A stretch of 62,827 bases of DNA, taken from Thermoflexia bacterium (lineage in GTDB: Bacteria > Chloroflexota > Anaerolineae > B4-G1). Positions 1 through 62,827 of this stretch are shown piece after piece. The notes beneath the pieces are model-generated. The model saw only the letters and a list, made by a program, of their open reading frames with translations. It was not told where the DNA came from and did no database searches. The position numbers and the translations under genes were made by a program. Numbering within the stretch: the first letter of the stretch is position 1; every line of letters begins with the position of its first letter. The stretch is taken from positions 1 to 62,827 of the forward strand of contig DUEK01000006.1 in assembly GCA_011192155.1 (NCBI GenBank), in the 5' to 3' direction.

Positions 1-694
1 CCAGCAGCCACAGTCCCAGGCGGGTGAGTATCTCGCGGCGCGGCGCGCTCTTGCGAGCCAGGGCCAGTCCGGCGCAGCCCAGCACCCAAAGCCCCTGCCA
101 CAGAACGAGCAGTCCCAGGTAGTAGTGCGCGCCCAGGGCGGCGGTCGTACTCAGCACATAGACCGTCCACCAACCGAGTCTCGCAACTAGACCTCCGAGG
201 TCTGGGAGACCGAGGTCCAAGTACCCCAGTTTCCGCCCCCAGGCATAGGTAGAAAGTAGCGCACAGGCCAGAGCAAAAGCATAACCCTTGGTTTCGCGGC
301 TATAGTGAACCTGCATAGGAGACAGGGCGACGAAAAGCGTGGCTATGAGAGCGGTTTTCCTGCTCGTCAGCCAACACCCAATTGCCCAGGTGAGGGCGAC
401 TGCGCTCGTTCCCAGGAACACCGAAAAGAGGCGTAGGGTAAAGGCGGAACTGCCGATCAACTCTTTCCATCCGCCCATAGCGAGGCGGTAGACCAATGGA
501 TTGGCGTCGTGGGTGATGCGCGTCTCTTCTAGCAGGGCGGCCGGGGTTTGGTGAGCAAAGTAGACGTTGAGACCCTCGTCCCACCACAAAGGGTGGCGAT
601 CCAGCCAAAACACCCGCGCGGCAAAGGCCGCCAGTAGAATAATCACCAGCGCTATGGCCCACTTTATGCTATCGCGCTTCAACGCCGCGTCCAA
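1..694 (-). CDS. Membrane glycosyltransferase, GT39/PMT_2-like (partial)
   Basis: The reading frame opens at TTG 694, 7-8 bases after an AGGAGAAGG ribosome site, and runs off the window edge after about 231 codons, so the C-terminus is missing. The N-terminus has a membrane helix (about residues 11-30) followed by WWDEG at 37-41, the acidic motif on the first periplasmic loop of dolichyl/polyprenyl-phosphate-sugar glycosyltransferases. More hydrophobic helices follow, with SPMQVHYSRETKGYA at roughly residue 130, also typical of the family. It probably moves a sugar from a lipid carrier outside the membrane. The acceptor is unknown. An AGACCTCCGAGGTCT palindrome (about 188-202) lies in frame inside the gene. 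Confidence 0.75.
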   Translation of the reverse strand, partial: MDAALKRDSIKWAIALVIILLAAFAARVFWLDRHPLWWDEGLNVYFAHQTPAALLEETRITHDANPLVYRLAMGGWKELIGSSAFTLRLFSVFLGTSAVALTWAIGCWLTSRKTALIATLFVALSPMQVHYSRETKGYAFALACALLSTYAWGRKLGYLDLGLPDLGGLVARLGWWTVYVLSTTAALGAHYYLGLLVLWQGLWVLGCAGLALARKSAPRREILTRLGLWLL

Positions 695-761
695 TGCCTG
701 CCTTCTCCTGATTGACGTTTTCCCAGTCAGAGTAGTTCAGATATATTCACACGCTTCGCGC

Positions 762-789
762 ATTATAACATACCGCTACAACGGGTCAA
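762..789 (-). promoter_or_regulatory. Sigma-70-type promoter for the membrane glycosyltransferase
   Basis: On the minus strand TTGACC (789-784) is followed after 16 bases by TATAAT (767-762), a near-consensus core promoter reading toward the TTG start at 694. The -35 box overlaps the surE stop codon, so the glycosyltransferase is probably transcribed separately from surE. Confidence 0.6.
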
Positions 790-1652
790 CGCGCCGCCGG
801 GCCGCACAACAGCGACTCTAGCTCCTCAAAGTCAGCTCTGGAGGTCAGGTCCAAGCTCAAGGGCGCGACGGAGACGGCGCGCTCTACTCTCATAGCGTAG
901 AGGTCGGAATCAGGCTCGGCGCGCTCGGGGTGGGCCGTCGGTTCATAGTCAATCGGCGTCGGCTCTGCGAGATTGGCCCGGCGTTGCGGGATGGGGTTAA
1001 AGCCAGCGTAGCGCGAGACGCGGGTCAGCCGCCAGGGAGTATCCGGCGTGGCGTCATCGGGCACGTCTATTTTGAGCGCGTCTACGTCAAAGGGAAGCGT
1101 CGTCTGCAACATCATCCGGGCAAAGAGGCGGGTAAAGTGGATGGCGGCGGCAAAGTCCACGTCGTCGCTGTGATTTGTGTGGTTCTCCTTGGGGGTCTGG
1201 AGAGAGATGGCCATAGAAGGAACACCGCTGACTGCCCCTTGCAGCGCCGCGCCGACGGTGCCAGAGATGGTGACGTCGCTCCCCAAGTTCTCGCCAAAGT
1301 TGATGCCAGATATGAGAAGCGCGGGTTGGCGGGGGGCCAGTTCGAGCAGGCCGTGCAGCACGGTTAGGGCCGGCGATGCGTCCACCTGGTAGGCTGTGAT
1401 CGAACGTCCGTCCACCTCCAGCGGGTAGCGCGCGATGCGCCCCTCAGGGCCGGGCGGCATACTGCGTCCCGCGCCTGACCACTGCCGGTCGGGGGCGACG
1501 ACAAGGGGGGTGCCCAGGGGCAAGACAGCTCGCACTGTGGCCCACAGTCCCGGCGATGTGATGCCATCGTCGTTGGTGACCAAGATCAAGGGAGGTTTTG
1601 TATTATGTATAGACACGGGCGCAATGATAGCAGGAAAGGGTGTTTTGGACAA
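786..1652 (-). CDS. surE: 5'/3'-nucleotidase SurE
   Basis: SurE is a metal-dependent phosphatase that dephosphorylates nucleoside monophosphates. The hallmark LVTNDDGI (Asp-Asp metal ligands) is at residues 24-31, VVAPDRQWSGAGRS at about 51-64, and a SGINFGENLG segment follows, all SurE signatures. At 288 residues it is a little longer than the usual 250. The start is uncertain: TTG 1652 gives the longest form, GTG 1616 gives 276 residues, and neither has a clear Shine-Dalgarno site. A TATAAC box lies 11 bases before TTG 1652, so the mRNA may have almost no leader. Confidence 0.9.
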   Translation of the reverse strand: MSKTPFPAIIAPVSIHNTKPPLILVTNDDGITSPGLWATVRAVLPLGTPLVVAPDRQWSGAGRSMPPGPEGRIARYPLEVDGRSITAYQVDASPALTVLHGLLELAPRQPALLISGINFGENLGSDVTISGTVGAALQGAVSGVPSMAISLQTPKENHTNHSDDVDFAAAIHFTRLFARMMLQTTLPFDVDALKIDVPDDATPDTPWRLTRVSRYAGFNPIPQRRANLAEPTPIDYEPTAHPERAEPDSDLYAMRVERAVSVAPLSLDLTSRADFEELESLLCGPAAR

Positions 1653-1740
1653 GCGGCTATTGTGTTATAAGGCCGCATTCTCTAGGTTGCACACACCATC
1701 GCTCAACGAGTCGGCTTGATATGCCCATCCCGAATATAAT

Positions 1741-1780
1741 CCTGTCAGGATCTTGGTTTCCTGACAGGTCATGGTATACT
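1741..1780 (+). promoter_or_regulatory. Promoter with overlapping palindrome
   Basis: CCTGTCAGGA (1741-1750) and TCCTGACAGG (1759-1768) form a perfect 10-bp inverted repeat with an 8-base spacer. A possible -35 TTGGTT (1753-1758) and -10 TATACT (1775-1780), 16 bases apart, overlap it and point to the exported-protein gene at 1869. It may be an operator, but CCTGTCAGG palindromes could equally be a dispersed repeat. Confidence 0.4.
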
Positions 1781-1868
1781 TGTGGCCCAATGTCGATGCT
1801 CTGTTGAGCTGAAAGTGGGTTCGCGCGTAGCGAGTTGTTGAGGCTTGAGAAATCTATCGGGGTGCAAA

Positions 1869-2729
1869 ATGCCTGCAAAATCTTGTTCTGTTGCGTTACG
1901 ACTGGGCCTGACGTTACTGGTTACTTTTCTCGCTGGCGGCTTGGTGTTGGCGTTCTTTCTCATCAGTGCGCCTACGTCCGCCCGCGCTGGCGTGGCCACG
2001 TCGCCTGCCGATTCCATCGCCATCCGCTCGTCGAATGGCGTCACTACCTACGTCTACTTGCCCCTCGTTTCCAGGTTCGATCCCTGCGCTCCCATCCCCG
2101 GCGAGAGTTACGACGTACTCTCTGTGCCCCCGCCCCCCACCGATCGCCCGGCCGAGGTACACGCCGATTTGAACCTCTCTATGCGCGGCTACGAACTCAC
2201 CAGCGCCTACCTGGGATTGGTGAACGGCGGCGGCACTGACCCCAAAGCGCCCCAGTTGCCCGGTCTCTTTGCCGACGACCGCACCCCGACTTTTAGCAAC
2301 GTCTACCGGGTGCACGATTGGGACTGGGATTGCAATTGTCGAGGAGGACTGATTGCCAGCCCCGAGGTCACCCTGGCCGGGTTCGAGGTATCGCCCGGCG
2401 AGACCATCCACGTACCCGCTTCTGGCTATGACATCGGCGGCTACGAGGTATTGGTGCTGTACGCCAGCGCCGAGCGCATCACGCTCAAATACACCCGCGA
2501 GGATAACGTCGTGTACGGGTACACCATCCACGTGGAGAACGTCTGCGTGGAGCCGAGCCTGCTGACGCTCTACCAATCGTGGAACGACGCGGGGCGGGGC
2601 AGCCTGCCGGCCTTGCAGGCCGGTCAAGCTTTTGGCCGCGCCAGGGACAGCGAGATTCAGGTCGCCATCCGCGACACTGGCACCTTTATGGACCCCCGCA
2701 TACGGGGCGATTGGTGGCAGGGGCGGTGA
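1869..2729 (+). CDS. Exported protein of unknown function with YLPL motif
   Basis: No family was recognised. ATG 1869 is chosen; TTG 1845 would add eight residues. The 286-residue protein begins with a basic stretch and a long hydrophobic segment ending at a likely signal-peptidase site (PTSARA, about residue 40), so it should be exported or anchored. Shortly after comes VYLPLVSRF, a motif shared with three other exported proteins of this window. The mature part is Asp/Pro-rich with a DWDWDCNCRGG cysteine cluster and predicted beta strands. It has its own promoter-like site and is followed by repeat R1. Its role is unknown. Confidence 0.6.
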   Translation: MPAKSCSVALRLGLTLLVTFLAGGLVLAFFLISAPTSARAGVATSPADSIAIRSSNGVTTYVYLPLVSRFDPCAPIPGESYDVLSVPPPPTDRPAEVHADLNLSMRGYELTSAYLGLVNGGGTDPKAPQLPGLFADDRTPTFSNVYRVHDWDWDCNCRGGLIASPEVTLAGFEVSPGETIHVPASGYDIGGYEVLVLYASAERITLKYTREDNVVYGYTIHVENVCVEPSLLTLYQSWNDAGRGSLPALQAGQAFGRARDSEIQVAIRDTGTFMDPRIRGDWWQGR

Positions 2730-2733
2730 GTTG

Positions 2734-2895
2734 GTACCTTGTTAGTAAAACTCTTGCACGTTGAGCAGGGATTTTGGAACACGGAGCTTCACAGAGAAGA
2801 CGCAGAGGAACGCAGAGAAAAACTCGGTGAATCTCTGTGTCCGCAAAGCCTCTGCGGTCTCTGTGTCTCTTTTTGACTCTGGCTTGTCCAGGTTA
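2734..2895 (+). repeat. R1 dispersed palindromic repeat, copy 1
   Basis: About 162 bp, from GGTACCTTGTTAG to the conserved end TGGCTTGTCCAGGTTA. The body is an imperfect palindrome built of CACAGAG/CTCTGTG words (left arm CACAGAGAAGACGCAGAGG, right arm CCTCTGCGGTCTCTGTGTC). Other full copies are at 16421-16701 and 31289-31450. Its 3' end lies five bases before the next gene, so the translation-initiation region of that gene is repeat-derived. Confidence 0.8.
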
Positions 2896-2900
2896 AAGTT

Positions 2901-4157
2901 ATGCTAAACAATCATCTCCACATCGCCATGTTGAGCGTGCACACCTGCCCGCTGGCGACGTTGGGCGGCAAGGAGACGGGCGGGATGAACGTCTATGTGC
3001 GCGACCTCGCCCGTGAGTTGTCCCGGCGCGGCCATCGCGTGGACGTCTATACCCGCTCGCAAGACGCCAGTATACCGCGTATCACCAATGGGTTGGGGCA
3101 GGGAGCGCGCGTGATCCACCTGCCCGCCGGCCCCGAGCATCCCTACGCCAAACACCTGATCTATGACCACCTGCCAGAATTCGTGGACGGCGTGCTGGCC
3201 CAGGCGGAGGCGGATTCCATCCAGTACGACGTGTTGCACAGCCACTATTGGCTCTCTGGCGCAGCGGCGCGCGAGTTGCGCCAGCGTTGGGGCGCGCCCA
3301 TCGTCCACATGTTCCACACGCTGGGCAAGATGAAGAACGCCGTGGCGCAGCGGCCCGAGGAGCGAGAGACGACGCGACGTATTGAGATGGAGACGGAGAT
3401 CGCGCGTTTTGCCGATGCGCTGGTTGCCGCCACGCCCGTCGAGGAGGAGCAGTTGGTGCGCGCCTACTCTGCCGATCCGGCCTCCATCCGCGTCATCTCG
3501 CCGGGGGTGGATACGGAGCGTTTCCATCCCATCCCTGCCGCCCACGCCAAGGAGCGCATCGCGCTGTGCCCGGATTGCCGCATCATTCTTTTCGTGGGGC
3601 GCATCGAGCCGCTCAAGGGAATTGATAACCTGCTGCGGGCCATCGCCCAGGTGATTGACAGACGTCCCGAGCTGCGCGAGGGGCTGATCGTGCCCATCAT
3701 CGGCGGCGACCCCGACCGCGTCCGCGAGGACGACGAGATGGTGCGGCTGCGGGAATTGCGGGAGTCGCTGGGCATCGCTGACGTGGTCACCTTCCTGGGG
3801 GCCAAAGATCAGGACACGCTCCAGTATTACTACTCGGCGGCGGATGTGGTAGTGATGCCTTCTGATTACGAGAGCTTTGGCATGGTGGCGCTAGAGGCGA
3901 TGGCGTGCGGCGCGCCCGTGATCGCCTCCGACGTGGGCGGGCTATCCTTCCTGGTGCAGCACGCGCGCACCGGCTATCGCGTCCCCGCCCGCGACCCCCA
4001 AGCGCTGGCGGCCAGGATCACGCGCCTGCTGACCGACGAGGGGCTGCGGCGGCGCATCGGTCAGCGGGCCACGTGCTGGGCCGAGGCCTATGGTTGGCCC
4101 AGCATCGCCGACCGCATTGAGGGGGTGTACGAGGAATTAACAATTAAGAGTGGGTAG
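2901..4157 (+). CDS. GT4-family glycosyltransferase, MshA/sucrose-synthase-like
   Basis: A 418-residue GT-B retaining glycosyltransferase. The N-terminal half has GGKETGGMNVYVRDLA, the glycine-rich donor/acceptor loop of MshA and sucrose-phosphate-synthase-like enzymes, then HSHYWLSG. The C-terminal half has ILFVGRIEPLKGI and the EX7E signature ESFGMVALEAMACG. It should act in the cytoplasm with a nucleotide-sugar donor, perhaps UDP-glucose made by the GalU in this window. The acceptor cannot be read from sequence. The start is ATG 2901 without a good ribosome site; ATG 2931 is an alternative. It stands alone, with a hairpin downstream. Confidence 0.85.
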   Translation: MLNNHLHIAMLSVHTCPLATLGGKETGGMNVYVRDLARELSRRGHRVDVYTRSQDASIPRITNGLGQGARVIHLPAGPEHPYAKHLIYDHLPEFVDGVLAQAEADSIQYDVLHSHYWLSGAAARELRQRWGAPIVHMFHTLGKMKNAVAQRPEERETTRRIEMETEIARFADALVAATPVEEEQLVRAYSADPASIRVISPGVDTERFHPIPAAHAKERIALCPDCRIILFVGRIEPLKGIDNLLRAIAQVIDRRPELREGLIVPIIGGDPDRVREDDEMVRLRELRESLGIADVVTFLGAKDQDTLQYYYSAADVVVMPSDYESFGMVALEAMACGAPVIASDVGGLSFLVQHARTGYRVPARDPQALAARITRLLTDEGLRRRIGQRATCWAEAYGWPSIADRIEGVYEELTIKSG

Positions 4158-4199
4158 ATGTATCGTCGGTATCCTTATAAACTGTGGTTGGGTAGACGA

Positions 4200-4230
4200 G
4201 AAACCAGGTTTTTCAGAAAAAACCTGGTTC
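4200..4230. terminator. Bidirectional hairpin between convergent genes
   Basis: GAAACCAGGTTTTT (4200-4213) and AAAAAACCTGGTTC (4217-4230) are complementary with a three-base loop. It lies between two convergent genes and carries U/A tracts on both sides, so it can terminate both. A related AGAAACCAGG/CCTGGTTTCT pair flanks 58664-58758, so it may also be a dispersed repeat. Confidence 0.55.
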
Positions 4231-4253
4231 TTTCCCCGGCTTTTTGAAATAGG

Positions 4254-5462
4254 CTACGTCAGGGTGTGGAATGTAGGCTTAGCGCGTCGCGCCTCAAAAG
4301 TCGCGCAGCAGCAGCGGCAGGTAGATGCTCTTCCAGTTGACGTAGACTTTTGTCGAGCAGGTGTGGCTGGCCCAGTACCCTCGGGGCTGTCCGGCGGGGA
4401 GGTATCATCGTTGCATGCGTCGCCAGAATCGCGCGTCTGGATGACGATGCGGTCCACGTCAAACCCGGCCCCGCCAGCCCACAGGTTGAGCGTGTGGGTT
4501 CCTGTTACGAGGTCGTCAACCCGGCCCAGGCAGCGCCAGTCCCACGCGCTCTCCGAAGCGCCGTCGTAATAGGCGCCCGTGGGAAAGTTGCCCTCCTCCC
4601 CATACGGGATCTCATCCATACCCCAAAAGATGTGTTGGTCGGCGCTGTAGGTACCGCCCTGACCCCGAATCCATACGTAGTAATCGTCGTGGTCGCCGCC
4701 CTCGTCGCCACTGGGGGCGTAAAAGTCATAATCGGCCCGTGGGGCGGGAAAAGGGCCGCCCGCCGGCAGGTCGCGCCGGCAGTATTCGCCGTCTGTGAGG
4801 TCGTCCCACGTGCAGGCCACGCCCAGGCCCTCGCTGTATTGGTAGTTTTGGTAGGGGTGATGCGAGAGGTAAGCGCCGCGTATGGACCCGGGGTCTCGAT
4901 AATAGGCGCTTTTGCCGTTATGCTGAATGACCCAGAAGGTGTAATAGGGCGTGTTACCCCAGGTATGATAATCGGCGCTGAGCCGCGAGTACTCTTCAGC
5001 CTCGATGACGATATAGTACCTGTCCGAGTACGAGCGATTGTGCCAGTTGCAGTTATTGTACTCGTAGGAGGAGTTATAGTACTGGTAACTCCCGCAGTCG
5101 TAGCCGCTGGAGGAATCCCAGCCGGCACAGTGATCGGCGGACGCAATCGTGCTATAGGACCAGTGCAGGGGATAGAGAGCGCCGCTGGGGTACAGCGTGC
5201 CGCTGATCGGCTCCCAGCAGCCGTAGCAGAGCGTGTCGAATTCCATCGAGCCAGACTTGTCGTAGACGAGGACGGTGTCAACGGGGCTGATGGTCGTCGA
5301 GGCGGCGACCGCGGCTACGCGCGCTGCCGGCTCCTCCTGCGGTTCAGACGCCGTTGCCTGGGTCAGGCCGAGGCGCAGGGCGGCCAGGGCCAGGGCGCCG
5401 GCGGAGACAGAGACGACGGCTTTCAGATGCCGTTCTTTCTGGCCTGGGATTATCTTGCTCAT
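4254..5462 (-). CDS. Exported VWA-like protein, C-terminus frameshifted
   Basis: A signal peptide (about residues 1-40, basic start then an Ala/Leu-rich core ending near ATAS) is followed by VDTVLVYDKSGSMEF, the DxSxS metal-site motif that opens a von Willebrand A domain. Then comes a Tyr/Cys-rich region and YIVIEAEEYSRL, typical of carbohydrate-binding or VWA-associated insertions. The complete VWA fold is not obvious. The last 40-odd residues as read are Cys/Arg-rich nonsense. Restoring one base in the GGGG run at 4383-4386 gives an end in SIYLPLLLRDF with a stop at 4294 (389 residues), matching the YLPL motif of neighbouring exported proteins. The function is probably surface adhesion or binding, by inference. 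Confidence 0.65.
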   Translation of the reverse strand: MSKIIPGQKERHLKAVVSVSAGALALAALRLGLTQATASEPQEEPAARVAAVAASTTISPVDTVLVYDKSGSMEFDTLCYGCWEPISGTLYPSGALYPLHWSYSTIASADHCAGWDSSSGYDCGSYQYYNSSYEYNNCNWHNRSYSDRYYIVIEAEEYSRLSADYHTWGNTPYYTFWVIQHNGKSAYYRDPGSIRGAYLSHHPYQNYQYSEGLGVACTWDDLTDGEYCRRDLPAGGPFPAPRADYDFYAPSGDEGGDHDDYYVWIRGQGGTYSADQHIFWGMDEIPYGEEGNFPTGAYYDGASESAWDWRCLGRVDDLVTGTHTLNLWAGGAGFDVDRIVIQTRDSGDACNDDTSPPDSPEGTGPATPARQKSTSTGRASTCRCCCATFEARRAKPTFHTLT

Positions 5463-5532
5463 CGTTCACCACCACCCGTTTACTCAGCGCGCCAAGATGC
5501 GGTGTGAAATCCTCAAAATCAAGCCGTTATCC

Positions 5533-5679
5533 CCTGGCGATTACCCACATGTCAGAACACGAGGCAGTGACGGTGTTTTCTTTGAACCGCAAAGAGCGCG
5601 AAGGACGCAAAGAAACCCCCTTTTTGATTCTCTTTGCACTCTTTGCGTGCTTTGCGGTAAGATGTGGGTAATCACCAGG
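5533..5679. repeat. Palindromic repeat element, 147 bp
   Basis: The ends CCTGGCGATTACCCACAT (5533-5550) and ATGTGGGTAATCACCAGG (5662-5679) are inverted copies with one mismatch. Inside are arms of CGCAAAGAGCGCGAAGG type against CTTTGCGTGCTTTGCGG, so the whole can fold into one long hairpin. It lies between the VWA-like gene and the broken pentapeptide gene and codes for nothing recognisable. Confidence 0.7.
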
Positions 5680-5686
5680 TCATCCC

Positions 5687-6241
5687 TCAATCTTCCAACA
5701 GTGCTCTGGTAAAGTAATGGACCAATCCCTGAGGCCACCTCGTCCGCTCGTTGTACTTGACCCCGTCCAGATCGGCCTTGTCCAGATCGGCCTCGCGCAG
5801 GTCTACTCCGCGCAGGTCAGTCCCGCGCAGATCGACCTCGCTCAGATTGGTCCTGTATAGATCGGCGCCGCGCATATCAGCCTTGCGCAGATAGGCGTTA
5901 AAGAGAAAGGCTCTGTTCAGGTCAGCCCCGCGCAGGTCGGTCTCGTGCAGCCGGCTCCGCTCAAGTCGGCCCCGCTCAGATCAGCTTTACTCAGGTCAGC
6001 TTTACTCAAGACAGCTCCCTGGCTCAGCTTGTCGCCACGTAGATCGGCCTCACGCAGGTCGGCGCCGAATAGGTTGGCCTTTGTTCAGGTTGGCTTCGCT
6101 CAGATTGGCTCCGCGCAGGTCGGCCTTGAACAGGAATATCTTGCTCAGATTGGCCCCGCACAGGTCGGCCCCCTGCAAGTCGGCTTGGCCAAAGTCTCGC
6201 TTCCCATTTTGATACTGTGCGATAAGTGTTTGTCCCTTCAT
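5687..6241 (-). pseudogene. Pentapeptide-repeat protein with two frameshifts
   Basis: Reading from ATG 6241 gives A(D/N)LxG-type pentapeptides (GADLCGANLSKIFLFKADL), but the frame is lost near 6079-6082 and regained near 5950. Comparison with the intact neighbour shows the causes: an extra T in a TTT run (GGCCTTTGTT here, GGCCTTGTT there) and a missing G (TGCAGCCGG here, TACAGGCCGG there). With both corrected the product is about 184 residues, starting MKGQTLIAQYQNGKRDFG and ending HYFTRALLED. It is a shorter paralog of the N-terminal third of the next gene. Either it decayed after duplication or the two homopolymer indels are sequencing errors. Confidence 0.75.
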
Positions 6242-6371
6242 GTGATTGCTCCATGCTTGTCATTAGGTTGCGAGCTTTTCCGTGGCTCTCAATTTTCTTC
6301 TGGCCCTGGCTCATGATTCACGTTTGGTAACTACTATTCAGTCTCAGTAGATCCAAAATGTTACGACAACA

Positions 6372-6518
6372 AGACCTCGGAGGTCTCTCGAGAGCGCCTT
6401 GTCTGGGCTGTTACACAGAGTTTCACAGAGCATTTCACAGAGGAACGCGGAGAAAAAGTGTTCTTGTTGTATTCTCCGTGAGTCTCTGTGCCTTCTCAGT
6501 GGCTCTCTGTGTCCAAAC
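6372..6518. repeat. CACAGAG/CTCTGTG palindromic repeat
   Basis: The stretch 6242-6495 has no gene. It holds a perfect palindrome AGACCTCGGAGGTCT (6372-6386, cousin of the one at about 188) and, from 6411, an imperfect inverted repeat: ACACAGAGTTTCACAGAG on the left and CTCAGTGGCTCTCTGTGTC on the right, related in composition to R1. The right arm overlaps the last codons of the pentapeptide gene ending at 6496, so that C-terminus is repeat-derived. Confidence 0.6.
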
Positions 6519-8229
6519 CAGAGTAGCCTGAACAGTTATCACGTCTGCTGTTTTCTGCAACGCGTAACGTTGCGCTCCTGGGAAGCCGGGCCTGGACGAG
6601 GCGACTGAGGGCGCGCAGCAATCTTTTATTCAACTTGAAAAACAGCCTTTTCAGACCATGTTTACTCAGATCAGGCCCGATTATTTGATTCTCTTTTGAC
6701 TCTTTGTCCGGCATAATAGCACCATTCAGGTCGGCGCCCCACAGTTTGGCTCTGTTCAGGCTGGCCCCGCTCAAGTTGGCCCCGCTCAAGTTGGCCCATC
6801 TCAGGTTGCTTCCGCTCAACTCCGCTCCGCTCAGATCGGCCCCGTTCAGATTGGCCCCTCTCAGATTGGCCCGGCTCAGGTTAGCCCTTTCCAGGTCGGC
6901 CCCGCCCAGGTTGGCTTGGCGCAGGTCTGCCCCGCTCAGGTCACGGGCCGGCGCCCCGTGGGCGGCGATCTCCCAGACCAGGCGGTAGCGCTCGTCGAGC
7001 TGTGTGGTTTCATCCAGTACAGCGCCTACCAGGTAGGCGGAGCTTTGATTGGCTCTGCGCAGGTCGGCCCCGCGCAAGTTGGCCCCTTCCAGGTCGGCCC
7101 CTGCCAGGTTGGCCTCGCGCAGGTTGGCTCCTTCCAGGTTGGCCCCGAACAAGCAGGTATTTTTCAGGCCGGCCCCATTCAAGTTGGCCCCTTCCAGGTT
7201 GGCTCCTGCCAGGTTGGTTCCTTGCAGGTTGGCTCCGCTCAGGTTGGCCCTTTCCAGGTCGGCTCCTGTCAGGTTGGCTCTGCGCAGGTCAACCCCGCTC
7301 AGATCGCGGGCCGGCGCGCCGTGGGTGATGATCTCCCAGGCCAAGCGGTAGCGCTCGTTGAGCTGTGTGACCTCGTCCAATATGGCTCCCGCCAGGTAAG
7401 TGTTGTTTAGGCTGGCTCTGCGCAGGTCGGCCCCACTCAGATTGACCCCTCCCAGGTCGGCCCCGTCCAGGCTGGCTTGACGCAGGTTGGCTCCGCGCAG
7501 GTCGGCCCCGCGCAGGTTTGCTTTTTTCAAATTGGCCCCGCGCAGGTCAGCCTCGCGCAGGTCAACTCCACTCAGATTACGGGCCGGCGACCCGTGGGTG
7601 ATGGCCTCCAAGACGAGGCGGTAGCGCTCATCAAGCTGTGCGGCCTCGTCCAATATGGCCCCTCCCAGGTAAGCGGAGCTTAGGTTGACCTTGCGCAGAT
7701 CGGCCCCGCGCAGGTTGGCCCCTCCCAAATCGGCCCCGCGCAGGTCGGCCCTGCGCAGGTTGGCCCCGCGCAGGTTGGCCCCGCTCAGGCTGGTTCCGCG
7801 CAGGTTGGCCCCGCGCAGGATGGCCTCGCTCAGGTTGACCTTGTATAGATCGGCTCCACGCAGGTCAGCCTTGCGCATATAGACGTTGAAAAGAAAGGTC
7901 CTGTTCAGGTCGGTCCCACGCAGGTCGGTCTCGTACAGGCCGGCCCCGCTCAAGTCGGCCCCGCTCAAGTCGGCCTTGCTCAAGTCGGCTCTGCTGAGGA
8001 CAGCCCCCTGACGCAGTTTGACGCCGCGCAGGTCGGCCTGGCGCAGGTCGGTCTCGAACAGGTTGGCCTTGTTCAGGTTGGCTTGGCTCAGGTCGGCCCC
8101 GCGCAGGCTGGCCTTGAATAGGAATATCTTGTTCAGGTCGGTCCCGCGCAGATCAACTCCGCGCAGGTCAGACTTGGAAAAGTCGTGTTCCCCGGCCTGA
8201 TATCGCCTGATAAGCTCTTGTTCATCCAT
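6496..8229 (-). CDS. Pentapeptide-repeat protein, 577 residues
   Basis: The protein is almost entirely A(D/N)LxG pentapeptides, which fold as a right-handed quadrilateral beta helix. It has a superstructure: blocks of repeats are separated by three copies of a linker of the form LDE-TQLDERYRLVWEI-THGAPARDLSG (near residues 193, 293 and 413). The first 20 residues (MDEQELIRRYQAGEHDFSKS) form a small cap shared with the broken paralog downstream. The last 50 residues are basic, unlike the helix, and partly encoded by a dispersed repeat. ATG 8229 follows a GGAG site. The biochemical role of such proteins is mostly unknown; some mimic DNA and bind gyrase, and nothing here shows that. Confidence 0.85.
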   Translation of the reverse strand: MDEQELIRRYQAGEHDFSKSDLRGVDLRGTDLNKIFLFKASLRGADLSQANLNKANLFETDLRQADLRGVKLRQGAVLSRADLSKADLSGADLSGAGLYETDLRGTDLNRTFLFNVYMRKADLRGADLYKVNLSEAILRGANLRGTSLSGANLRGANLRRADLRGADLGGANLRGADLRKVNLSSAYLGGAILDEAAQLDERYRLVLEAITHGSPARNLSGVDLREADLRGANLKKANLRGADLRGANLRQASLDGADLGGVNLSGADLRRASLNNTYLAGAILDEVTQLNERYRLAWEIITHGAPARDLSGVDLRRANLTGADLERANLSGANLQGTNLAGANLEGANLNGAGLKNTCLFGANLEGANLREANLAGADLEGANLRGADLRRANQSSAYLVGAVLDETTQLDERYRLVWEIAAHGAPARDLSGADLRQANLGGADLERANLSRANLRGANLNGADLSGAELSGSNLRWANLSGANLSGASLNRAKLWGADLNGAIMPDKESKENQIIGPDLSKHGLKRLFFKLNKRLLRALSRLVQARLPRSATLRVAENSRRDNCSGYSGLDTESH

Positions 8230-8262
8230 TTATTGCTCCGTCCTTGTCACTTTTCCTAATTT

Positions 8263-11200
8263 TCAATTTCCCGCCACCACCCCCGGTGAGGGGCTGTAGC
8301 TAGTGTAAAAGTCGCGAGAGCAATCGTCGCGGTCGGTGTCGGGCGGATACCTTTTGAGAGAGGCACCGGAGGAGAAAGGGGCCTCAAAGTCGGTGAAAGG
8401 CGTCACGCCAGCACGGGAGGCGCCGCCCCAGGCCGCGCTATCTACCCGCACACCACTGCCGTTGAGAAGCATCGCCTCGTCGCTTGTGTTACCCATCGCC
8501 ATGCCAAAGCCATCCCACGAGCCGGCGGGCGTCAGGTCAGGTACGGCGGCGTCGCAGTTCGTCCACTCGTAATCGGGGTTTTTGCCGTAAGAGGTGGAAA
8601 AGCTCGTCGCGCAGGCTGCCGCTACGATCACTTGATCGTGAGCTAGTTGCGCCCCACCGGGGAAAGCGTAGCGCCCGTCCTTATAGTCCCCCGTGTCGAT
8701 CGCGTCCCCCAGTGTCCAGCCAGCGATGCCGGTCGTGTCACCGGGATTGTAGATCTCGATCCACTCCTCTTTTGTTTCATCGCCGTCGGGGTTGATAAAG
8801 ACCTCGCTGATGAGGGGATAGTCGGCCGGGCCGAAGTAATCGCGCATGACCAGCGGCAAGTGGACGCGGTGGACCATCGGGCCGTGGCCGCGCTCCCAGT
8901 CATAGTCAAAGACTTGCAGCATTCGGTTGTACGCCCCCGATGAGCAGAACTGGAGCGCCACCTCGCGGTTGCGTTTGTTCGAGTTCTCCCCCCCGTTGAT
9001 GCTGCCCAGGTGCACCCATCGCTCGCCCCCTTTGCTCACCAGGAACACTTTGGCGTGGATGCCCAATCCGGTGACGTTCGCCAGACGGCAGGCGAGATTC
9101 AGGCTCTCCTGGGCGGCGATGGCGTTGAGGCGCAGGCAGGCGGCCGTGTTCCCATTGGCGGCCAGGGGGTCGTCGTAGTAGGCGTCCAGCAGGACGCGCA
9201 CTTGAGCCCCGGCCCAGCTCGCTGCGACAAGGGCCTGCAGGCGGGGGTTAAGGCCCGCATCGCCCGCGCCGACGGTCCAGGTGAACGGCTCGGCCATTTG
9301 CATCACCGCGATTTGATCTCCGTTGCCTGCGCTGCCCAGCAACCCCAGGAGCGCATCCTGGTCGCGCAGCGTGTTCTCTGGCGCGTGGAGCACGGTGATG
9401 TGGTCGGCCGTCGTCGCCAGTGGATCGGCGAACGGGGCTGTGTAGGTCGTCCAGTCCGGCTCAGGCAGGGGAGTATCGGGGCTGAAAGAACCGTCATAGA
9501 CCGCCACGTCCAGGTGGCGCGCCGGGTCGCAGTCGCGGCGGAAAATGTCCGCCAGGCGAGCGATGACGCCGGGGCTGTCGGTCACGGCCACAAAGCCGCG
9601 ATGGCCCATTGTGCCGTTATCTTTGCGGTCGGAGGGCATTGAGGATTCGCCAAAGTTATCAGTGCTCACCAGCGCCAGGTCATCGTCCACCAGAATGAAT
9701 TTGGCGTGCTGGTAAGCGTAACGCGGGGCGGTCGCGCCGATAAAGTAGATAGTGGCAGTTGGGTATAGTTGTTCGACGATCCATTTCTCTGTGTCGTCTA
9801 TCCCGCCACCCGCCGGGCCGCTTTCCAGCAGGATGGTCACAGCGACGCCGGCCTGGATGCGGGCGTTGATTGCCTCGTAGAGGGGGACGCTCTTGAGCGT
9901 GTATGCCTCGATCAGCAGCGTGTGTTGGGCCGAGGCGATGGTCTGCGAGACCACGTCCAGCGTCCCTTCCGGGGCGACCGCCAGTGTGATGTTGGCGGTG
10001 GCTGTGATCTCGGCCGGGAAGAATAGCTCCTCCAAATCCCAGCCGGGGTAGCGCAGCTTGCGCCCGTTGATGGGGTCGGCCCCGTCCTGCGCCCAGTCGG
10101 CGGCGGTGTCGGTATCAGGGACAGGGAGGCCGGTGGATTGAGCCAGTTTGCGGTAGAGTACCTGACCGTCGCCGTAGCCGGCATATTTGTATGGAACTGA
10201 CGAGCCTTGCCAGCTCTGAGAGGCTGTTCCTGTGCCGTATGCCAGCGCGTCCACGACGTTATCGCTGGCGTCCAGCAGGTAGATGGCGTCGCCCTCATTG
10301 CTGAGAAGCCCATAGGGCCAAGCCATGCCCAATGTGGGCACAGGTCGGGTGATGGCTGTGGCGGCCCAGTCGGCGTCGAATCCCCAGACGGAGTAAAAAC
10401 CGTCGGCGTCTTCTGCTACCCAGAGGATCCGCCCCGCCCCGATGGTGGCGGTGGTGGGGAAGGATACTCCGCCGACCTCAGGCTCGTCGTTGAGCCGCCA
10501 CCCGTCCAGGGAGACGGTGTAGGCGCCATAGTTGATGAGAGCGGCGGCCTCCTCACTTCCTCCATAGTTTGCCGGGGCCAGCGCATAGATGCGCACGGGG
10601 GGGAGAATGGTGGTAGTGAAAGCCGCGCTGTTATTCGCCGCCACCGTCTCGCTGGCGCTGGTCGTGGCGGTGACGTGGTTGGTGAACGAGCCTGTGGCCG
10701 TATCACTCACGTGACCGGTGACGGTAATGGTGTAGTGAGTTTCGGTGGGAACGTCACCCGCATCCCAGACGAGCGCGCCGCCCGGCTGGGTAAAGGTGAG
10801 GCTGCTGGTCTGGGCGACGAATTCCACCTCGGCGGGGAGCGTGTCGGTCACGCGCACATCGGTAGCAGTGACGACGCCGGTGTTGCTGAGGGTGATGTAG
10901 TAGGTGATGGCGCTTCCGGTCTCCACGTTGGCGGGGCCGCTCTTGATAATGACGAGGTCGGCGGCCTGTGACTGGTAGCAGGAGTTTCGGGCTTTGGGCG
11001 TGCCGTTGATGTCAGCGTCGTTCGCGTCAAATCCATTTTGGGCTATGTTGGGATCGTTGGTCGCCCAATTAGATCCGTCTGTACCTGAATCGGTGGGATC
11101 CTTCCGTTCCATCGTTCTTGTGTCTCCAGAATCGCCGGCAAACCAATTGCCCGTATTCTGGTTGGCTGTGTCAATTGTATTACCTCCACAGTTCGGTCCG

Positions 11201-11667
11201 TCGTAGAGAATTATCTGCCCCGGAGAGGAGTTGTTCATACCTATGCTTGTATCCCAAATATCCACTATGCTTGTCCCAGCAGGGTCATTGACGTTGTCAC
11301 TCTCGTTGGCATAAATCAAATAACCGTGCGCAGGGACGGTTGTGGTTATGGAGCCATCGGCGTCGTAGAAATTGAGGCATACGCCCGTATCTGCTCCATA
11401 AATTGACCAGTTACCGATGTCAATGGACGAGCCAGTGGTGTTGTAGAGTTCAATCCACTCGTCAGAAGAGTTTGCCGCCGTACCCATCCACGCCACCTCG
11501 TTGATCACCACGTCGCCCGCGTTAGCCGTCGTCGCGCGGAGCAGCGCTAGGGAGGGCGCTGGCTTTACGTCGGCTGCTTGCACGTGCGTGCGCAGCCCGC
11601 TTGTCATCGCTATTACCATCAGCCCACCCAGCAGGCAGGCGACTGTCAGCCACATTGCTCGTCTCAT
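8263..11667 (-). CDS. Exported lamin-tail/DUF11/phospholipase-D-like protein
   Basis: This 1134-residue protein starts with a signal peptide (about 1-31). Domains in order, roughly: lamin-tail (LTD) at 50-170 (VVINEVAWMG, DEWIELYN), DUF11 repeat at 235-345 (ADLVIIKSGPANVETG), a second LTD-like domain at 355-470, a PLD-like pair at 560-930, and a C-terminal LTD at 955-1090 (YPLISEVFINPDGDETKEEW). The first HKD motif is intact, HAKFILVD (HxKx4D); the second is HAKVFLVS, with Asp replaced by Ser. Before the last LTD is VHLPLVMRDY, the window's recurrent motif. Extracellular nuclease or phosphodiesterase activity is likely, with LTD/DUF11 as attachment or spacer modules. It stands alone. Confidence 0.85.
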   Translation of the reverse strand: MRRAMWLTVACLLGGLMVIAMTSGLRTHVQAADVKPAPSLALLRATTANAGDVVINEVAWMGTAANSSDEWIELYNTTGSSIDIGNWSIYGADTGVCLNFYDADGSITTTVPAHGYLIYANESDNVNDPAGTSIVDIWDTSIGMNNSSPGQIILYDGPNCGGNTIDTANQNTGNWFAGDSGDTRTMERKDPTDSGTDGSNWATNDPNIAQNGFDANDADINGTPKARNSCYQSQAADLVIIKSGPANVETGSAITYYITLSNTGVVTATDVRVTDTLPAEVEFVAQTSSLTFTQPGGALVWDAGDVPTETHYTITVTGHVSDTATGSFTNHVTATTSASETVAANNSAAFTTTILPPVRIYALAPANYGGSEEAAALINYGAYTVSLDGWRLNDEPEVGGVSFPTTATIGAGRILWVAEDADGFYSVWGFDADWAATAITRPVPTLGMAWPYGLLSNEGDAIYLLDASDNVVDALAYGTGTASQSWQGSSVPYKYAGYGDGQVLYRKLAQSTGLPVPDTDTAADWAQDGADPINGRKLRYPGWDLEELFFPAEITATANITLAVAPEGTLDVVSQTIASAQHTLLIEAYTLKSVPLYEAINARIQAGVAVTILLESGPAGGGIDDTEKWIVEQLYPTATIYFIGATAPRYAYQHAKFILVDDDLALVSTDNFGESSMPSDRKDNGTMGHRGFVAVTDSPGVIARLADIFRRDCDPARHLDVAVYDGSFSPDTPLPEPDWTTYTAPFADPLATTADHITVLHAPENTLRDQDALLGLLGSAGNGDQIAVMQMAEPFTWTVGAGDAGLNPRLQALVAASWAGAQVRVLLDAYYDDPLAANGNTAACLRLNAIAAQESLNLACRLANVTGLGIHAKVFLVSKGGERWVHLGSINGGENSNKRNREVALQFCSSGAYNRMLQVFDYDWERGHGPMVHRVHLPLVMRDYFGPADYPLISEVFINPDGDETKEEWIEIYNPGDTTGIAGWTLGDAIDTGDYKDGRYAFPGGAQLAHDQVIVAAACATSFSTSYGKNPDYEWTNCDAAVPDLTPAGSWDGFGMAMGNTSDEAMLLNGSGVRVDSAAWGGASRAGVTPFTDFEAPFSSGASLKRYPPDTDRDDCSRDFYTSYSPSPGVVAGN

Positions 11668-11746
11668 CGTTTGCCTCCTATTACACCAGACGTAGCCGCG
11701 CTTTCCATAGCGCGCTGCGAGGTATGGAAACCTCGCCTACACTGTC

Positions 11747-12775
11747 CTACGCGATCTCGACTTCTTCTGTCTCAGCGATCATGTCCGCCTGACGCTGGGC
11801 CTCTACCGAATCCTGGCCGGGCCGGGGCCGCGACTTTTGCCAAAAGTAAATTCCACCCAACACTACCAGAGGCAGCGCCACCGCCAGGCCCAGGAACCAC
11901 AACGGATCCAGCCGGGGCTGGGCCGAGAAGCGATCCAGATTGAACAGGATCAGCGCGGCCGACATCCAGACGGTGAGAAAGTTGGGGATGGCATCGCCAG
12001 AGTGAACCAGTTTCAGGCCGGGCGACCGCTTTTTGGTAAAGGGCCAAAATAGATTACTGCCCATGTAGCCCAGTTGATCCTCTAACACGTGCCCGGCAAA
12101 GCCCAAGCCCGTCACCAGGCCGGCCCACAGACCCGTGTTCCAACCAGCGACCAGGCCGACGAACAACCCCATCAGCGCGCCGACCACCGCCGCAAGCGTC
12201 AGGCTGTGGGACCAGCGCCGGTGCCAGTCCAAGAAATGAACGTAGAGTTGATCCCCCTCGCGCTCAAAACGGAAGGACGGCCCGCTAAAAATGTTGACCT
12301 TGTACTCTGAGCTATAGGTATGCACCAGCGGCACGCCCAGCTTGCGCCGCGCCTCGGCTACGCCCTCTGGCTCCGAGCCGGGCAGTGGCACCTGACCGGT
12401 ATTGACCAGTGGGCCGACGCGCACACCGACCTCCCCGCTCTCCGGGTCGAAGCGAATCGCATACTCGCGCCACAGGTCGGCGCCCAGCTTGATGGTGTGC
12501 GCCATAACGTTCTGCGACTTGTCTTCCTCATAGGCCCGGCGCATCGCGCCGGTCAGCGCGTCCGCGATGGCCTCGGGATCGGGGTCGGAGCCGGGGTCAA
12601 TCTCTAGGTCGTACTTTTCAAAATAGCGCGCGAACTTGAAATCGAGCGTATCTGGCAGGATGCCGCCGACGCCGCCCAACATCGGCAGGAGCGATCCTTC
12701 CGCTGCGGCCTGGACGATTTCGGGGAAAAATGTCGCCAATGCCACGCCTGTCGCAAAGTGAGAGATACCTTTCAT
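11747..12775 (-). CDS. DUF457/YdjM-type membrane-bound metal hydrolase
   Basis: A 342-residue protein with MKGISHFATGVALA at the start and GGILPDTLDF soon after; the His and Asp are the expected metal ligands of the YdjM (LexA-regulated, DUF457) family. HRRWSHSLTL and FAGHVLEDQLG supply more His/Asp. Membrane segments lie at about 195-230, 265-285 and 295-315. A charged insertion between residues 60 and 180 is longer than in YdjM. The substrate of the family is unknown. ATG 12775 follows a GAGGAG site. The acidic C-terminal tail is soluble. Confidence 0.75.
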   Translation of the reverse strand: MKGISHFATGVALATFFPEIVQAAAEGSLLPMLGGVGGILPDTLDFKFARYFEKYDLEIDPGSDPDPEAIADALTGAMRRAYEEDKSQNVMAHTIKLGADLWREYAIRFDPESGEVGVRVGPLVNTGQVPLPGSEPEGVAEARRKLGVPLVHTYSSEYKVNIFSGPSFRFEREGDQLYVHFLDWHRRWSHSLTLAAVVGALMGLFVGLVAGWNTGLWAGLVTGLGFAGHVLEDQLGYMGSNLFWPFTKKRSPGLKLVHSGDAIPNFLTVWMSAALILFNLDRFSAQPRLDPLWFLGLAVALPLVVLGGIYFWQKSRPRPGQDSVEAQRQADMIAETEEVEIA

Positions 12776-12881
12776 TTCTCGTCACTCCTCTCGCACGAAT
12801 TGTTCTTCTTCGTATTCTTCAATGCTCGTCCACTCTGGAGCGCCGCCTGAAGCTCGGCCCAACAGAAAGCATCCTCCACAC

Positions 12882-13019
12882 CTACGACCTGCACGCCAAT
12901 TGCACTAGATCACCAAACCGGTTGACCTGAATCAGTTCCTTAAAGTGGTCATATCCATTGAGGGCTTTTGGCTGACGAATGTCGCTTCCAAACAAAATGA
13001 AAAACTGATTCCTTGGCAT
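12882..13019 (-). CDS. Small open frame coupled to the mutase gene
   Basis: ATG 13019 directly follows the TAG stop of the mutase gene and opens 45 codons (MPRNQFFILFGSDIRQP...) ending at TAG 12882. It was not recognised. The composition looks protein-like rather than random, and reinitiation after the mutase stop is plausible. It could also be the start of a decayed gene, because acidic coding-like text (EWTSIEEYEEEQF) appears in another frame just downstream, before 12780. Confidence 0.3.
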   Translation of the reverse strand: MPRNQFFILFGSDIRQPKALNGYDHFKELIQVNRFGDLVQLACRS

Positions 13020-14693
<1,674 letters not shown>

Positions 14694-14765
14694 TACCTCC
14701 TGCTTTGATCTCCACACACATTTTAGTTAAACACGATACGGGTTCATCGGGGTCTTTCGTTTCTC

Positions 14766-16379
14766 TCACCCATCCACAAAATACATCCGCATTTTGCCTT
14801 TGCCTTTAACTTTGATTGTGTCTCTTTCGGTAAAACGAAATTTGTCTTTCACAAAGCGATGTGTCACCTCGGAGACATTTACCCTCATCGACTCGGAATA
14901 GCTTTCCATCCTCGACGCCGTGTTAATCGTATCGCCAAACACGTCGTAGATGTATTTCTTTATCCCAACGACGCCGCCAACGACTGAGCCGGAATGGACG
15001 CCGATTCTCATTTGCCACTTGACTTTCGAACGCTCGCCGCGGGCCTTTAGATATTCGATCATCTCAATAGCGGATTGGACGATGTTATAAGCGTGATCCT
15101 CGTTCTCCTCCGGCATTCCGCACACGGCCAGATAAGCGTCGCCGGTCGTCTTGATGCGCTCGCATTGGTTGCTCTCCATTATATTGTCAAAGGCAGTAAA
15201 CATCTCGTTCAACTCGCCAATCACAAACTCTGGCTCGTGCTGAGAAGAGATGAGTGTAAAGCCAACGATGTCTGAGAAACAAACCGTGACGTTCTCAAAA
15301 ATCTGTGGCGTGGTCTTGCCCGTTTCTTTCAGGTCGTCAGCAATGCTGGCAGGCAAGATGTTCAACAAGAGTTCGTCAGCCCTTTGCCTTTCTCGCTGCG
15401 CTTGTTCATACAGCTTGGCCTGCCGGATCGCCATCTCCAGCGAGACGGCTATTTCAGCGGCAATGGTGATATGATTGTGGGTGAAGGCACTGGGATAGTT
15501 TGCTTCCAGGTGCAAAGCGCCGACCGGTTCCCCCTGCACCAACAAAGGCACAAGTATGTAGGAACGCACACCCGCTGCGTACAGCGCCTGCTGCATGGAT
15601 GAGCGTCGAGGGAGCGAAGTCAGGTCATCACTCCCTCGAACTCGACCGTCGCTCAAAGAAAAATCATCGAACAGTTCGCGGTAGATATTTACACTGATCG
15701 GCCTGATTTCACCGCTCGACTCTGCCGCCAAGGTCTGGATCAGGCCGTTCTCTCCAATCATTATGACAGCGGCACGCTGACAAGGCGTCAGTTGCCGAAT
15801 ACGGCCTATGGCCGCCATAGCGATGGTCTCCGACGAGCGAGCGGCCAGGACGGATTGATGGAGTTCGCGCTGGGTTTTAAGGCGCGCGGCGTGGAGGCGT
15901 AACGCTTCCTCCGTCCGTTTGCGCTCGGCGACCTCGCGGATCAGATCATTATTGACCTGTTCAAGTTGGACGTTTTTCTCCTCGAGCTTCTCTTGCGCGT
16001 TTCGCAAAGCCAAGTGTACTTTGACACGGACCTTGACCTCATCATTCTGAAACGGTTTGACAATATAGTCCACACCTCCGGCGGCAAAGGCATTGAGCTT
16101 GTCCTTCGTTGCACCCAGCGCGCTGATAAAGAGGACTGGAACGTCGCGGGTTCGTTCATCCGCCTTCAACCGTTTGCAGACCTCGTAACCGTTCATCCCG
16201 GGCATCATGATGTCGAGCAGGATCAGGTCGGGGAGACTGGTCTCCATGGCCTCTAACGCCCGTGCGCCGTTGTTCGCGGTGCGCACCTCGTAGCCTTGCA
16301 TAGTTAATATCTTGGATAACAGTTGCAAATTGGCTAGGGTGTCGTCCACGATCAGAATAGTGCCCTGTTGTTCCGTCAT
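14766..16379 (-). CDS. Response regulator-GAF-adenylate cyclase
   Basis: A 537-residue one-protein signalling device. The receiver domain (about 7-120) keeps ILIVDD, DLILLDIMMPGMNG with the phosphoacceptor Asp, and IVKPF. A coiled coil (120-160) leads to a GAF domain (about 165-335), then a second helical linker and a class III cyclase domain (about 360-537). Metal ligands are in FSDIVGF and TTGDAY. The purine-selecting pair is Lys in RIKTTGDAY and Asp in YDVFGDTIN, which indicates ATP rather than GTP as substrate. The transition-state Asn and Arg are in TINTASRM. It should make cAMP when phosphorylated by an unlinked histidine kinase or when the GAF ligand binds. ATG 16379 follows GAGGTG. 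Confidence 0.9.
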   Translation of the reverse strand: MTEQQGTILIVDDTLANLQLLSKILTMQGYEVRTANNGARALEAMETSLPDLILLDIMMPGMNGYEVCKRLKADERTRDVPVLFISALGATKDKLNAFAAGGVDYIVKPFQNDEVKVRVKVHLALRNAQEKLEEKNVQLEQVNNDLIREVAERKRTEEALRLHAARLKTQRELHQSVLAARSSETIAMAAIGRIRQLTPCQRAAVIMIGENGLIQTLAAESSGEIRPISVNIYRELFDDFSLSDGRVRGSDDLTSLPRRSSMQQALYAAGVRSYILVPLLVQGEPVGALHLEANYPSAFTHNHITIAAEIAVSLEMAIRQAKLYEQAQRERQRADELLLNILPASIADDLKETGKTTPQIFENVTVCFSDIVGFTLISSQHEPEFVIGELNEMFTAFDNIMESNQCERIKTTGDAYLAVCGMPEENEDHAYNIVQSAIEMIEYLKARGERSKVKWQMRIGVHSGSVVGGVVGIKKYIYDVFGDTINTASRMESYSESMRVNVSEVTHRFVKDKFRFTERDTIKVKGKGKMRMYFVDG

Positions 16380-16420
16380 AATGCACCTCACCACACCCTA
16401 AAGGTTTCGGGAAGCCTTTA

Positions 16421-16701
16421 GTACCTTATCGGCGAAATCCTTGCACATCAGCAATTCCCGTTATGGGGGAAAAGTCAGGTCGTAGCGCGATTTCGCAATC
16501 GCGCAGGGCGCTTTACGTGGAAAAATACACGCGATTTGGAAATCGCGGCTACAAAACGGGAATTGCTGCTTGCACATTGAGCAAGAATTTGGGAACACAG
16601 AGAAAACACAGAGGGGCATAGAGAAAAACTCGGTGAATCTCTGTATCTGCGAAGCCTCTGTGGTCTCTGTGTCCCTTTTCGGTTCTGGCTTGTCCAGGTT
16701 A
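16421..16701 (+). repeat. R1 repeat, copy 2, interrupted by an R3 element
   Basis: GTACCTTATCGG (16421) to TGGCTTGTCCAGGTTA (16701) is R1 with the 120-bp R3 element at 16449-16568 inside. Without the insert and duplicated target it matches the copy at 31289-31450 very closely, including GCAAGAATTTGGGAACACAG and the CACAGAG/CTCTGTG arms. The stretch 16380-16719 holds no gene apart from these repeats. Confidence 0.85.
16449..16568. mobile_element. R3 miniature inverted-repeat element with 9-bp target duplication
   Basis: Perfect 14-bp terminal inverted repeats CAGCAATTCCCGTT (16449-16462) and AACGGGAATTGCTG (16555-16568) are flanked by exact direct repeats CTTGCACAT (16440-16448 and 16569-16577). 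The R1 copy at 31289-31450 has the same flanks with a single CTTGCACAT (31424-31432, minus strand), i.e. the empty site. The 120-bp interior has no open frame and folds into smaller hairpins (GCGCGATT/AATCGCG). A non-autonomous transposon mobilised in trans fits best; the parent transposase is not in this window. Confidence 0.85.
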
Positions 16702-16719
16702 GGGTTTTGTACACGCGAA

Positions 16720-17496
16720 TTATTTTCCCTGAAAGCGCCTCAGCACCCACTGGGCGAACTCGCGGGCCGCGCCGGTTGGTTCGCCGACGGTCGCCAGGTA
16801 GAGCGAGCGCGAAAGCGGATAACTCTCGCCAGAGATCGTACCGGCTACCGGCGCAACCCCCTCGACCGGCAGCACCAATACCCCATCGGATCCACTGAGC
16901 AGCAACGTCGAGATGTAACCAATGGCGCCCGGCGTGCGCGCCACGTACTCGACGACGGACTCGCCGGAGGACATTACCACGGCGGTGCGCGTGACGTCGC
17001 GGTTGCCCAACACTATGTTTTCAAAGACATCGCGAGCGCCAGAGCCTTCCTCGCGGCTGACGACGGTCAGCACCACCCCGCCCCACTCCTGCACTCGCCC
17101 CTGGTAGATTTCTTGCAGATGCGCCAGCCCGGTCTCTGCAAACGGCATATCCGGGTGAACGATGATGGCGACGCCATCGCGGGCGAAGGGTTGTACCCAT
17201 AGCCCCTCTTCATCAGCGCCTTCCCCCACCCACGAAAGCAACGCCAAATCGGCCCCGCCTGCCAGCAACATCTGCTCGGTTATGGCAGAGTTAAAGACGC
17301 CGACGATCTCGATCGTGATCCAGGGGTAGAATTCTTCGTAAGCGGCGGCCAGTTCATCAACCAGCGGCCCGCAGGAATCGGCGGCCGCCAATCGCAGTGT
17401 AACTGGCTCGCGGGTGACGATGAGGGGTTGAGGAGCGCAGGCTGCAAGAAGCAAGGTACAGAATGCAAGGTGCAAAAAGCGGCAAGGATAATTCAT
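16720..17496 (-). CDS. PstS-like substrate-binding lipoprotein
   Basis: A 258-residue protein with a lipoprotein signal: hydrophobic core then LLAAC (lipobox Cys at about residue 20). The mature part resembles type II phosphate-binding proteins: REEGSGARDVFENIVLG is the anion-binding GSGxR segment, and PGAIGYISTLLL is the typical downstream strand. It should capture phosphate or a similar oxyanion outside the membrane. No pstCAB or phoU genes are near, so it works with an unlinked transporter or as a sensor. It ends against repeat R1. Confidence 0.8.
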   Translation of the reverse strand: MNYPCRFLHLAFCTLLLAACAPQPLIVTREPVTLRLAAADSCGPLVDELAAAYEEFYPWITIEIVGVFNSAITEQMLLAGGADLALLSWVGEGADEEGLWVQPFARDGVAIIVHPDMPFAETGLAHLQEIYQGRVQEWGGVVLTVVSREEGSGARDVFENIVLGNRDVTRTAVVMSSGESVVEYVARTPGAIGYISTLLLSGSDGVLVLPVEGVAPVAGTISGESYPLSRSLYLATVGEPTGAAREFAQWVLRRFQGK

Positions 17497-17542
17497 GCTC
17501 CAATTATACCGCGCTTCAAAGGGGCCAACAAGTTACCATTGC

Positions 17543-18358
17543 TTACACTCCTCGCGCCAACGCCGCGAACAGGCAAACTGCGCCCGCAACCGCGCAGTAG
17601 ACGGCGAAAGGATAGAGACGGCGGCGCTGCAGGTAGCCCATCAAAAAGTGGATGCAGCCGAACCCGACGAGGCCCGCTGTCACAAAACCAACAACGAGCG
17701 CCGGGGCTTGCGCAGCCAGCCCGCCCATCCGGGCCAGGCCCACCACCTTGAGCAGTCCCGCGCCGAGGATGATGGGAGTCGCCAGGAGAAAGCTAAAGCG
17801 GGCAGACAGCTCCCGCCGCAGGCCGCGCGCCAGCCCGGCCGCGATGGTCGAGCCGGAGCGGGAGATGCCGGGGAGAATCGCCAATGCCTGAGCCAACCCT
17901 ACCAGCAGAGCATCGAGCCAGGTCAGCGTATCCAGGTCACGCTCGCGGCGACCCAAGCGCTCGCTGGCGGCCAAAATCGCGGCTGTGATCAGCAGAAAGC
18001 CAGCCGCCGCGACGGGACGGGCAAACATTCCCTCGAAGAAATCCTCCAGCAGGTAGCCGATCAGGGCCGCCGGGATCGTTCCCAATAGAATGAACCATGC
18101 CAGCCGGGCCTGGGAATCCTCCAGCGAGCGCTCCAACAGGGAACGGAAAGCCGCCCGAACGATAGCGACCCAATCGCGCCAAAAGTAAACAACGACGGCC
18201 AGCGCCGTGCCCCAATGCACAACGGCGTCAAAGGCCAGGCCGGGAGAGTCCCAGCCCAAGAGCCAGGGCGCGAGCACCAGATGACCAGAACTGCTGACGG
18301 GCAAAAACTCGGTTGCACCCTGAAGGACGCCAAGAAAAAAAGCCTGAAAGAGATTCAC
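17543..18358 (-). CDS. uppP: Undecaprenyl-diphosphatase UppP/BacA
   Basis: A 271-residue integral membrane enzyme that removes a phosphate from undecaprenyl diphosphate, recycling the lipid carrier for peptidoglycan and polysaccharide synthesis. LGVLQGATEFLPVSSSGH at the N-terminus is the E-rich catalytic motif, and PGISRSGSTIAAGLARGLRR holds the second motif with the catalytic Arg. About eight membrane segments are predicted and the length is normal. It is a single gene between a PstS-like lipoprotein and a repeat-filled spacer. Confidence 0.95.
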   Translation of the reverse strand: MNLFQAFFLGVLQGATEFLPVSSSGHLVLAPWLLGWDSPGLAFDAVVHWGTALAVVVYFWRDWVAIVRAAFRSLLERSLEDSQARLAWFILLGTIPAALIGYLLEDFFEGMFARPVAAAGFLLITAAILAASERLGRRERDLDTLTWLDALLVGLAQALAILPGISRSGSTIAAGLARGLRRELSARFSFLLATPIILGAGLLKVVGLARMGGLAAQAPALVVGFVTAGLVGFGCIHFLMGYLQRRRLYPFAVYCAVAGAVCLFAALARGV

Positions 18359-18399
18359 AAGTTTTGCTCCTGGTCAAGTTTTTGCTACCGGACACTTTT

Positions 18400-18770
18400 G
18401 CCAAGTTCATGATTACACAGAGATTCACGGAGAATTCACCGAGACGCACAGAGGTTTTTGAGAGTCTATCAGTGACTCTACTGAAAAAACCAGAAATTTC
18501 ACCACAGGGACACAGAGAGCACAGAGATTTTAAACTTGGCCTTGAAAAAAACTTTTTGACGCGCAGAGTGAAATTTTCTTAAACTAGACATCGAATTTTC
18601 TCCGTGCCCTCTGTGTCTCTGTGGTTAGATGACCTTTTTTCAGGCGAGTCATCAGTGTAAAGTGGCGCTTTCATCAAATCGTCTGATTTTCAATGTCTCT
18701 GTGAATCTCTGTGCCTTCTCTGCGCTCTCTGTGTAACTGCTTTTGACACCTCTGAAAAAGTGTTCAGTAT
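18400..18770. repeat. Composite CACAGAG/CTCTGTG inverted-repeat block
   Basis: The 476-bp spacer between uppP and tgt has no gene. An inner pair ACCACAGGGACACAGAGAGC (about 18501) and CCCTCTGTGTCTCTGTGGT (about 18608-18626) is nested inside an outer pair of ACACAGAGATTCACGGAG (about 18415) and CTCTGTGAATCTCTGTGCC (about 18697). It appears to be two related repeat units, one inserted in the other, with the vocabulary of R1 but different ends. Confidence 0.65.
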
Positions 18771-18834
18771 AAAGTCAAGTTTACAAGTCTGCAAGTTGGC
18801 AAGTTTGCAAATAACAAATCGAGGCTCCCGCCGC

Positions 18835-19998
<1,164 letters not shown>

Positions 19999-20199
19999 TT
20001 ATATACTGAGAATGATGTCGCTGAAAACGTCGCCAACAGCCGGGCCTAGCAAACTCAAGATCGCGATGACACAGAAGGGCAGCACGACCAACAGGCAGCA
20101 CAGGGCCAGGACGACCAGCAACACGATCATCCAGGGGGCCATCTTGCCTTTGCTCGCAGGGGCATCAGATTCATCATAGATGTAAGGGGTTTCTTCCAT
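19999..20199 (-). CDS. Small single-pass membrane protein
   Basis: A 66-residue protein: an acidic N-terminal 20 residues (MEETPYIYDESDAPASKGK), one long hydrophobic segment from about 22 to 50 with CC, and a short C-terminal tail. ATG 20199 follows a GGAG site at the usual distance. It was not recognised. It sits between tgt and the DUF4126 gene in the same direction. Confidence 0.55.
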   Translation of the reverse strand: MEETPYIYDESDAPASKGKMAPWMIVLLVVLALCCLLVVLPFCVIAILSLLGPAVGDVFSDIILSI

Positions 20200-20243
20200 C
20201 GTTTTCTCCTTTCAAATTATGTTGGATAAAATGGCATCTTGTC

Positions 20244-20813
20244 CTACCAGGGATTCGCGCGCCGCCGTCGCCGGCGCGCGTACCACCACGCGAACAGCGC
20301 CAACAAGATCATAAGCAAAGCGGCTACCAGGTAGGGAGCCACGATAGCCAGCAGCGACAGCGTCAGTGAGATCGCATCCTCAACCGTGCTCACGATCGGA
20401 TTACCCGCCCCCGCCGTCAGAGAGGCCACCACCGGCCGCCCTCCCGCCTTGACGGCGTGCACGCCGCCGGCCAGGATCACGCCGCAGACGGCGGCCAGAA
20501 CGGGGTGAACGCCGATGGTGTTCGTCGTGGCGGCAAAGAGGATCGCGCCCGCTGCCGGCCGGATAAAGGTCTGGATGATGTCGTTGGCAGTGTCGGCGGC
20601 GGGGATCTTGTCCACCAATATCTCGATGATTAGTAGCACGCCCAACACGCCGATGACCCACCAACTGCTCAACGCGTCGTAGGGCGCGTTGAGCGAAATC
20701 AGTGAAGTGAGCCGGGCCAACAGTGCGACAACGAGGAGCGGGATGTAGGCGTTCAACCCGGCCGAGGTCGAAAGGCCGAAAGCGGTCGCCAGAGCCAGAA
20801 AAGCTGTCCCCAT
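20244..20813 (-). CDS. DUF4126 membrane protein
   Basis: A 189-residue protein with about five membrane segments. STSAGLNAYIPLLVVALLAR near the start and the VDKIPAADTANDIIQTFIRP stretch are typical of DUF4126. The C-terminus is a run of arginines (ARRRRRRANPW). Molecular function is unknown for the family. One base separates it from the DUF4013 gene upstream, so the two are cotranscribed. Confidence 0.75.
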   Translation of the reverse strand: MGTAFLALATAFGLSTSAGLNAYIPLLVVALLARLTSLISLNAPYDALSSWWVIGVLGVLLIIEILVDKIPAADTANDIIQTFIRPAAGAILFAATTNTIGVHPVLAAVCGVILAGGVHAVKAGGRPVVASLTAGAGNPIVSTVEDAISLTLSLLAIVAPYLVAALLMILLALFAWWYARRRRRRANPW

Positions 20814-20814
20814 T

Positions 20815-21540
20815 TTACGCCATCACGGGAACCGCGCTGTCCCGTTGGGCGATCTGCCCATACAAGTGGGCGGAAAAGAGCATCAGCCAGACGCCAAAGG
20901 GCAGCATCAACAAACCGAGCGCAGGCGCTAAAATCCACCCACAGATGGGGATCATGCTCAACACGCCAACCACCACGCTGAACACAACGCCAACGACCAC
21001 ACCCGTCACCCACATGAGCGCCTGGCTGATGATGATAGGCCCGATGTTGGCGAACAGGAAGCGAAAGACCTCGCCCACCCGCAGGCAGTCTCCAAACTCG
21101 CCGGTCTCTGCATACCGTATCTGCAACACGGGCATCAAGAGCGCCAGGACAATGCCGTACAGAGACATCAGGCAAGCCAATCCCAGGCTCACGATCCCTG
21201 ATACGCCGGCCAGGATAGCCATCAGGTCTTCGCTCTCACCGGCGAGCGCGGGCAGCCCCCAAATCACCGCAATTGGGCACGCGAAAATCCACATGGGCAG
21301 CGTGTAAAGCAAGTTGGCGACCCAAAACATCAACCCGTCCATAAAATAGCGTCCCATATCTTGCCACACGGGCAAAGGACGCGGATCGCCGGCCTTGACG
21401 TTGCGAATGATGGCGATGGTATACCCTATCAGCGCGAACATGCCAAAGATAGGAATCAACAGAATCACCGAACCAAGAAGCAACTTGCTCACCCAATCCT
21501 CGTCTTCGAACACGAACCCGAACGCTTTGCCAATATCCAT
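20815..21540 (-). CDS. DUF4013 membrane protein
   Basis: A 241-residue membrane protein. The opening MDIGKAFGFVFEDEDWVSK with LLLGSVILLIPIFG is the characteristic start of DUF4013, followed by YTIAIIRNVKAGDPRPLP and about six helices rich in Gly, Ile and Val. It may be a channel-like or scaffolding protein, but no function is established. It forms a pair with the DUF4126 gene. Confidence 0.75.
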   Translation of the reverse strand: MDIGKAFGFVFEDEDWVSKLLLGSVILLIPIFGMFALIGYTIAIIRNVKAGDPRPLPVWQDMGRYFMDGLMFWVANLLYTLPMWIFACPIAVIWGLPALAGESEDLMAILAGVSGIVSLGLACLMSLYGIVLALLMPVLQIRYAETGEFGDCLRVGEVFRFLFANIGPIIISQALMWVTGVVVGVVFSVVVGVLSMIPICGWILAPALGLLMLPFGVWLMLFSAHLYGQIAQRDSAVPVMA

Positions 21541-21616
21541 CGTATCTTCTCCTTAAAATCTATTTGTGCGTCTCGCGTGTTCAGATTATATCCCAGGTGC
21601 GCGCACAGTGCAACCG

Positions 21617-22456
21617 CTATCGCAGCGGCGGAATGCCGGTGAGCGTACCGGTGAGCGCGTATCTCACCCCATCAATCACGCCCACCTGAATGAGGGCCAC
21701 CGTCAGCCCGGCCAACAGGGGGATGATGGCCTCGCGCCAGGTCTCGACCATATTGTCACGCCGCACGAGCATCACCAGCAACATGCTGGTGACGCTGGTT
21801 AGCAAGGTCAGCACCCCCAACGCGCTCAACAGCGCCAGCGGGTAGAGCAAGAAAGACCACCCGGTGAGCGTCAGCCCGACCAGCCCGGCCTCGAGCAGAA
21901 CCAGCACGCCCAGATCGCGCAGGCCGCGAATCGCGCGCTCGGGGACCGGACGTCGCCACAGGGTAAAGTTAAAGACCGGATAGACGAGCGCGCTCATCGT
22001 CAACCCGTTCAACGCGCCGGTGGTCAACCGCAGCCAGTTCCGGGGTTCGTAAAGATGCGGGCCGCCGATGAGCTGCACATAGGAATTGAGGCCATCGGAC
22101 GCCCACAGCAGAGTAAAGATGACCAAGAGAACAATGATGAACGCGGGAGGGAACTCGGAAGCGCGCCGCCGCCGCAACACCACCGCCTGTCCCAAGAACC
22201 CAACCAGCGCGCCGATAAAAGTACCCGTACAGCGTGCGCAGAGCGGGAGCTGCCGCCCACCGATGGCGAAAGAGTGCGACCCGATGCGGTGGCAAACGGC
22301 GTAACCGACCATATCCGCTTTGGTCAGCAGCCCGCCAGGCGTAGCGGCGATAAACATCACGAGCGCCATCATCGCCAGCAGAACAACGAGCCACGGCAGA
22401 GGGAAAACCGGCCTGCTTGGTTTATCTAGAGATGAAGAGGATGATGATGTGTTCAT
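21617..22456 (-). CDS. DUF2085 membrane protein
   Basis: A 279-residue protein with a Ser-rich cytoplasmic start, then about seven membrane segments. YAVCHRIGSHSFAIGG followed by LPLCARCTGTFIGA is the Cys/His signature of DUF2085 and could bind a metal ion at the membrane face. The C-terminal half is an extra set of helices. It is the first of a minus-strand run of integral membrane protein genes down to 19999. Confidence 0.8.
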   Translation of the reverse strand: MNTSSSSSSLDKPSRPVFPLPWLVVLLAMMALVMFIAATPGGLLTKADMVGYAVCHRIGSHSFAIGGRQLPLCARCTGTFIGALVGFLGQAVVLRRRRASEFPPAFIIVLLVIFTLLWASDGLNSYVQLIGGPHLYEPRNWLRLTTGALNGLTMSALVYPVFNFTLWRRPVPERAIRGLRDLGVLVLLEAGLVGLTLTGWSFLLYPLALLSALGVLTLLTSVTSMLLVMLVRRDNMVETWREAIIPLLAGLTVALIQVGVIDGVRYALTGTLTGIPPLR

Positions 22457-22508
22457 AACCAGTCAGTCACAGTCGCAGTCGCAATTCGCACATTCGTGCA
22501 CTCGGCCA

Positions 22509-23207
22509 TCAATGCACCGTATGATGCCCCTCGCCAAACTCGCTATCCAGAATGTGCCAGATATCGTCCCACAAGTCACGGTCGGCAAAGCTGCCCTGAA
22601 TCTTGTCCATCGTCCGGTTGAAGGAGCGCTGATCCGCCTCCCCCACGATGGTGAGCACGGCATTAGCAATACCCATACGAATCTCACGGTTGGCGCGGTG
22701 GCGGCGGTGTACCTGACGCAAATGAGGGATGTCCTCTTGCTCCCCCAGCATAATCATACTGGCGACAGCATTGGCGACCAGTTCATCATCAGCAGCAGCA
22801 TCCAGCGCCTCGCGCAGATAGGGCAGCACGCGGTCATCCCCCAGGCCGGCCAGGCTCAACGCGGCAGTGGAAGCCCGTTCAGGGTCATCCAGATTGTCCT
22901 GGAAAAACTCCCATAGCGGTTTACGCGCCCGCTCGTCGCCGGTAGCGCCCAGGAGAGATACAACCTCGTCGGCCACGATGGGGTCCAACGTTGAATCGGC
23001 CAACGCCTCCAACAGTTCGGGCGCGACAAATTCCCCCATACTGGATAGCAAGTCAAAGGCCCAATCGTGCTCCTCCTGCGTGGGACCTGACAGCCGGCGG
23101 ATCGCGCTGCGTATCTCTCTACGGTGCTTGTGGTAGATACGCTTCGCTTTGGGGCGCGCATTGCGGCGCACTTTGGCTGCTGCTTCCATCACTCTGCGAT
23201 TAGGCAT
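22509..23207 (-). CDS. HEAT-repeat protein
   Basis: A 232-residue soluble alpha-solenoid. After a basic N-terminus (residues 1-35, many Arg/Lys) come about five helical pairs with the HEAT pattern, for example EFVAPELLEALADS, DERARKPLWEFFQDN and GDDRVLPYLREALD. Such proteins bind other proteins or act in phycobilin-lyase-like roles. No catalytic residues are evident. It lies between the DUF2085 and YjbQ genes in the same direction. Confidence 0.7.
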   Translation of the reverse strand: MPNRRVMEAAAKVRRNARPKAKRIYHKHRREIRSAIRRLSGPTQEEHDWAFDLLSSMGEFVAPELLEALADSTLDPIVADEVVSLLGATGDERARKPLWEFFQDNLDDPERASTAALSLAGLGDDRVLPYLREALDAAADDELVANAVASMIMLGEQEDIPHLRQVHRRHRANREIRMGIANAVLTIVGEADQRSFNRTMDKIQGSFADRDLWDDIWHILDSEFGEGHHTVH

Positions 23208-23256
23208 TACGTATCTCCTCTACTCCACTTGGCTACTTGCCCGCTTGCCGCTTCCT

Positions 23257-23673
23257 CTACTCCCCCATCACCTGCACCACCAAACGGCGCGACCGGGAGC
23301 AGGTGTCGAAATCAAGGAACACGATTTGCTGCCACGTGCCCAGCGTGAGACGGCCCTCGACGAAAGGAACTGTCAGCGAGGGACCGACGAGGGCCGCGCG
23401 GACATGAGAGCAACCGTTATCGTCTCCCCAACGCAGGTGGTGGCGATAGTCGCGGTCGGGCGGGGCGATCTCGTCAAACACCTGCTTCAGGTCGGCCAGC
23501 GCGCCGCTTTCATACTCGATGGTGGTCAGGCCGCCGGTCGAGCCGGGGCAGAACAGGGTGACGATGCCCGTCCGCAACTCGGATTCCCTCACCGCTTCCG
23601 CGACCCGGGGGGTGATGTCCTGAATGTCGCAGTGACCGCGAGTGCTGAGTTGTAATTCTTGAGTAATGATCAT
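23257..23673 (-). CDS. YjbQ/UPF0047 family protein
   Basis: A 138-residue protein that fits the YjbQ family throughout: GHCDIQDITPRVAEAV, IVTLFCPGSTGGLTTIEYE, HHLRWGDDNGCSHVRAALVG and the C-terminal GTWQQIVFLDFDTCSRSRR. Members have weak thiamine-phosphate synthase activity in E. coli, but the physiological role is unsettled. The conserved His and Asn residues that line the pocket are present. It starts at ATG 23673 and diverges from the helicase gene. Confidence 0.9.
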   Translation of the reverse strand: MIITQELQLSTRGHCDIQDITPRVAEAVRESELRTGIVTLFCPGSTGGLTTIEYESGALADLKQVFDEIAPPDRDYRHHLRWGDDNGCSHVRAALVGPSLTVPFVEGRLTLGTWQQIVFLDFDTCSRSRRLVVQVMGE

Positions 23674-23745
23674 GTTTCACCTCCCCAAACATTATAACTC
23701 ATAGCTCCCCAAACCGCAAAACTGGCGTACCGCGCCCGACTGTGT

Positions 23746-23762
23746 TACAATGCCCCACTATG
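23746..23762 (+). promoter_or_regulatory. -10 box of a leaderless start for the helicase
   Basis: TACAAT (23746-23751) ends only eight bases before the ATG at 23760, so transcription should begin at or next to the start codon. No Shine-Dalgarno site exists. The -35 region (around 23723-23728, TGGCGT) is weak. Confidence 0.5.
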
Positions 23763-25940
23763 GATCTGCTCAAAAAACTCAACCCCCAACAACGAAAAGC
23801 GGTCGCCGCCCCCGACGGCTCGGTATTGGTGCTGGCCGGACCGGGCAGCGGCAAAACCCGTGTGCTGACCCATCGCGTCGCCTGGCTGGTGCAAGAAATG
23901 GACGTGGCGGCCTGGCGCATCATGGCGGTCACGTTCACCAACAAGGCCGCCCGCGAGATGCGCGCACGGCTGGAGCAACTGCTCGGTTCCTCCCGCGCTC
24001 GCAGCCTGACGTTGGGCACCTTCCACGCCGCCTGCGCCCGCATCCTGCGCCGCGAACACGAGGCCGCCGGCATCCCGCGCGATTACGCTATCTTTGACGC
24101 CGACGACCAACTTCGCCTGGTCAAGCAGGCCCTCAAAGAACTGGGCTACGACGACAAACTGTATCGCCCCCAATCAATGCGCGGGGCCATCTCCCGCGCC
24201 AAGAACGAGTTGATTCTCCCAGGAGCATATTCCACTGTCTCTTACCGTGATGAGATCGTCAAACGCATCTACGAGCGCTACCAGGCGCTGCTGAAGGCGA
24301 ACAATGGGCTTGATTTCGACGATCTGCTGATGGTGACGGCGCGCACGTTCGGTCAGAACCCGGACGTGCTGGCCAAGTACCAGGAGCGTTACCGCCACGT
24401 CTTGGTGGACGAGTTCCAAGACACGAACCAGGCCCAGTACACGCTGTTACAGCAGCTTTCGGGGCTGCATCGCAACCTGTTTTGTGTGGCTGACGAGGAT
24501 CAATCAATCTATGCCTGGCGCGGCGCCGACTATCGCAACATCCGCCGGTTGCGTGACGATCACCCCGACCTGACAACCATCCTGCTGGAAGAGAACTATC
24601 GCTCCACCCAGACGATTCTGGACGCCGCGCGCGCCGTCATCCGCCACAACCCCGATCGCACCGATAAATCGCTTTTTACGCAGCGCGGGCGCGGGCCAGA
24701 GATCGTCGTCCACGAGGCGTACGATCAGGACGACGAGGCCCGCTTCGTCGTGGACACTATCGCCCGCCTGACGGCCCAGGCGGGGATACGGCCCGGTGAC
24801 TGCGCTGTGATGTACCGCACCAACGCCCAATCCCGCGCCCTGGAAGATGCTTTCATCCGCGCTGGGCTGCCCTACCGGCTGGTCGGCGCCACCCGCTTCT
24901 ACGCTCGCCGCGAGATCAAGGACGTGATCGCCTTCCTGCGGCTGATCCACAACCCTGCCGAGGGCGTGAGCATGGCGCGCGTGATCAACGTCCCGCGCCG
25001 CTCCATCGGCACAAAGACGGTGACGGTGTTGGAAAACGCGGCACGGGAGCGCGAGTGCTCCGTCTACGAGGTACTCGGGGAAATCCCAGCCGGACTGGGC
25101 ACGCGGGCGCAACGAGCGCTGACGCTGTTCCTAAAAATGGTAGAGGGCTGGGTTGCGGCGCGGGAAAGTATGACGGCAGCGCAGTTGATAGACCGCGTGT
25201 TGGAGGACACCCGCTACAACGACTATGTGCGCGACGACAGCGACGAAGGGGAGGATCGCTGGGCCAACGTGCAAGAGCTGCGCAACGTGGCCGCCGACTA
25301 TGAGGACTTGACGCTGACCGATTTCCTGGCCGACGTCGCGCTCGTCTCCGACGTAGACAGCCTGGGCGGCGAGGAGGTGGACGCGCCGACGCTGCTCACA
25401 CTCCACAGCGCCAAGGGGCTCGAGTTCCCCATCGTCTTTATCGTTGGCTTGGAGGAGGGTATACTGCCCCACAGTCGCTCCCTCAACGATCCAGATCAAA
25501 TGGCCGAGGAGCGGCGGCTGATGTACGTCGGCCTGACGCGGGCGGAGGACAGACTTTTTCTGACTTATGCCTTCCGGCGCACCCGCTACGGTGAAAGCGA
25601 GTACACGGAAACCAGCCGCTTTCTGGACGATCTCCCATCGAACCTGGTCAGCGGATCGTGGCGGCAGCGACGGGAAGCAAAAAGGCAAGAGAACAGAGGA
25701 ACAGGGGTGTGGGGGAGCAAACAGGGCAATTCGCCATCCGCCGTTCACAATTCACAATTCACAACTCGCGATCCGCAATTCAAGGCCGGGCAACGAGTGC
25801 GGCACGCGGCCTTTGGCGAGGGGATGGTGATAGAGAGCCGCGCCGCCGGGAGCGACGAGATCGTGACGGTGGCCTTTGAAAAAGTCGGGCTGAAACGACT
25901 GATGGTGGGTCTGGCCCCTCTGGAACTGGCGGGGAGCTAG
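23760..25940 (+). CDS. pcrA: UvrD/PcrA-type superfamily 1A DNA helicase
   Basis: A 726-residue 3'-5' helicase for repair and replication-fork clearance. Motifs in order: LNPQQRKAV (Q motif), LAGPGSGKTR (Walker A), VTFTNKAAREMR (Ia), DEFQDTNQAQY (II), ADEDQSIYAWRGA (III), LEENYRST (IV), LTLHSAKGLEFPIVFIVG (V) and YVGLTRAEDRLFLT (VI). The family's C-terminal Tudor-like domain follows from about residue 675 (GQRVRHAAFGEG). The linker before it (about 640-675) is encoded by low-complexity direct repeats (CACAATTCACAATTCACAA) lying in frame. ATG 23760 matches the family start and is probably read from a leaderless message. Confidence 0.95.
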   Translation: MDLLKKLNPQQRKAVAAPDGSVLVLAGPGSGKTRVLTHRVAWLVQEMDVAAWRIMAVTFTNKAAREMRARLEQLLGSSRARSLTLGTFHAACARILRREHEAAGIPRDYAIFDADDQLRLVKQALKELGYDDKLYRPQSMRGAISRAKNELILPGAYSTVSYRDEIVKRIYERYQALLKANNGLDFDDLLMVTARTFGQNPDVLAKYQERYRHVLVDEFQDTNQAQYTLLQQLSGLHRNLFCVADEDQSIYAWRGADYRNIRRLRDDHPDLTTILLEENYRSTQTILDAARAVIRHNPDRTDKSLFTQRGRGPEIVVHEAYDQDDEARFVVDTIARLTAQAGIRPGDCAVMYRTNAQSRALEDAFIRAGLPYRLVGATRFYARREIKDVIAFLRLIHNPAEGVSMARVINVPRRSIGTKTVTVLENAARERECSVYEVLGEIPAGLGTRAQRALTLFLKMVEGWVAARESMTAAQLIDRVLEDTRYNDYVRDDSDEGEDRWANVQELRNVAADYEDLTLTDFLADVALVSDVDSLGGEEVDAPTLLTLHSAKGLEFPIVFIVGLEEGILPHSRSLNDPDQMAEERRLMYVGLTRAEDRLFLTYAFRRTRYGESEYTETSRFLDDLPSNLVSGSWRQRREAKRQENRGTGVWGSKQGNSPSAVHNSQFTTRDPQFKAGQRVRHAAFGEGMVIESRAAGSDEIVTVAFEKVGLKRLMVGLAPLELAGS

Positions 25941-26053
25941 AGTTTTGTTCATCGCCCGACATCTCTGGATCACGAATGACACAAATGGACAGATGACACA
26001 AATTTTGCTTCGAATAATGAGAAAACATTCGTGAAATTGTATCTTTTCAACTC

Positions 26054-26200
26054 GAGTCTGGCAAATTTTCAGAATGCCCACATCTTGGGGTAGGCAACAA
26101 TAAAGGCGCTAGATATGGGGGTTCGTAGTAGCGGCTTTAGCCGCTTTTGAGCCTTTTGGACGGCTGAAGCCGTCACTACGAACAAAAACGCCAGACTCCA
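26054..26200 (-). mobile_element. R2 element, copy A
   Basis: Reverse-complement copy of the 149-bp R2 element, identical to copies B and C over about 145 bp and differing only at one terminus (GAGTCTGGC preceded by CTC instead of TG). It contains the GTTCGTAGT/ACTACGAAC stem enclosing GACGGCTTCAGCCGTC and AGCGGCTAAAGCCGCT hairpins. It lies 113 bp downstream of the helicase gene. No target duplication is visible. Confidence 0.8.
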
Positions 26201-26533
26201 GCAGTCACATCTGCGTGTATCTGCGGTTTGGTTAACTTGTCGGTTTGAGGCGTAGCTTTGTTAGACGGTTACGTCAAATTTTACTCGGCTTTCAAAGTTT
26301 GTCCTATCTCGCCACTGTTTCACTGTTGCCCTCCCAGTAATGGATTTGGAAGGTAGCAACATACCAGATTAGCAAAAAAGTGTCCAGCGTGAAACCCTAG
26401 CTCATTTATTCAATTTGAACACTACCAAGACAAGAGCAATACCCGTGAATGAATTGTGGTCAGCTACGGGCTGAAGGTCAATACGATTGTACACCATCTT
26501 TCGGCACAAATTGGTCAGAGCGCGCCGGCCCAC
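26201..26533. other. Spacer without recognised content
   Basis: Between R2 copy A and the nrdJ stop I see no gene, RNA or strong hairpin. The base composition is lower in GC than the flanking genes. ATCTGCGTGTATCTGCGG near 26209 resembles dispersed repeat vocabulary. Confidence 0.5.
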
Positions 26534-28978
26534 TCAACACTCGCTATACCCGCAGGCATAGCAGCGGCGACAGCCTTCCTCGTTCACCAGTGCGGCGTGG
26601 CCACACTCGGGGCACAGGTCGCCTGTGGGAAAGAGCGTCAGTTGCTCGGTCTCCTTCCCATCACCAACAGGCTCCATCATTCCCAGATGTTCAGCCAACA
26701 CCTGCGCTACGCCATCGGGCAGGCTGCGCACCCGGTCGCGGCCAAAGCCCAGCGGGCGACCACCGCCGATGCCCTTCAGTTGCTTTACCACCTGCTTGAG
26801 CCGCCGCGTCGCCGAGAGCGGCGAGGGAATGCGCAGGATGAGCGAGATCAGCCGCCCGATGGCCTCTGCCACCGCCGCCGTATCCGACCCGGCCTTGCCC
26901 ACGTTCAGGAACACCTCGAACGGTTCGTCGTCGCCGTTGGCGTTGACGGTGGTGTAGGCCGTGCCCAGCGGCGTCGCCAGGCGATAGGTCTGGCCTGGCA
27001 AACGATGCGGGCGGGGCCGCACTTTGTCCGTCAACTGCCGCGCGCGCTCGTCTCCCTGTCTTTTCGTCTCCTCCGTCTCTAGCACCACCTTCTCCCGCGA
27101 ACCAGTGACGTAAACCGTAAGCCCTTTGCAGCCCAATTTCCAGGCCAGCCGAAAGGCCCGCGCCACGTCTTTTGGGACGGCGGCGGCGGGAAAATTCACC
27201 GTCTTGCTGATGCTTGCGTCCACAAATGCTTGCAGCGCCGCCTGCATACGGACGTGTTCCTCGGCTGTGATGTCGCCAGCGACGACAAAGGTGTCACGCA
27301 CCGCCGGAGGGACATCTTTAACTCCCTGGCAACTTCCGGTCGCCATCACTTGTTGCACAATGCGCTCGCGGGCCGCGTCATCCAGCCCGGCTTCTGCCAG
27401 CGCCTGCAAAAAGAGCGGGCTGATGTATTGGAGTTCCAGGTCGTTACCGTTATCGTTCACGTGGCGCGTATAGGCCAGCGCAAAGACCGGCTCGCAGCCG
27501 TAGGCCTCGCACCCGGCCACGGTAGCGATTGTGCCGGTCGGGGCCACGGTCGTTTGGGCGGCGTTGCGGATGCCGTGACGGCGGATTCCTGCGACGATCT
27601 TCTTCCAGTCTAACGGTGGCCGTCCCCACTTTTCCAATCGCGTATAGGGGACGAGTGGCTGCGGTGGGATCCAGCGCAAATCGTCGGGGTCGTAGATGCT
27701 GCCCTGGATGGCGGAGAATGGGTCTCGCTCCTGCGCCAGTTCGATGCTGGCCCGCATGGCGTGGTAGCGGATGAACTCGATCACCTGGGCCGCCAACTCC
27801 TGGCCCTCGTCGCTGCCGTAGCGCGCGCGCAAGTGATACAACAGGTCGCCCAATCCCATAATACCCAACCCAATGCGGCGCGTGCGCTGGGCGGCCTGCT
27901 GGAGCTGCGGCACCGCCGGCACATAGCCATTGGCCTCGATCACGTCGTCCAGAAAGCGGACAGCGCGCCCGACTGTTTCGGCCAATTTTTCCCAATCTAC
28001 TTCCGCCTCTTGCTTCTTGTCTCCCGCCTCACGCACGTGCCGCGCCAGATTGACCGAGCCTAAGCAACAATTTTCATAGGGCAGCAAAAATTGTTCTCCG
28101 CATGGATTGCTCGCCTCATATTCCCCCAGGTGCGGGCAGGGGTTATGCCGATTGGCCGCGTCCAGGAAGAGCAGGCCCGGCTCTCCGTTGCGGTGCGCCC
28201 CGGCGACGATCTCCTCGAAAAGCACCCGCGCCCGCGCGCTTTCCCAAATCTCGCCGTCCTGGGGGTTGATTAAATCAATCGCGCCATCATCCTCCACAGC
28301 TTGCATAAAAGCATCAGTCACGCCGACAGAGATGTTAAAGTTACTGATGCTTCCCTCTTTGCTCTTGCAAGCGATAAACTCGCGGATGTCGGGGTGATCT
28401 ACCCGCAGCACGGCCATATTGGCTCCCCGCCTGGCCCCGCCCTGGCTGACGATCTCGGAGGCAGTATCATAGACTTGCATAAAGCCCACCGGTCCGGTAG
28501 CTTGCCCTCCGCTGCTATGCACCACGGCTCCCTTGGGGCGCAGGCGCGAGAATGAAAAGCCAGTTCCACCACCCGTCTGCTGAATGAGCGCCGTGTCGCG
28601 CAGCGTCTGAAAGATACCATCCTCCTCGCGGCCCATATCGTCGGAAATGGAGAGGACAAAGCAAGCGGCCAATTGCCCCAGCGGAGTGCCCGCCCCTGTA
28701 AAAGTCGGCGAGTTGGGCATAAAGCGGAGGCCGGTCACAACATCGTAAAAAGCCGCCTCGGCCGCCGCTACATCCGCCCCCCACTTCTCTTCGACTGCCG
28801 CAACGTGAGAGGCCACGCGGCGGAACACCTGCTCAACCGTTTCTATCGGCTGGCCGTCCGTCCCCTTGCGCACATAGCGCCGCTTTAGGACGGACAGCGC
28901 GTTTTCGGTCAACTCGATCTTGCGCCTCGCTGGTTGGGTCGGCGACGAACCCGCACTCGATTGTACTCTATCCAACAC
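26534..28978 (-). CDS. nrdJ: Adenosylcobalamin-dependent ribonucleotide reductase
   Basis: An 814-residue class II reductase making deoxyribonucleotides without oxygen or iron. The core is complete: [14 protein letters not shown] (with the redox Cys), [53 protein letters not shown] (NxCxE radical site), and [22 protein letters not shown]. The C-terminal zinc-ribbon-like tail CPECG...[12 protein letters not shown] (about 785-814) carries the shuttle cysteines. GTG 28978 lies five bases after GGAGG; GTG 28990 is a less well placed alternative. It follows nrdR, which represses such genes when dATP is high. It needs B12, like the mutase at 13020. Confidence 0.95.
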
Positions 28979-28996
28979 TATTGCCTCCACGACAAA

Positions 28997-29458
28997 TCAC
29001 GCCGCCCCATCCCGTTCTCTCAACAGGCGATCAATCTCTGCTCGCACCGCCTCCAGATCATCCAACCCCAGATAAACAATGCCATACCGGATGTAAGAGA
29101 CTGGGTCCATCTCTTCAAGTTCCGCGACAGTCAAATCGCCGATCACGCGACTGGGAATCTCGGTCTTGCCTAGTTCGCGTATCTGGCTCTCAACCCGATC
29201 CACCAATCGCTCCAGATCATCGGCCGAGATAGGCCGCCGGGTGCAAGCAGTACGCAGGCCCGAGAGTAACTTTTCCCGGTTGAATTCCTCTCGCCGGTCA
29301 TCTTTTTTGACTACTAGCGGAGTGGTCAGGATAGCCCGCTCCATCGTGCTGAACCGGCGCTTGCACGCGCTACATTCGCGGCGGCGACGTATACCCCGCG
29401 CACTGTGAGACGTATCAATCACCCGTGTTTTGACGCTATCACAATAAGGACATTTCAT
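28997..29458 (-). CDS. nrdR: Transcriptional repressor NrdR
   Basis: A 153-residue repressor of ribonucleotide reductase genes. The N-terminal zinc ribbon MKCPYCDS...RRRRECSACKRRF is intact, followed by the ATP-cone domain (VVKKDDRREEFNREKLLSGL) that senses ATP/dATP. ATG 29458 lies nine bases after GGAGG. The nrdJ frame opens within 20 bases of its stop, so both form an operon and NrdR is probably autoregulated. I could not point to a convincing pair of NrdR boxes upstream. Confidence 0.95.
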   Translation of the reverse strand: MKCPYCDSVKTRVIDTSHSARGIRRRRECSACKRRFSTMERAILTTPLVVKKDDRREEFNREKLLSGLRTACTRRPISADDLERLVDRVESQIRELGKTEIPSRVIGDLTVAELEEMDPVSYIRYGIVYLGLDDLEAVRAEIDRLLRERDGAA

Positions 29459-29544
29459 TGCTTTGGCCTCCAGTAAATGGGGGAACGGTATGCATTATCC
29501 ACTCAATGATGACCGAGAAACAACTGCCTAACAACATTCATTAC

Positions 29545-29572
29545 ATTATAAGCAAACCATTCAGCACGACAA
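29545..29572 (-). promoter_or_regulatory. Promoter of the nrdR-nrdJ operon
   Basis: On the minus strand TTGTCG (29572-29567) and TATAAT (29550-29545) are 16 bases apart and about 87 bases upstream of the nrdR ATG. Confidence 0.5.
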
Positions 29573-29600
29573 CAGAAAGACAACAAGGAGTAATACGCGC

Positions 29601-29868
29601 CAGATATGGGGGCTGAGAGAAACAAAAACCCCACATCTTGGGGTTAATGCGCGTTGGATTATACCATGCCCCTGCGCAACATACAAGCGAGAGTTGGCGC
29701 GTAACATTAAAAACCTCCCCATTGGCGAGATTTTTAATCAAGTGGTGGTGCGGCCCTGAATAAATTTATGACCCGAGATGCGTTATCGCATCCGGCGCTT
29801 TCCTCTATCCTCCACTGCTAAGAAACAGTTTTGGAAAACCCCAAAACCCCGTCAATATCTGTTTCTTA
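29601..29868. repeat. Three hairpins in the ugd-nrdR spacer
   Basis: The 443-bp spacer has no gene. It holds (a) GCCAGATATGGGG / CCCCACATCTTGG at about 29602-29646, sharing words with the internal hairpin of R2; (b) ATTAAAAACCTC / GAGATTTTTAAT at 29706-29738, with AT-rich ends like a bidirectional terminator; (c) TAAGAAACAG / CTGTTTCTTA at 29819-29868, enclosing GTTTTGG / CCAAAAC. Hairpin (c), 34 bp past the ugd stop, may terminate ugd. Confidence 0.6.
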
Positions 29869-29901
29869 CCGTATGAAGAACACCGCAGGGATTTGGGGCG
29901 C

Positions 29902-31227
<1,326 letters not shown>

Positions 31228-31288
31228 ACTGCTTATTCCTCCTAAATTGTGTTGATAGATTGTCAGACGCTAAAGCACAATATACACC

Positions 31289-31450
31289 TAACCTGGACAA
31301 GCCAGAACCGAAAAGGGACACAGAGAGCACAGAGGCTTCGCAGACACAGAGATTCACCGAGGTTTTCTCTGCGTCCCTCTGTGTCTTCTCTGTGAAGCTC
31401 TGTGTTCCCAAATTCTTGCTCAATGTGCAAGAATTTCACCGATAAGGTAC
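31289..31450 (-). repeat. R1 repeat, copy 3 (R3 empty site)
   Basis: Minus-strand copy running from GTACCTTATCGG (31450) to GGCTTGTCCAGGTTA (31289). It is intact and therefore shows the ancestral sequence of copy 2 before insertion, with a single CTTGCACAT at 31432-31424. It separates era from ugd. Confidence 0.85.
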
Positions 31451-31453
31451 TAC

Positions 31454-32593
31454 TTACCCATATCCCATACGACGCAATTCTCTCTCGTCCCAGCGCCACT
31501 TTTTGCGCACCTTGACCCACAGGTCGAGATAAACCTGCCCGCCCGCCATGCGCTCAATCTCGCGCCGCGCCGCCGACCCGATCTGGCGCAACATTTGTCC
31601 TTGCTTGCCGATGATGATGCCCTTTTGAGAGTCTTTTTCGACAAAGACGTTGGCTCCCACGTAAACCACGCCGTTCTCCCGCTCCTTGAACTCTTCCACG
31701 ACGACGGCGACGGCGTGCGGTATTTCCTGGCGCATGTGGCGCAACACTTGTTCGCGGATCAGCTCGGCCCCGATCTCCCGTTCGGTCTGGTCGGTGACCT
31801 GGTCGCCGGGATAGTAGCACGGGCCTTCTGGCAGCGCAGCCACGATCAGTTCCAGCAGCTCGTCCAGGTTCTTGCCCTCGGTGGCGACCGTCATCATCCA
31901 TTCTTGATGGGATGGCGCCGCTTTCCAATACGCTTCGGTGTGCGCCTGAACTTTATCCGGCGGCAGCAAGTCCATTTTATTGAGCACCAGGATGACGGAA
32001 GCCGTCGCTGTGCTACCCTTTATATGGGAATGAGTCGCTGTGCTACCCTTTATATGGGAATGAGCCGCTGCGCTACCCTTTATATGGGAATGAGTCGCTG
32101 TGCTACCCTTTATATGGGAATGAGTCGCTGTGCTACCCTTTATATGGGAATGAGTCGCTGCGCTACCCTTTATATGAGAATGAGCCGCTGCGCTACCCTT
32201 TGCATAGGAATGGTGAGTCTGCTCTTGGATCAGCTTGGCGATGGCCCGGTCCTGCTCAGTAGGCGGCACGGAGACGTCCACCAGAAACAGCACCACGTCG
32301 GCGTCGGGGATGGCGTGGGTGGCCGTGGCGACCATCGTCTGGCCTAACTTGTGGCGTGGATGGTGCAAGCCAGGGGTATCTACAAAGATGACCTGATAAT
32401 CCTCGTGGGTGAGGATGCCCAGGATGCGGCTGCGGGTGGTCTGCGGCTTGGGCGAGACGATGGCTACCTTTTGCCCTACAAACCGGTTCATCAGCGTGGA
32501 CTTGCCAACGTTGGGCCGCCCGATGACGGCTACAAAGCCGGAGCGATGGCCTGCTGGTGTGGCATCCAGATCGTACAAGTCGTTATCCTGCAC
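31454..32593 (-). CDS. era: GTPase Era with in-frame tandem-repeat insertion
   Basis: Era binds 16S rRNA during 30S assembly. GRPNVGKST (G1), DTPGLHHPRHKLG (G3), NKMD (G4) and the KH domain with GIIIGKQGQMLRQIG are intact. GTG 32593 is chosen because it overlaps the preceding stop; an upstream extension to 32833 is antisense text of the neighbour gene. The 379-residue product is about 75 longer than usual because seven 30-bp units (32004-32213) add decapeptides of type HSHIKGS(T/A)A(T/A) between the helix ending AKLIQEQ and the G4 strand SVILVLNKMDLL. The insertion sits on a surface loop, so function is probably kept. Confidence 0.92.
   Translation of the reverse strand: MQDNDLYDLDATPAGHRSGFVAVIGRPNVGKSTLMNRFVGQKVAIVSPKPQTTRSRILGILTHEDYQVIFVDTPGLHHPRHKLGQTMVATATHAIPDADVVLFLVDVSVPPTEQDRAIAKLIQEQTHHSYAKGSAAAHSHIKGSAATHSHIKGSTATHSHIKGSTATHSHIKGSAAAHSHIKGSTATHSHIKGSTATASVILVLNKMDLLPPDKVQAHTEAYWKAAPSHQEWMMTVATEGKNLDELLELIVAALPEGPCYYPGDQVTDQTEREIGAELIREQVLRHMRQEIPHAVAVVVEEFKERENGVVYVGANVFVEKDSQKGIIIGKQGQMLRQIGSAARREIERMAGGQVYLDLWVKVRKKWRWDERELRRMGYG
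32004..32213 (-). repeat. Seven 30-bp tandem repeats inside era
   Basis: Units start at 32004, 32034, 32064, 32094, 32124, 32154 and 32184. Units 1, 2, 4 and 5 are identical; unit 3 differs at two sites (T to C), unit 6 at two, and unit 7 is the most diverged (TTTGCATAGG for TTTATATGGG). The 30-bp period keeps frame. There are no spacers, so it is not a CRISPR array. Identical units imply recent expansion by slippage or unequal exchange. Confidence 0.95.
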
Positions 32594-34016
32594 CCTGCAT
32601 CTTGCCTCCTTGCATATCCGGCGGAATCGGCAGCCCGAAAGCGTCCAGGATCGTCGGCGCGACGTCCATAAGCTGGCGGGCCGCCACACGTTGGCCTCTG
32701 CTATCCGCCGGATCGACCAGGATAAACATCCCGTTCTCGGCGTGATTGGCATCGTCGGGGCCGGTGTCGTTCTCAAAGGTATAGATGCCCCCGTGCCCAA
32801 AGCTGCCCACCGAACGCCAGGAGAGATCGCCAAAATAGACGATCAGATCGGGCGGAATGTTGCGTACTTCCCGATAGATCTCTTGCGGCTTGAAAACCCG
32901 CGTCCCGATGTCGCTGCCGTCCGGCGCGGGGATCGAGCACAGCGCCTCGGCCAGCTCGTCGCGGAACCGCTCGTACTGCGCGGCCGGGATCGTCCCCTGC
33001 GGTTCGCGCCCTTCCACGTTGAGAAAGATGCGGGCATAGTAGCCGCCGGAACCCCACACCTGGGTCTTTGCCCAGTCCACTTTTACATCACCGAAGCGGA
33101 TTAGCGCAGCGTCTCCCTTCCCCTCTGGCTCCTCCGCCAGTGTCAGGTAGCCCTCACGGCGCAGCCACTCGTTGACGCACATGCCGCCGTGCATCGCTTT
33201 GACGCCGTGATCGGAGACGACCAGGATGAACGTATCTTTGGGTACTCGCTCCAGCAGCGTGCCGATCTGCCGGTCCAAGTGGATGTAGTAATCGCGGATG
33301 GCGTGCTGGTACTTGTTGCCCGGCTCGTGGTTGGGGTGCGTGGTGTCGTGGTACTTCCACATGCCGTGGTGAATTCGATCCACTCCCATGTCCACGAACA
33401 TAAAAAAGTCCCACGGCTTGTTATCCAGCAGATAACGCATCACCTTGAACTGCTTCTCGTTCATCGCGTAAATCTGTTGGAGTAAGTAGTCCTTGTCCTC
33501 GGTGCGGAACTGGCGCACGTCCACGTCGTACTCCTCGCCTTCCAGTACGCGATCAATCTCGTAGCGCAGCTCGTTGGGGTGAGTATATTGCCTCTCCACC
33601 GACGGGGTGAGAAAGCTAGAGATGAGGCAGCCGTTGACCGGGCGGATCGGGTAGGTCTGCGGCACGCCGACCACGATGACGTGTTTGCCGGCCTCGCCCA
33701 GTATGTCCCAGACCCGTTTCTCTTTGACGGCTGTGCTGATGGCAATTCCCATCTTGTCATAGGAATAGTCGGCCCGATTGCGGAAGCCGTAAAAGCCCAA
33801 CACGCCGGGATCCTTGCTGCTGAGCATCGAACTCCAGGCCGGCACGGTGATGGCGGGGGTGGAGGACATCAGGTTGCCGTAAATCCCCCGCTCCATCAAT
33901 CCGCGTAGGTTGGGTAGTTGGTCGCGCCAGGTGTCAAAGACCAGTTCCGGCGCGCCGCAGTCCAGGCCAATGACCATAACCTTGGGCTGTTTCCGCCGGC
34001 GCAAGAACTTGAACAT
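32583..34016 (-). CDS. AlkP-superfamily phosphodiesterase/phosphatase
   Basis: A 477-residue metal-dependent hydrolase of the alkaline phosphatase superfamily (type I phosphodiesterase group). VMVIGLDCGAPEL gives the first metal Asp, STPAITVPAWSSML the nucleophilic Thr, MGVDRIHHGMWKYHD and LVVSDHGVKAMHGG the remaining Asp/His ligands, and FGHGGIYTF a late His. There is no signal peptide, so it acts in the cytoplasm. ATG 34016 follows GGAG. It begins 10 bases after sat-cysC and its stop overlaps the era start, so all three form one operon. Hydrolysis of a nucleotide or sulfonucleotide such as PAP or APS is a guess from context. Confidence 0.8.
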   Translation of the reverse strand: MFKFLRRRKQPKVMVIGLDCGAPELVFDTWRDQLPNLRGLMERGIYGNLMSSTPAITVPAWSSMLSSKDPGVLGFYGFRNRADYSYDKMGIAISTAVKEKRVWDILGEAGKHVIVVGVPQTYPIRPVNGCLISSFLTPSVERQYTHPNELRYEIDRVLEGEEYDVDVRQFRTEDKDYLLQQIYAMNEKQFKVMRYLLDNKPWDFFMFVDMGVDRIHHGMWKYHDTTHPNHEPGNKYQHAIRDYYIHLDRQIGTLLERVPKDTFILVVSDHGVKAMHGGMCVNEWLRREGYLTLAEEPEGKGDAALIRFGDVKVDWAKTQVWGSGGYYARIFLNVEGREPQGTIPAAQYERFRDELAEALCSIPAPDGSDIGTRVFKPQEIYREVRNIPPDLIVYFGDLSWRSVGSFGHGGIYTFENDTGPDDANHAENGMFILVDPADSRGQRVAARQLMDVAPTILDAFGLPIPPDMQGGKMQGAG

Positions 34017-34026
34017 GCTAAATCTC

Positions 34027-35835
<1,809 letters not shown>

Positions 35836-35918
35836 TCACCGCCAAGACGCAAAGAGCGCAAAGATTTTTAAGCAGGAGATCAAGAATATTCATTCGTGCG
35901 AGCTAAAATGTAAAGAAC

Positions 35919-36067
35919 TGGAGTCTGGCGTTTTTGTTCGTAGTGACGGCTTCAGCCGTCCAAAAGGCTCAAAAGCGGCTAAAGCCGCTACTACGAACCC
36001 CCATATCTAGCGCCTTTATTGTTGCCTACCCCAAGATGTGGGCATTCTGAAAATTTGCCAGACTCCA
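35919..36067 (+). mobile_element. R2 element, copy B
   Basis: 149 bp bounded by the perfect inverted ends TGGAGTCTGGC and GCCAGACTCCA. The GTTCGTAGT/ACTACGAAC stem encloses two 7-bp hairpins (GACGGCTTCAGCCGTC and AGCGGCTAAAGCCGCT), a three-way-junction fold; a further hairpin pairs CCCATATCT with AGATGTGGG. It is identical to copy C at 56459. Its right end abuts the truncated GIY-YIG gene and supplies a GTG with a few codons in frame. Confidence 0.85.
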
Positions 36068-36349
36068 GGGGTCTATATTCTCCGTTGCGCCGATGGTTCG
36101 TATTATACTGGACGCACCATAAATCTGGAGAAACGTCTGGCAGAGCATCAGTCAGGAGAAGGGAGTGACTGGACCAAACATCGTTTACCCGTTGAACTGA
36201 TGTTTGCACAAGAGATGCCGGGTGAGAACCATGCCTTTTTGGCCGAACTGCAAATCAAAAAATGATCGCGGGCGAAGAAGGAGGCGCTGATTGCTGGAGA
36301 TTGGGATATGTTGCGTTGGTTGGCCAAGAAACCCAAGTTCCGCAAATGA
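36064..36349 (+). pseudogene. GIY-YIG nuclease-domain protein, broken
   Basis: GVYILRCADGSYYTGRT with NLEKRLAEHQSG is the GIY-YIG fold of small UPF0213-type proteins, with the catalytic Tyr/Tyr/Arg. The usual first residues are missing because R2 copy B ends there. At 36263 a TGA replaces the TGG codon expected after the ELQIKK segment; beyond it the frame continues with family text (SRAKKEALIAGDWDMLRWLA) to a stop at 36347-36349. Hence there is one nonsense G-to-A change plus loss of the native start. A truncated peptide from a start inside R2 could still be made. Confidence 0.8.
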
Positions 36350-36402
36350 ATAGCGCCTTGGATACTATACTGAGCGCAATTGAGTTGAGTGAATTTGGAT
36401 TG

Positions 36403-36456
36403 GAGGCTTTAGCCGGATTTGACCCAGTTTTGCCACGTTTACCCGGCTAAAGCCTC
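36403..36456. repeat. Inverted repeat upstream of the redox island
   Basis: GAGGCTTTAGCCGG (36403-36416) and CCGGCTAAAGCCTC (36443-36456) are exact inverted copies. They are nested in a looser outer pair, ACTGAGCGCAA (about 36369) and TTGCGTTCAGT (about 36510). No gene lies between 36350 and 36609. Confidence 0.65.
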
Positions 36457-36609
36457 TATTCCGGCCCTCTTGCGATGTTTTCGAGACTGGAGCAATTCAC
36501 CCATTTGATTTGCGTTCAGTATATCAGTAGACCGCACCCTTCGATACGCTGCTCCACTTTGTTCCGCAGCTACTCAGGATGCTATCCTAGTTTGAGGAGA
36601 AATTTGGTT

Positions 36610-37098
36610 ATGGAAAAGATACTGCTAGTAGATCACGAAAAATGCACCGGCTGCCGATTGTGCGAGATGGCCTGTTCGGTCAAGCACACGGGCTTCAACA
36701 ATGCCAGCCGCTCCCGCATCCACGTCATCAAGTGGCCGCTGGAAGGGTTCAATCTGCCGATGTTGTGCCAGCAGTGTGAGGACGCGCCCTGCATCGCCGT
36801 CTGTCCCAAGGACGCCCTGTCCCGCGACCCCATCCTGGGCCGGGTGACGCTGAACTATGATCTGTGCATCGGCTGCAAGATGTGTGTGACCGCCTGTCCG
36901 TTCGGTGGTATGGGGATTGACGCCGCAGCCCGGCAGGTGATCAAGTGCGACCTGTGCGACGGCGAACCGATCTGCGTTCGTTTCTGCGACCCTGGCGCGC
37001 TCCAGTTCATCCCCGCCAGTTCGGTCAACCTGGTGAAGAAGCGGAACGCTGGACTGCAACTCTCGCAAGTGATGGGCAAGTCGTTTGTCAACAGATGA
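36610..37098 (+). CDS. Four-cluster ferredoxin, AOR/DMSO-reductase type
   Basis: A 162-residue cytoplasmic electron carrier with four [4Fe-4S] motifs: CTGCRLCEMAC, CQQCEDAPCIAVCP, CIGCKMCVTACP and CDLCDGEPICVRFC. The start KILLVDHEKCTGC is typical of the small subunits that accompany tungsten aldehyde:ferredoxin oxidoreductases. ATG 36610 follows TGAGGAGA; longer upstream frames lack homologous text. It is paralogous to the ferredoxin at 41388 and opens the redox island, though an R3-type element now separates it from the next gene. Confidence 0.88.
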   Translation: MEKILLVDHEKCTGCRLCEMACSVKHTGFNNASRSRIHVIKWPLEGFNLPMLCQQCEDAPCIAVCPKDALSRDPILGRVTLNYDLCIGCKMCVTACPFGGMGIDAAARQVIKCDLCDGEPICVRFCDPGALQFIPASSVNLVKKRNAGLQLSQVMGKSFVNR

Positions 37099-37100
37099 TT

Positions 37101-37277
37101 CAGCGATTCTCATTTTGGCAATAGATTGACGAGCGAGGCATCCTCAGATGCCGGTTTGGGTCTTGCAAACGCCGTCCGCGTCTCCGAACGCCGCCCGCGT
37201 TTCCGAACGCCGCCCGCGTTTCCGAACGCGCCGCATCTGAGGATGCTCACTCCTCGGTTTCAAAGTGAGAATTGCTG
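37101..37277. mobile_element. R3-type inverted-repeat element with near-exact 9-bp duplication
   Basis: Terminal repeats CAGCGATTCTCATTTT (from 37101) and AAAGTGAGAATTGCTG (to 37277) match at 14 of 16 positions and start with the same CAGCAATTC-type bases as the 16449 element. The flanks CAGATGATT (37092-37100) and CAAATGATT (37278-37286) agree at 8 of 9. Inside are GCATCCTCAGATGC and GCATCTGAGGATGC arms (37138-37151, 37233-37246) around three 19-bp direct repeats of type CGCCGCCCGCGTTTCCGAA. The left flank overlaps the ferredoxin stop codon; the right end lies just before the ligase ribosome site. Confidence 0.75.
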
Positions 37278-37306
37278 CAAATGATTGATAACTTGGAGGA
37301 ATGCTC

Positions 37307-39286
37307 ATGAACGCGAAAAAGCCGCTTTGGGCGCCCGATGAGAAACGCAAGGGTCAGGCCAATATGACTCGCTTTATTGCTTTTGTCAACGAAAAACACG
37401 GTCTTGAAATCAACTCGTATGCCCAACTGCACAATTGGTCGGTTGAAAACATACCGGACTTTTGGGCGGCCATGTGGGAATTTGGCGAGATTAGGGCTTC
37501 CCAAAACTATAGCGAGGTGGTTGATGAGGCCGCTTTGCTAACGGGCGAGTTTATTGGTGTAAAGTGGTTCAGAGGCGCTAGATTGAATTTTGCCGAGAAC
37601 CTCTTGAGGTACAGAGACGACCACCTGGCTTTCATATTCAGAGGAGAAACCCAAAAATCGGCCACAATGACCTACGCAGAACTCTATGACAGTGTGGCGC
37701 GCCTGGCTAAATCGCTGCGCGAGATCGGAGTTGCCCCGGGAGATCGGGTGGCCGCTTATATGCCCAACTTGATAGAAACAGCCATCGCTATGCTTGCCGC
37801 CACCAGCATCGGCGCTACGTGGGCCTCCTGCGCTACCGATCTCGGTCCCGCGGCGGCACTGGACCGTCTCGGTCAGGTGGAACCAAAAGTTCTCTTCACT
37901 GTAGACGGCTACTTTTACAAGAACAAGCTCTTCAATACCTTGGGAAACGCCGCCCAAGTGGCGAGGGAAATTCCCTCACTGGAAAAGGTGGTTGTGGTGC
38001 CCTACGCCACAGAAAAGCCCGACATCAGCCTGATCCCCAACGGGGTACATTACGAGGATTTCCTAGCTGAGGAAGATTACCTTCCTCTCCAATTTGAACA
38101 GTTGCCTTTCGATCATCCCGTGTATATCATGTTCTCCTCCGGAACTATGGGCAAGCCCAAATGCATGGTGCAGGGAGCGGGAGTTCTGATCAACCACCTG
38201 AAAGAGCTTTTGTTGCACACCGATTTGAAGCGTAAAGATAGAATCATGTACATCACAACCTGCAGTTGGATGATGTGGAACTGGCTACTGAGCTCCTTGG
38301 GGGTCGGAGCTACTGTGGTGCTGTACGACGGCAACCCCAATTATCCTGATACGGGAGCTATGTGGAAATTAATCCAGGATGAAAAGATAGCCGTTTTCGG
38401 CACCAGCGCAACCTACATTCATTACCTCCAAAAGCAGGGAGTCAAACCCGGTCAGGATTACGACCTGTCATCGTTGAAACAGATATCACAGACCGGGTCG
38501 GCCCTTTCGGCAGAGGGCTTTGAATACGTATACCGCGAAATCAAATCAGACCTGCATTTCAACTCGATCTCGGGTGGTACAGACATCAACGGCTGTTTTG
38601 CCGGTGGGAATCCTATCAGCCCGGTATACGCCGGCGAGTTACAGGGGCCGGCCCTGGCAATGAAGGTAAAGGCGTATGACGAAGAGGGGAATGCTATACT
38701 CGATCAGCAAGGAGAGCTTGTCTGTGAGGCTCCTGCTCCTTCCATGCCGCTTTACTTTTGGAACGATCCGGATAACCAAAGGTACAAAAATGCCTATTTT
38801 GATTACTACCCCGATGTGAATGTATGGCGTCATGGAGACTATATCGTGATACACGGCGACACAGGGGGCATAAGCTTTTACGGTCGCTCCGATGCCGTTT
38901 TGAAACCCGCCGGAGTGCGCATAGGTACGGCTGAAATATATAATATAGTGGAAGAACTGGAAGAGATTGCAGACAGTGTTGCTATAGGACAGGCCTGGCA
39001 GGGCGATCAGCGCATCATTCTTTTCGTAAAGGTTACTGAGGGTTTCTCTCTGACGGAGGAACTGAAAAACAAGATCAAAAAAGCACTGAAGAAAGATGCC
39101 TCGCCCCGGCACGTTCCGGCCGTGATCCTGGAGGCGCCGGATATTCCTTATACCTTTAGTATGAAAAAGGTCGAAAGTGCTATCATGAACATAATCAATG
39201 GCAGGCCGGTACTTAACAGGGACGCTTTGATCAATCCCGAATCGCTGGATTACTATGAACGGATCCTTCCCGAGTTACAGAGCTAG
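37307..39286 (+). CDS. Acetoacetate-CoA ligase
   Basis: A 659-residue ANL-superfamily ligase activating acetoacetate (or a close 3-oxoacid) to its CoA ester via an acyl-adenylate. The N-terminal WFRGARLNFAENLL with a tryptophan-rich preamble, YIMFSSGTMGKPKCMVQG (ATP loop, with Met where Thr is common), SGGTDINGCF, and HGDYIVIHGDTGGISFYGRSD (hinge) fit acetoacetyl-CoA synthetase. The last catalytic Lys is in YTFSMKKVES, where the usual text is SGKK(V/L)E. ATG 37307 is six bases after GGAGGA. Codon choice is visibly less GC-biased than in flanking genes, which suggests transfer. It lies inside the redox island. Confidence 0.88.
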   Translation: MNAKKPLWAPDEKRKGQANMTRFIAFVNEKHGLEINSYAQLHNWSVENIPDFWAAMWEFGEIRASQNYSEVVDEAALLTGEFIGVKWFRGARLNFAENLLRYRDDHLAFIFRGETQKSATMTYAELYDSVARLAKSLREIGVAPGDRVAAYMPNLIETAIAMLAATSIGATWASCATDLGPAAALDRLGQVEPKVLFTVDGYFYKNKLFNTLGNAAQVAREIPSLEKVVVVPYATEKPDISLIPNGVHYEDFLAEEDYLPLQFEQLPFDHPVYIMFSSGTMGKPKCMVQGAGVLINHLKELLLHTDLKRKDRIMYITTCSWMMWNWLLSSLGVGATVVLYDGNPNYPDTGAMWKLIQDEKIAVFGTSATYIHYLQKQGVKPGQDYDLSSLKQISQTGSALSAEGFEYVYREIKSDLHFNSISGGTDINGCFAGGNPISPVYAGELQGPALAMKVKAYDEEGNAILDQQGELVCEAPAPSMPLYFWNDPDNQRYKNAYFDYYPDVNVWRHGDYIVIHGDTGGISFYGRSDAVLKPAGVRIGTAEIYNIVEELEEIADSVAIGQAWQGDQRIILFVKVTEGFSLTEELKNKIKKALKKDASPRHVPAVILEAPDIPYTFSMKKVESAIMNIINGRPVLNRDALINPESLDYYERILPELQS

Positions 39287-39312
39287 TTCTGATTGGCTCC
39301 AGGGACATCAAA

Positions 39313-41391
39313 ATGGAGACGAACTCACGGGAGACCAACCACCGAATGAAAACCAAAGCAGAGCCATCGCATCCGCCGGTGTGGCTCTTGATGCCCGATT
39401 CGCAGCCCAAGCGCGCGCGGTCGGCCGAACGGCTGACTCGCCCGCGCCAGGCGGCTCCACCCCTGGACGAAGAGGCCTTGCGCGACCGCCTGCGCGCCAT
39501 CCGCACCGACACGGCCAATCACCTGGACGAGTTGCTGGGCCAATTGACGAGCACGTTGCAAGAGCAGTACGGCGTGACGTCACTGGAGGCGACTACGGCC
39601 CAGGAGGCAGCCGACGAGATCGCGCGGTTGGCCAGTCCATCGCGCCGCGTGCTGGTCAATCGCTCGGCGACCGTGGCCGAACTGCGCCCTTACCTGAAGG
39701 CGCACGGCCTGGAGATAGTGGAGACCTACGACGAGCAGTTCGTCCACCCAGACCAGGGCGTGGAGCGGTACTGGCAGCTCGAACCTCCCTCGGCCGAGAC
39801 GGCCTGGGAGGCTTTCCGTCCCCAAGCTATCACTCCATCGCCCCGCCAATCTACTGACATCGGCGTACTAGGCGTCAACGTTGCTGCCGCCAAAGACGGA
39901 ACAGTCTTTTTCGTACAGCACCTTTTCAACATATCCGACATACTGGAGCGAGCGAGCAAGATAGTGCTGGTGATCGGTGTCGAGCGCGTGGTGCGGGACC
40001 GGGATGCAGCGGCGTTCGTGGCTCGGTCTCAGGCCCGCTATGGCGCACTCAGCGTGGCGTTGGGTGTTCCCCGTCGAGGCGGTGACAGCAAGGGCGAGGT
40101 CCCTGTTGGACGGTCCCTCACCCCCGCATCCCCTGTCCGTGATGCGGCACATGTGCCTATGCACGCCATCCTGCTCGACAATGGCCGACGCGCATGGCTG
40201 AGCGATCCTCGCTATCAGGATCTGTTCCTGTGTATAGGATGTCGGAATTGCCTGCTCGAGTGCCCGACCCAGCCCTACTATGGAGGAGAGACGGGGTGGA
40301 CGCCGCGCGACTATTTGGCGGCTTTCCTGCGGGGGGACAGCTCTTCGCTGCGAGAGTGTATAACCTGTGGGCGCTGTGGTGCGCGTTGTCCGCTCGACAT
40401 TGACCTGCCTGCGATGATTTCTGAGGCCAAGGCGGAGGCAGGCGCTACCAGGTGGCAAGATCAGTTCTACTGCAACATCGGCACGCTGTTTCAGGCTTCC
40501 AGTCTGACCGCACCGCTGAGCAACTGGTTGTTCAACTGGCCGTTGGCTCGCCTGCCGATGGAGTGGGTCTCCGAGATGGATCGGGAGCGCAAGCTGCCCG
40601 CCTTTCACCGGAATACCTTCTTGAACCAATACCGTCGCCGGTCGTCCGCCCCCGCTTCTGGCCGCGCGGTGGTTTACTACCCCGGCTGCTATGCCAACTT
40701 TACCGATCCGGAACTGAGCTGGGCGGTCGTAGGTATCCTGGAGCGCAATGGTTTCCGGGTGTTGGTGCCAGAACATCAATGTTGTGGCGTGGCCTGCTTT
40801 CCCTACGGGGCCAAGGAACTAGCCCAGCGGTACGCTCGCCGGAGACTGAGAGTCTTTGGGCCACTGGCGCAGGAGGGGTACACGATCCTGGTGAGTTGCC
40901 CCAGTTGCGGCACGGCGCTGGAGCGCGACTTTCCCTATCTGCTGCCAGAGAGCGACGATGCACGGCTGGTCGCAGAACAGACGCGGGATGTCAGCGACTT
41001 TCTGTGGGCGTTGCATCAGAGGGGCGAATTGGACACTGACTTTGACCCACTGAAGCTGCGGGTGGGTTATCACACTCCCTGTCACTTGCGGGTGCGCGAC
41101 CTGGGCCCGGAGAACTTGCGATTGCTGGAGCTCATTCCAGGGATGGAGCCGATTGATATTGACCGGGGATGCTGCGGCATGGCCGGTTCTTTTGGCATGC
41201 GCCGCGCGCATCGGGAAGAGTCGCGCGAGATTGGGCGCTATCTGTTCGAGGAGTTGCGGTCGCCCGGCTATGACCTGGGCATCACCAACTGTGCCGGGTG
41301 TGAGATGCAGATGCGGGCCGGGTCGGGCCGGGACGTGGTCCACCCGCTCAAATTATTGTGGCGAGCCTATTCCAATAGCGGGTCGAAATGA
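39313..41391 (+). CDS. LUD-ferredoxin-CCG iron-sulfur fusion protein
   Basis: A 692-residue fusion. Residues about 45-290 resemble the LUD domain of LutB/LutC-type lactate-utilisation proteins (VNRSATVAELRPYL, GVNVAAAKDGTVFF). Then come two [4Fe-4S] motifs, CIGCRNCLLECP and CITCGRCGARCP (about 305-365), and two CCG domains (about 445-690): YYPGCYANF ... HQCCGVACF ... CPSCG and YHTPCHLRV ... RGCCGMAG ... CAGCEMQ, as in HdrB and GlpC. It is probably a cytoplasmic or membrane-peripheral electron-transfer or disulfide/quinone-linked reductase. Its stop overlaps the start of the next ferredoxin gene (ATGATGA), so the two are coupled. Confidence 0.85.
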   Translation: METNSRETNHRMKTKAEPSHPPVWLLMPDSQPKRARSAERLTRPRQAAPPLDEEALRDRLRAIRTDTANHLDELLGQLTSTLQEQYGVTSLEATTAQEAADEIARLASPSRRVLVNRSATVAELRPYLKAHGLEIVETYDEQFVHPDQGVERYWQLEPPSAETAWEAFRPQAITPSPRQSTDIGVLGVNVAAAKDGTVFFVQHLFNISDILERASKIVLVIGVERVVRDRDAAAFVARSQARYGALSVALGVPRRGGDSKGEVPVGRSLTPASPVRDAAHVPMHAILLDNGRRAWLSDPRYQDLFLCIGCRNCLLECPTQPYYGGETGWTPRDYLAAFLRGDSSSLRECITCGRCGARCPLDIDLPAMISEAKAEAGATRWQDQFYCNIGTLFQASSLTAPLSNWLFNWPLARLPMEWVSEMDRERKLPAFHRNTFLNQYRRRSSAPASGRAVVYYPGCYANFTDPELSWAVVGILERNGFRVLVPEHQCCGVACFPYGAKELAQRYARRRLRVFGPLAQEGYTILVSCPSCGTALERDFPYLLPESDDARLVAEQTRDVSDFLWALHQRGELDTDFDPLKLRVGYHTPCHLRVRDLGPENLRLLELIPGMEPIDIDRGCCGMAGSFGMRRAHREESREIGRYLFEELRSPGYDLGITNCAGCEMQMRAGSGRDVVHPLKLLWRAYSNSGSK

Positions 41392-41897
41392 TGAACAAGA
41401 TACTCGTCGTAGACTATGAAAAGTGCACCGGCTGCCGGAACTGTGAAATGGCCTGTTCGGTGTTTCACGTGCATGTAAACAATCCCACCAAGTCGGCAGT
41501 GCGGATCGTCAAGTGGGAGCGGGCAGGGCTGGATGTGCCGATCATCTGCCAACAGTGCGAGGAACCGGCGTGTGCCAGCATCTGCCCTGTGCGGGCCATC
41601 TCGCGCGACGCGGATACGGGCGCGCTGGCCGTGGATTACGATCTCTGCGTGGGCTGCCGGATGTGCATGGTGGCCTGCCCCTTCGGCGCGGTCACTTTCG
41701 ATGTGGACCGGCGGCAGGTCATCAAGTGCGATCTGTGCGGCGGCGTTGATCCCTGGTGTGTGCGCTTCTGCGAGCCTAGGGCGCTCACTTACAGATTGCC
41801 TGCGGTGGTCAGTATGGACAAGAAGCGTGCAGCGGGCCGCAGCCTGCTGGAGGCGTTGACCCCAAGAAACCGAAGGGTGCATACTCAGCAGATATAG
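41388..41897 (+). CDS. Four-cluster ferredoxin, second paralog
   Basis: A 169-residue protein aligned end to end with the ferredoxin at 36610: KILVVDYEKCTGCRNCEMAC, CQQCEEPACASICP, CVGCRMCMVACP and CDLCGGVDPWCVRFC. Four [4Fe-4S] clusters are expected. ATG 41388 or 41391 overlaps the stop of the LUD/CCG gene. It presumably carries electrons between that protein and an oxidoreductase. It is followed after 14 bases by the MoaD-like gene, so three genes are tightly coupled. Confidence 0.88.
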   Translation: MMNKILVVDYEKCTGCRNCEMACSVFHVHVNNPTKSAVRIVKWERAGLDVPIICQQCEEPACASICPVRAISRDADTGALAVDYDLCVGCRMCMVACPFGAVTFDVDRRQVIKCDLCGGVDPWCVRFCEPRALTYRLPAVVSMDKKRAAGRSLLEALTPRNRRVHTQQI

Positions 41898-41911
41898 ACA
41901 GGAGGAAATCA

Positions 41912-42196
41912 ATGAAGGTGAATCTAAAACTCTTCCTGCCGGTGCTGCCCGAGGCGATAGGCCGCAAGGAGTTGAAGGTGGAGTTTGTCGGGGAAACAGT
42001 CAATGACTTGATCGAGCATCTGGTTGTTCGGTATGGCCGGAAAGCCAGACAAGCGTTACACGATGAACAAGGCAAGCTGGACCCGGTGATCCAGATATTG
42101 CTCAATGGAAAGGAGTGGGTCACTCACGACCAACTTGACACGGCCCTGGAAGATGGCGATAGCGTGATGCTTATGATGATGATGGCTGGAGGGTAG
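41912..42196 (+). CDS. MoaD/ThiS-like sulfur-carrier protein
   Basis: A 94-residue ubiquitin-fold protein ending in MMMMAGG; the terminal Gly-Gly is the site of adenylation and thiocarboxylation in sulfur carriers. Middle text (VNDLIEHLVVRYGRKARQ, LNGKEWVTHDQLDTALEDGD) fits the MoaD group. ATG 41912 follows CAGGAGGA. A dedicated MoaD beside AOR-type ferredoxins normally accompanies a tungstopterin aldehyde oxidoreductase gene, but none follows here. Confidence 0.85.
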   Translation: MKVNLKLFLPVLPEAIGRKELKVEFVGETVNDLIEHLVVRYGRKARQALHDEQGKLDPVIQILLNGKEWVTHDQLDTALEDGDSVMLMMMMAGG

Positions 42197-42520
42197 CTAG
42201 TTCTCGGCACAAAAGGGGCCACAAACGGGCGTAGCCATAATCCTCCAGCGGTGTTCTATAAAGAAACCTGTGCTGGCTACTTAACTCGCCCACGCGAATT
42301 TTCCGCGCAAATATCGGTACTGCCCCATCCTTCACGGCTGACTTTAGAATGGACATGCTTTGTCAACCTCAGCATCAGTCAATAGGCGTGTGAAAACAAC
42401 ATAGTACACAGAACGTTTGTGCTACGTTCCACAGGTAGGGCGTTTCGGTGAGTATTCAATTTGCCAGCACCAGTGGAACCTTTGTTAATGATTCAAACTC
42501 GAATGCAATTCGTCGAACGT
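42197..42520. other. Spacer after the MoaD-like gene
   Basis: No supported gene. A 61-codon minus-strand frame (42356-42171) overlaps the MoaD-like gene end and was not recognised. There is no sign of an aldehyde oxidoreductase gene or fragment. Confidence 0.5.
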
Positions 42521-42651
42521 TTACAACTTGGGGCGACGACGACGAGCGCGCTGTTGCAGATGATACTCTTCATCGTATGGCTTGTGGCCTTGCCATAACC
42601 TCCAGATGATAGCCAGCCAACGATTCGCTAGACACCGATAAGAGTGCGAAT
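42521..42651 (-). pseudogene. Transposase C-terminal remnant (tentative)
   Basis: Minus-strand text YRCLANRWLAIIWRLWQGHK followed by a PYDEEYHLQQR-type, Arg-rich end and TAA 42521. It resembles the C-terminus of insertion-sequence transposases (IS110-like tails were considered). No upstream domain is left. It may mark the scar where the aldehyde-oxidoreductase end of the island was lost. Confidence 0.35.
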
Positions 42652-42723
42652 TGGAGGCGCAAAACGAGGGCGGATCTCACCCCAAATCCTGATGGGACAC
42701 TACCCGCCGCTCTACAACAACAA

Positions 42724-42751
42724 AGAGCCGCCGAATAAGCGCGGCGGCTCT
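42724..42751 (-). terminator. Rho-independent terminator of the PrsW-like gene
   Basis: Perfect 10-bp stem AGAGCCGCCG / CGGCGGCTCT with an 8-base loop, 25 bases past the stop at 42776, followed on the minus strand by TTTGTTGTT. Confidence 0.75.
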
Positions 42752-42775
42752 GGCTTTCTCTGTGCGCCTAGCCGG

Positions 42776-43777
42776 TTAGGGTGTGTCTCCCAACCCTGCT
42801 ACTTGCCTCCGCAGTTCCACGATGTGCGCCCGAGTGTTCTCCTCCGTAGGGAAAAGGGTCAGACGATGCTTGTTGAAGGCCAATTCTGTCGCTAGGCGGT
42901 GATAGCGACCCAGGTTCCACCAGCGCCGGAAATCGCCGCTGAACAGCACGTTCATCCGCACCGCCACTCGTTCGAGATAGGAGCAAACCACGTCGTAATC
43001 CTTCTGGCTCAACGTGCCTAGCTCCACCTCTTCGACCAGGTAGGTGGTGATCCAGCGTTGTTCTCGCACCGAGCTCCAGATGATGATGGCGAGCAATATC
43101 AACACGCCGCCATAGTCGGAGGCAAAGGCGACCAGGCAAGGCCAGCATAGCTCGGCGCCCAACGACACACTGCCGTTGTGGATACCGTGCGCCGCCATCC
43201 CCGCCAGCAGGCCCGCGACCGGCGCGCCAACTTTCACCAGTTTGTTGGGCGAGGTGCGCCCCAGCGCCAACCCCAGTCCGGTCAGGCCGGTGAACAGGGC
43301 ATGGTTGAAACCAAAGACAAAGGCGCGGAGTATCGCCAGAAAGATGACGCCGCCCAGCCCCGATTCTGCCAGCTCGCTGCTGAAATAGAGCACGTTCTCC
43401 ACGGCGGCAAAGCCAAATCCCACCAGCCCGCCATAGATGATGCCATCGAGGGGGCTATCAATCTCGCGGCGGAAGAGAAGCAGCAGAAGCAACAGCGCCG
43501 CTCCTTTGAAAATCTCCTCAGTGAGCGGGGCGATGAGCACCGATCCCACCAAGTCGGACGCGGCAGGCGAGACAAAGTAGGAGATAGGAATATCTAGAAC
43601 GAGCTGGGCGATGAGGGAGAAGATGATGGCCGGGATCGCGCCCCACAGAAAAGCGGCGATCAGCAAACCCAGCGGCTCTTTCTCGTAGCGATCAAACCAC
43701 CACAGGATGAGCGCATAGACGGCCATCGGCAAGATGCCGGCGGCGAGAACGAGGAGGATGCCAAGTAGGATTGCCAT
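42776..43777 (-). CDS. PrsW-family intramembrane protease-like protein
   Basis: A 333-residue polytopic protein. APLTEEIFKGAALLLLL carries the EExxK motif, GFAAVENVLYFS the second Glu, and FNHALFTGLTGLGL and AAHGIHN the His ligands, as in PrsW glutamic/metallo-type membrane proteases that cleave anti-sigma factors. About eight membrane segments cover residues 1-245, then a soluble tail of about 85 residues with helices (EEVELGTLSQKDYDVVCSYL). The target is unknown; no anti-sigma gene is adjacent. A good terminator follows. Confidence 0.85.
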   Translation of the reverse strand: MAILLGILLVLAAGILPMAVYALILWWFDRYEKEPLGLLIAAFLWGAIPAIIFSLIAQLVLDIPISYFVSPAASDLVGSVLIAPLTEEIFKGAALLLLLLLFRREIDSPLDGIIYGGLVGFGFAAVENVLYFSSELAESGLGGVIFLAILRAFVFGFNHALFTGLTGLGLALGRTSPNKLVKVGAPVAGLLAGMAAHGIHNGSVSLGAELCWPCLVAFASDYGGVLILLAIIIWSSVREQRWITTYLVEEVELGTLSQKDYDVVCSYLERVAVRMNVLFSGDFRRWWNLGRYHRLATELAFNKHRLTLFPTEENTRAHIVELRRQVAGLGDTP

Positions 43778-43792
43778 AGGTAGCTCCTTTGG

Positions 43793-44014
43793 TCAACTGG
43801 GGCGGATGCTCCATTCGTCAGCAGCCTCATTGTAGGCCAGGGTGAAGCGGCGGCCGTCGGCTGTGTGGACGGTGAAGGTCAGGCCAGACAGTGTGCGCCA
43901 TTGTTGCTCCACCGCCTCCACCGTCAAGCGCTCACCTTCCCATAGGAAAGCGCGCGGCCGCTCCGGGTGGCGATATCCGGCGTAACTTTCTACGGCGGCG
44001 TCCATCGTGGTCAC
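43793..44014 (-). CDS. Small conserved-looking protein downstream of galU
   Basis: A 73-residue protein, MTTMDAAVESYAGYRHPERP then RAFLWEGERLTVEAVEQQWR. It reads as a small beta-rich fold ending in FTLAYNEAADEWSIRPS, reminiscent of DUF6504-type proteins, but assignment is weak. GTG 44014 overlaps the galU stop (GTGA), so it is translationally coupled to galU. Confidence 0.55.
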   Translation of the reverse strand: MTTMDAAVESYAGYRHPERPRAFLWEGERLTVEAVEQQWRTLSGLTFTVHTADGRRFTLAYNEAADEWSIRPS

Positions 44015-44871
44015 AGGTCAAGCGAACGGAGATACTTGATCAATCCATCTCGCATGTCGTCGCGCCGCAGGCTCATCTCGATGCAGGCTTTCAGTTGGCG
44101 CAGCGGGTCGCCGGCCGCCATCCACTTGCCCTCGACGGGCTGCACGATAACGGTTGCACGAGCCGCCAGCCGGTCTACCGCGTCGGCCAGCCAAAGTTCG
44201 TCCCCTTTCCCGGTCTCCAGGGTCTCTAGCACGTCGAACAGCTCCGGTGTGAAAACAAAGTGGCCGATCTGAACCCAATTGGAGGGGGCGTCACCGGGCG
44301 CGGGTTTCTCAATGATGCGCTTCATCACGTTATCGCTGCCGGGTTGCAGTTCGATGCAGCCATAAAGATGCGTTTCATCGTCCGGCACGCTTTGGGTGGC
44401 GAGGACGGCCGCCGGTTGATGATTGTTAAATGAATCGAGCATTTGCTGCGGCACCGGCGCGTCGGCAATGATGATGTCGTCGCCGAACATGTAGTAGAAC
44501 GGCTCGCCGGGGGTCAGCCAGTTGCGGGCGGCGAGGGCCGGGGCAGCGTTGCCGTAGGGCAGGCTCTCCGGTTGGCGCACAAAGACGATTTCGGCCATCT
44601 GGGAGATGTGGCGCATATCGTCCAATAGTTCCAGCTTACCCGATTCCTCCAGATGTCGCTCCAGGTCGGGGGTGGGTGCAAAGTGGTGCTGGACCGCCTC
44701 GCTGCCCCCGCGCACGACGACGATGATCTCGGTGATGCCGGCCGCCACCAACCCCTCCACGTGGTACTGGATCAGGGGCACTCCAGCGATGGGAATCATT
44801 TCTTTGGGAACTGCTTTGGATGCCGGCAGGAATCGGGTACCGTATCCGGCGATGGTGATGATGCCTTTCAT
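44011..44871 (-). CDS. galU: UTP-glucose-1-phosphate uridylyltransferase
   Basis: A 286-residue nucleotidyltransferase forming UDP-glucose. GYGTRFLPASKAVPKEM is the nucleotide-binding and catalytic motif, PLIQYHVEGLVAAGI, YMFGDDII (metal Asp) and IIEKPAPG (sugar-phosphate Lys) follow, and VQIGHFVFTPELFDVLE is typical of GalU. The product feeds Ugd (29902) and the glycosyltransferases at 2901 and 60585. ATG 44871 follows GGAGC. The small gene after it is coupled. Confidence 0.93.
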   Translation of the reverse strand: MKGIITIAGYGTRFLPASKAVPKEMIPIAGVPLIQYHVEGLVAAGITEIIVVVRGGSEAVQHHFAPTPDLERHLEESGKLELLDDMRHISQMAEIVFVRQPESLPYGNAAPALAARNWLTPGEPFYYMFGDDIIIADAPVPQQMLDSFNNHQPAAVLATQSVPDDETHLYGCIELQPGSDNVMKRIIEKPAPGDAPSNWVQIGHFVFTPELFDVLETLETGKGDELWLADAVDRLAARATVIVQPVEGKWMAAGDPLRQLKACIEMSLRRDDMRDGLIKYLRSLDL

Positions 44872-44923
44872 TTTTGCTCCTTGTTTCTTGGTATTGATTC
44901 GTTGTTTAGCGATTGTTTATCGC

Positions 44924-46378
44924 TCACAATACTGCCCTTTGCCTGTGCCACTCCGTCGCCTGCTCGTAGGCGTGGGCCACACGCAAAGCAGTCTCCTCGC
45001 CCAGCGGCGGCCCCATCACCTGTAACCCGATGGGGAGACCGGCATCGTCAAAGCCGCAGGGCAGGCTCAACCCGCAGATGCCGGCCAGATTCATCGAAAG
45101 CGTGAACACGTCGCCCAGGTACATTTGCAATGGATCGTCCACTTTCTCGCCGATGGGAAAGGCGGTGGTGGGAGTGGCGGGAGCGACGACGATGTCCACC
45201 TGCTCAAAGGCCGAGTCAAAGTCGGCCTTGATGAGGGTGCGCGCTTTTTGCGCTTTGAGGTAGTAGGCGTCGTAGTAGCCCGCACTGAGGGCGTAAGCGC
45301 CCAGCATGATGCGCCGTTTGACCTCGGGGCCGAACCCTTGCCCCCGAGTCGCCTTGTAGGTCTCGATCAGCCCGTCGCCATCCACCCGCAGGCCATAGCG
45401 CACACCATCGTAGCGGGCCAGGTTGGCGCTGGCCTCCGCCGGCGCGATGAGGTAATAGACCGCCAACGCATAGTCGGTGTGGGGCAGGTTGATCTCGCGC
45501 ACCTCGGCCCCCAGGTCGGACAGCACGTTCACTGCCGCGCGCACCGCTTCCTCCACCTCCGGCTGCATTCCTGCGATGAAATACTCCTGAGGCACGCCCA
45601 CCCGCACTCCCTCCACGTCGCCGGTTAGGGCAGCGGCATAGTCGGGAACCGGCGCGTCCAACGAGGTAGAGTCGCAGGGGTCGTGGCCGGCGATGGCCTC
45701 CAGCAACAGACCAGCGTCGGTGACATCCTGGGCCAGCACGCCGATCTGATCCAATGACGAGGCGAAGGCGATCAACCCGTAGCGGCTGACTCGCCCGTAG
45801 GTGGGCTTGAGGCCGACGATTCCACACAGGCTCGCCGGTTGACGCACGCTGCCGCCGGTATCGCTGCCCAGCGCGCCCAGGCACTCGCCGGCGGCGATGG
45901 CGGCCGCGCTCCCGCCGCTGCTTCCGCCCGGCACGCGGGTCAGGTCCCAGGGGTTGCGCGTGGTGAAGAAGGCCGAGTTCTCCGTCGAGGAGCCCATAGC
46001 GAACTCGTCGGTGTTGGTCTTGCCCAGGAGAATCGCTCCGGCGGCCTTGAGGCGCGCTATGGCGGTGGCGTCGTAGGGTGGGGCGAAATTCTCCAAGATG
46101 CGAGAGCCGGCCGTGGTGGGGACGCCCTCGGTGCAGAGCACGTCCTTGATCGCCAGTGGGATGCCCAGCAGCGGGCCGTCTTCGCCGGCGGCGCGGCGCG
46201 CGTCGGCGGCGAGGGCCTGATCCAACGCGCTCTCCGGCGTCAGCGTCAGGTAGGCTTTGACGTCGTTATCTATCGCCAAGATGCGGGCTAGCACCGCCTC
46301 GGTCAGTTCGAGCGCGGAAATCGCGCCGGTGGCCAGCTGGTCGTGGGCCTCGTGGATGGTCAGTTGACAGAGTTCCAC
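44924..46378 (-). CDS. gatA: Asp-tRNA(Asn)/Glu-tRNA(Gln) amidotransferase subunit A
   Basis: A 484-residue amidase subunit releasing ammonia from glutamine to amidate mischarged tRNA. The Ser-cis-Ser-Lys triad is in [11 protein letters not shown] (Lys), [13 protein letters not shown] (Ser pair) and [12 protein letters not shown] (Gly/Ser loop). GTG 46378 gives the family length and lies four bases after the gatC stop; the longer frame to 46480 overlaps gatC and is not homologous. gatB is not in the window. Confidence 0.95.
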
Positions 46379-46382
46379 AGCT

Positions 46383-46670
46383 CTACTCCAATACCGCCGG
46401 AACCCTGAAGCATCCCTCCTCGGCGGCAGGGGCGTTTGCCAGAATATCCTCGCAGGGGAAGGGAAGCTTGGCCTCGTCATTGCGCATCACGTTGCGCAGC
46501 GGCAGGACGGTCGCCGTGGGGGGAATGGCGCCGGTATCCAGTTCCTGCAGGCGCTCAAAGTACTCTAGGATGGCCGAAAGCTGCTCCTGGTAGAGGGTTT
46601 TTTCCTCGTCGCTCAAGGCCAGCCGGGCCAGATCGGCGATGTGCTCGACTTTTTCTCGATTCAGTTTCAT
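46383..46670 (-). CDS. gatC: Amidotransferase subunit C
   Basis: A 95-residue belt subunit that wraps GatA and Gat[21 protein letters not shown] and [16 protein letters not shown] are its two helices; the end FRVPAVLE is the usual C-terminal strand. ATG 46670 lies eight bases after GGAG. It is cotranscribed with gatA. Confidence 0.93.
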
Positions 46671-46740
46671 CACATACTCCAAGATTGGCGATTAGCAGCG
46701 ATTATAGCATCATCGGAGCAGAGAGGCAACTAAACAGCCG

Positions 46741-46769
46741 CAGGGGCGGCGCAGCGCGCGCCGCCCCTG
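46741..46769. repeat. GC-rich REP-like palindrome
   Basis: CAGGGGCGGCGC and GCGCCGCCCCTG are inverted around a short centre, resembling the REP palindromes at 62529 and 62790 in form. It sits between the SHOCT-like gene end and gatC on the minus strand and could stop transcription. Confidence 0.6.
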
Positions 46770-46832
46770 TCGAAGGGTGTGTGATGAGATTGCTCGGCCA
46801 GGATTATTGAATCTAAAGTCGGAGAATCAAGC

Positions 46833-47213
46833 CTACTCCACGTAGATCTCTACCAGTTCGTTGTCCTCTTCGTCCACGACCTCGATCATCTTGCCCGTCA
46901 TGCCGCTGGCGAGCAATTCCTCTAGTTCCTGTGTGTCGAGGCCGTCGAACTCGGGGGCGAACCGCTCTGCTATGCGCAAGCCCGCGCTCACCAAACCTAT
47001 CGGGATGGTCACGTTGACCTTGCTTTTGCCCGAGTTCACGTCGCTCACGTGGATGCGAAGGTAGCGGTTCTCGCCAGTCGGGCCGGGAGTCCCGGAGCCA
47101 GGGCGCTGCCCTCCGTCCAGCGCCCGCAGTAACGTGGTCGCCTCCTCCGCGCTGATCTTGCCCTCTTCCAACATCTGGAGAATCTTTAGCCGTTCTTCTG
47201 GTGCCTTTGTCAT
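46833..47213 (-). CDS. SHOCT-like domain protein, short
   Basis: A 126-residue protein. Residues 1-30 (ERLKILQMLEEGKISAEEA then a leucine pair) form the short helical hairpin found at one end of YvlB/LiaX- and DUF2089-type proteins. After a Gly/Pro linker comes a beta-rich domain (YLRIHVSDVNSGKSKVNVTI, IPIGLVSAGLRIAERFAPE) ending in an acidic strand. The same beta domain ends the next gene upstream. It is the last gene of a group running from 51025 to 46833. It may be a soluble sensor or adaptor; no activity is known. Confidence 0.7.
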   Translation of the reverse strand: MTKAPEERLKILQMLEEGKISAEEATTLLRALDGGQRPGSGTPGPTGENRYLRIHVSDVNSGKSKVNVTIPIGLVSAGLRIAERFAPEFDGLDTQELEELLASGMTGKMIEVVDEEDNELVEIYVE

Positions 47214-47268
47214 TTTGCGCCTCCTGATCCAGATAAATCAATCGCCCACAACTTGCGGATTTGTCCCC

Positions 47269-47826
47269 CTATCCAAAATAAACTTGCACTTGCTCACCAT
47301 TCTCTCCATCGTCTACTTTCACGACGAAAGGATGGTCGTCTCGTAATTCATCCTGCATCGCCAGAAACAATTTGTCCACCCCTGCATTTTCCAGTTGGGG
47401 GACAAAGGGTTGGGCGATGCGCAGCCCCCAAGTGACGAGGCCCAGCGGCAGTGGGAAGGCCAGGGTGATGTTAGGCCCATCGTGCTGGCGCACCCGCACG
47501 TAGAGCCAGCGGGCCTGTTGCAACCACCAGCCTAGCATCACGCCCAGCACTCCTAGAACAAAGACCACCCAGGCCCAGATCAACCGTCCGGCAGTGGCAG
47601 CCTCGCTGGTGTAGGAGGAGGATAGCAGCCACCCGCCCCACGCCAGCAGCGCCACTCCGATCCAGAACATACCTTGCCACAGCCAGCGCACCAGGGCCGG
47701 GCGAGGAGCGGGAGGAAGCTTGGGCGCTGCGGCGGTCTCTGCCAGCGCTTCCAATCGCCGCACTCCCTCCTCAACGTTGATTCCCCCAGACTCGATTAGC
47801 TCTAGTATTTGTCGTTGTTCATTCAC
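47269..47826 (-). CDS. SHOCT-like membrane protein
   Basis: A 185-residue protein: N-terminal helical hairpin (NEQRQILELIESGGINVEEG), two membrane segments (about 50-70 and 85-105), then the same C-terminal beta domain as the 46833 protein (WLYVRVRQHDGPNITLAFPL, GLVTWGLRIAQPFVPQLENA, ending QVYFG). GTG 47826 follows AAGGAGAAACTT; the longer frame to 47952 has no ribosome site. The two proteins look like a membrane-bound and a soluble version of one module. Confidence 0.7.
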   Translation of the reverse strand: MNEQRQILELIESGGINVEEGVRRLEALAETAAAPKLPPAPRPALVRWLWQGMFWIGVALLAWGGWLLSSSYTSEAATAGRLIWAWVVFVLGVLGVMLGWWLQQARWLYVRVRQHDGPNITLAFPLPLGLVTWGLRIAQPFVPQLENAGVDKLFLAMQDELRDDHPFVVKVDDGENGEQVQVYFG

Positions 47827-47941
47827 AAGTTTCTCCTTATCGAGTTTAGCACGCCAGATTTTCAGTCGTCTGTTCCGCATCGCGTATTTCCACGCTGAGT
47901 GGAGCGTCAATGTCGATCCACTGACCGGCCGGACTGGCAGG

Positions 47942-49156
47942 CTACCTGACACGGCGCTGCAGTAGAGCGAACGACCAAGCTGCTATCAAACCCACTAGCC
48001 CGCCCGCGTACCAGACCCAGCGCGGGTCAAAGTTGTCCATAACCAACCCGGCCAGGAGCGGCCCCACGGCCGACGGGATCACCCAACTGAATCCAAAGAC
48101 CGCCATGTACCGCCCCCGCATATCATCCGGCGCTAACTCGGCCACCAGCGCCTGGGAGGTCGGAGCGACCAGCATCTCGCCGATGGTGATAATGACCATG
48201 GCCGCCAGGAAGAGAACGTAGGCCGAAACAAAGCCATACATACCGAACCCAATCGCGTACAGTAGCGTACCCGCAGCCATCACGATCAACGGCTTGTATC
48301 TGGCGATCCGGCGTGTGATGTAGAACTGGAACAGAACAACCATCGCCGCGTTGAGACTCAGGATGTATCCAAAACCCTGTTCAGAGACCGAGTGAACGTC
48401 CCGCAGATATACGGACAGTGTGGTGTTCATCTGCATATAGACGGTGGTCATCAGAATACAGGCCCCGATGAACAGGACGAAGGCGCCGTCCCGCAAAACG
48501 TCCCGGTAGCCGCCGAACGCCTGGCCCATCGTTTGCTCAGGCTCGCCCTCGCGGAGGGCGGGCTTGGTCTCTCGAATCGCCAGGGCCACGATGCCGGCCG
48601 TGATCGTGCTGGCCACTGCGTCGCAGATGAACAGGAGCAGGTATGATCGGGTGGCCAACAGTCCTCCAATCGCCGGCCCAATGACTACGGCGAGATTGAC
48701 GACCACCCGCAGGAGGCCGAATCCCTGGGCGCGCTTCTCCTCCGGCAACAGATCGGCGACCATCGCTTGCTGCGCCGGCCCGCCGGCGTTGCCGAAAAGC
48801 CCAATGAACAGCGCGCCGACGTAGATAAGCTCGATCGAGTTCACCAACCCCACCATCAAGTTGATGAACGCGCTGATGAGCAAACCAAAGATCACCATGC
48901 CCTTGCGACCAAAGCGGTCGGTCAGCGCGCCGCCCAACACGCTGCCCACAATGCTCGAGAGCGAGACCAGCCCAAAGATCAAGCCAACTTCCGTCATGCC
49001 CACGCTGAATTTTTGCGTGATGTAGAGCGTCAGGAAGGGGAACATGAGCGCCCCGCCGAGCCGGTCAATGAACACGCCCAAGATGAGGATCCAGAACTGG
49101 CGGGGGTACTCGGCATAGATATTGCGAATGTGTTCCAGTAGTTTGTAGTTTGACAT
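47942..49156 (-). CDS. Major facilitator superfamily transporter
   Basis: A 404-residue 12-helix transporter. Motif A, GGALTDRFGRKG, lies between helices 2 and 3, and PEEKRAQGFGLLRVVVNLA is the corresponding segment near helices 4-5; a charged central loop (REGEPEQTMGQAFGG) divides the halves. It resembles drug-efflux permeases of the MdtH/YjcJ type; the substrate is unknown. Its place inside the DUF2089/SHOCT-like group hints at export in response to envelope stress. Confidence 0.85.
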   Translation of the reverse strand: MSNYKLLEHIRNIYAEYPRQFWILILGVFIDRLGGALMFPFLTLYITQKFSVGMTEVGLIFGLVSLSSIVGSVLGGALTDRFGRKGMVIFGLLISAFINLMVGLVNSIELIYVGALFIGLFGNAGGPAQQAMVADLLPEEKRAQGFGLLRVVVNLAVVIGPAIGGLLATRSYLLLFICDAVASTITAGIVALAIRETKPALREGEPEQTMGQAFGGYRDVLRDGAFVLFIGACILMTTVYMQMNTTLSVYLRDVHSVSEQGFGYILSLNAAMVVLFQFYITRRIARYKPLIVMAAGTLLYAIGFGMYGFVSAYVLFLAAMVIITIGEMLVAPTSQALVAELAPDDMRGRYMAVFGFSWVIPSAVGPLLAGLVMDNFDPRWVWYAGGLVGLIAAWSFALLQRRVR

Positions 49157-49256
49157 TTACGTGATCTCCCAAGAAACAAGCATAGCGTCTGCCACAAGAT
49201 TGAGATTTGAAATACGCAAAAACCCGTCAATCTCGAATCAACAAATCCTAAATCAA

Positions 49257-50435
49257 TCAGCGCCCTTCCATCGCGGCCAAGAGATCGGCAGCCTGCTCTG
49301 GGCTGATCTTGCCCTCTTCCACCAGTCGCAGTACTCGCATCTGTTCTTCATCCGAGATGAGTTTCGAGCGGGGGCGAGGGCGCTGACCGCTGGCTCGTCG
49401 CCAGCGACGCTCGGCTCGCTCTGCCCGCAGGCGAGCTTTTTCCGTCTCGTGTTGCGCCTTCCGGCGGGCCTTTTCCGCTTCTTTCTGTGCCTTCTGGCGC
49501 GTCTTTTCCGCCACTCGCTCTACCCGGAGACGCGCCTCCTCGCTATCTATGCGGCCCAGGCTCTCTTCCAGTCGAGCCTCCAGCTCCGCCGTCGCCGCGG
49601 CGATTTGAGCTTCGATCTGCGCGCTCAGTCCCTCCATATCGGCCACAAAATCGAACGGTAGATCATCCGCCAGATGATCGCCCAACTCTGAGAGTCGCAG
49701 GGAGACGCGCCCGTCAACTTGTGCTTCCAGGCTGGCCTCGCCGTTGCCCAAAATGCTTTGCGTCTCACCTTCTATCTTCTCCAGGGCCAGGCCGGGGACG
49801 CGTGAGTGAACTCCACCGCCGGCGTGGAAGGCCAGACGCAGGCTGGAATCTGCCGGGAGGCGGATCGTTAGGTTGCCGCCGACGCTCAAGCTAAAGACAG
49901 CGCCAGGAGAAAAGGGCGGCCCCAATCGGGCGTTTCCCCACACGCGGCTCGCTGCCAGGTCGCCGCGCACTCCTTCGATCGCCAAGTTGCCATCTATTTG
50001 CTCCAGCGAGGCTGAGCCATCCACCTGGCGGATGCGAGCGTTCCCGCGCGCGACCTGCGCGCTCAGATCCCCTGCCGTCTGGCGGACGCTCAAATTGCCA
50101 AACGTCTGCTCCAGGACAACGGGGCCGACGGCGCGCAGCTTGGCGTTGCCGTGGACGGTACCAATGGCGACCGGCCCTTTCACTCCCTCGATCTTTAGAT
50201 TTCCCCGCACCGCGCGGACGGTGAGGGTAGTGTCCGGGGGACAGGTGAGGAAGCAATCAACTCTGGCCTTGAGGGTAAATGCTTCTCCCTCTTGCTCCAG
50301 GGATGCCTCGCCTTCCGCACCTCGCGCATGGACGGCAATCCGCTCCTCATTCGCGCCTCGCACCACCAGATTGCCCAGACACTCGGTGACGGTGACGTGG
50401 GGCGTTGCACAAGTCTCAATAATCTGCTCAAACAT
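49257..50435 (-). CDS. DUF4097 beta-solenoid protein with SHOCT-like tail
   Basis: A 392-residue protein with no signal peptide. Residues 1-245 are short beta repeats (LTVRAVRGNLKIEGVKG, GTVHGNAKLRAVGPVVLEQ) like DUF4097 adhesin-type solenoids. Residues about 265-355 form a highly charged coiled coil (KTRQKAQKEAEKARRKAQ). The last 33 residues, LISDEEQMRVLRLVEEGKIS then PEQAADLLAAMEGR, repeat the helical hairpin of the neighbouring genes. The architecture is the reverse of YvlB, where the hairpin is N-terminal. It is probably a cytoplasmic scaffold. Confidence 0.8.
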   Translation of the reverse strand: MFEQIIETCATPHVTVTECLGNLVVRGANEERIAVHARGAEGEASLEQEGEAFTLKARVDCFLTCPPDTTLTVRAVRGNLKIEGVKGPVAIGTVHGNAKLRAVGPVVLEQTFGNLSVRQTAGDLSAQVARGNARIRQVDGSASLEQIDGNLAIEGVRGDLAASRVWGNARLGPPFSPGAVFSLSVGGNLTIRLPADSSLRLAFHAGGGVHSRVPGLALEKIEGETQSILGNGEASLEAQVDGRVSLRLSELGDHLADDLPFDFVADMEGLSAQIEAQIAAATAELEARLEESLGRIDSEEARLRVERVAEKTRQKAQKEAEKARRKAQHETEKARLRAERAERRWRRASGQRPRPRSKLISDEEQMRVLRLVEEGKISPEQAADLLAAMEGR

Positions 50436-50444
50436 ATTCCCCTC

Positions 50445-50630
50445 CTATATTTGTAGCTTTATCAGACTTGGTTCCGCTCCAGCAACAGGATGAGAACGTC
50501 CCACGAAACGATCTAGTTTGCCCTTCACAGGAGCATCCACCGGGGAGAGGTTTTTTCGCCGGCGGGGCCGCTCCACCGAAATGGTCATTGTTAGAACAGG
50601 AAGGCCCAATCTCAAAACTTGTACAGACAT
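50445..50630 (-). CDS. Small protein of the DUF2089 group
   Basis: ATG 50630 follows AAGGAGGTG at eight bases, the strongest ribosome site in this group, and opens 61 codons, MSVQVLRLGLPVLTMTISVE then a basic stretch RPRRRKN. It was not recognised. It starts 26 bases after the DUF2089 stop and ends nine bases before the DUF4097 start, so it is in the operon. It may be a small regulator. Confidence 0.55.
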   Translation of the reverse strand: MSVQVLRLGLPVLTMTISVERPRRRKNLSPVDAPVKGKLDRFVGRSHPVAGAEPSLIKLQI

Positions 50631-50656
50631 ATCACACACCTCCTTGCATTGAACTA

Positions 50657-51025
50657 CTATTCTTGGAGAAGCTGCAGCGCCTCTTCCGATGAGATTTCCT
50701 TGCGGGCCAATTGCCCTAGAATCCCTTGACGACGCTCGTCACCGGCTCCCCGTTCCTCTACCACTTCGTAGCCCATGGCGCGGATGATCTCTTCCAGACG
50801 GCTGCGGACGGTGGGGTAAGAGATGCCCAGCTCCTCTTCCATGCAGTTGATCTTTCCCGCGCAGCGGACAAAGATCTCTACAAAATGGAGTTGCTCCGGG
50901 GTGAGTTGGAAAAGTCGCCCCATGGCGAAGCGACCCTCCATCTCGGTTCCACAGTTGCGGCAGGCCAGTCGCGTAACCAGTAAACCGTCACGACAAACAG
51001 GACATTCCGTTGGGACAGGATACAT
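50657..51025 (-). CDS. DUF2089 zinc-ribbon/HTH regulator
   Basis: A 122-residue protein: zinc ribbon CPVCRDGLLVTRLACRNCGT (about 8-27), then a helix-turn-helix of DUF2089 type (FVRCAGKINCMEEELGISYP, TVRSRLEEIIRAMG), then the short helical hairpin ILGQLARKEISSEEALQLLQ shared with three other genes here. It is probably a DNA-binding regulator; the palindrome over its own promoter suggests autoregulation. ATG 51025 follows AAGGAG. It is the first gene of the group. Confidence 0.85.
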   Translation of the reverse strand: MYPVPTECPVCRDGLLVTRLACRNCGTEMEGRFAMGRLFQLTPEQLHFVEIFVRCAGKINCMEEELGISYPTVRSRLEEIIRAMGYEVVEERGAGDERRQGILGQLARKEISSEEALQLLQE

Positions 51026-51048
51026 TGTTTTTTCTCCTTAAGAAAATC

Positions 51049-51093
51049 AAGTCATATATTAAGAATTATAATATATAACTTAATTTTTGTCAA
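51049..51093 (-). promoter_or_regulatory. Consensus promoter with overlapping operator palindrome
   Basis: On the minus strand TTGACA (51093-51088), 17 bases, TATAAT (51070-51065): exact sigma-70 consensus boxes. A 33-bp palindrome (51049-51081) with arms AAGTCATATATTA and TAATATATAACTT (12 of 13 paired) covers the -10 box. A bound dimer there would block polymerase, fitting repression by the DUF2089 protein it drives. Confidence 0.75.
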
Positions 51094-51237
51094 GAGGCAA
51101 ATTGAGTAACCGATACCAGGTGTCTATTTGCCGACGACTAGGCTGACCGGCTGGACAAACTGGTCGCTTAGTGGCATAATCAAGGTACTTTATACGCCCC
51201 GATAGCGCATTGTCCCTCAAACCACAGGAGGCGCGTC

Positions 51238-51363
51238 TTGAGAGAATTGACCAGACTGGCGTTAAATATGGCCCAGGCGCGCGGCGCGACTTGCGTCGAA
51301 AGAACACGACGAGCCGCGTTTATGGAGACACGAGTTCTAGACCGCCTTGAACGAGCTTGCTAA
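51238..51363 (+). pseudogene. TldD/PmbA-like N-terminal remnant (tentative)
   Basis: TTG 51238 lies six bases after GGAGG, and a possible promoter TGGACA-17-CATAAT lies upstream. The first 18 residues, LRELTRLALNMAQARGAT, look like the N-terminal helix of TldD/PmbA peptidases, but the frame then degenerates and stops after 41 codons. The rest of the gene is absent. It could be a remnant whose expression signals now serve the overlapping next gene. Apart from this and the divergent promoter, 51094-51346 holds nothing. Confidence 0.35.
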
Positions 51364-51967
51364 GCAGATCCCGCGCTGGTTGTGGCGCGTCGAGCTGGGG
51401 CTGGCGGCCCTGGCGCTGGCGGGCGCGCTGGCTCTGATCGTCGCGCTGGCCCTGGGCTGGAACAGCCCTCGCCCCTCCCGCCTCCCGGATTGGCAGGCCG
51501 CCGCTCTCCCCCTGCGCCTGGAAGCCCCGCCGAACGAGACTATGCTGCTGCTGCTGCCCCATCACAGCGGCGACTTTACTTTGGAAATTGAGGCCATCCC
51601 ACTCCCAGGCCCAGACTGCCACGGCTACGGCCTGATCTACCGCGCCCAGGATGATGCTGCTTATTATACCTTTGCCGTCGGCCGCGATGGCTACTATGCC
51701 GTCCTGCGGGTGACGGGTGATGAGGAGGTAGAACTTGTGAGCTGGCAGCAGTTCCCCCACGTTCATCGAGGCCAGCAGTCCAACCTGCTGCGCGTGGCCT
51801 GCGCGGGATACACCTGCCGTTTCTACGTCAACGACGAATACGCCGCCACCGTCGAGGACGACACCTGGCTGGCGGGCAACGTGGGGCTGTGGGTGCGCGG
51901 CTTTGGAAACGGAAGCGCGGCGATCCGGTTCCTGAACGCGCGCGCCTGGTCAGCCGCCGGGCCCTAA
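51347..51967 (+). CDS. Membrane-anchored LamG/GH16-like protein
   Basis: A 206-residue protein: short basic start, one membrane helix (about 12-38), then an extracytoplasmic beta sandwich with GYGLIYRAQDDAAYYTFAVG and NVGLWVRGFGNGSAAIRFLN, the pattern of concanavalin-like domains (DUF1080/LamG) that bind glycans. No catalytic Glu pair is evident. The start TTG 51347 is uncertain; it overlaps the TldD-like remnant. It lies upstream of tsaC but the latter has its own promoter. Confidence 0.65.
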   Translation: MNELAKQIPRWLWRVELGLAALALAGALALIVALALGWNSPRPSRLPDWQAAALPLRLEAPPNETMLLLLPHHSGDFTLEIEAIPLPGPDCHGYGLIYRAQDDAAYYTFAVGRDGYYAVLRVTGDEEVELVSWQQFPHVHRGQQSNLLRVACAGYTCRFYVNDEYAATVEDDTWLAGNVGLWVRGFGNGSAAIRFLNARAWSAAGP

Positions 51968-51993
51968 ACCTGCATAGGCGGAGTGACATTCGT

Positions 51994-52022
51994 TTGACGG
52001 CCTTCATGGGCCGTGTTATACT
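51994..52022 (+). promoter_or_regulatory. Promoter of tsaC, nearly leaderless
   Basis: TTGACG (51994-51999), 17 bases, TATACT (52017-52022). The ATG at 52038 is 15 bases past the -10 box, so the 5' leader would be about eight bases and has no Shine-Dalgarno site. Confidence 0.7.
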
Positions 52023-52037
52023 TGCCCCCTGATACCG

Positions 52038-52700
52038 ATGAAGACAGAAATCATTCACACAGGCAGCGACAACGCCCTGCCACGCGCCGCCGAGGTGTTG
52101 AAAAACGGGGAACTGGTCGCCTTTCCCACCGACACCGTCTACGGGTTGGCGGCGTCTCCGTGGAACGCGGACGGTGTGGCCCGCCTGTACAAAGCCAAGC
52201 AACGCCCATCAAATAGACCCATCCCGCTCCTGCTATCCGACGCCGGCCAGTTGAGCCGCGTCGCCATGCTCCCACCTCAGTTTAGCCGCCAGGTCAGGCA
52301 ATTGATCGCGCGCTTCTGGCCCGGTGGACTGACGTTGGTGCTACCCAAAACCGCCATCGTGCCCGATACAATCAGCCAAGGCCCCACCGTCGCCGCGCGC
52401 GTGCCCGGCCTGCCGCTGGCCCGCGCACTCATTCGGGATGCGGGTGGGGTACTGGCAGTGACTAGCGCCAACCTCTCAGGGCAGCCCAGCCCCATCACCG
52501 CCCAAGAGGTCGAGGCGCAACTGGGTGGGCGGATCGAACTGATCCTCGACGGCGGCCCCTGCCGGGGAGGCGTCCCATCCAGCCTTCTCGATTGCACCCT
52601 CTCTCCTCCGTTGTTGCTGCGGCGCGGCGCCGTCTCCCAAGAAGATTTGCAAAGAGTCATCGGGTCGCTGCAATCCCCAACGCGGAGGTCCGACCGATGA
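52038..52700 (+). CDS. tsaC: L-threonylcarbamoyladenylate synthase
   Basis: A 220-residue YrdC/Sua5-type enzyme making threonylcarbamoyl-AMP for the t6A37 modification of tRNA. GELVAFPTDTVYGLAAS forms the entrance of the active site; YKAKQRPSNRPIPLLL (K-x-R), ARFWPGGLTLVLPK and AVTSANLSGQPSP complete it. It lacks the C-terminal Sua5 domain. Its stop overlaps the start of the DUF2723 gene (ATGA), so the two are coupled. Confidence 0.95.
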   Translation: MKTEIIHTGSDNALPRAAEVLKNGELVAFPTDTVYGLAASPWNADGVARLYKAKQRPSNRPIPLLLSDAGQLSRVAMLPPQFSRQVRQLIARFWPGGLTLVLPKTAIVPDTISQGPTVAARVPGLPLARALIRDAGGVLAVTSANLSGQPSPITAQEVEAQLGGRIELILDGGPCRGGVPSSLLDCTLSPPLLLRRGAVSQEDLQRVIGSLQSPTRRSDR

Positions 52701-55072
52701 CGTCCAGCGACCGGCACCCGCTATCCAACATTCTCGTTCCGGCCCTGCTCTTTGTGGCCGTCTTTACCCTCTACGCCGCCACCGCCGCTCCGGCCACTCT
52801 CTTTGGCGATCCCTCCGAGTATCAGTTCATCCCCGCCATCGCCGGGATCGCCCACCCGCCCGGCTATACCTTTTACACCCTGCTGGCCAAGCTCTGGCAG
52901 ACCCTTGCGCCGTTCGGCGCCATAGCCTTCCGCACCAACCTGCTGGCGGCGGCGGTGGGCGCCTGGACCGTCATCGCCGTCTACCTGATCACCTCTGACC
53001 TCAGCGCCTCACACTTGACGTTTGACGTTTCACGTTTCACGTTTTACGCTTCACTCCTCGCCGCCCTGTGTCTCGCCGCCGCCCCCGACTTTTGGCAGCA
53101 CTCTATCCACGCCAACGCTCACATCGTCAGCGCGGCGCTGGCCGCCACTCACATGTGGCTCCTCATTCGCTGGCGGCGCACCGATAACGACTGCTGGCTG
53201 GCTGTCTTTGCCCTCACCCTGGGCCTGGCTGCCGCTCACCACCCGGTCACGCTGATAGGCGTCCCCGCCTATGGCCTCTTTGTCCTGACCGCGCGGCCCC
53301 GCATCCTGCGCCAGTGGCGGACGTTGTTGTTGCTGCTCGGTTGCTTGCTCTTGGGATTATCCCCGCTCCTCTACTACCCTCTGCGCAGCCCCAGCGCCCC
53401 TTTCGGCCCCACCGATATGCGTACCTGGGAGGGGTTTTGGGGGCACATCACCGCCAGGGGGTTGCGCGTCAACCTCTTCCATTTTGGCCTGGCCGATCAA
53501 CTCGACCGCGCGTTGGTCTTTTGGTCGCTCCTGCGGCTCCAGTTCCCGTTGCCCGTCATTATCCTGATCGCCGCCGGACTGATTTGGCTCGTCTACCGCG
53601 CACCAAAGTCCGCCATCCTCATCTGCTCATTCATCCTCATCCATCTACTCTTTACCCTCAACACCGTCCAGGATGTGATGGCCTACCTGCTCCTGCCATT
53701 CGTCGCGCTATCCATCGCCGCCGGCCTCGGCGCACTGGCTATCGCCGAACTCGAACTCCCAAACCCCAAATCCCCAATTGCCCATTGTGCATTGTGCATT
53801 GTTCATTGTTCATTGCTAATTCTGCCCTTCTACCAGGCTACCCTAAACCTCACTCGTGGCATATCCCTGCGCGATTTCACCGTCGCCGAGGAATACGTCA
53901 CCGCCGTCTACGAGCGCTTTGCCGGACGCGGCGAGGGCGCGGTGCTGCTTTCAGACTGGGAGCACCTGACACCCCTCTGGGTACACGCCTACACCCAGGG
54001 GGAGACGCTAGATAAAGATGACGTGCAACTGGTTTACGTCTCCACCGCCAACCCGTGGGTCGAGTCGGTGTGGGCGCACATCGAGCAAGGCGACATCTAC
54101 TTGCCCGACTACCGGCCTGCGGTGCGAGACGCCGGTTTTCGCTTGCTACCGGAGGGGCCTTTCTACCGCGTCATCGCGCCGCCACTGACGGACACCGCCC
54201 CCACTCACTCTCTCGACGTCTGGGCCGATGGCCGCGTCCACATCCTGGGCTACGATCTGCCGGCCGACACCGTCCAGGCGGGCGAGCATTTGGAGCTGAT
54301 CCTCTACCAGAGCGCGCCGCAGCCGCTGGACGGCATCTGGATGCCCTACGCCCAACTCGGCCCCGCACAAGCCCGCTGGACCACCGACAGCCGCCTCCTC
54401 ACAACCCAGTGGCTGCCCGGTGAGGTGGTGGCGGAGCGATACGAACTACCGATCCCCTTCACCCTACCGCCGGGAGAATACCCACTCCGCTTGGGCTACG
54501 CTGACCTGAGCGGCGGGCGAGAAGAACTAGAGCTTTCCACCGGAGGGGCCACGCTGGAACTGGAGACCGTCACCGTATTGCCGCCCGCCAACGCTCCCTC
54601 GGCAAAAACTCTGGAGCAGGCGCTGGCTAACCTGGACAACCAGATAGCTCTGATGGGAGCGCGGGCGCGGGCGGGCTGGCAGACGCGGGCGGGATTCTGG
54701 GAGGAACCACTGCCCGTCCAGGCCGGGCGGCCCTTGCACCTCACCCTCACTTGGCGTGCTCTGGCCTCTCCCCGCAGTAGCTATACCATCTTTGTTCACC
54801 TGATAGACGGCGCAGGCCGCCCCGTCGCCGGGCACGACTACACCCCTCTGGGCGGAGCCTGCCCCACTTACCTGTGGTTCCCCAAGTGGCTGCCGGGGCA
54901 GACCCTGCAAGACCCCTACCGGCTGCCCCTGCCATCTGACCTGCCACCGGGCGACTACCAACTGGAAGTAGGTATGTACGGGATGACTTCCCTTCGGCGG
55001 CTTCCTGTGGTAGACTTGGGGGGAAGTCTGGCCGGCGACCGCGTCATCTTGGGGCCGGTGCGGGTAGAGTAG
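52697..55072 (+). CDS. DUF2723 (GT117-like) membrane glycosyltransferase
   Basis: A 791-residue protein. The N-terminal half has about 11 membrane helices; TLFGDPSEYQFIPAIAGIAH then PPGYTFYTLL is the signature of DUF2723 protein O-mannosyltransferase-like enzymes, with acidic catalytic residues in the first loop. The C-terminal half (from about 390) is extracytoplasmic and beta-rich (HSLDVWADGRVHILGYDLPA, PLHLTLTWRALASPRSSYTI), common in this phylum. Two low-complexity repeat tracts lie in frame: around 53015-53045 (ACGTTTGACGTTTCACG) and 53775-53815 (CATTGTGCATTGTGCATTG). ATG 52697 follows GGAGG and overlaps tsaC. Confidence 0.85.
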   Translation: MTSSDRHPLSNILVPALLFVAVFTLYAATAAPATLFGDPSEYQFIPAIAGIAHPPGYTFYTLLAKLWQTLAPFGAIAFRTNLLAAAVGAWTVIAVYLITSDLSASHLTFDVSRFTFYASLLAALCLAAAPDFWQHSIHANAHIVSAALAATHMWLLIRWRRTDNDCWLAVFALTLGLAAAHHPVTLIGVPAYGLFVLTARPRILRQWRTLLLLLGCLLLGLSPLLYYPLRSPSAPFGPTDMRTWEGFWGHITARGLRVNLFHFGLADQLDRALVFWSLLRLQFPLPVIILIAAGLIWLVYRAPKSAILICSFILIHLLFTLNTVQDVMAYLLLPFVALSIAAGLGALAIAELELPNPKSPIAHCALCIVHCSLLILPFYQATLNLTRGISLRDFTVAEEYVTAVYERFAGRGEGAVLLSDWEHLTPLWVHAYTQGETLDKDDVQLVYVSTANPWVESVWAHIEQGDIYLPDYRPAVRDAGFRLLPEGPFYRVIAPPLTDTAPTHSLDVWADGRVHILGYDLPADTVQAGEHLELILYQSAPQPLDGIWMPYAQLGPAQARWTTDSRLLTTQWLPGEVVAERYELPIPFTLPPGEYPLRLGYADLSGGREELELSTGGATLELETVTVLPPANAPSAKTLEQALANLDNQIALMGARARAGWQTRAGFWEEPLPVQAGRPLHLTLTWRALASPRSSYTIFVHLIDGAGRPVAGHDYTPLGGACPTYLWFPKWLPGQTLQDPYRLPLPSDLPPGDYQLEVGMYGMTSLRRLPVVDLGGSLAGDRVILGPVRVE

Positions 55073-55083
55073 GAGGTAAATCT

Positions 55084-55584
55084 ATGGACGTTACATTGTT
55101 GGTCTGGGTAGTAGCCCTGACGATCCTGGTGATCGTCGGCGTCGTGTGGATACTCGATTTGCAATCTCGGATAAGCCGTCTGAAGCAGCGCGACGAGACG
55201 CCCTTTATCGCTGTGGAAGGAGAAGATGACGCCAACCTGACCGCGGTGGTAAAGACCCTGGCCTCGCGCCTGGCAGAGACAAACGCGCGCACCGAGCGAT
55301 TGGTGGCCCGCGCCCAGCAAGTTGACGAGACCCTGGCCCACACCGTACAGGGCATGGGCATGGTGCGCTTCCGCGCCTTTAAAGATACCGGCGGCGACCA
55401 GAGCTTTGCACTGGCGCTGGCAGATGGCGAGGGGAACGGCGTCGTCCTCTCGGCGCTCTATGGCCGGGGCGCGACGCGCATCTATGCCAAACCGGTCCAA
55501 AGCTGGCTCTCGCCCAAACCGCTGGGCGAAGAAGAGGAACAAGCACTGGCAGAGGCCCGCCAGCGTGTCGTCGGCCACGATTGA
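55084..55584 (+). CDS. DUF4446 protein
   Basis: A 166-residue protein with one N-terminal membrane helix (about 4-24), a coiled segment, and the conserved block GMGMVRFRAFKDTGGDQSFA then LSALYGRGATRIYAKPVQSW typical of DUF4446. The function of the family is unknown. ATG 55084 follows GGAGG. It lies 11 bases after the DUF2723 gene and precedes bactofilin, so the set from tsaC to bactofilin may be one transcript. Confidence 0.85.
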   Translation: MDVTLLVWVVALTILVIVGVVWILDLQSRISRLKQRDETPFIAVEGEDDANLTAVVKTLASRLAETNARTERLVARAQQVDETLAHTVQGMGMVRFRAFKDTGGDQSFALALADGEGNGVVLSALYGRGATRIYAKPVQSWLSPKPLGEEEEQALAEARQRVVGHD

Positions 55585-55660
55585 CAAAAACCCAAGGCCG
55601 ATGTATTATCGAATTGCGAATGAATCATTCCAAAGCTATCCGAAATAAGGAGGAAAACCC

Positions 55661-56119
55661 GTGTTTGGAAGAGAAAAAACATCTATTGACAAAACACCTC
55701 CGGCGGCCCCCGCCTCCAAGATCGAAACCATCATCGGCCCCAATGCCCACTTCCGAGGCGATATCCAGTCCGATGGCGGCGTCCGCATTGACGGCATCGT
55801 TGAGGGAACCATTGATCTCACCGGCAACCTGGTCGTCGGCGAGGGAGCAAAGATCATTGCCGAGATCAAAGCCAACAACATCTCTATCTCGGGCGCAATC
55901 AAGGGCAATATCGCCGGCAACCGGGTGGAGATACTAGAGACTGGCCGGGTATGGGGCGACCTGACTATCAACTCTTTGCTACTTAACGAGGGGGCCTACC
56001 TGCGCGGGCAGACTACTATGCACGCCGACATTGAGCCGCCAATGATCGAGGCGCCCAAAACTCAACATGCCGCCCAGCCTGTCAGCCCCAATATTGTGGA
56101 TGTGGAGCCAAAATCTTAG
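55661..56119 (+). CDS. Bactofilin
   Basis: A 152-residue cytoskeletal protein that polymerises from a right-handed beta helix. The core is ETIIGPNAHFRGDIQSDGGV, RIDGIVEGTIDLTGNLVVGE and NNISISGAIKGNIAGNRVEI, with Pro-rich disordered tails at both ends, as in other bactofilins. It helps organise cell-wall enzymes or shape. GTG 55661 follows AAGGAGG. A strong terminator follows the gene. Confidence 0.93.
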   Translation: MFGREKTSIDKTPPAAPASKIETIIGPNAHFRGDIQSDGGVRIDGIVEGTIDLTGNLVVGEGAKIIAEIKANNISISGAIKGNIAGNRVEILETGRVWGDLTINSLLLNEGAYLRGQTTMHADIEPPMIEAPKTQHAAQPVSPNIVDVEPKS

Positions 56120-56140
56120 GCTGTTGATAGGCCCATCGCA

Positions 56141-56173
56141 AAAAGGCCCCACCCGTATGTGGGGCCTTTCTTT
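56141..56173 (+). terminator. Terminator of the bactofilin gene
   Basis: AAAGGCCCCAC (56142-56152) and GTGGGGCCTTT (56159-56169) form a perfect 11-bp stem with a six-base loop followed by CTTT. It is 22 bases after the stop. Confidence 0.85.
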
Positions 56174-56197
56174 ATGACCGTTGTACAAGGTGCGAGC

Positions 56198-56378
56198 CTA
56201 TCGCACTAACAGTACCGGGCAATCCACCTCGTCCAGCAGCGCCTGGAGCTTTTCTGGCGACAGGGCAGCGCCGCTCAACACCAGCACGCCGCCTCCCTCG
56301 ACTCGCGTTGCTTGAACCAACGTGTCCACCTTTGCATCCGCCAGTCGCCGATAGTGAATCAGCAGCAATTCCCGTTTT
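56198..56378 (-). pseudogene. C-terminal gene fragment ending at an R3-like terminus
   Basis: The minus-strand frame ends GVLVLSGAALSPEKLQALLD then EVDCPVLLVR, resembling the C-terminus of universal-stress-type proteins. Upstream, the coding text stops exactly at CAGCAATTCCCGTTTT (56363-56378), an R3 terminal repeat. The gene therefore appears to have been cut by an R3-family insertion, and R2 copy C lies 80 bp further on. The partner R3 end was not found. The frame stays open to 56455, but those residues are repeat-encoded. Confidence 0.45.
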
Positions 56379-56405
56379 AGCATCATCGCCGCGTGATATG
56401 GCATC

Positions 56406-56607
56406 GTAGTAGCGACTTTAGCCGATGGATATGCAGCCCAAACGACTAAAGTCATTACTGGAGTCTGGCGTTTTTGTTCGTAGTGACGGCTTCAGCCGTC
56501 CAAAAGGCTCAAAAGCGGCTAAAGCCGCTACTACGAACCCCCATATCTAGCGCCTTTATTGTTGCCTACCCCAAGATGTGGGCATTCTGAAAATTTGCCA
56601 GACTCCA
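56406..56607 (+). mobile_element. R2 element, copy C, with adjoining hairpin
   Basis: The 149-bp R2 element at 56459-56607 is base-for-base the same as copy B (35919-36067), with ends TGGAGTCTGGC and GCCAGACTCCA. Just before it GTAGTAGCGACTTTAGCCG and CGACTAAAGTCATTAC (56406-56458) form a hairpin with related arms. From 56608 to 56727 nothing was recognised, apart from a short in-frame TCPVLVVR ending that may be chance. Confidence 0.8.
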
Positions 56608-56727
56608 GACACTACTTGCCCGGTGCTGGTGGTGCGTTAGACCTAGAATGACCATTTCATCAAATGAGGCAAGGCGATCACACTGTCACCGCTGATCTTG
56701 TTGCCCAATCAAGCGCAAAGGACTTGA

Positions 56728-58659
56728 ATGAATCGACTACCGACCGTACTACTGGTTATTCCCGGTTTCCTGGTCTTGCTCCTGCTGCCGCCGCATTGCG
56801 CCACACCGCCCGCGCCCGACACCGTTGCCTGGCGAGATGCCGCGCGAGATAATGCCCACCGCGAGCGCGACGTCGCCAACCTCTTCACATCTCCAGGCTT
56901 GAGCGCCACGGACGAACTGACGGAAACCATCTACTTGCCTCTTATCTTGCACGACTGGTCACACTTTGCCGACTGGGGCGCCACGGGCGACCTGCTCGGT
57001 TGGGCCGTCGCCGCCGCCGGGGATGTGAATGGCGATGGCTACGCGGACGTCATCGTCGGCGCGCCCAGATACAGCAACGGCGAGACCGAAGAGGGCGCCG
57101 TCTTTCTCTACCTCGGCGGGCCAGTGGGCTTGGCCGCCAGCCCGGTCTGGACGGGGGAAAGCGATCAGTCTTATGCCTGGTTCGGCTATTCCATCGCTGC
57201 CGCCGGGGACGCGGACGGCGATGGCTACGGTGACGTCATCGTCGGCGCGCCACGGTACGACATCATCACAAGCACAGCCACCCTAACGGACACGGGACAA
57301 GCCTTCCTCTACTACGGCGGGCCGGCCGGCATTGTCACTTCTACAGTCTGGACCACCCATACCGCTCAGGCTCACGCTCGCTTTGGCGCCGCCGTCGCCG
57401 CTGCCGGAGACGTGAACGGCGACGGCTTTGGGGACGTGATTGTCACGGCCAATGGCTACGACGCCGAGCAGACGAACGAGGGGGCGGCCTTTGTCTATCA
57501 CGGCGGCCCGACCGGCCTGACCGCTGCCTGGGCCGTCCACCCGACCGATCAGGCCTATGCCAATTTTGGCCGCTCGGCCTCCACCGCCGGCGACGTGAAC
57601 CGTGACGGCTACAGCGACGTCATCGTCGGCGCGTCCTGGTACGATAGCGGCGCCACCGACGATGACCGAGACCGGGGCGCCGCTTACGTCTATCACGGCG
57701 GGGCGGCGGGCTTGAGCAGCACCTCGGCCTGGACGGTCGTAGGCGACCGGCGGGAGGCCGAGTTTGGCATCAGTGTCTCTACCGCCGGGGACGTGAACGG
57801 CGACGGCTACAGCGACGCCATCGTCGGCGCGTACAAGTACACCGAGGATTCCGAACATCCCTGGCGAGAGGGGGCGGTCTTTGCCTATCATGGCGGCGTG
57901 GGAGGCTTGGATACCGCTCCCGCCTGGAGCGCGAGGAGCGGCCAGGAGAGCAGTAAGTTCGCCAGCTCCATCTCTACCGCCGGGGATATGAACGGCGACG
58001 GTTACGCGGACGTCATCGTCGGCGCGTATAACTATGAGGACGATCAACCTCAACAGGGCATGGCCCTCGTCTATTACGGAGGAGCGGAGGGGCTGTCTAA
58101 TAGCTACGCCTGGAGTCAAAAGGGGAATCAACAAGGAGCCGGATATGGCTTTGCCGTCTCTACCGCCGGTGACGTGAACGGCGACACGTGCAGCGACATT
58201 ATCGTCGGCGCGCCCACGTACAACGGTGAGGAACTCGACGAAGGGGCCGTTTTCGTCCACCTAGGGGATGGAGAGTGCGACGCGGCGGCGCGCCCGCGTC
58301 AACTACGCAGCGACGGCTTTACTCCCATCGCGCCCCTGGGCCTTTCAGATTCCGCCAGTGCGGTGCATCTGCAATTGATCGCTCAACCAACGCAGCCTGT
58401 AACCTCGACCAAGTTACAATGGCAACTTGCCCCTCTGGGCATTCCTTTCACCAATGTCTCTGCCATCTCTGGAACCGGCGCTGCCTGGACCACTGTGACC
58501 ACCAACACCGTCGTTCTGAGCCAGACCGTAGAGACTCTCACTGGGGGTGCCATCTACCGTTGGCGCGTGCGCATGCTCTATTGGCCTGGCGACGAGCATA
58601 GCGACTGGTTGTATCTGCCCTGGAATGGCCCGCAGGAGGCCGACTTTCGCACCCCTTAA
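56728..58659 (+). CDS. Exported FG-GAP seven-bladed propeller protein
   Basis: A 643-residue protein: signal segment (about 1-28), the recurrent motif TIYLPLILHDW (about residues 71-81), then seven FG-GAP/integrin-alpha repeats, each with a calcium loop of the form GDVNGDGYADVIVGAP (the second is DADGDGYGD; the last, DVNGDTCSD, is degenerate). Seven copies make a closed beta propeller. The last 120 residues (GGAIYRWRVRMLYWPGDEHS) look like a fibronectin-type domain. It is probably an extracellular adhesion or carbohydrate-binding protein. ATG 56728 has no clear ribosome site. Downstream (58664-58758) AGAAACCAGG and CCTGGTTTCT form a long hairpin. Confidence 0.9.
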   Translation: MNRLPTVLLVIPGFLVLLLLPPHCATPPAPDTVAWRDAARDNAHRERDVANLFTSPGLSATDELTETIYLPLILHDWSHFADWGATGDLLGWAVAAAGDVNGDGYADVIVGAPRYSNGETEEGAVFLYLGGPVGLAASPVWTGESDQSYAWFGYSIAAAGDADGDGYGDVIVGAPRYDIITSTATLTDTGQAFLYYGGPAGIVTSTVWTTHTAQAHARFGAAVAAAGDVNGDGFGDVIVTANGYDAEQTNEGAAFVYHGGPTGLTAAWAVHPTDQAYANFGRSASTAGDVNRDGYSDVIVGASWYDSGATDDDRDRGAAYVYHGGAAGLSSTSAWTVVGDRREAEFGISVSTAGDVNGDGYSDAIVGAYKYTEDSEHPWREGAVFAYHGGVGGLDTAPAWSARSGQESSKFASSISTAGDMNGDGYADVIVGAYNYEDDQPQQGMALVYYGGAEGLSNSYAWSQKGNQQGAGYGFAVSTAGDVNGDTCSDIIVGAPTYNGEELDEGAVFVHLGDGECDAAARPRQLRSDGFTPIAPLGLSDSASAVHLQLIAQPTQPVTSTKLQWQLAPLGIPFTNVSAISGTGAAWTTVTTNTVVLSQTVETLTGGAIYRWRVRMLYWPGDEHSDWLYLPWNGPQEADFRTP

Positions 58660-58758
58660 TCCAGAAACCAGGCTTTTAGGCATCTATTGAGCAAAATATG
58701 CTCGCCGCGCACGCTTTTCAAGGGTCAGAGCGTTTCTTGGGCGAAAAAACCTGGTTTC

Positions 58759-59289
58759 TCAGCGCAGCGACTCCCCAAAAAAGAGGGCAATATCGCGGCT
58801 GGACCAATAGTGATCGTTGTAGCCGCAAAAGGTCAATCCCTGCGAACGGCAGAGCCGAATAGCCGGGTAGTTTTTGGTCTGCACCTCGATCACCAGCCGG
58901 GCTAACTCTTGCTCACGCCCCCACTGGGCTGCGGCCTGCAATAGCATCGTCCCTATGCCGCGCCGCCGCCGGGGACGGTCAACCACCAGATCGCCCACCC
59001 GCGCGATACCCTGCTCAAGCTCCTCGGTCAGCGCCGCGTAACCGCAAACGTGCCCATCCTCCTCCGCCACCAGGAAACCATCCCGCTGCCGCCAGCCCGT
59101 CAACAGTTCCTCGCCCTGGCGGGGGTACTCGACGCGCATTTCGCGGGGCAGATTCGTCGCCCGGAAGGTGGTCGTCAGCACGCCGTTCTCCTCCCGCGCC
59201 TCCATCTGCCAGACGCGATCAGTCGTGTAAGAGTGCTCCAGCGCGATACACGCTTCCAAATCATTTGGCCTTGCCGGGCGTATCTTCAT
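58759..59289 (-). CDS. GNAT-family N-acetyltransferase
   Basis: A 176-residue acetyltransferase. MKIRPARPNDLEACIALEHS is the usual first helix; the acetyl-CoA loop is VVDRPRRRRGIGTMLLQAA, and EVQTKNYPAIRLCRSQGLTF is the region of motif B as in RimI-like enzymes. The substrate is unknown. ATG 59289 follows GGAGC and overlaps the miaA stop (ATGA), so it is the last gene of a coupled operon. Confidence 0.88.
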   Translation of the reverse strand: MKIRPARPNDLEACIALEHSYTTDRVWQMEAREENGVLTTTFRATNLPREMRVEYPRQGEELLTGWRQRDGFLVAEEDGHVCGYAALTEELEQGIARVGDLVVDRPRRRRGIGTMLLQAAAQWGREQELARLVIEVQTKNYPAIRLCRSQGLTFCGYNDHYWSSRDIALFFGESLR

Positions 59290-60236
59290 TGATTTGCTCC
59301 TTGTTTCCCCAACCACTCTCTAACCACTGCCTCAATCTTTGCCGCCGTCGTCTCAGTGACGTCGAACCAGCGGATGGCGGGGTCGTCGAGGCTGAACCAA
59401 TTATACTGGCGACGGATGAAACTATGCGTCGCTCCCTTGATCTCCACCGCAACCTCCTCCAGCGACATCTCCTCCTCAAAATGCGGCTTGAACTGCACGT
59501 ACCCCAGCCCCGACATCGCCGGCAGCTCCCACCTGTACCCCGCCTCCACCAATTGGCGCACCTCGCCCGCCAGCCCGGCGTCCATCATCGCCTCCGTCCG
59601 CCGGTCGGCGCGGGCGTAGAGTGCTTCTCGCTCCATCGTCAGGCCGATTTGGAGGATGCGATAGGGCGGCGGCCGCTTGCCCTGCTGCTCAGAGATGGGC
59701 CGCCCTGTGACCGTGCAGACCTCTAGTGCGCGGACGATGCGGCGCACGTTGTGGGGATGGATGCGGCGCGCGGCGACGGGGTCCAAACGGGCCAACCAGT
59801 CGTGCAGCGCGCCTGCACCCTCGCGCTCGGCCTGGGCCTCCAGCTCGGCCCGCAGGTCGTAGTCGGGCGAGACGCGCGGGATGCGCCACCCCTCCACGAC
59901 GGCCCGCACGTACTGGCCTGTGCCGCCGACCAAGAGCGGCAGTTTGTCGCGGGCGTGGATATCATCAATGGCGGCGTAGGCTTGCTCCTGGAACTCGGCC
60001 AGCCCCACCGTCTCGTCGGGCGCGGCGATGTCAATCAAGTGATGAGGGACGCGGGCGCGCTCCTTCGGCGTGGGCTTGGCTGTGCCGACGTCCATCCCCC
60101 GGTATAACAGGCGCGAGTCGGCGGACACGATCTCGCCATCCAGGCGCTCGGCCAGGTGGAGCGAGAGCGCCGTCTTGCCCACCGCCGTCGGCCCCACGAG
60201 CGCCAATAGCGAATTGCGATCAAGTGATGCTGTCAT
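59286..60236 (-). CDS. miaA: tRNA dimethylallyltransferase
   Basis: A 316-residue enzyme adding a dimethylallyl group to A37 of tRNAs reading UNN codons. ALVGPTAVGKTALSLHLAE is the P-loop, SADSRLLYRGMDVGTAKP the substrate-binding region, and LLVGGTGQYVRAVVEGW and RRIVRALEVCTVTGRPISE complete the signature. Its length is normal. It overlaps yraN by 17 bases and the GNAT gene by four. Confidence 0.95.
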   Translation of the reverse strand: MTASLDRNSLLALVGPTAVGKTALSLHLAERLDGEIVSADSRLLYRGMDVGTAKPTPKERARVPHHLIDIAAPDETVGLAEFQEQAYAAIDDIHARDKLPLLVGGTGQYVRAVVEGWRIPRVSPDYDLRAELEAQAEREGAGALHDWLARLDPVAARRIHPHNVRRIVRALEVCTVTGRPISEQQGKRPPPYRILQIGLTMEREALYARADRRTEAMMDAGLAGEVRQLVEAGYRWELPAMSGLGYVQFKPHFEEEMSLEEVAVEIKGATHSFIRRQYNWFSLDDPAIRWFDVTETTAAKIEAVVREWLGKQGANQ

Positions 60237-60588
60237 ATATCTCTAGCCGCGCCACCCGCCCGGCCCGATCCACCTCTATCGCTGCCAAGCCGACGCGCCA
60301 GTCCACATCGTAGGCGTTCAGGTCGTGCTCGCTCAGGTAAGTGAGCGCCACGTCAATCATGCGCTCCAGCTTGGCCTCCGTCACCGATTCCTCCGGCGTG
60401 CCGAACTCTTGCCCGCGCCGCGTGCGCACCTCGAAAAAGTACCACGCCTCGTCCCGGCGGGCCACGATGTCCACTTCGCCGGCCGTGCAGTGCCAGTTGC
60501 GCGTCACGATCTCGTGACCCCGGCGGGTCAATTCACGGGCGGTCAATTCTTCCCCCTGGCGGCCTAATTTCACCCTGGCGTCACTCAT
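60220..60588 (-). CDS. yraN: YraN/UPF0102 nuclease-like protein
   Basis: A 122-residue protein with the Holliday-junction-resolvase-like fold of UPF0102. LGRQGEELTARELTRRGHEI, NWHCTAGEVDIVARR and WYFFEVRTRRGQEFG show the Glu/Asp/Glu metal triad and Arg of the PD-(D/E)XK type. The role in vivo is unclear. It lies between the GT4 gene (four-base overlap) and miaA. Confidence 0.9.
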   Translation of the reverse strand: MSDARVKLGRQGEELTARELTRRGHEIVTRNWHCTAGEVDIVARRDEAWYFFEVRTRRGQEFGTPEESVTEAKLERMIDVALTYLSEHDLNAYDVDWRVGLAAIEVDRAGRVARLEIYDSIT

Positions 60589-61757
60589 TCTGGCTGGCTC
60601 TCCGCCCGCTGGCGCGCCCGCTCCTCCACCAGCCGTTCGTAGTGAGAGAGCAGCGTGGCCGAGGTGCGGCGGATGTCGTACTGCTCACACAACTCTCGCG
60701 CCCCGACGGCCAGCCTAGCCCGCAAGTCCGGCTCCGTCGCCAGACGGCGCATCTGGGCCGCAAATACATCCTTGTTCTCAGGGCTGAGCAAGCCGTTGAC
60801 GCCACCCACAATCGTATCTTCGATTCCGGGAGAGGGGATGCCCAGCACCGGCAGCCCGGCGGCCATCGCTTCTAGCACGGCCAGCGGGTGCGACTCGCTA
60901 ACTGACGGGAAGGCGAAAAAGTCGCCCGTCGCCAGCCAGTTGGGAATCTGCTCGTAGGGTACCGCGCCCACCAGGTGAACGTGTGAAGCCAACCCCATCA
61001 ACTGGGCCATCTCTTCGAGATCCTCCTCGTCCGGCCCAGCGCCGATGATTATCAAGTGCAGGTTGGGCGCTCCGCTGGCAATGCGGGCAAAAGCGCGCAG
61101 CAAGAAGGAGAGATTCTTCTCCGGCCCCAGCCGTCCCACCATGATTGCCGCCACAGCATCATCGGGCAGCCCCGCGTCGCGCTTTGAGAGCGGCGCAGGG
61201 GGATGCTGAAACCGCGCCACGTCCACCCCGTTGGGAATAACCTCAATGTGGCAAGTCACGCCTAATTCCTGCAATACCTCCTTCACACCCCGTGAAGGCG
61301 CAACGACCAGATCGCATTGAGCGGTGAAATTGGGCAGATAGGCCTCCATGAAAATCCACGAGAGTTCTTCCGGCAGGAAAGGAATATAGTTGCTGGCTTG
61401 CAAGTGATAGCGCGTGTGATTGGTATAGACGACGGGGATATCGTACCGCTTGCCCATGCTGACCGCCTGCCGTCCGCTGACAAAGGGGTGATGCACGTGC
61501 AGCACGTCCATCGTCTTGATCTTCCTCCGGGCGCGGCGGGGGAACCGGAAGTTGAGGTAGTAACCTGTGTCTGAAAGCGGGATGGCCGGAGAGCGGACGA
61601 CGTACAGTTCGTCATCCTCGTAATCTTCGTGCCCCAGCGTGAAGACGAAGACTTTGTGGTCTCCCAGTTTCTCCAGCGTGCGCTTGTGGAGCGAGATAAA
61701 GTTGGTCACTCCGTTTACGACTGGCTTGTAGACCTCGGTCAGTTGCCCGATGCGCAT
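60585..61757 (-). CDS. GT4-family glycosyltransferase, glycolipid type
   Basis: A 390-residue GT-B enzyme. MRIGQLTEVYKPVVNGVTNF, DVLHVHHPFVSGRQAV and VVYTNHTRYHLQ match monoglucosyl-diacylglycerol synthases and PimA-like enzymes; the C-terminal half has AAIMVGRLGPEKNL and the EX7E motif SESHPLAVLEAMAAG. It probably glucosylates a membrane lipid on the cytoplasmic face using UDP-glucose. ATG 61757 begins the four-gene operon GT4-yraN-miaA-GNAT. Confidence 0.88.
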   Translation of the reverse strand: MRIGQLTEVYKPVVNGVTNFISLHKRTLEKLGDHKVFVFTLGHEDYEDDELYVVRSPAIPLSDTGYYLNFRFPRRARRKIKTMDVLHVHHPFVSGRQAVSMGKRYDIPVVYTNHTRYHLQASNYIPFLPEELSWIFMEAYLPNFTAQCDLVVAPSRGVKEVLQELGVTCHIEVIPNGVDVARFQHPPAPLSKRDAGLPDDAVAAIMVGRLGPEKNLSFLLRAFARIASGAPNLHLIIIGAGPDEEDLEEMAQLMGLASHVHLVGAVPYEQIPNWLATGDFFAFPSVSESHPLAVLEAMAAGLPVLGIPSPGIEDTIVGGVNGLLSPENKDVFAAQMRRLATEPDLRARLAVGARELCEQYDIRRTSATLLSHYERLVEERARQRAESQPE

Positions 61758-61849
61758 CGCGCGTGTGCCTCCTCGTCAAATGTGATGGACATGGTAACTC
61801 AGCAGAGAGGGAACGTCAAGCTGGTCGTAGGACGAGTTGCCAAATTGCG

Positions 61850-62782
61850 CTACCGCGACGCGGCGCATTCTTCTTGCAGGATGCAGCGGGCACACTCTGG
61901 CCTGCGAGCGTGACAAACAGCCCGTCCGTGCTCGATCAGGTTGAGGTGGAAGGAATAGTAAATCTCTTCGGGGACGAGTTCCTCCAGCAGCGCGTGCGCT
62001 TTCTCGCGGCTCGTCTTTTCCGGGATCAGGCCTAGCCGGCGCGTGACGCGGTGGACGTGGGTATCCACCGGAAAGGCCGGCATCCCCAGCGCAAACAGCA
62101 GCACGATGGCGGCCGTCTTGGGCCCGACGCCCGGAATACCCAGCAGCCAGGCCCGCGCCTCCTTCAACCCCATCTCTTTGAGGAACCCCAACTCTATCTC
62201 CCCGCGTTCCTCCGTGATGCGTCGCAGCGCGCCCTGGATACGGGGCGCTTTCGTCGGCCCCAACCCCGCCGGGCGGATCGCGTCCACCAGCGATTCCTCC
62301 GGCGCGTCGCGGACGCCCTCCCAGGTGGGGAAGCGTTCCCGCAGCCGCGCATAGGCCCGGTCCCGGTTGACGTCGTTGGTGTTCTGCGAGAGGATGGTGT
62401 TGACGAGCGTTCCGATGGGACTTTGCCGTGAGCGTTCAGCCGAACGGTCGCGCGGATGCCGGGCGTGGTCGCCGTATTCAGAGAGGAGCAGGTCGTGGAT
62501 GTGGAGGATATGTTCCGTCGTCGCCGCCGTAGGGGCGCAGCGACGCTGCGCCCCTACGGCGGTCTGCGCCCCTACAACGTTTTCGTTATCCGATTGCCAA
62601 TTGGCCGGATTGTTCAAAATGTACTCGCGGGTCGCGTTCAATTCCCGCTCGTTGCGGACGATGTGCTCGTAATAATTCCGCTGCCAGACGGGTGCGCCCG
62701 GCGTGCCTCGTATCAGGTTGATGTGTTTGGTCACGGCGGATTTGTACGCCCGCACAATGGCCCCCAACGAACGCGGTGACAC
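61850..62782 (-). CDS. nth: Endonuclease III fused to a RAYT remnant through a REP
   Basis: The 310-residue frame has two parts. Residues about 89-310 are endonuclease III: IGTLVNTILSQNT, the helix-hairpin-helix LLGIPGVGPKTAAIVLLF with the catalytic Lys, FPVDTHVHRVTRRL with the catalytic Asp, and a C-x6-C-x2-C-x5-C iron-sulfur site at the end. Residues 1-68 are the C-terminus of a REP-associated tyrosine transposase (SLGAIVRAYKSAVTK, GAPVWQRNYYEHIV). Between them a REP palindrome is translated. No ATG, GTG or TTG lies in frame between the transposase part and the nth part, so nth now seems to depend on a start within the remnant (GTG 62782 or internal). Confidence 0.85.
   Translation of the reverse strand: MSPRSLGAIVRAYKSAVTKHINLIRGTPGAPVWQRNYYEHIVRNERELNATREYILNNPANWQSDNENVVGAQTAVGAQRRCAPTAATTEHILHIHDLLLSEYGDHARHPRDRSAERSRQSPIGTLVNTILSQNTNDVNRDRAYARLRERFPTWEGVRDAPEESLVDAIRPAGLGPTKAPRIQGALRRITEERGEIELGFLKEMGLKEARAWLLGIPGVGPKTAAIVLLFALGMPAFPVDTHVHRVTRRLGLIPEKTSREKAHALLEELVPEEIYYSFHLNLIEHGRAVCHARRPECARCILQEECAASR
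62529..62575. repeat. REP palindrome inside the nth reading frame
   Basis: GTAGGGGCGCAGCG and its exact complement CGCTGCGCCCCTAC flank one central base (62529-62557); a half copy CTGCGCCCCTAC follows (62564-62575). It joins the transposase remnant and nth and keeps the frame open. Confidence 0.9.
62579..62782 (-). pseudogene. RAYT transposase C-terminal remnant
   Basis: Sixty-eight codons matching the C-terminus of REP-associated tyrosine transposases (IS200-like Y1 HUH family): LGAIVRAYKSAVTKHIN, RGTPGAPVWQRNYYEHIVRN, YILNNPANWQSDNEN. The catalytic His/Tyr domain is not in the window; a REP (62790) sits directly upstream. The enzyme class moves or processes REPs, and REPs of the expected kind bound this fragment on both sides. 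Confidence 0.8.
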
Positions 62783-62789
62783 GTTGGTT

Positions 62790-62818
62790 GTAGGGGCGCA
62801 GCGACGCTGCGCCCCTAC
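62790..62818. repeat. REP palindrome, second copy
   Basis: Identical to 62529-62557: arms GTAGGGGCGCAGCG and CGCTGCGCCCCTAC with one central base. It lies just before the GTG that opens the fused frame. Confidence 0.9.
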
Positions 62819-62827
62819 AGCGGCCTG

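Follow-up and report, generated by a model that had tools for sequence, protein, structure and literature searches.

What is the 120-bp sequence that interrupts one copy of the repeat R1 in this 62,827-nucleotide stretch of a Thermoflexia bacterium genome (the whole stretch is called the window here), how did it arrive, and what does it carry? At that length it is too small for a transposase gene. Comparison within the source genome and with related genomes suggests, at a high level of confidence, a non-autonomous MITE moved by a Tn5-like DDE transposase encoded elsewhere, with a pair of REP palindromes as its cargo. The MITE is of an ordinary kind; what is instructive is its REP cargo, and its parent family is under-annotated. 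The case links an orphan MITE to a widespread transposase family that annotation models catch poorly, and it is a clean one for how REP palindromes spread, because related genomes have different REP pairs within one and the same TIR frame, which makes capture and hitchhiking datable and testable.

Anatomy and insertion site

The ends and flanks proposed by the sequence-only reading (14-bp TIRs and a 9-bp duplication around a 120-bp element) are exact, and the two TIRs are perfect inverted copies of each other (Table 1). R1 has about 10 substantial copies genome-wide, and its continuity around the site was read in seven: the interrupted copy, the two in the window that had been named as uninterrupted and are so, and four full ones elsewhere in the genome. 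Only one of the seven carries the 120 bp. The 120 bp are therefore a newcomer in R1, and the length of the duplication can be read directly. The window does contain uninterrupted R1, as had been stated, but as an empty site it is paralogous and does not represent the corresponding locus of a different strain.

Table 1. Features of the element, its insertion site and related copies in the window.
Feature	Positions	Strand	Basis
R1 left part, ending in 9-bp target copy CTTGCACAT	16419..16448	+	sequence, R1 copy comparison
9-bp target site duplication, left copy CTTGCACAT	16440..16448	.	
MITE, 120 bp, identical to copy at G000:C163:3221-3340	16449..16568	+	
Left TIR CAGCAATTCCCGTT, then ATG as in other MITEs and one autonomous-element end	16449..16462	+	
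GTAG-tagged REP 1 GTAGCGCGATTTCGCAATCGCG, one C shorter than most copies	16482..16503	+	
GTAG-tagged REP 2 GTAGCCGCGATTTCCAAATCGCG, inverted relative to REP 1	16530..16552	-	
Right TIR AACGGGAATTGCTG	16555..16568	-	
9-bp target site duplication, right copy CTTGCACAT	16569..16577	.	
Right part of interrupted R1	16569..16703	+	
Uninterrupted R1, paralogous empty site CTTGCACGT	2734..2895	+	
Uninterrupted R1, paralogous empty site CTTGCACAT	31289..31450	-	
Second-MITE relic: same TIR, different REP-pair interior	56363..56456	+	

The opposite history, in which R1 ancestrally held the 120 bp and lost it elsewhere by precise excision, is possible in principle across a 9-bp repeat; given that all six other R1 copies read are without the insert, and that the same element lies at dozens of unrelated sites, each with its own duplication, we consider it extremely improbable.

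Copies in the source genome

The source assembly (G000; 3.41 Mb, 178 contigs, fragmented, 83% complete) was searched with the 120-mer, giving 40 near-full-length copies (at least 118 bp at 94 to 100% identity) and 2 partial ones. The TIR 14-mer had 170 genome matches at up to one mismatch, against one for the reversed control, so the ends of the MITE are not a product of chance. Exact 9-bp duplications flanked 36 of the 53 distinct insertions examined (5 more had 1 or 2 differences); the many copies with these ends and flanks bear out the proposal of a mobile element. One identical 121-bp sequence lies at more than 10 different sites, almost every one of which has a duplication of its own, and because many copies are identical at different sites the pattern points to a recent burst of spread. 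The window copy and the C163 copy share a one-base loss inside REP 1, which indicates that this variant itself moved. Taken from sequence comparison, the element is a real MITE that appears to have been mobile recently.

Stop-free stretches of 150 codons or more covered 41% of insertion points, compared with 93% of random flank positions, and the insertions are mostly outside long reading frames. Some sit within other REP palindromes (L014 and L224, with duplications GCGAGGTAT and AGCCGCGAT). Folding of the MITE gave z values of -6.2 and -8.9, which predicts one strong hairpin if it were transcribed. In some near-identical copies of the source genome (L005, L027, L028, L030) REP 2 has its loop dinucleotide inverted from GG to CC, as if the small palindrome had flipped through a hairpin.

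The REP pair in the interior

The sequence-only reading overlooked that the core of the MITE is an inverted pair of GTAG-tagged REPs, and also that the same window holds a second MITE with the same TIR, a relic. Each palindrome of the core has a GTAG tag followed by a stem within the 5-13 bp of REPs, and such units are dispersed singly or in pairs. REP GTAGCCGCGATTTCCAAATCGCG has 89 genome matches at up to one mismatch, about 10 of them without a TIR nearby, and was found in 14 of 60 relatives, most of which lack the MITE TIR. MITEs of the source genome and of two genomes of the same family (G005 and G002) have in common only about 17 bp at each end, and the G005 interior is a different GTAG pair. 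Over 97 bp the relic has 89% identity with a complete G005 copy (L082), and it is truncated where another repeat (56457-56608) is inserted. Contig-edge ends in G005, considered as collapsed parent elements, were rejected as complete MITEs of about 119 to 122 bp.

MITEs usually arise by internal deletion of an autonomous element, and the family described below has elements of 1.4 to 2.1 kb with ends matching the MITE. On that model the MITE would be a simple deletion derivative of one such element, its palindromes parental leftovers and not captured REPs. We find this unlikely: the interior gave no significant match among about 100 loci of the autonomous family, the same REP occurs alone in the source genome and in relatives without the TIR, and other MITEs with the same ends contain a different REP pair. 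The REPs are better read as cargo of the TIR frame, because they exist independently, the interior is unmatched in the autonomous elements and the interiors vary; the composition is visible directly, and the order of events is a deduction from it. One small parasite appears to carry another.

Could the REP pair itself be the mobile unit, moved by a RAYT, with the CAGCAATTCCCGTT repeats an enlarged part of the REP or passive? GTAG REPs are typical RAYT substrates (PMC3733652), the source genome has Y1 transposase genes, including one RAYT-like ORF, and the REPs also occur alone. Copies nevertheless stop exactly at the TIR with 9-bp duplications, unexpected for Y1 transposition, and the same TIR and duplication are also found around autonomous DDE elements and around MITEs whose interiors are unrelated. 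For the 120-bp unit as a whole this explanation is refuted, and we give it very little credence overall; a RAYT could still account for the entry of REPs into the frame.

We tentatively suggest, as something rather less than probable, that fixed insertion-sequence ends repeatedly capture different REP pairs (REPINs) and spread them, so that a Tn5-like DDE transposase would disperse RAYT-system repeats and seed new REP sites beyond those reached by RAYT alone.

Autonomous elements with the same ends

The ends and the 9-bp duplication had been put forward as a signature for the parent transposase, and they led to an autonomous family in other genomes. A search of 60 genomes with CAGCAATTCCCGTTNTG gave matches in three besides the source genome. 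In G005 and G002 it marks the MITEs with other interiors; in G049, of the same class, an insertion sequence terminates in the exact 14-bp TIR, and the start of a transposase follows shortly downstream. Plasmid homologues were found with a query that joined 31 G049 residues to a presumed continuation of such a protein, used as a lead only, and all later searches used sequence from fetched loci. A profile built from these homologues recovered family members from 26 of 298 same-class genomes, where complete elements had the same type of ends and exact 9-bp duplications at four loci: L092 (1,818 bp; AATGTTACC), L093 (CTATTTGAC), L095 (CACCATCGA) and L098 (TTTCATTAG). The autonomous elements are about 1.4 to 2.1 kb long with CAGCAATTC-type ends.

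A wider survey kept 80 of 497 relatives, with exact 9-bp duplications beside CAGCAATTC-type ends at 23 of the 80 loci, so that the search for such insertion sequences was answered in Chloroflexota relatives and many other phyla. Record titles name Chloroflexi, Desulfobacterales, Planctomycetota, Acidobacteria, Bacteroidota groups, Gammaproteobacteria, Cyanobacteria, archaeal bins and others, spanning at least 10 phyla, although most are metagenome bins and single assignments are uncertain. L123 ends exactly in CAGCAATTCCCGTTTTGG and CAGCAATTCCCGTTATG, the MITE's own ends, with the TIR followed by TTG upstream of the gene and by ATG downstream.

No intact parent transposase was found in the source genome (83% complete in a fragmented assembly) or in the MITE-carrying relatives G005 and G002; the source genome and G002 have solely degenerate transposase fragments without TIRs. 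L112/L261 and L264 in the source genome were rejected as parents on both counts. L112/L261 (G000:C135:65884-66489), degenerate and TIR-less, is a fragment of a related DDE transposase and lies just beyond the end of the window. A PF01609 search of the source genome gave no match, and a text search of the literature with the TIR letters returned unrelated papers only. Full-length parents found diverge from the MITE past position 17 or so. Ends and duplications together identify the putative parent family; the exact parental element is not among the full-length elements found.

The transposase and a proposed mechanism

The family transposase is a DDE protein of 433 aa encoded by a single ORF. 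L091 and L092 passed the cut-off of Pfam DDE_Tnp_1 (PF01609), and four other tested proteins fell below it; with NCBIfam models, no family protein came near a cut-off. Pfam returned nothing for a 35-aa transposase start, and a sequence search of the PDB yielded no useful match. Both plasmid copies seen carry the label "hypothetical protein," and the family is widespread yet mostly unnamed by automatic annotation. Among 32 aligned proteins, D124 and D214 are kept in all, and glutamate stands at E332 in 31 and at E334 in 32; the spacings of the DDE residues (D124, D214, E332) are 89 and 117. At the YREK position nearly all have G/A-x2-R-x3-E-x7-K. The predicted structure (pLDDT 91) has Tn5 transposase as its best solved match (Foldseek E value, 2.7e-9; TM scores, 0.57/0.54), so the modelled fold is closest to that of Tn5 transposase. 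Judging from the family, Tn5-like cut-and-paste with a 9-bp stagger would fit the duplications.

Anatomy and comparison establish the ends, the duplications and, at the level of sequence, the link to this family; the enzymatic steps, and mobilisation of the window copy by the Tn5-like family, we infer. A transposase of the Tn5-like DDE family would recognise the 14-17-bp ends of the MITE, which would be cut out and pasted into a new site via a 9-bp staggered cut, leaving the direct repeat. The MITE would retain only the end recognition sequence of its parent, the direct parent would have CAGCAATTCCCGTTWTG ends, and the TIR frame would multiply its REP cargo.

Comparison with known systems

The IS4/Tn5 (IS50) group shares the single-ORF DDE transposase and duplications of about 9 bp (PMC2266710), and the spacings of the family fall within the D(60-110)D(100-150)E of the IS4 family (De Palmenaer 2008; PMC2266710). 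The Y(2)R(3)E(6)K motif differs, with G or A in place of Y and R-3-E-7-K instead of R-3-E-6-K, and CAGCAATTC-type ends match no subgroup in Table 1 of PMC2266710; IS4Sa (CA------T) comes closest, but at position 9 the family has C where that subgroup has T.

A REP inside a MITE has a precedent in QMITE2 of Coxiella burnetii, which is described as a MITE that has TIRs and encloses a GTAG REP; many of its copies have 9-bp direct repeats, and its short versions without a TIR are plain REPs (PMC5896051). QMITE2 is longer (150 to 190 bp; TIR, about 17 to 29 bp), and the passages of PMC5896051 that describe it name no parent transposase, whereas a parent family was found here; in contrast to QMITE2 as described there, at least two different REP pairs occur within the TIR frame here. 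GTAG REPs, REPINs and BIMEs, also known from Chloroflexi, resemble the MITE core in their GTAG tag, palindrome and inverted pairs (PMC3733652, PMC3116915). Unlike them, the pair here is enclosed in DDE insertion-sequence TIRs and would move with 9-bp duplications.

Other repeats in the window

A second repeat family of about 152 bp (26051-26208, 35917-36068 and 56457-56608; ends, CTGGAGTCTGGC and GCCAGACTCCAG) has an interior formed by an inverted pair of other GTAG REPs. Its copies show no obvious target duplication, and the 56457 copy is the one inserted in the relic MITE at 56363. Dense 15-bp-periodic repeats occupy 5746-8229, within and around a 577-aa reading frame (6496-8229, minus strand), and about seven tandem 30-bp repeats (CGCTGTGCTACCCTTTATATGGGAATGAGT) lie at 31967-32242. 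Two perfect palindromes (GTAGGGGCGCAGCGACGCTGCGCCCCTAC; 62529-62557 and 62790-62818) represent another type of GTAG REP.

Follow-up and report, generated by a model that had tools for sequence, protein, structure and literature searches.

One SHOCT-like hairpin in four proteins and a putative operator at the DUF2089 promoter of a Toastrack operon from a Thermoflexia bacterium

Why would one bacterial operon carry the same short helical hairpin on a DNA-binding regulator, on a scaffold and on both a membrane-bound and a soluble protein? The initial annotation of the 62,827-nucleotide stretch analyzed here (the window) had proposed that contacts between these hairpins pass a membrane signal to the regulator, a DUF2089 protein. 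The gene positions that it gave are correct and all genes lie on the minus strand, with one revision: the membrane protein, whose start had been placed at 47952, most likely begins at the GTG at 47826, because an AAGGAG lies six bases upstream of this codon and the homologues begin there. From the promoter downstream, the features are as follows:

51065..51093, minus strand: DUF2089 promoter, a perfect sigma-70-type TTGACA-17-TATAAT (12/12 consensus positions in the -35 and -10 hexamers), kept in relatives
51047..51083, no strand: putative operator, a 37-bp inverted repeat TTAAGTTATAT-N15-ATATGACTTGA that spans the -10 hexamer (genome pattern searches, upstream comparison)
50657..51025, minus strand: DUF2089 regulator, 122 aa, with zinc ribbon, HTH and C-terminal SHOCT-like hairpin at about 50663-50731 (Pfam)
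50445..50630, minus strand: ORF of 61 aa between the regulator and Toastrack genes, preceded by a good ribosome-binding site (no family match)
49257..50435, minus strand: Toastrack (DUF4097-like) protein, 392 aa, with beta-solenoid, long coiled coil and C-terminal hairpin at 49260-49349 (Pfam, model, Foldseek)
47942..49156, minus strand: MFS transporter, 404 aa, efflux-type (PF07690, 1.7e-71)
47269..47826, minus strand: two-helix membrane protein with N-terminal hairpin at 47737-47823, two TM helices and, at the C-terminus, the domain also present in the soluble twin (Pfam, homologues)
46833..47213, minus strand: soluble twin, 126 aa, with N-terminal hairpin at 47106-47198 and a ββααββ domain (PF22746, 2.8e-12; model)
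46737..46770, minus strand: strong GC-rich stem-loop past the last gene (-32 kcal/mol, z -3.9)

The stem-loop probably marks the end of the operon, before gatC, and is overlapped by a terminator-like site with a weak U-run. An Rfam scan of 44000-54000 gave no RNA element above gathering scores. The notion of a tRNA-linked island was discarded, as the window holds no tRNA.

The hairpin was recovered in all four proteins in which it had been described, as a SHOCT-like element of Pfam family PF22746 (SHOCT-like_DUF2089-C); its supposed literal core, EGKISAEEA, is confined to the soluble twin, the other three proteins reading EGKISPEQA, SGGINVEEG and RKEISSEEA. Judged by the curated cut-off of 27 bits, PF22746 matched the soluble twin (E 2.8e-12) and the Toastrack protein (E 7.8e-11) above this score, and the membrane protein (E 7.1e-5, 22.7 bits) and the C-terminus of the window's DUF2089 protein (E 0.018, 15.1 bits) under it. 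At E<=0.01, all homologues of the soluble twin (50/50), the Toastrack protein (39/39) and the membrane protein (25/25) were matched. Searched over the whole genome at E<=10, the model gave six matches, of which four are the operon copies; the other two are weak (0.038 and 0.43) and lie outside the operon. Every credible hairpin copy of this 3.4-Mb genome sits within the 4.3-kb operon.

Profile comparison had been named at the outset as the analysis by which relatedness of the hairpins could fail, and HMMs built from single groups do cross-detect the partner families. An HMM made from DUF2089 C-termini alone detected, at E<0.01, 79/83 soluble-twin, 51/76 Toastrack and 22/35 membrane-protein ORFs, and just two other ORFs among 13,941, both hairpin-bearing. 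Taken alone, the DUF2089 hairpin of the window scores weakly (the three group HMMs gave 0.72, 0.49 and 0.0051), so its homology is argued from the clear copies in relatives, which score well with an HMM built without them (the strongest being L074, E 4e-8). By these profile relationships, the four hairpins are homologous. A partial Mantel test of hairpin co-evolution showed no hairpin-specific signal: regulator HTH versus partner hairpin scored at least as high as hairpin versus hairpin, and no clear signal came from the hairpin of the membrane protein. Since the scores of control pairs equaled or exceeded those of the pairs of interest, we regard the test as uninformative.

Conservation of the gene neighborhood, the other check proposed at the outset, was found across Chloroflexota. 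DUF2089 is present in 101 of the 151 genomes sampled. Among the best 150 hairpin matches in these genomes, 141 lie outside DUF2089 ORFs, and 128 of these 141 have a DUF2089 gene no more than 12 kb away; a repeat count that omitted seven DUF2089 places under the cut-off left the near and far totals unchanged. In 80 loci, all 184 hairpins (E<0.01) lie within 6.5 kb downstream of the regulator and on its strand, in zones that make up 428,586 of the 1,141,222 bases. A minimal form in Anaerolineaceae (e.g., L120-L128) retains the hairpin in the regulator and the soluble twin only.

The regulator carries the DUF2089 HTH (PF09862, 7.6e-24, 83.6 bits against a cut-off of 33.4) and an N-terminal zinc ribbon (PF22747, 2.2e-11), whose cysteines C8, C11, C22 and C25 are unchanged in 6/6 sequences. 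With the hairpin assigned through relatives and the reverse search, the predicted architecture is that of DUF2089 proteins, PF22747-PF09862-PF22746. Our literature search found no study of how a DUF2089 protein works; members are also described in leaderless-bacteriocin clusters with ABC exporters. The 61-residue protein next to the regulator, previously counted as a member of the system, is not conserved in sequence; it has no Pfam family and a single weak relative (in L061), phmmer having detected none in the other loci. Its slot is often occupied by a small ORF in relatives, however, where such ORFs were sought by HMM. A small-protein family adjoining the regulator is an addition of the present analysis.

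The DUF4097 model matched the window's Toastrack protein, taken to be a scaffold in the cytoplasm, under its cut-off (E 0.045), matched 20/39 homologues at E<=0.01, and gave no match in the genome at 0.001. The structural model (pLDDT 89 overall, rising to about 98 along much of the solenoid's length) retrieved 4qrk as the top Foldseek match (E 2.2e-7, prob 1.00), as well as 4opw (E 5e-3), which points to the beta-helix fold of 4QRK/4OPW. Because TM-scores were low (about 0.17-0.39), this assignment does not extend to handedness or register.

The ββααββ domain is common to the soluble twin and the C-terminal part of the membrane protein. In the soluble twin, it belongs to no Pfam family in 50/50 homologues, and searches for its fold returned no PDB match (neither with Foldseek at E<=0.001 nor with VIA-align 2 at Z>=5). 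The model is middling (pLDDT 75, pTM 0.46), for which reason we do not claim a new fold, and the structure of this nameless domain would be worth solving. Designed TIM barrels were matched by the domain's profile (E 9e-8), but those structures are absent from the fold-search matches listed, and we attribute the match to a chance likeness between short charged segments.

The window's MFS protein matches YdeE (3.6e-33) and the H+ antiporter model TIGR00900 (4.3e-32), both under their cut-offs. An MFS gene is the commonest extra gene downstream of the regulator (33/78 loci, i.e., 77 loci and the window, with L071, L091, and L134 excluded since naive gene calling lost their regulator); none was seen near the regulator in the other 45, in which some contigs end early. 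Mef-type macrolide-efflux models are among the best matches in 3/9 scanned loci, and L112, L116, L118, and L123 contain ABC-type genes. The transporter slot is variable in relatives, filled by different MFS families or by ABC exporters.

The 37-bp inverted repeat is unique in its own genome at up to 3 mismatches, and a regulon search of this genome gave no second operator-like site. A promoter-like half-match with 3 mismatches at C97 was dismissed as a second site, the full inverted repeat not being matched there at up to 3 mismatches. An extended pattern of the repeat occurs once per genome in 6/11 family genomes, always at the DUF2089 promoter, and because of this placement the circuit looks self-contained. 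The upstream comparison covered 67 loci and the window (13/80 loci were not used). Visual inspection picked out 17 elements, of which 15 were aligned and two, in L061 and L068, were omitted as near-duplicates. Block identity in the aligned elements was 100% for the -35 hexamer, 74% and 56% for the arms, and 33% for the upstream flank, and in most elements the outer arms are preserved and the total length stays at 37 bp. Arm cells were paired in 71.5%, versus 27.6-52.1% when slid. Covariation between the arms is modest: the 5 pairs with two-sided change were reached by 3/500 shuffles, and the covariation score by 50/500. The second arm is poorly palindromic in Thermoflexus-like loci (L066, L069, L077, and L078), and many Anaerolineales loci have no such element, a small gene often preceding the regulator there.

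The idea that such an operon carries a membrane signal to transcription is not new, as Ravi et al. 2024 (PMC11237479) described DUF2089 as ZnR-HTH-SHOCT-like in a four-gene Toastrack context and predicted this general role for Toastrack-DUF2089 operons. Their context and ours share the DUF2089 regulator, Toastrack and SHOCT-like hairpins at either terminus. Their membrane variants, however, are LiaI-LiaF-TM, B-box or PspC, whereas the membrane protein here has a hairpin-2TM-domain layout and no Pfam match to any of these three. The available text of that article mentions no shared ββααββ domain, operator or small protein, and its main text contains neither the term MFS nor such a slot; three features look new, namely the set of recurring hairpins, the shared domain that has no name and the one-copy promoter site for self-control. 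Bacillus subtilis YvlABCD and Listeria lmo2484-2487 likewise place a Toastrack protein in a membrane-stress operon but, as described, carry PspC and holin-like proteins, unlike the present operon; in the B. subtilis control genome, PF22746 was found and PF09862 was not matched. Enterococcal LiaFSR-LiaXYZ, a parallel drawn in the initial annotation, is described as being controlled through a LiaX domain and the small membrane partner LiaY. It is, however, a two-component system in which LiaX acts partly outside the cell, whereas no kinase or response regulator is encoded here. Hallmarks of classical PSP/Lia systems were likewise not found: the genome, which is 83% complete, contains no PspA (PF04012) match at E<=0.001 (9/14 controls had matches), and the operon proteins have no Pfam match for the LiaRS pair, LiaI-LiaF-TM or PspC.

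Of the proposed membrane-to-regulator route, the homology of the hairpins, the clustering of the genes and the fit of the parts stand; the link to envelope stress of the YvlB/LiaX type would apply at the level of protein families. With confidence that is evenly balanced, we read the locus as a Toastrack-DUF2089 operon that is self-contained and autoregulated, works without PspA and serves membrane stress or efflux. The regulator would bind the 37-bp repeat and cover the DNA from the -35/-10 spacer to about +10; RNA polymerase would thereby be blocked, and the regulator would repress its own operon. Upon membrane perturbation, the two-helix membrane protein, and via this protein also the scaffold and the soluble twin, may recruit or release the regulator by means of the shared hairpins; release would derepress the operon, including a pump that could expel the membrane-active compound, and freshly made partners might then sequester the regulator or return the circuit to its starting state. 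The least certain steps are the sign (repressor versus activator) and the hairpin-hairpin contact. A more specific version, which we consider unlikely, is that the regulator's C-terminal hairpin was copied onto the membrane protein, soluble twin and scaffold as decoys, the regulator shuttling between its single DNA site and these partners in cytosol and membrane, with the operon as its only target and the pump gene as exchangeable payload.

The hairpins need not touch one another. Each may dock independently on the inner membrane face or on a common third partner, a less likely alternative: anchoring of disparate domains to the inner leaflet by SHOCT-like elements has been predicted (PMC11237479), three of the four hairpin proteins in the window have no TM segment by hydropathy, and initial experiments did not support an oligomerization role for the canonical SHOCT domain (Eberhardt et al. 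2013, PMC3581485). The last result, the sole experiment on oligomerization that we found, concerns canonical SHOCT, which is likewise short, borne by many unrelated proteins and often C-terminal, but is a family separate from the SHOCT-like PF22746. Docking fits less well with a membrane protein that keeps its hairpin despite two TM helices, making anchoring alone redundant there, and with the minimal Anaerolineaceae form, in which only the regulator and soluble twin bear hairpins. Resemblance by chance or by convergence of short amphipathic helices might be suspected of a charged motif of about 30 residues that is weak in the window's regulator; we reject it as highly improbable, given that the DUF2089-only HMM finds 152 partner-family hairpin ORFs against two others, both hairpin genes, and that 184/184 hairpins lie downstream of the regulator.

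The membrane might also not be the signal, if the operon were a plain drug-efflux unit whose DUF2089 repressor answers a cytoplasmic ligand bound by the ββααββ domain. The frequency of MFS genes (33/78), the Mef-type matches (3/9) and the compact domain in the soluble twin favor this idea, but we think it improbable, since Toastrack proteins repeatedly accompany membrane-stress systems (PMC11237479), a membrane-bound copy of the domain exists, and many loci have no nearby transporter. It also seems unlikely that the promoter element serves another regulator, or strong transcription only, with DUF2089 activating many genes elsewhere. While its near-perfect -35 and -10 hexamers would be conserved on their own, and output to a wide range of genes has been predicted (Ravi et al. 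2024, PMC11237479), the outer arms and constant 37-bp span are kept in most aligned elements, and 6/11 family genomes have the site in a single copy, located at the DUF2089 gene.

Under our preferred reading of a self-contained, autoregulated operon, the locus offers a concrete, testable circuit in which a regulator with a single predicted DNA site per genome is combined with four matched hairpins and an exchangeable exporter, and its minimal form (regulator and soluble twin) suits biochemistry. If the hairpins pair, this would bear on the purpose of SHOCT-like domains, a matter left open by the 2013 SHOCT paper (PMC3581485). Separately, the helical hairpin has a structural match to TFS4 (7oqy_Q), which spans only about 31-37 residues.

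On the minus strand, six ORFs lie downstream of a perfect sigma-70-type promoter (51093-51065), and a strong stem-loop lies 3' of the final gene, ahead of gatC and gatA, two genes not kept beside the cluster in relatives' loci. The six ORFs are:

50657-51025, minus: DUF2089 regulator
between the DUF2089 regulator and the Toastrack gene, minus: 61-aa ORF
49257-50435, minus: Toastrack-type protein (DUF4097-like scaffold)
47942-49156, minus: MFS transporter
best start 47826, minus: two-helix membrane protein
46833-47213, minus: soluble twin of the membrane protein

The source genome is a 3.4-Mb assembly, 83% complete, and its nearest loci in the named collection come from MAGs of Thermoflexia, Thermoflexales and Anaerolineae. 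Upstream of the operon lies a divergent gene (51347-51967, plus) for a 206-aa protein without a Pfam family over cut-off, retained in one family relative (locus L037, 54% identity).

The initial annotation had placed a common helical hairpin in four of these proteins, and this is upheld as true homology by PF22746 scores and by reciprocal profile searches across the groups. The hairpin is already in Pfam (PF22746, SHOCT-like_DUF2089-C), scoring 46 bits in the soluble twin, 42 in the Toastrack protein and, under the cut-off, 23 in the membrane protein and 15 in the DUF2089 regulator; beyond these four, the next-best matches in the whole genome have E-values of 0.038 and 0.43. An HMM trained on 23 hairpins, all from the three partner proteins of the window and its family relatives and none from DUF2089, detects the C-terminus of DUF2089 in many relatives, with a best E of 4e-8; some of the genomes behind this HMM recur among the 80 loci searched. 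Reciprocally, an HMM from 81 DUF2089 C-termini alone recovered, at E<0.01, 79 of the 83 ORFs of the soluble group, 51 of the 76 of the Toastrack group and 22 of the 35 of the membrane group, with just two further ORFs among 13,941; on the window proteins its E-values were 3.2e-8 for the soluble twin, 0.0088 for the Toastrack protein and 0.05 for the membrane protein. At the level of sequence, then, the four hairpins are homologous. The exact core EGKISAEEA, said to be present in all four, is carried literally by only one.

The Toastrack model (pLDDT 89) combines a solenoid of 27 strands with a long coiled coil and the hairpin at the C-terminus; Foldseek ranks 4qrk first (E 2.2e-7) and also lists 4opw, the pair of structures given for Toastrack by Ravi et al. 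(2024, PMC11237479). In the soluble-twin model (pLDDT 75), a linker of low confidence connects the hairpin with a beta-beta-alpha-alpha-beta-beta domain, and the same domain follows the two TM helices of the membrane protein. By hydropathy, neither the Toastrack protein nor the soluble twin has a TM segment. In none of 50 homologues does the shared domain fall in a Pfam family, four stray matches (E 0.003-0.01, each in one or two members) aside, and a structure search against the PDB gave no convincing match.

One scan supplied 80 named loci that carry a DUF2089 homologue; by title, 78 are Chloroflexota and two Firmicutes (Lederbergia, Peptococcaceae). By single-query phmmer, 60 of the 80 have the Toastrack protein, 65 the soluble twin, 27 the membrane protein and 19 the MFS transporter; where 6 kb or more of downstream sequence was present (49 loci), the counts were 36, 47, 16 and 14, respectively. 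Every one of the 184 hairpins at E<0.01 in the 80 loci lies on the regulator's strand and no more than 6.5 kb downstream of the regulator. Of 151 evenly sampled Chloroflexota genomes, 101 had DUF2089 and 92 had PF22746 (E<=0.001); among the best 150 hairpins listed, 9 lie inside DUF2089 ORFs (at most 200 bp from the HTH), 128 lie at most 12 kb from a DUF2089 gene and 13 do neither. The window's own family has the hairpin in 10 of 11 genomes and DUF2089 in 8 of 11. Six genomes of one family, f24, have an extra hairpin in a ~480-aa ORF far from DUF2089 (genome:contig:position G078:C1:5014660, G158:C2:4020076, G060:C5:565944, G069:C61:8634, G142:C482:2104 and G118:C196:3573).

Comparison of the upstream regions of 67 loci and the window revealed, by eye, a candidate operator in 17 of them, namely TTGACA followed by TTAAGTNATAT-N15-ATATNACTTAA, which encloses the -10 hexamer and always spans 37 bp. 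The 15 rows that were aligned all share the same -35, and identity is 74% and 56% in the two arms, against 33% for the upstream flank; arm-to-arm pairing holds in 71.5% of cells, versus 27.6-52.1% when slid. Five arm pairs show two-sided change (for example TTAACC...GGTTAA in locus L067), a level reached by 3 of 500 shuffles; other covariation measures were weaker, being reached by 50 and 66 of 500. The source genome contains the palindrome once at up to 3 mismatches. An extended pattern occurs once each in six of the 11 family genomes, every time at the DUF2089 promoter, and its backward control nowhere; of the two DUF2089-bearing genomes outside these six, G004 has a divergent element at its DUF2089 gene, and in G007 the contig ends inside that gene.

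Of 78 loci, 33 have an MFS gene downstream of the regulator, which may precede, separate or follow the membrane and soluble genes, and nine scanned MFS proteins belong to different families. The slot (47942-49156 in the window; also loci L059, L065 and L120) holds varied MFS families across genomes, as though the pump were interchangeable cargo. In three of the nine, the best matches include Mef(A/B)-type macrolide-efflux models, below cut-offs; the window's MFS is of another type. ABC-transporter genes occupy the same stretch in L112, L116, L118 and L123.

In 18 loci, picked by eye for HMM building, a small protein with the motif LGDxLIxxGxxLKxRY directly precedes the regulator; at E<0.01 the HMM also found an ORF between the regulator and Toastrack genes in L066, L068, L069 and L077 and a further one preceding the regulator in L123. 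The family (~70-85 aa; L098:629-841, L109:9786-10001, L112:9750-10001, L066:1511-1735 and others) sits before DUF2089 in Anaerolineales and in the DUF2089-Toastrack gap in Thermoflexus-like genomes, and seven scanned members had no Pfam match over cut-off. The window's 61-aa ORF occupies the same gap, yet resembles only an ORF of L061 (E 8e-5, two-sequence comparison). Several Anaerolineales have, after the soluble twin, another Toastrack-like protein that is shorter and carries a diverged hairpin of its own at the C-terminus (L086:12762-13691, L094:9531-10466, L098:3839-4747, L103:13065-13970, L109:12816-13742), so that an operon can hold as many as five hairpins. The operons of ten loci include a conserved ~325-350-aa protein (cluster 3; for example L070:12297-13271, L072:11674-12672, L073:6398-7399, L080:10373-11398), mostly between the regulator or Toastrack gene and the soluble twin.

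The regulator is a soluble, DNA-binding protein, and a repressor covering the start region and the spacer between -35 and -10 would switch the operon off. Partners with the regulator's own hairpin could serve as natural tethers or decoys, and the two TM helices would place both ends of the membrane protein on one side. Our co-evolution test gave no information on contact between hairpins, and oligomerisation is unsupported for canonical SHOCT in Eberhardt et al. (2013, PMC3581485). That a membrane signal reaches the regulator, the main idea of the initial annotation, is in print as a prediction and hence not new, since Ravi et al. (2024, PMC11237479) already set out how DUF2089 proteins are built, the four-gene context of Toastrack and the function to be expected. 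In the main text of that paper and in the literature searched on DUF2089, SHOCT, Toastrack, LiaX/DUF4097 and Chloroflexota envelope stress, we found neither (i) the four-hairpin set, (ii) the shared beta-beta-alpha-alpha-beta-beta domain, (iii) an operator that occurs just once in a genome, nor (iv) the small LGDxLIxxGxxLKxRY protein. Three bacteriocin papers place DUF2089 proteins beside exporters in leaderless-bacteriocin clusters, which fits a link of the DUF2089 family to membrane-active compounds.
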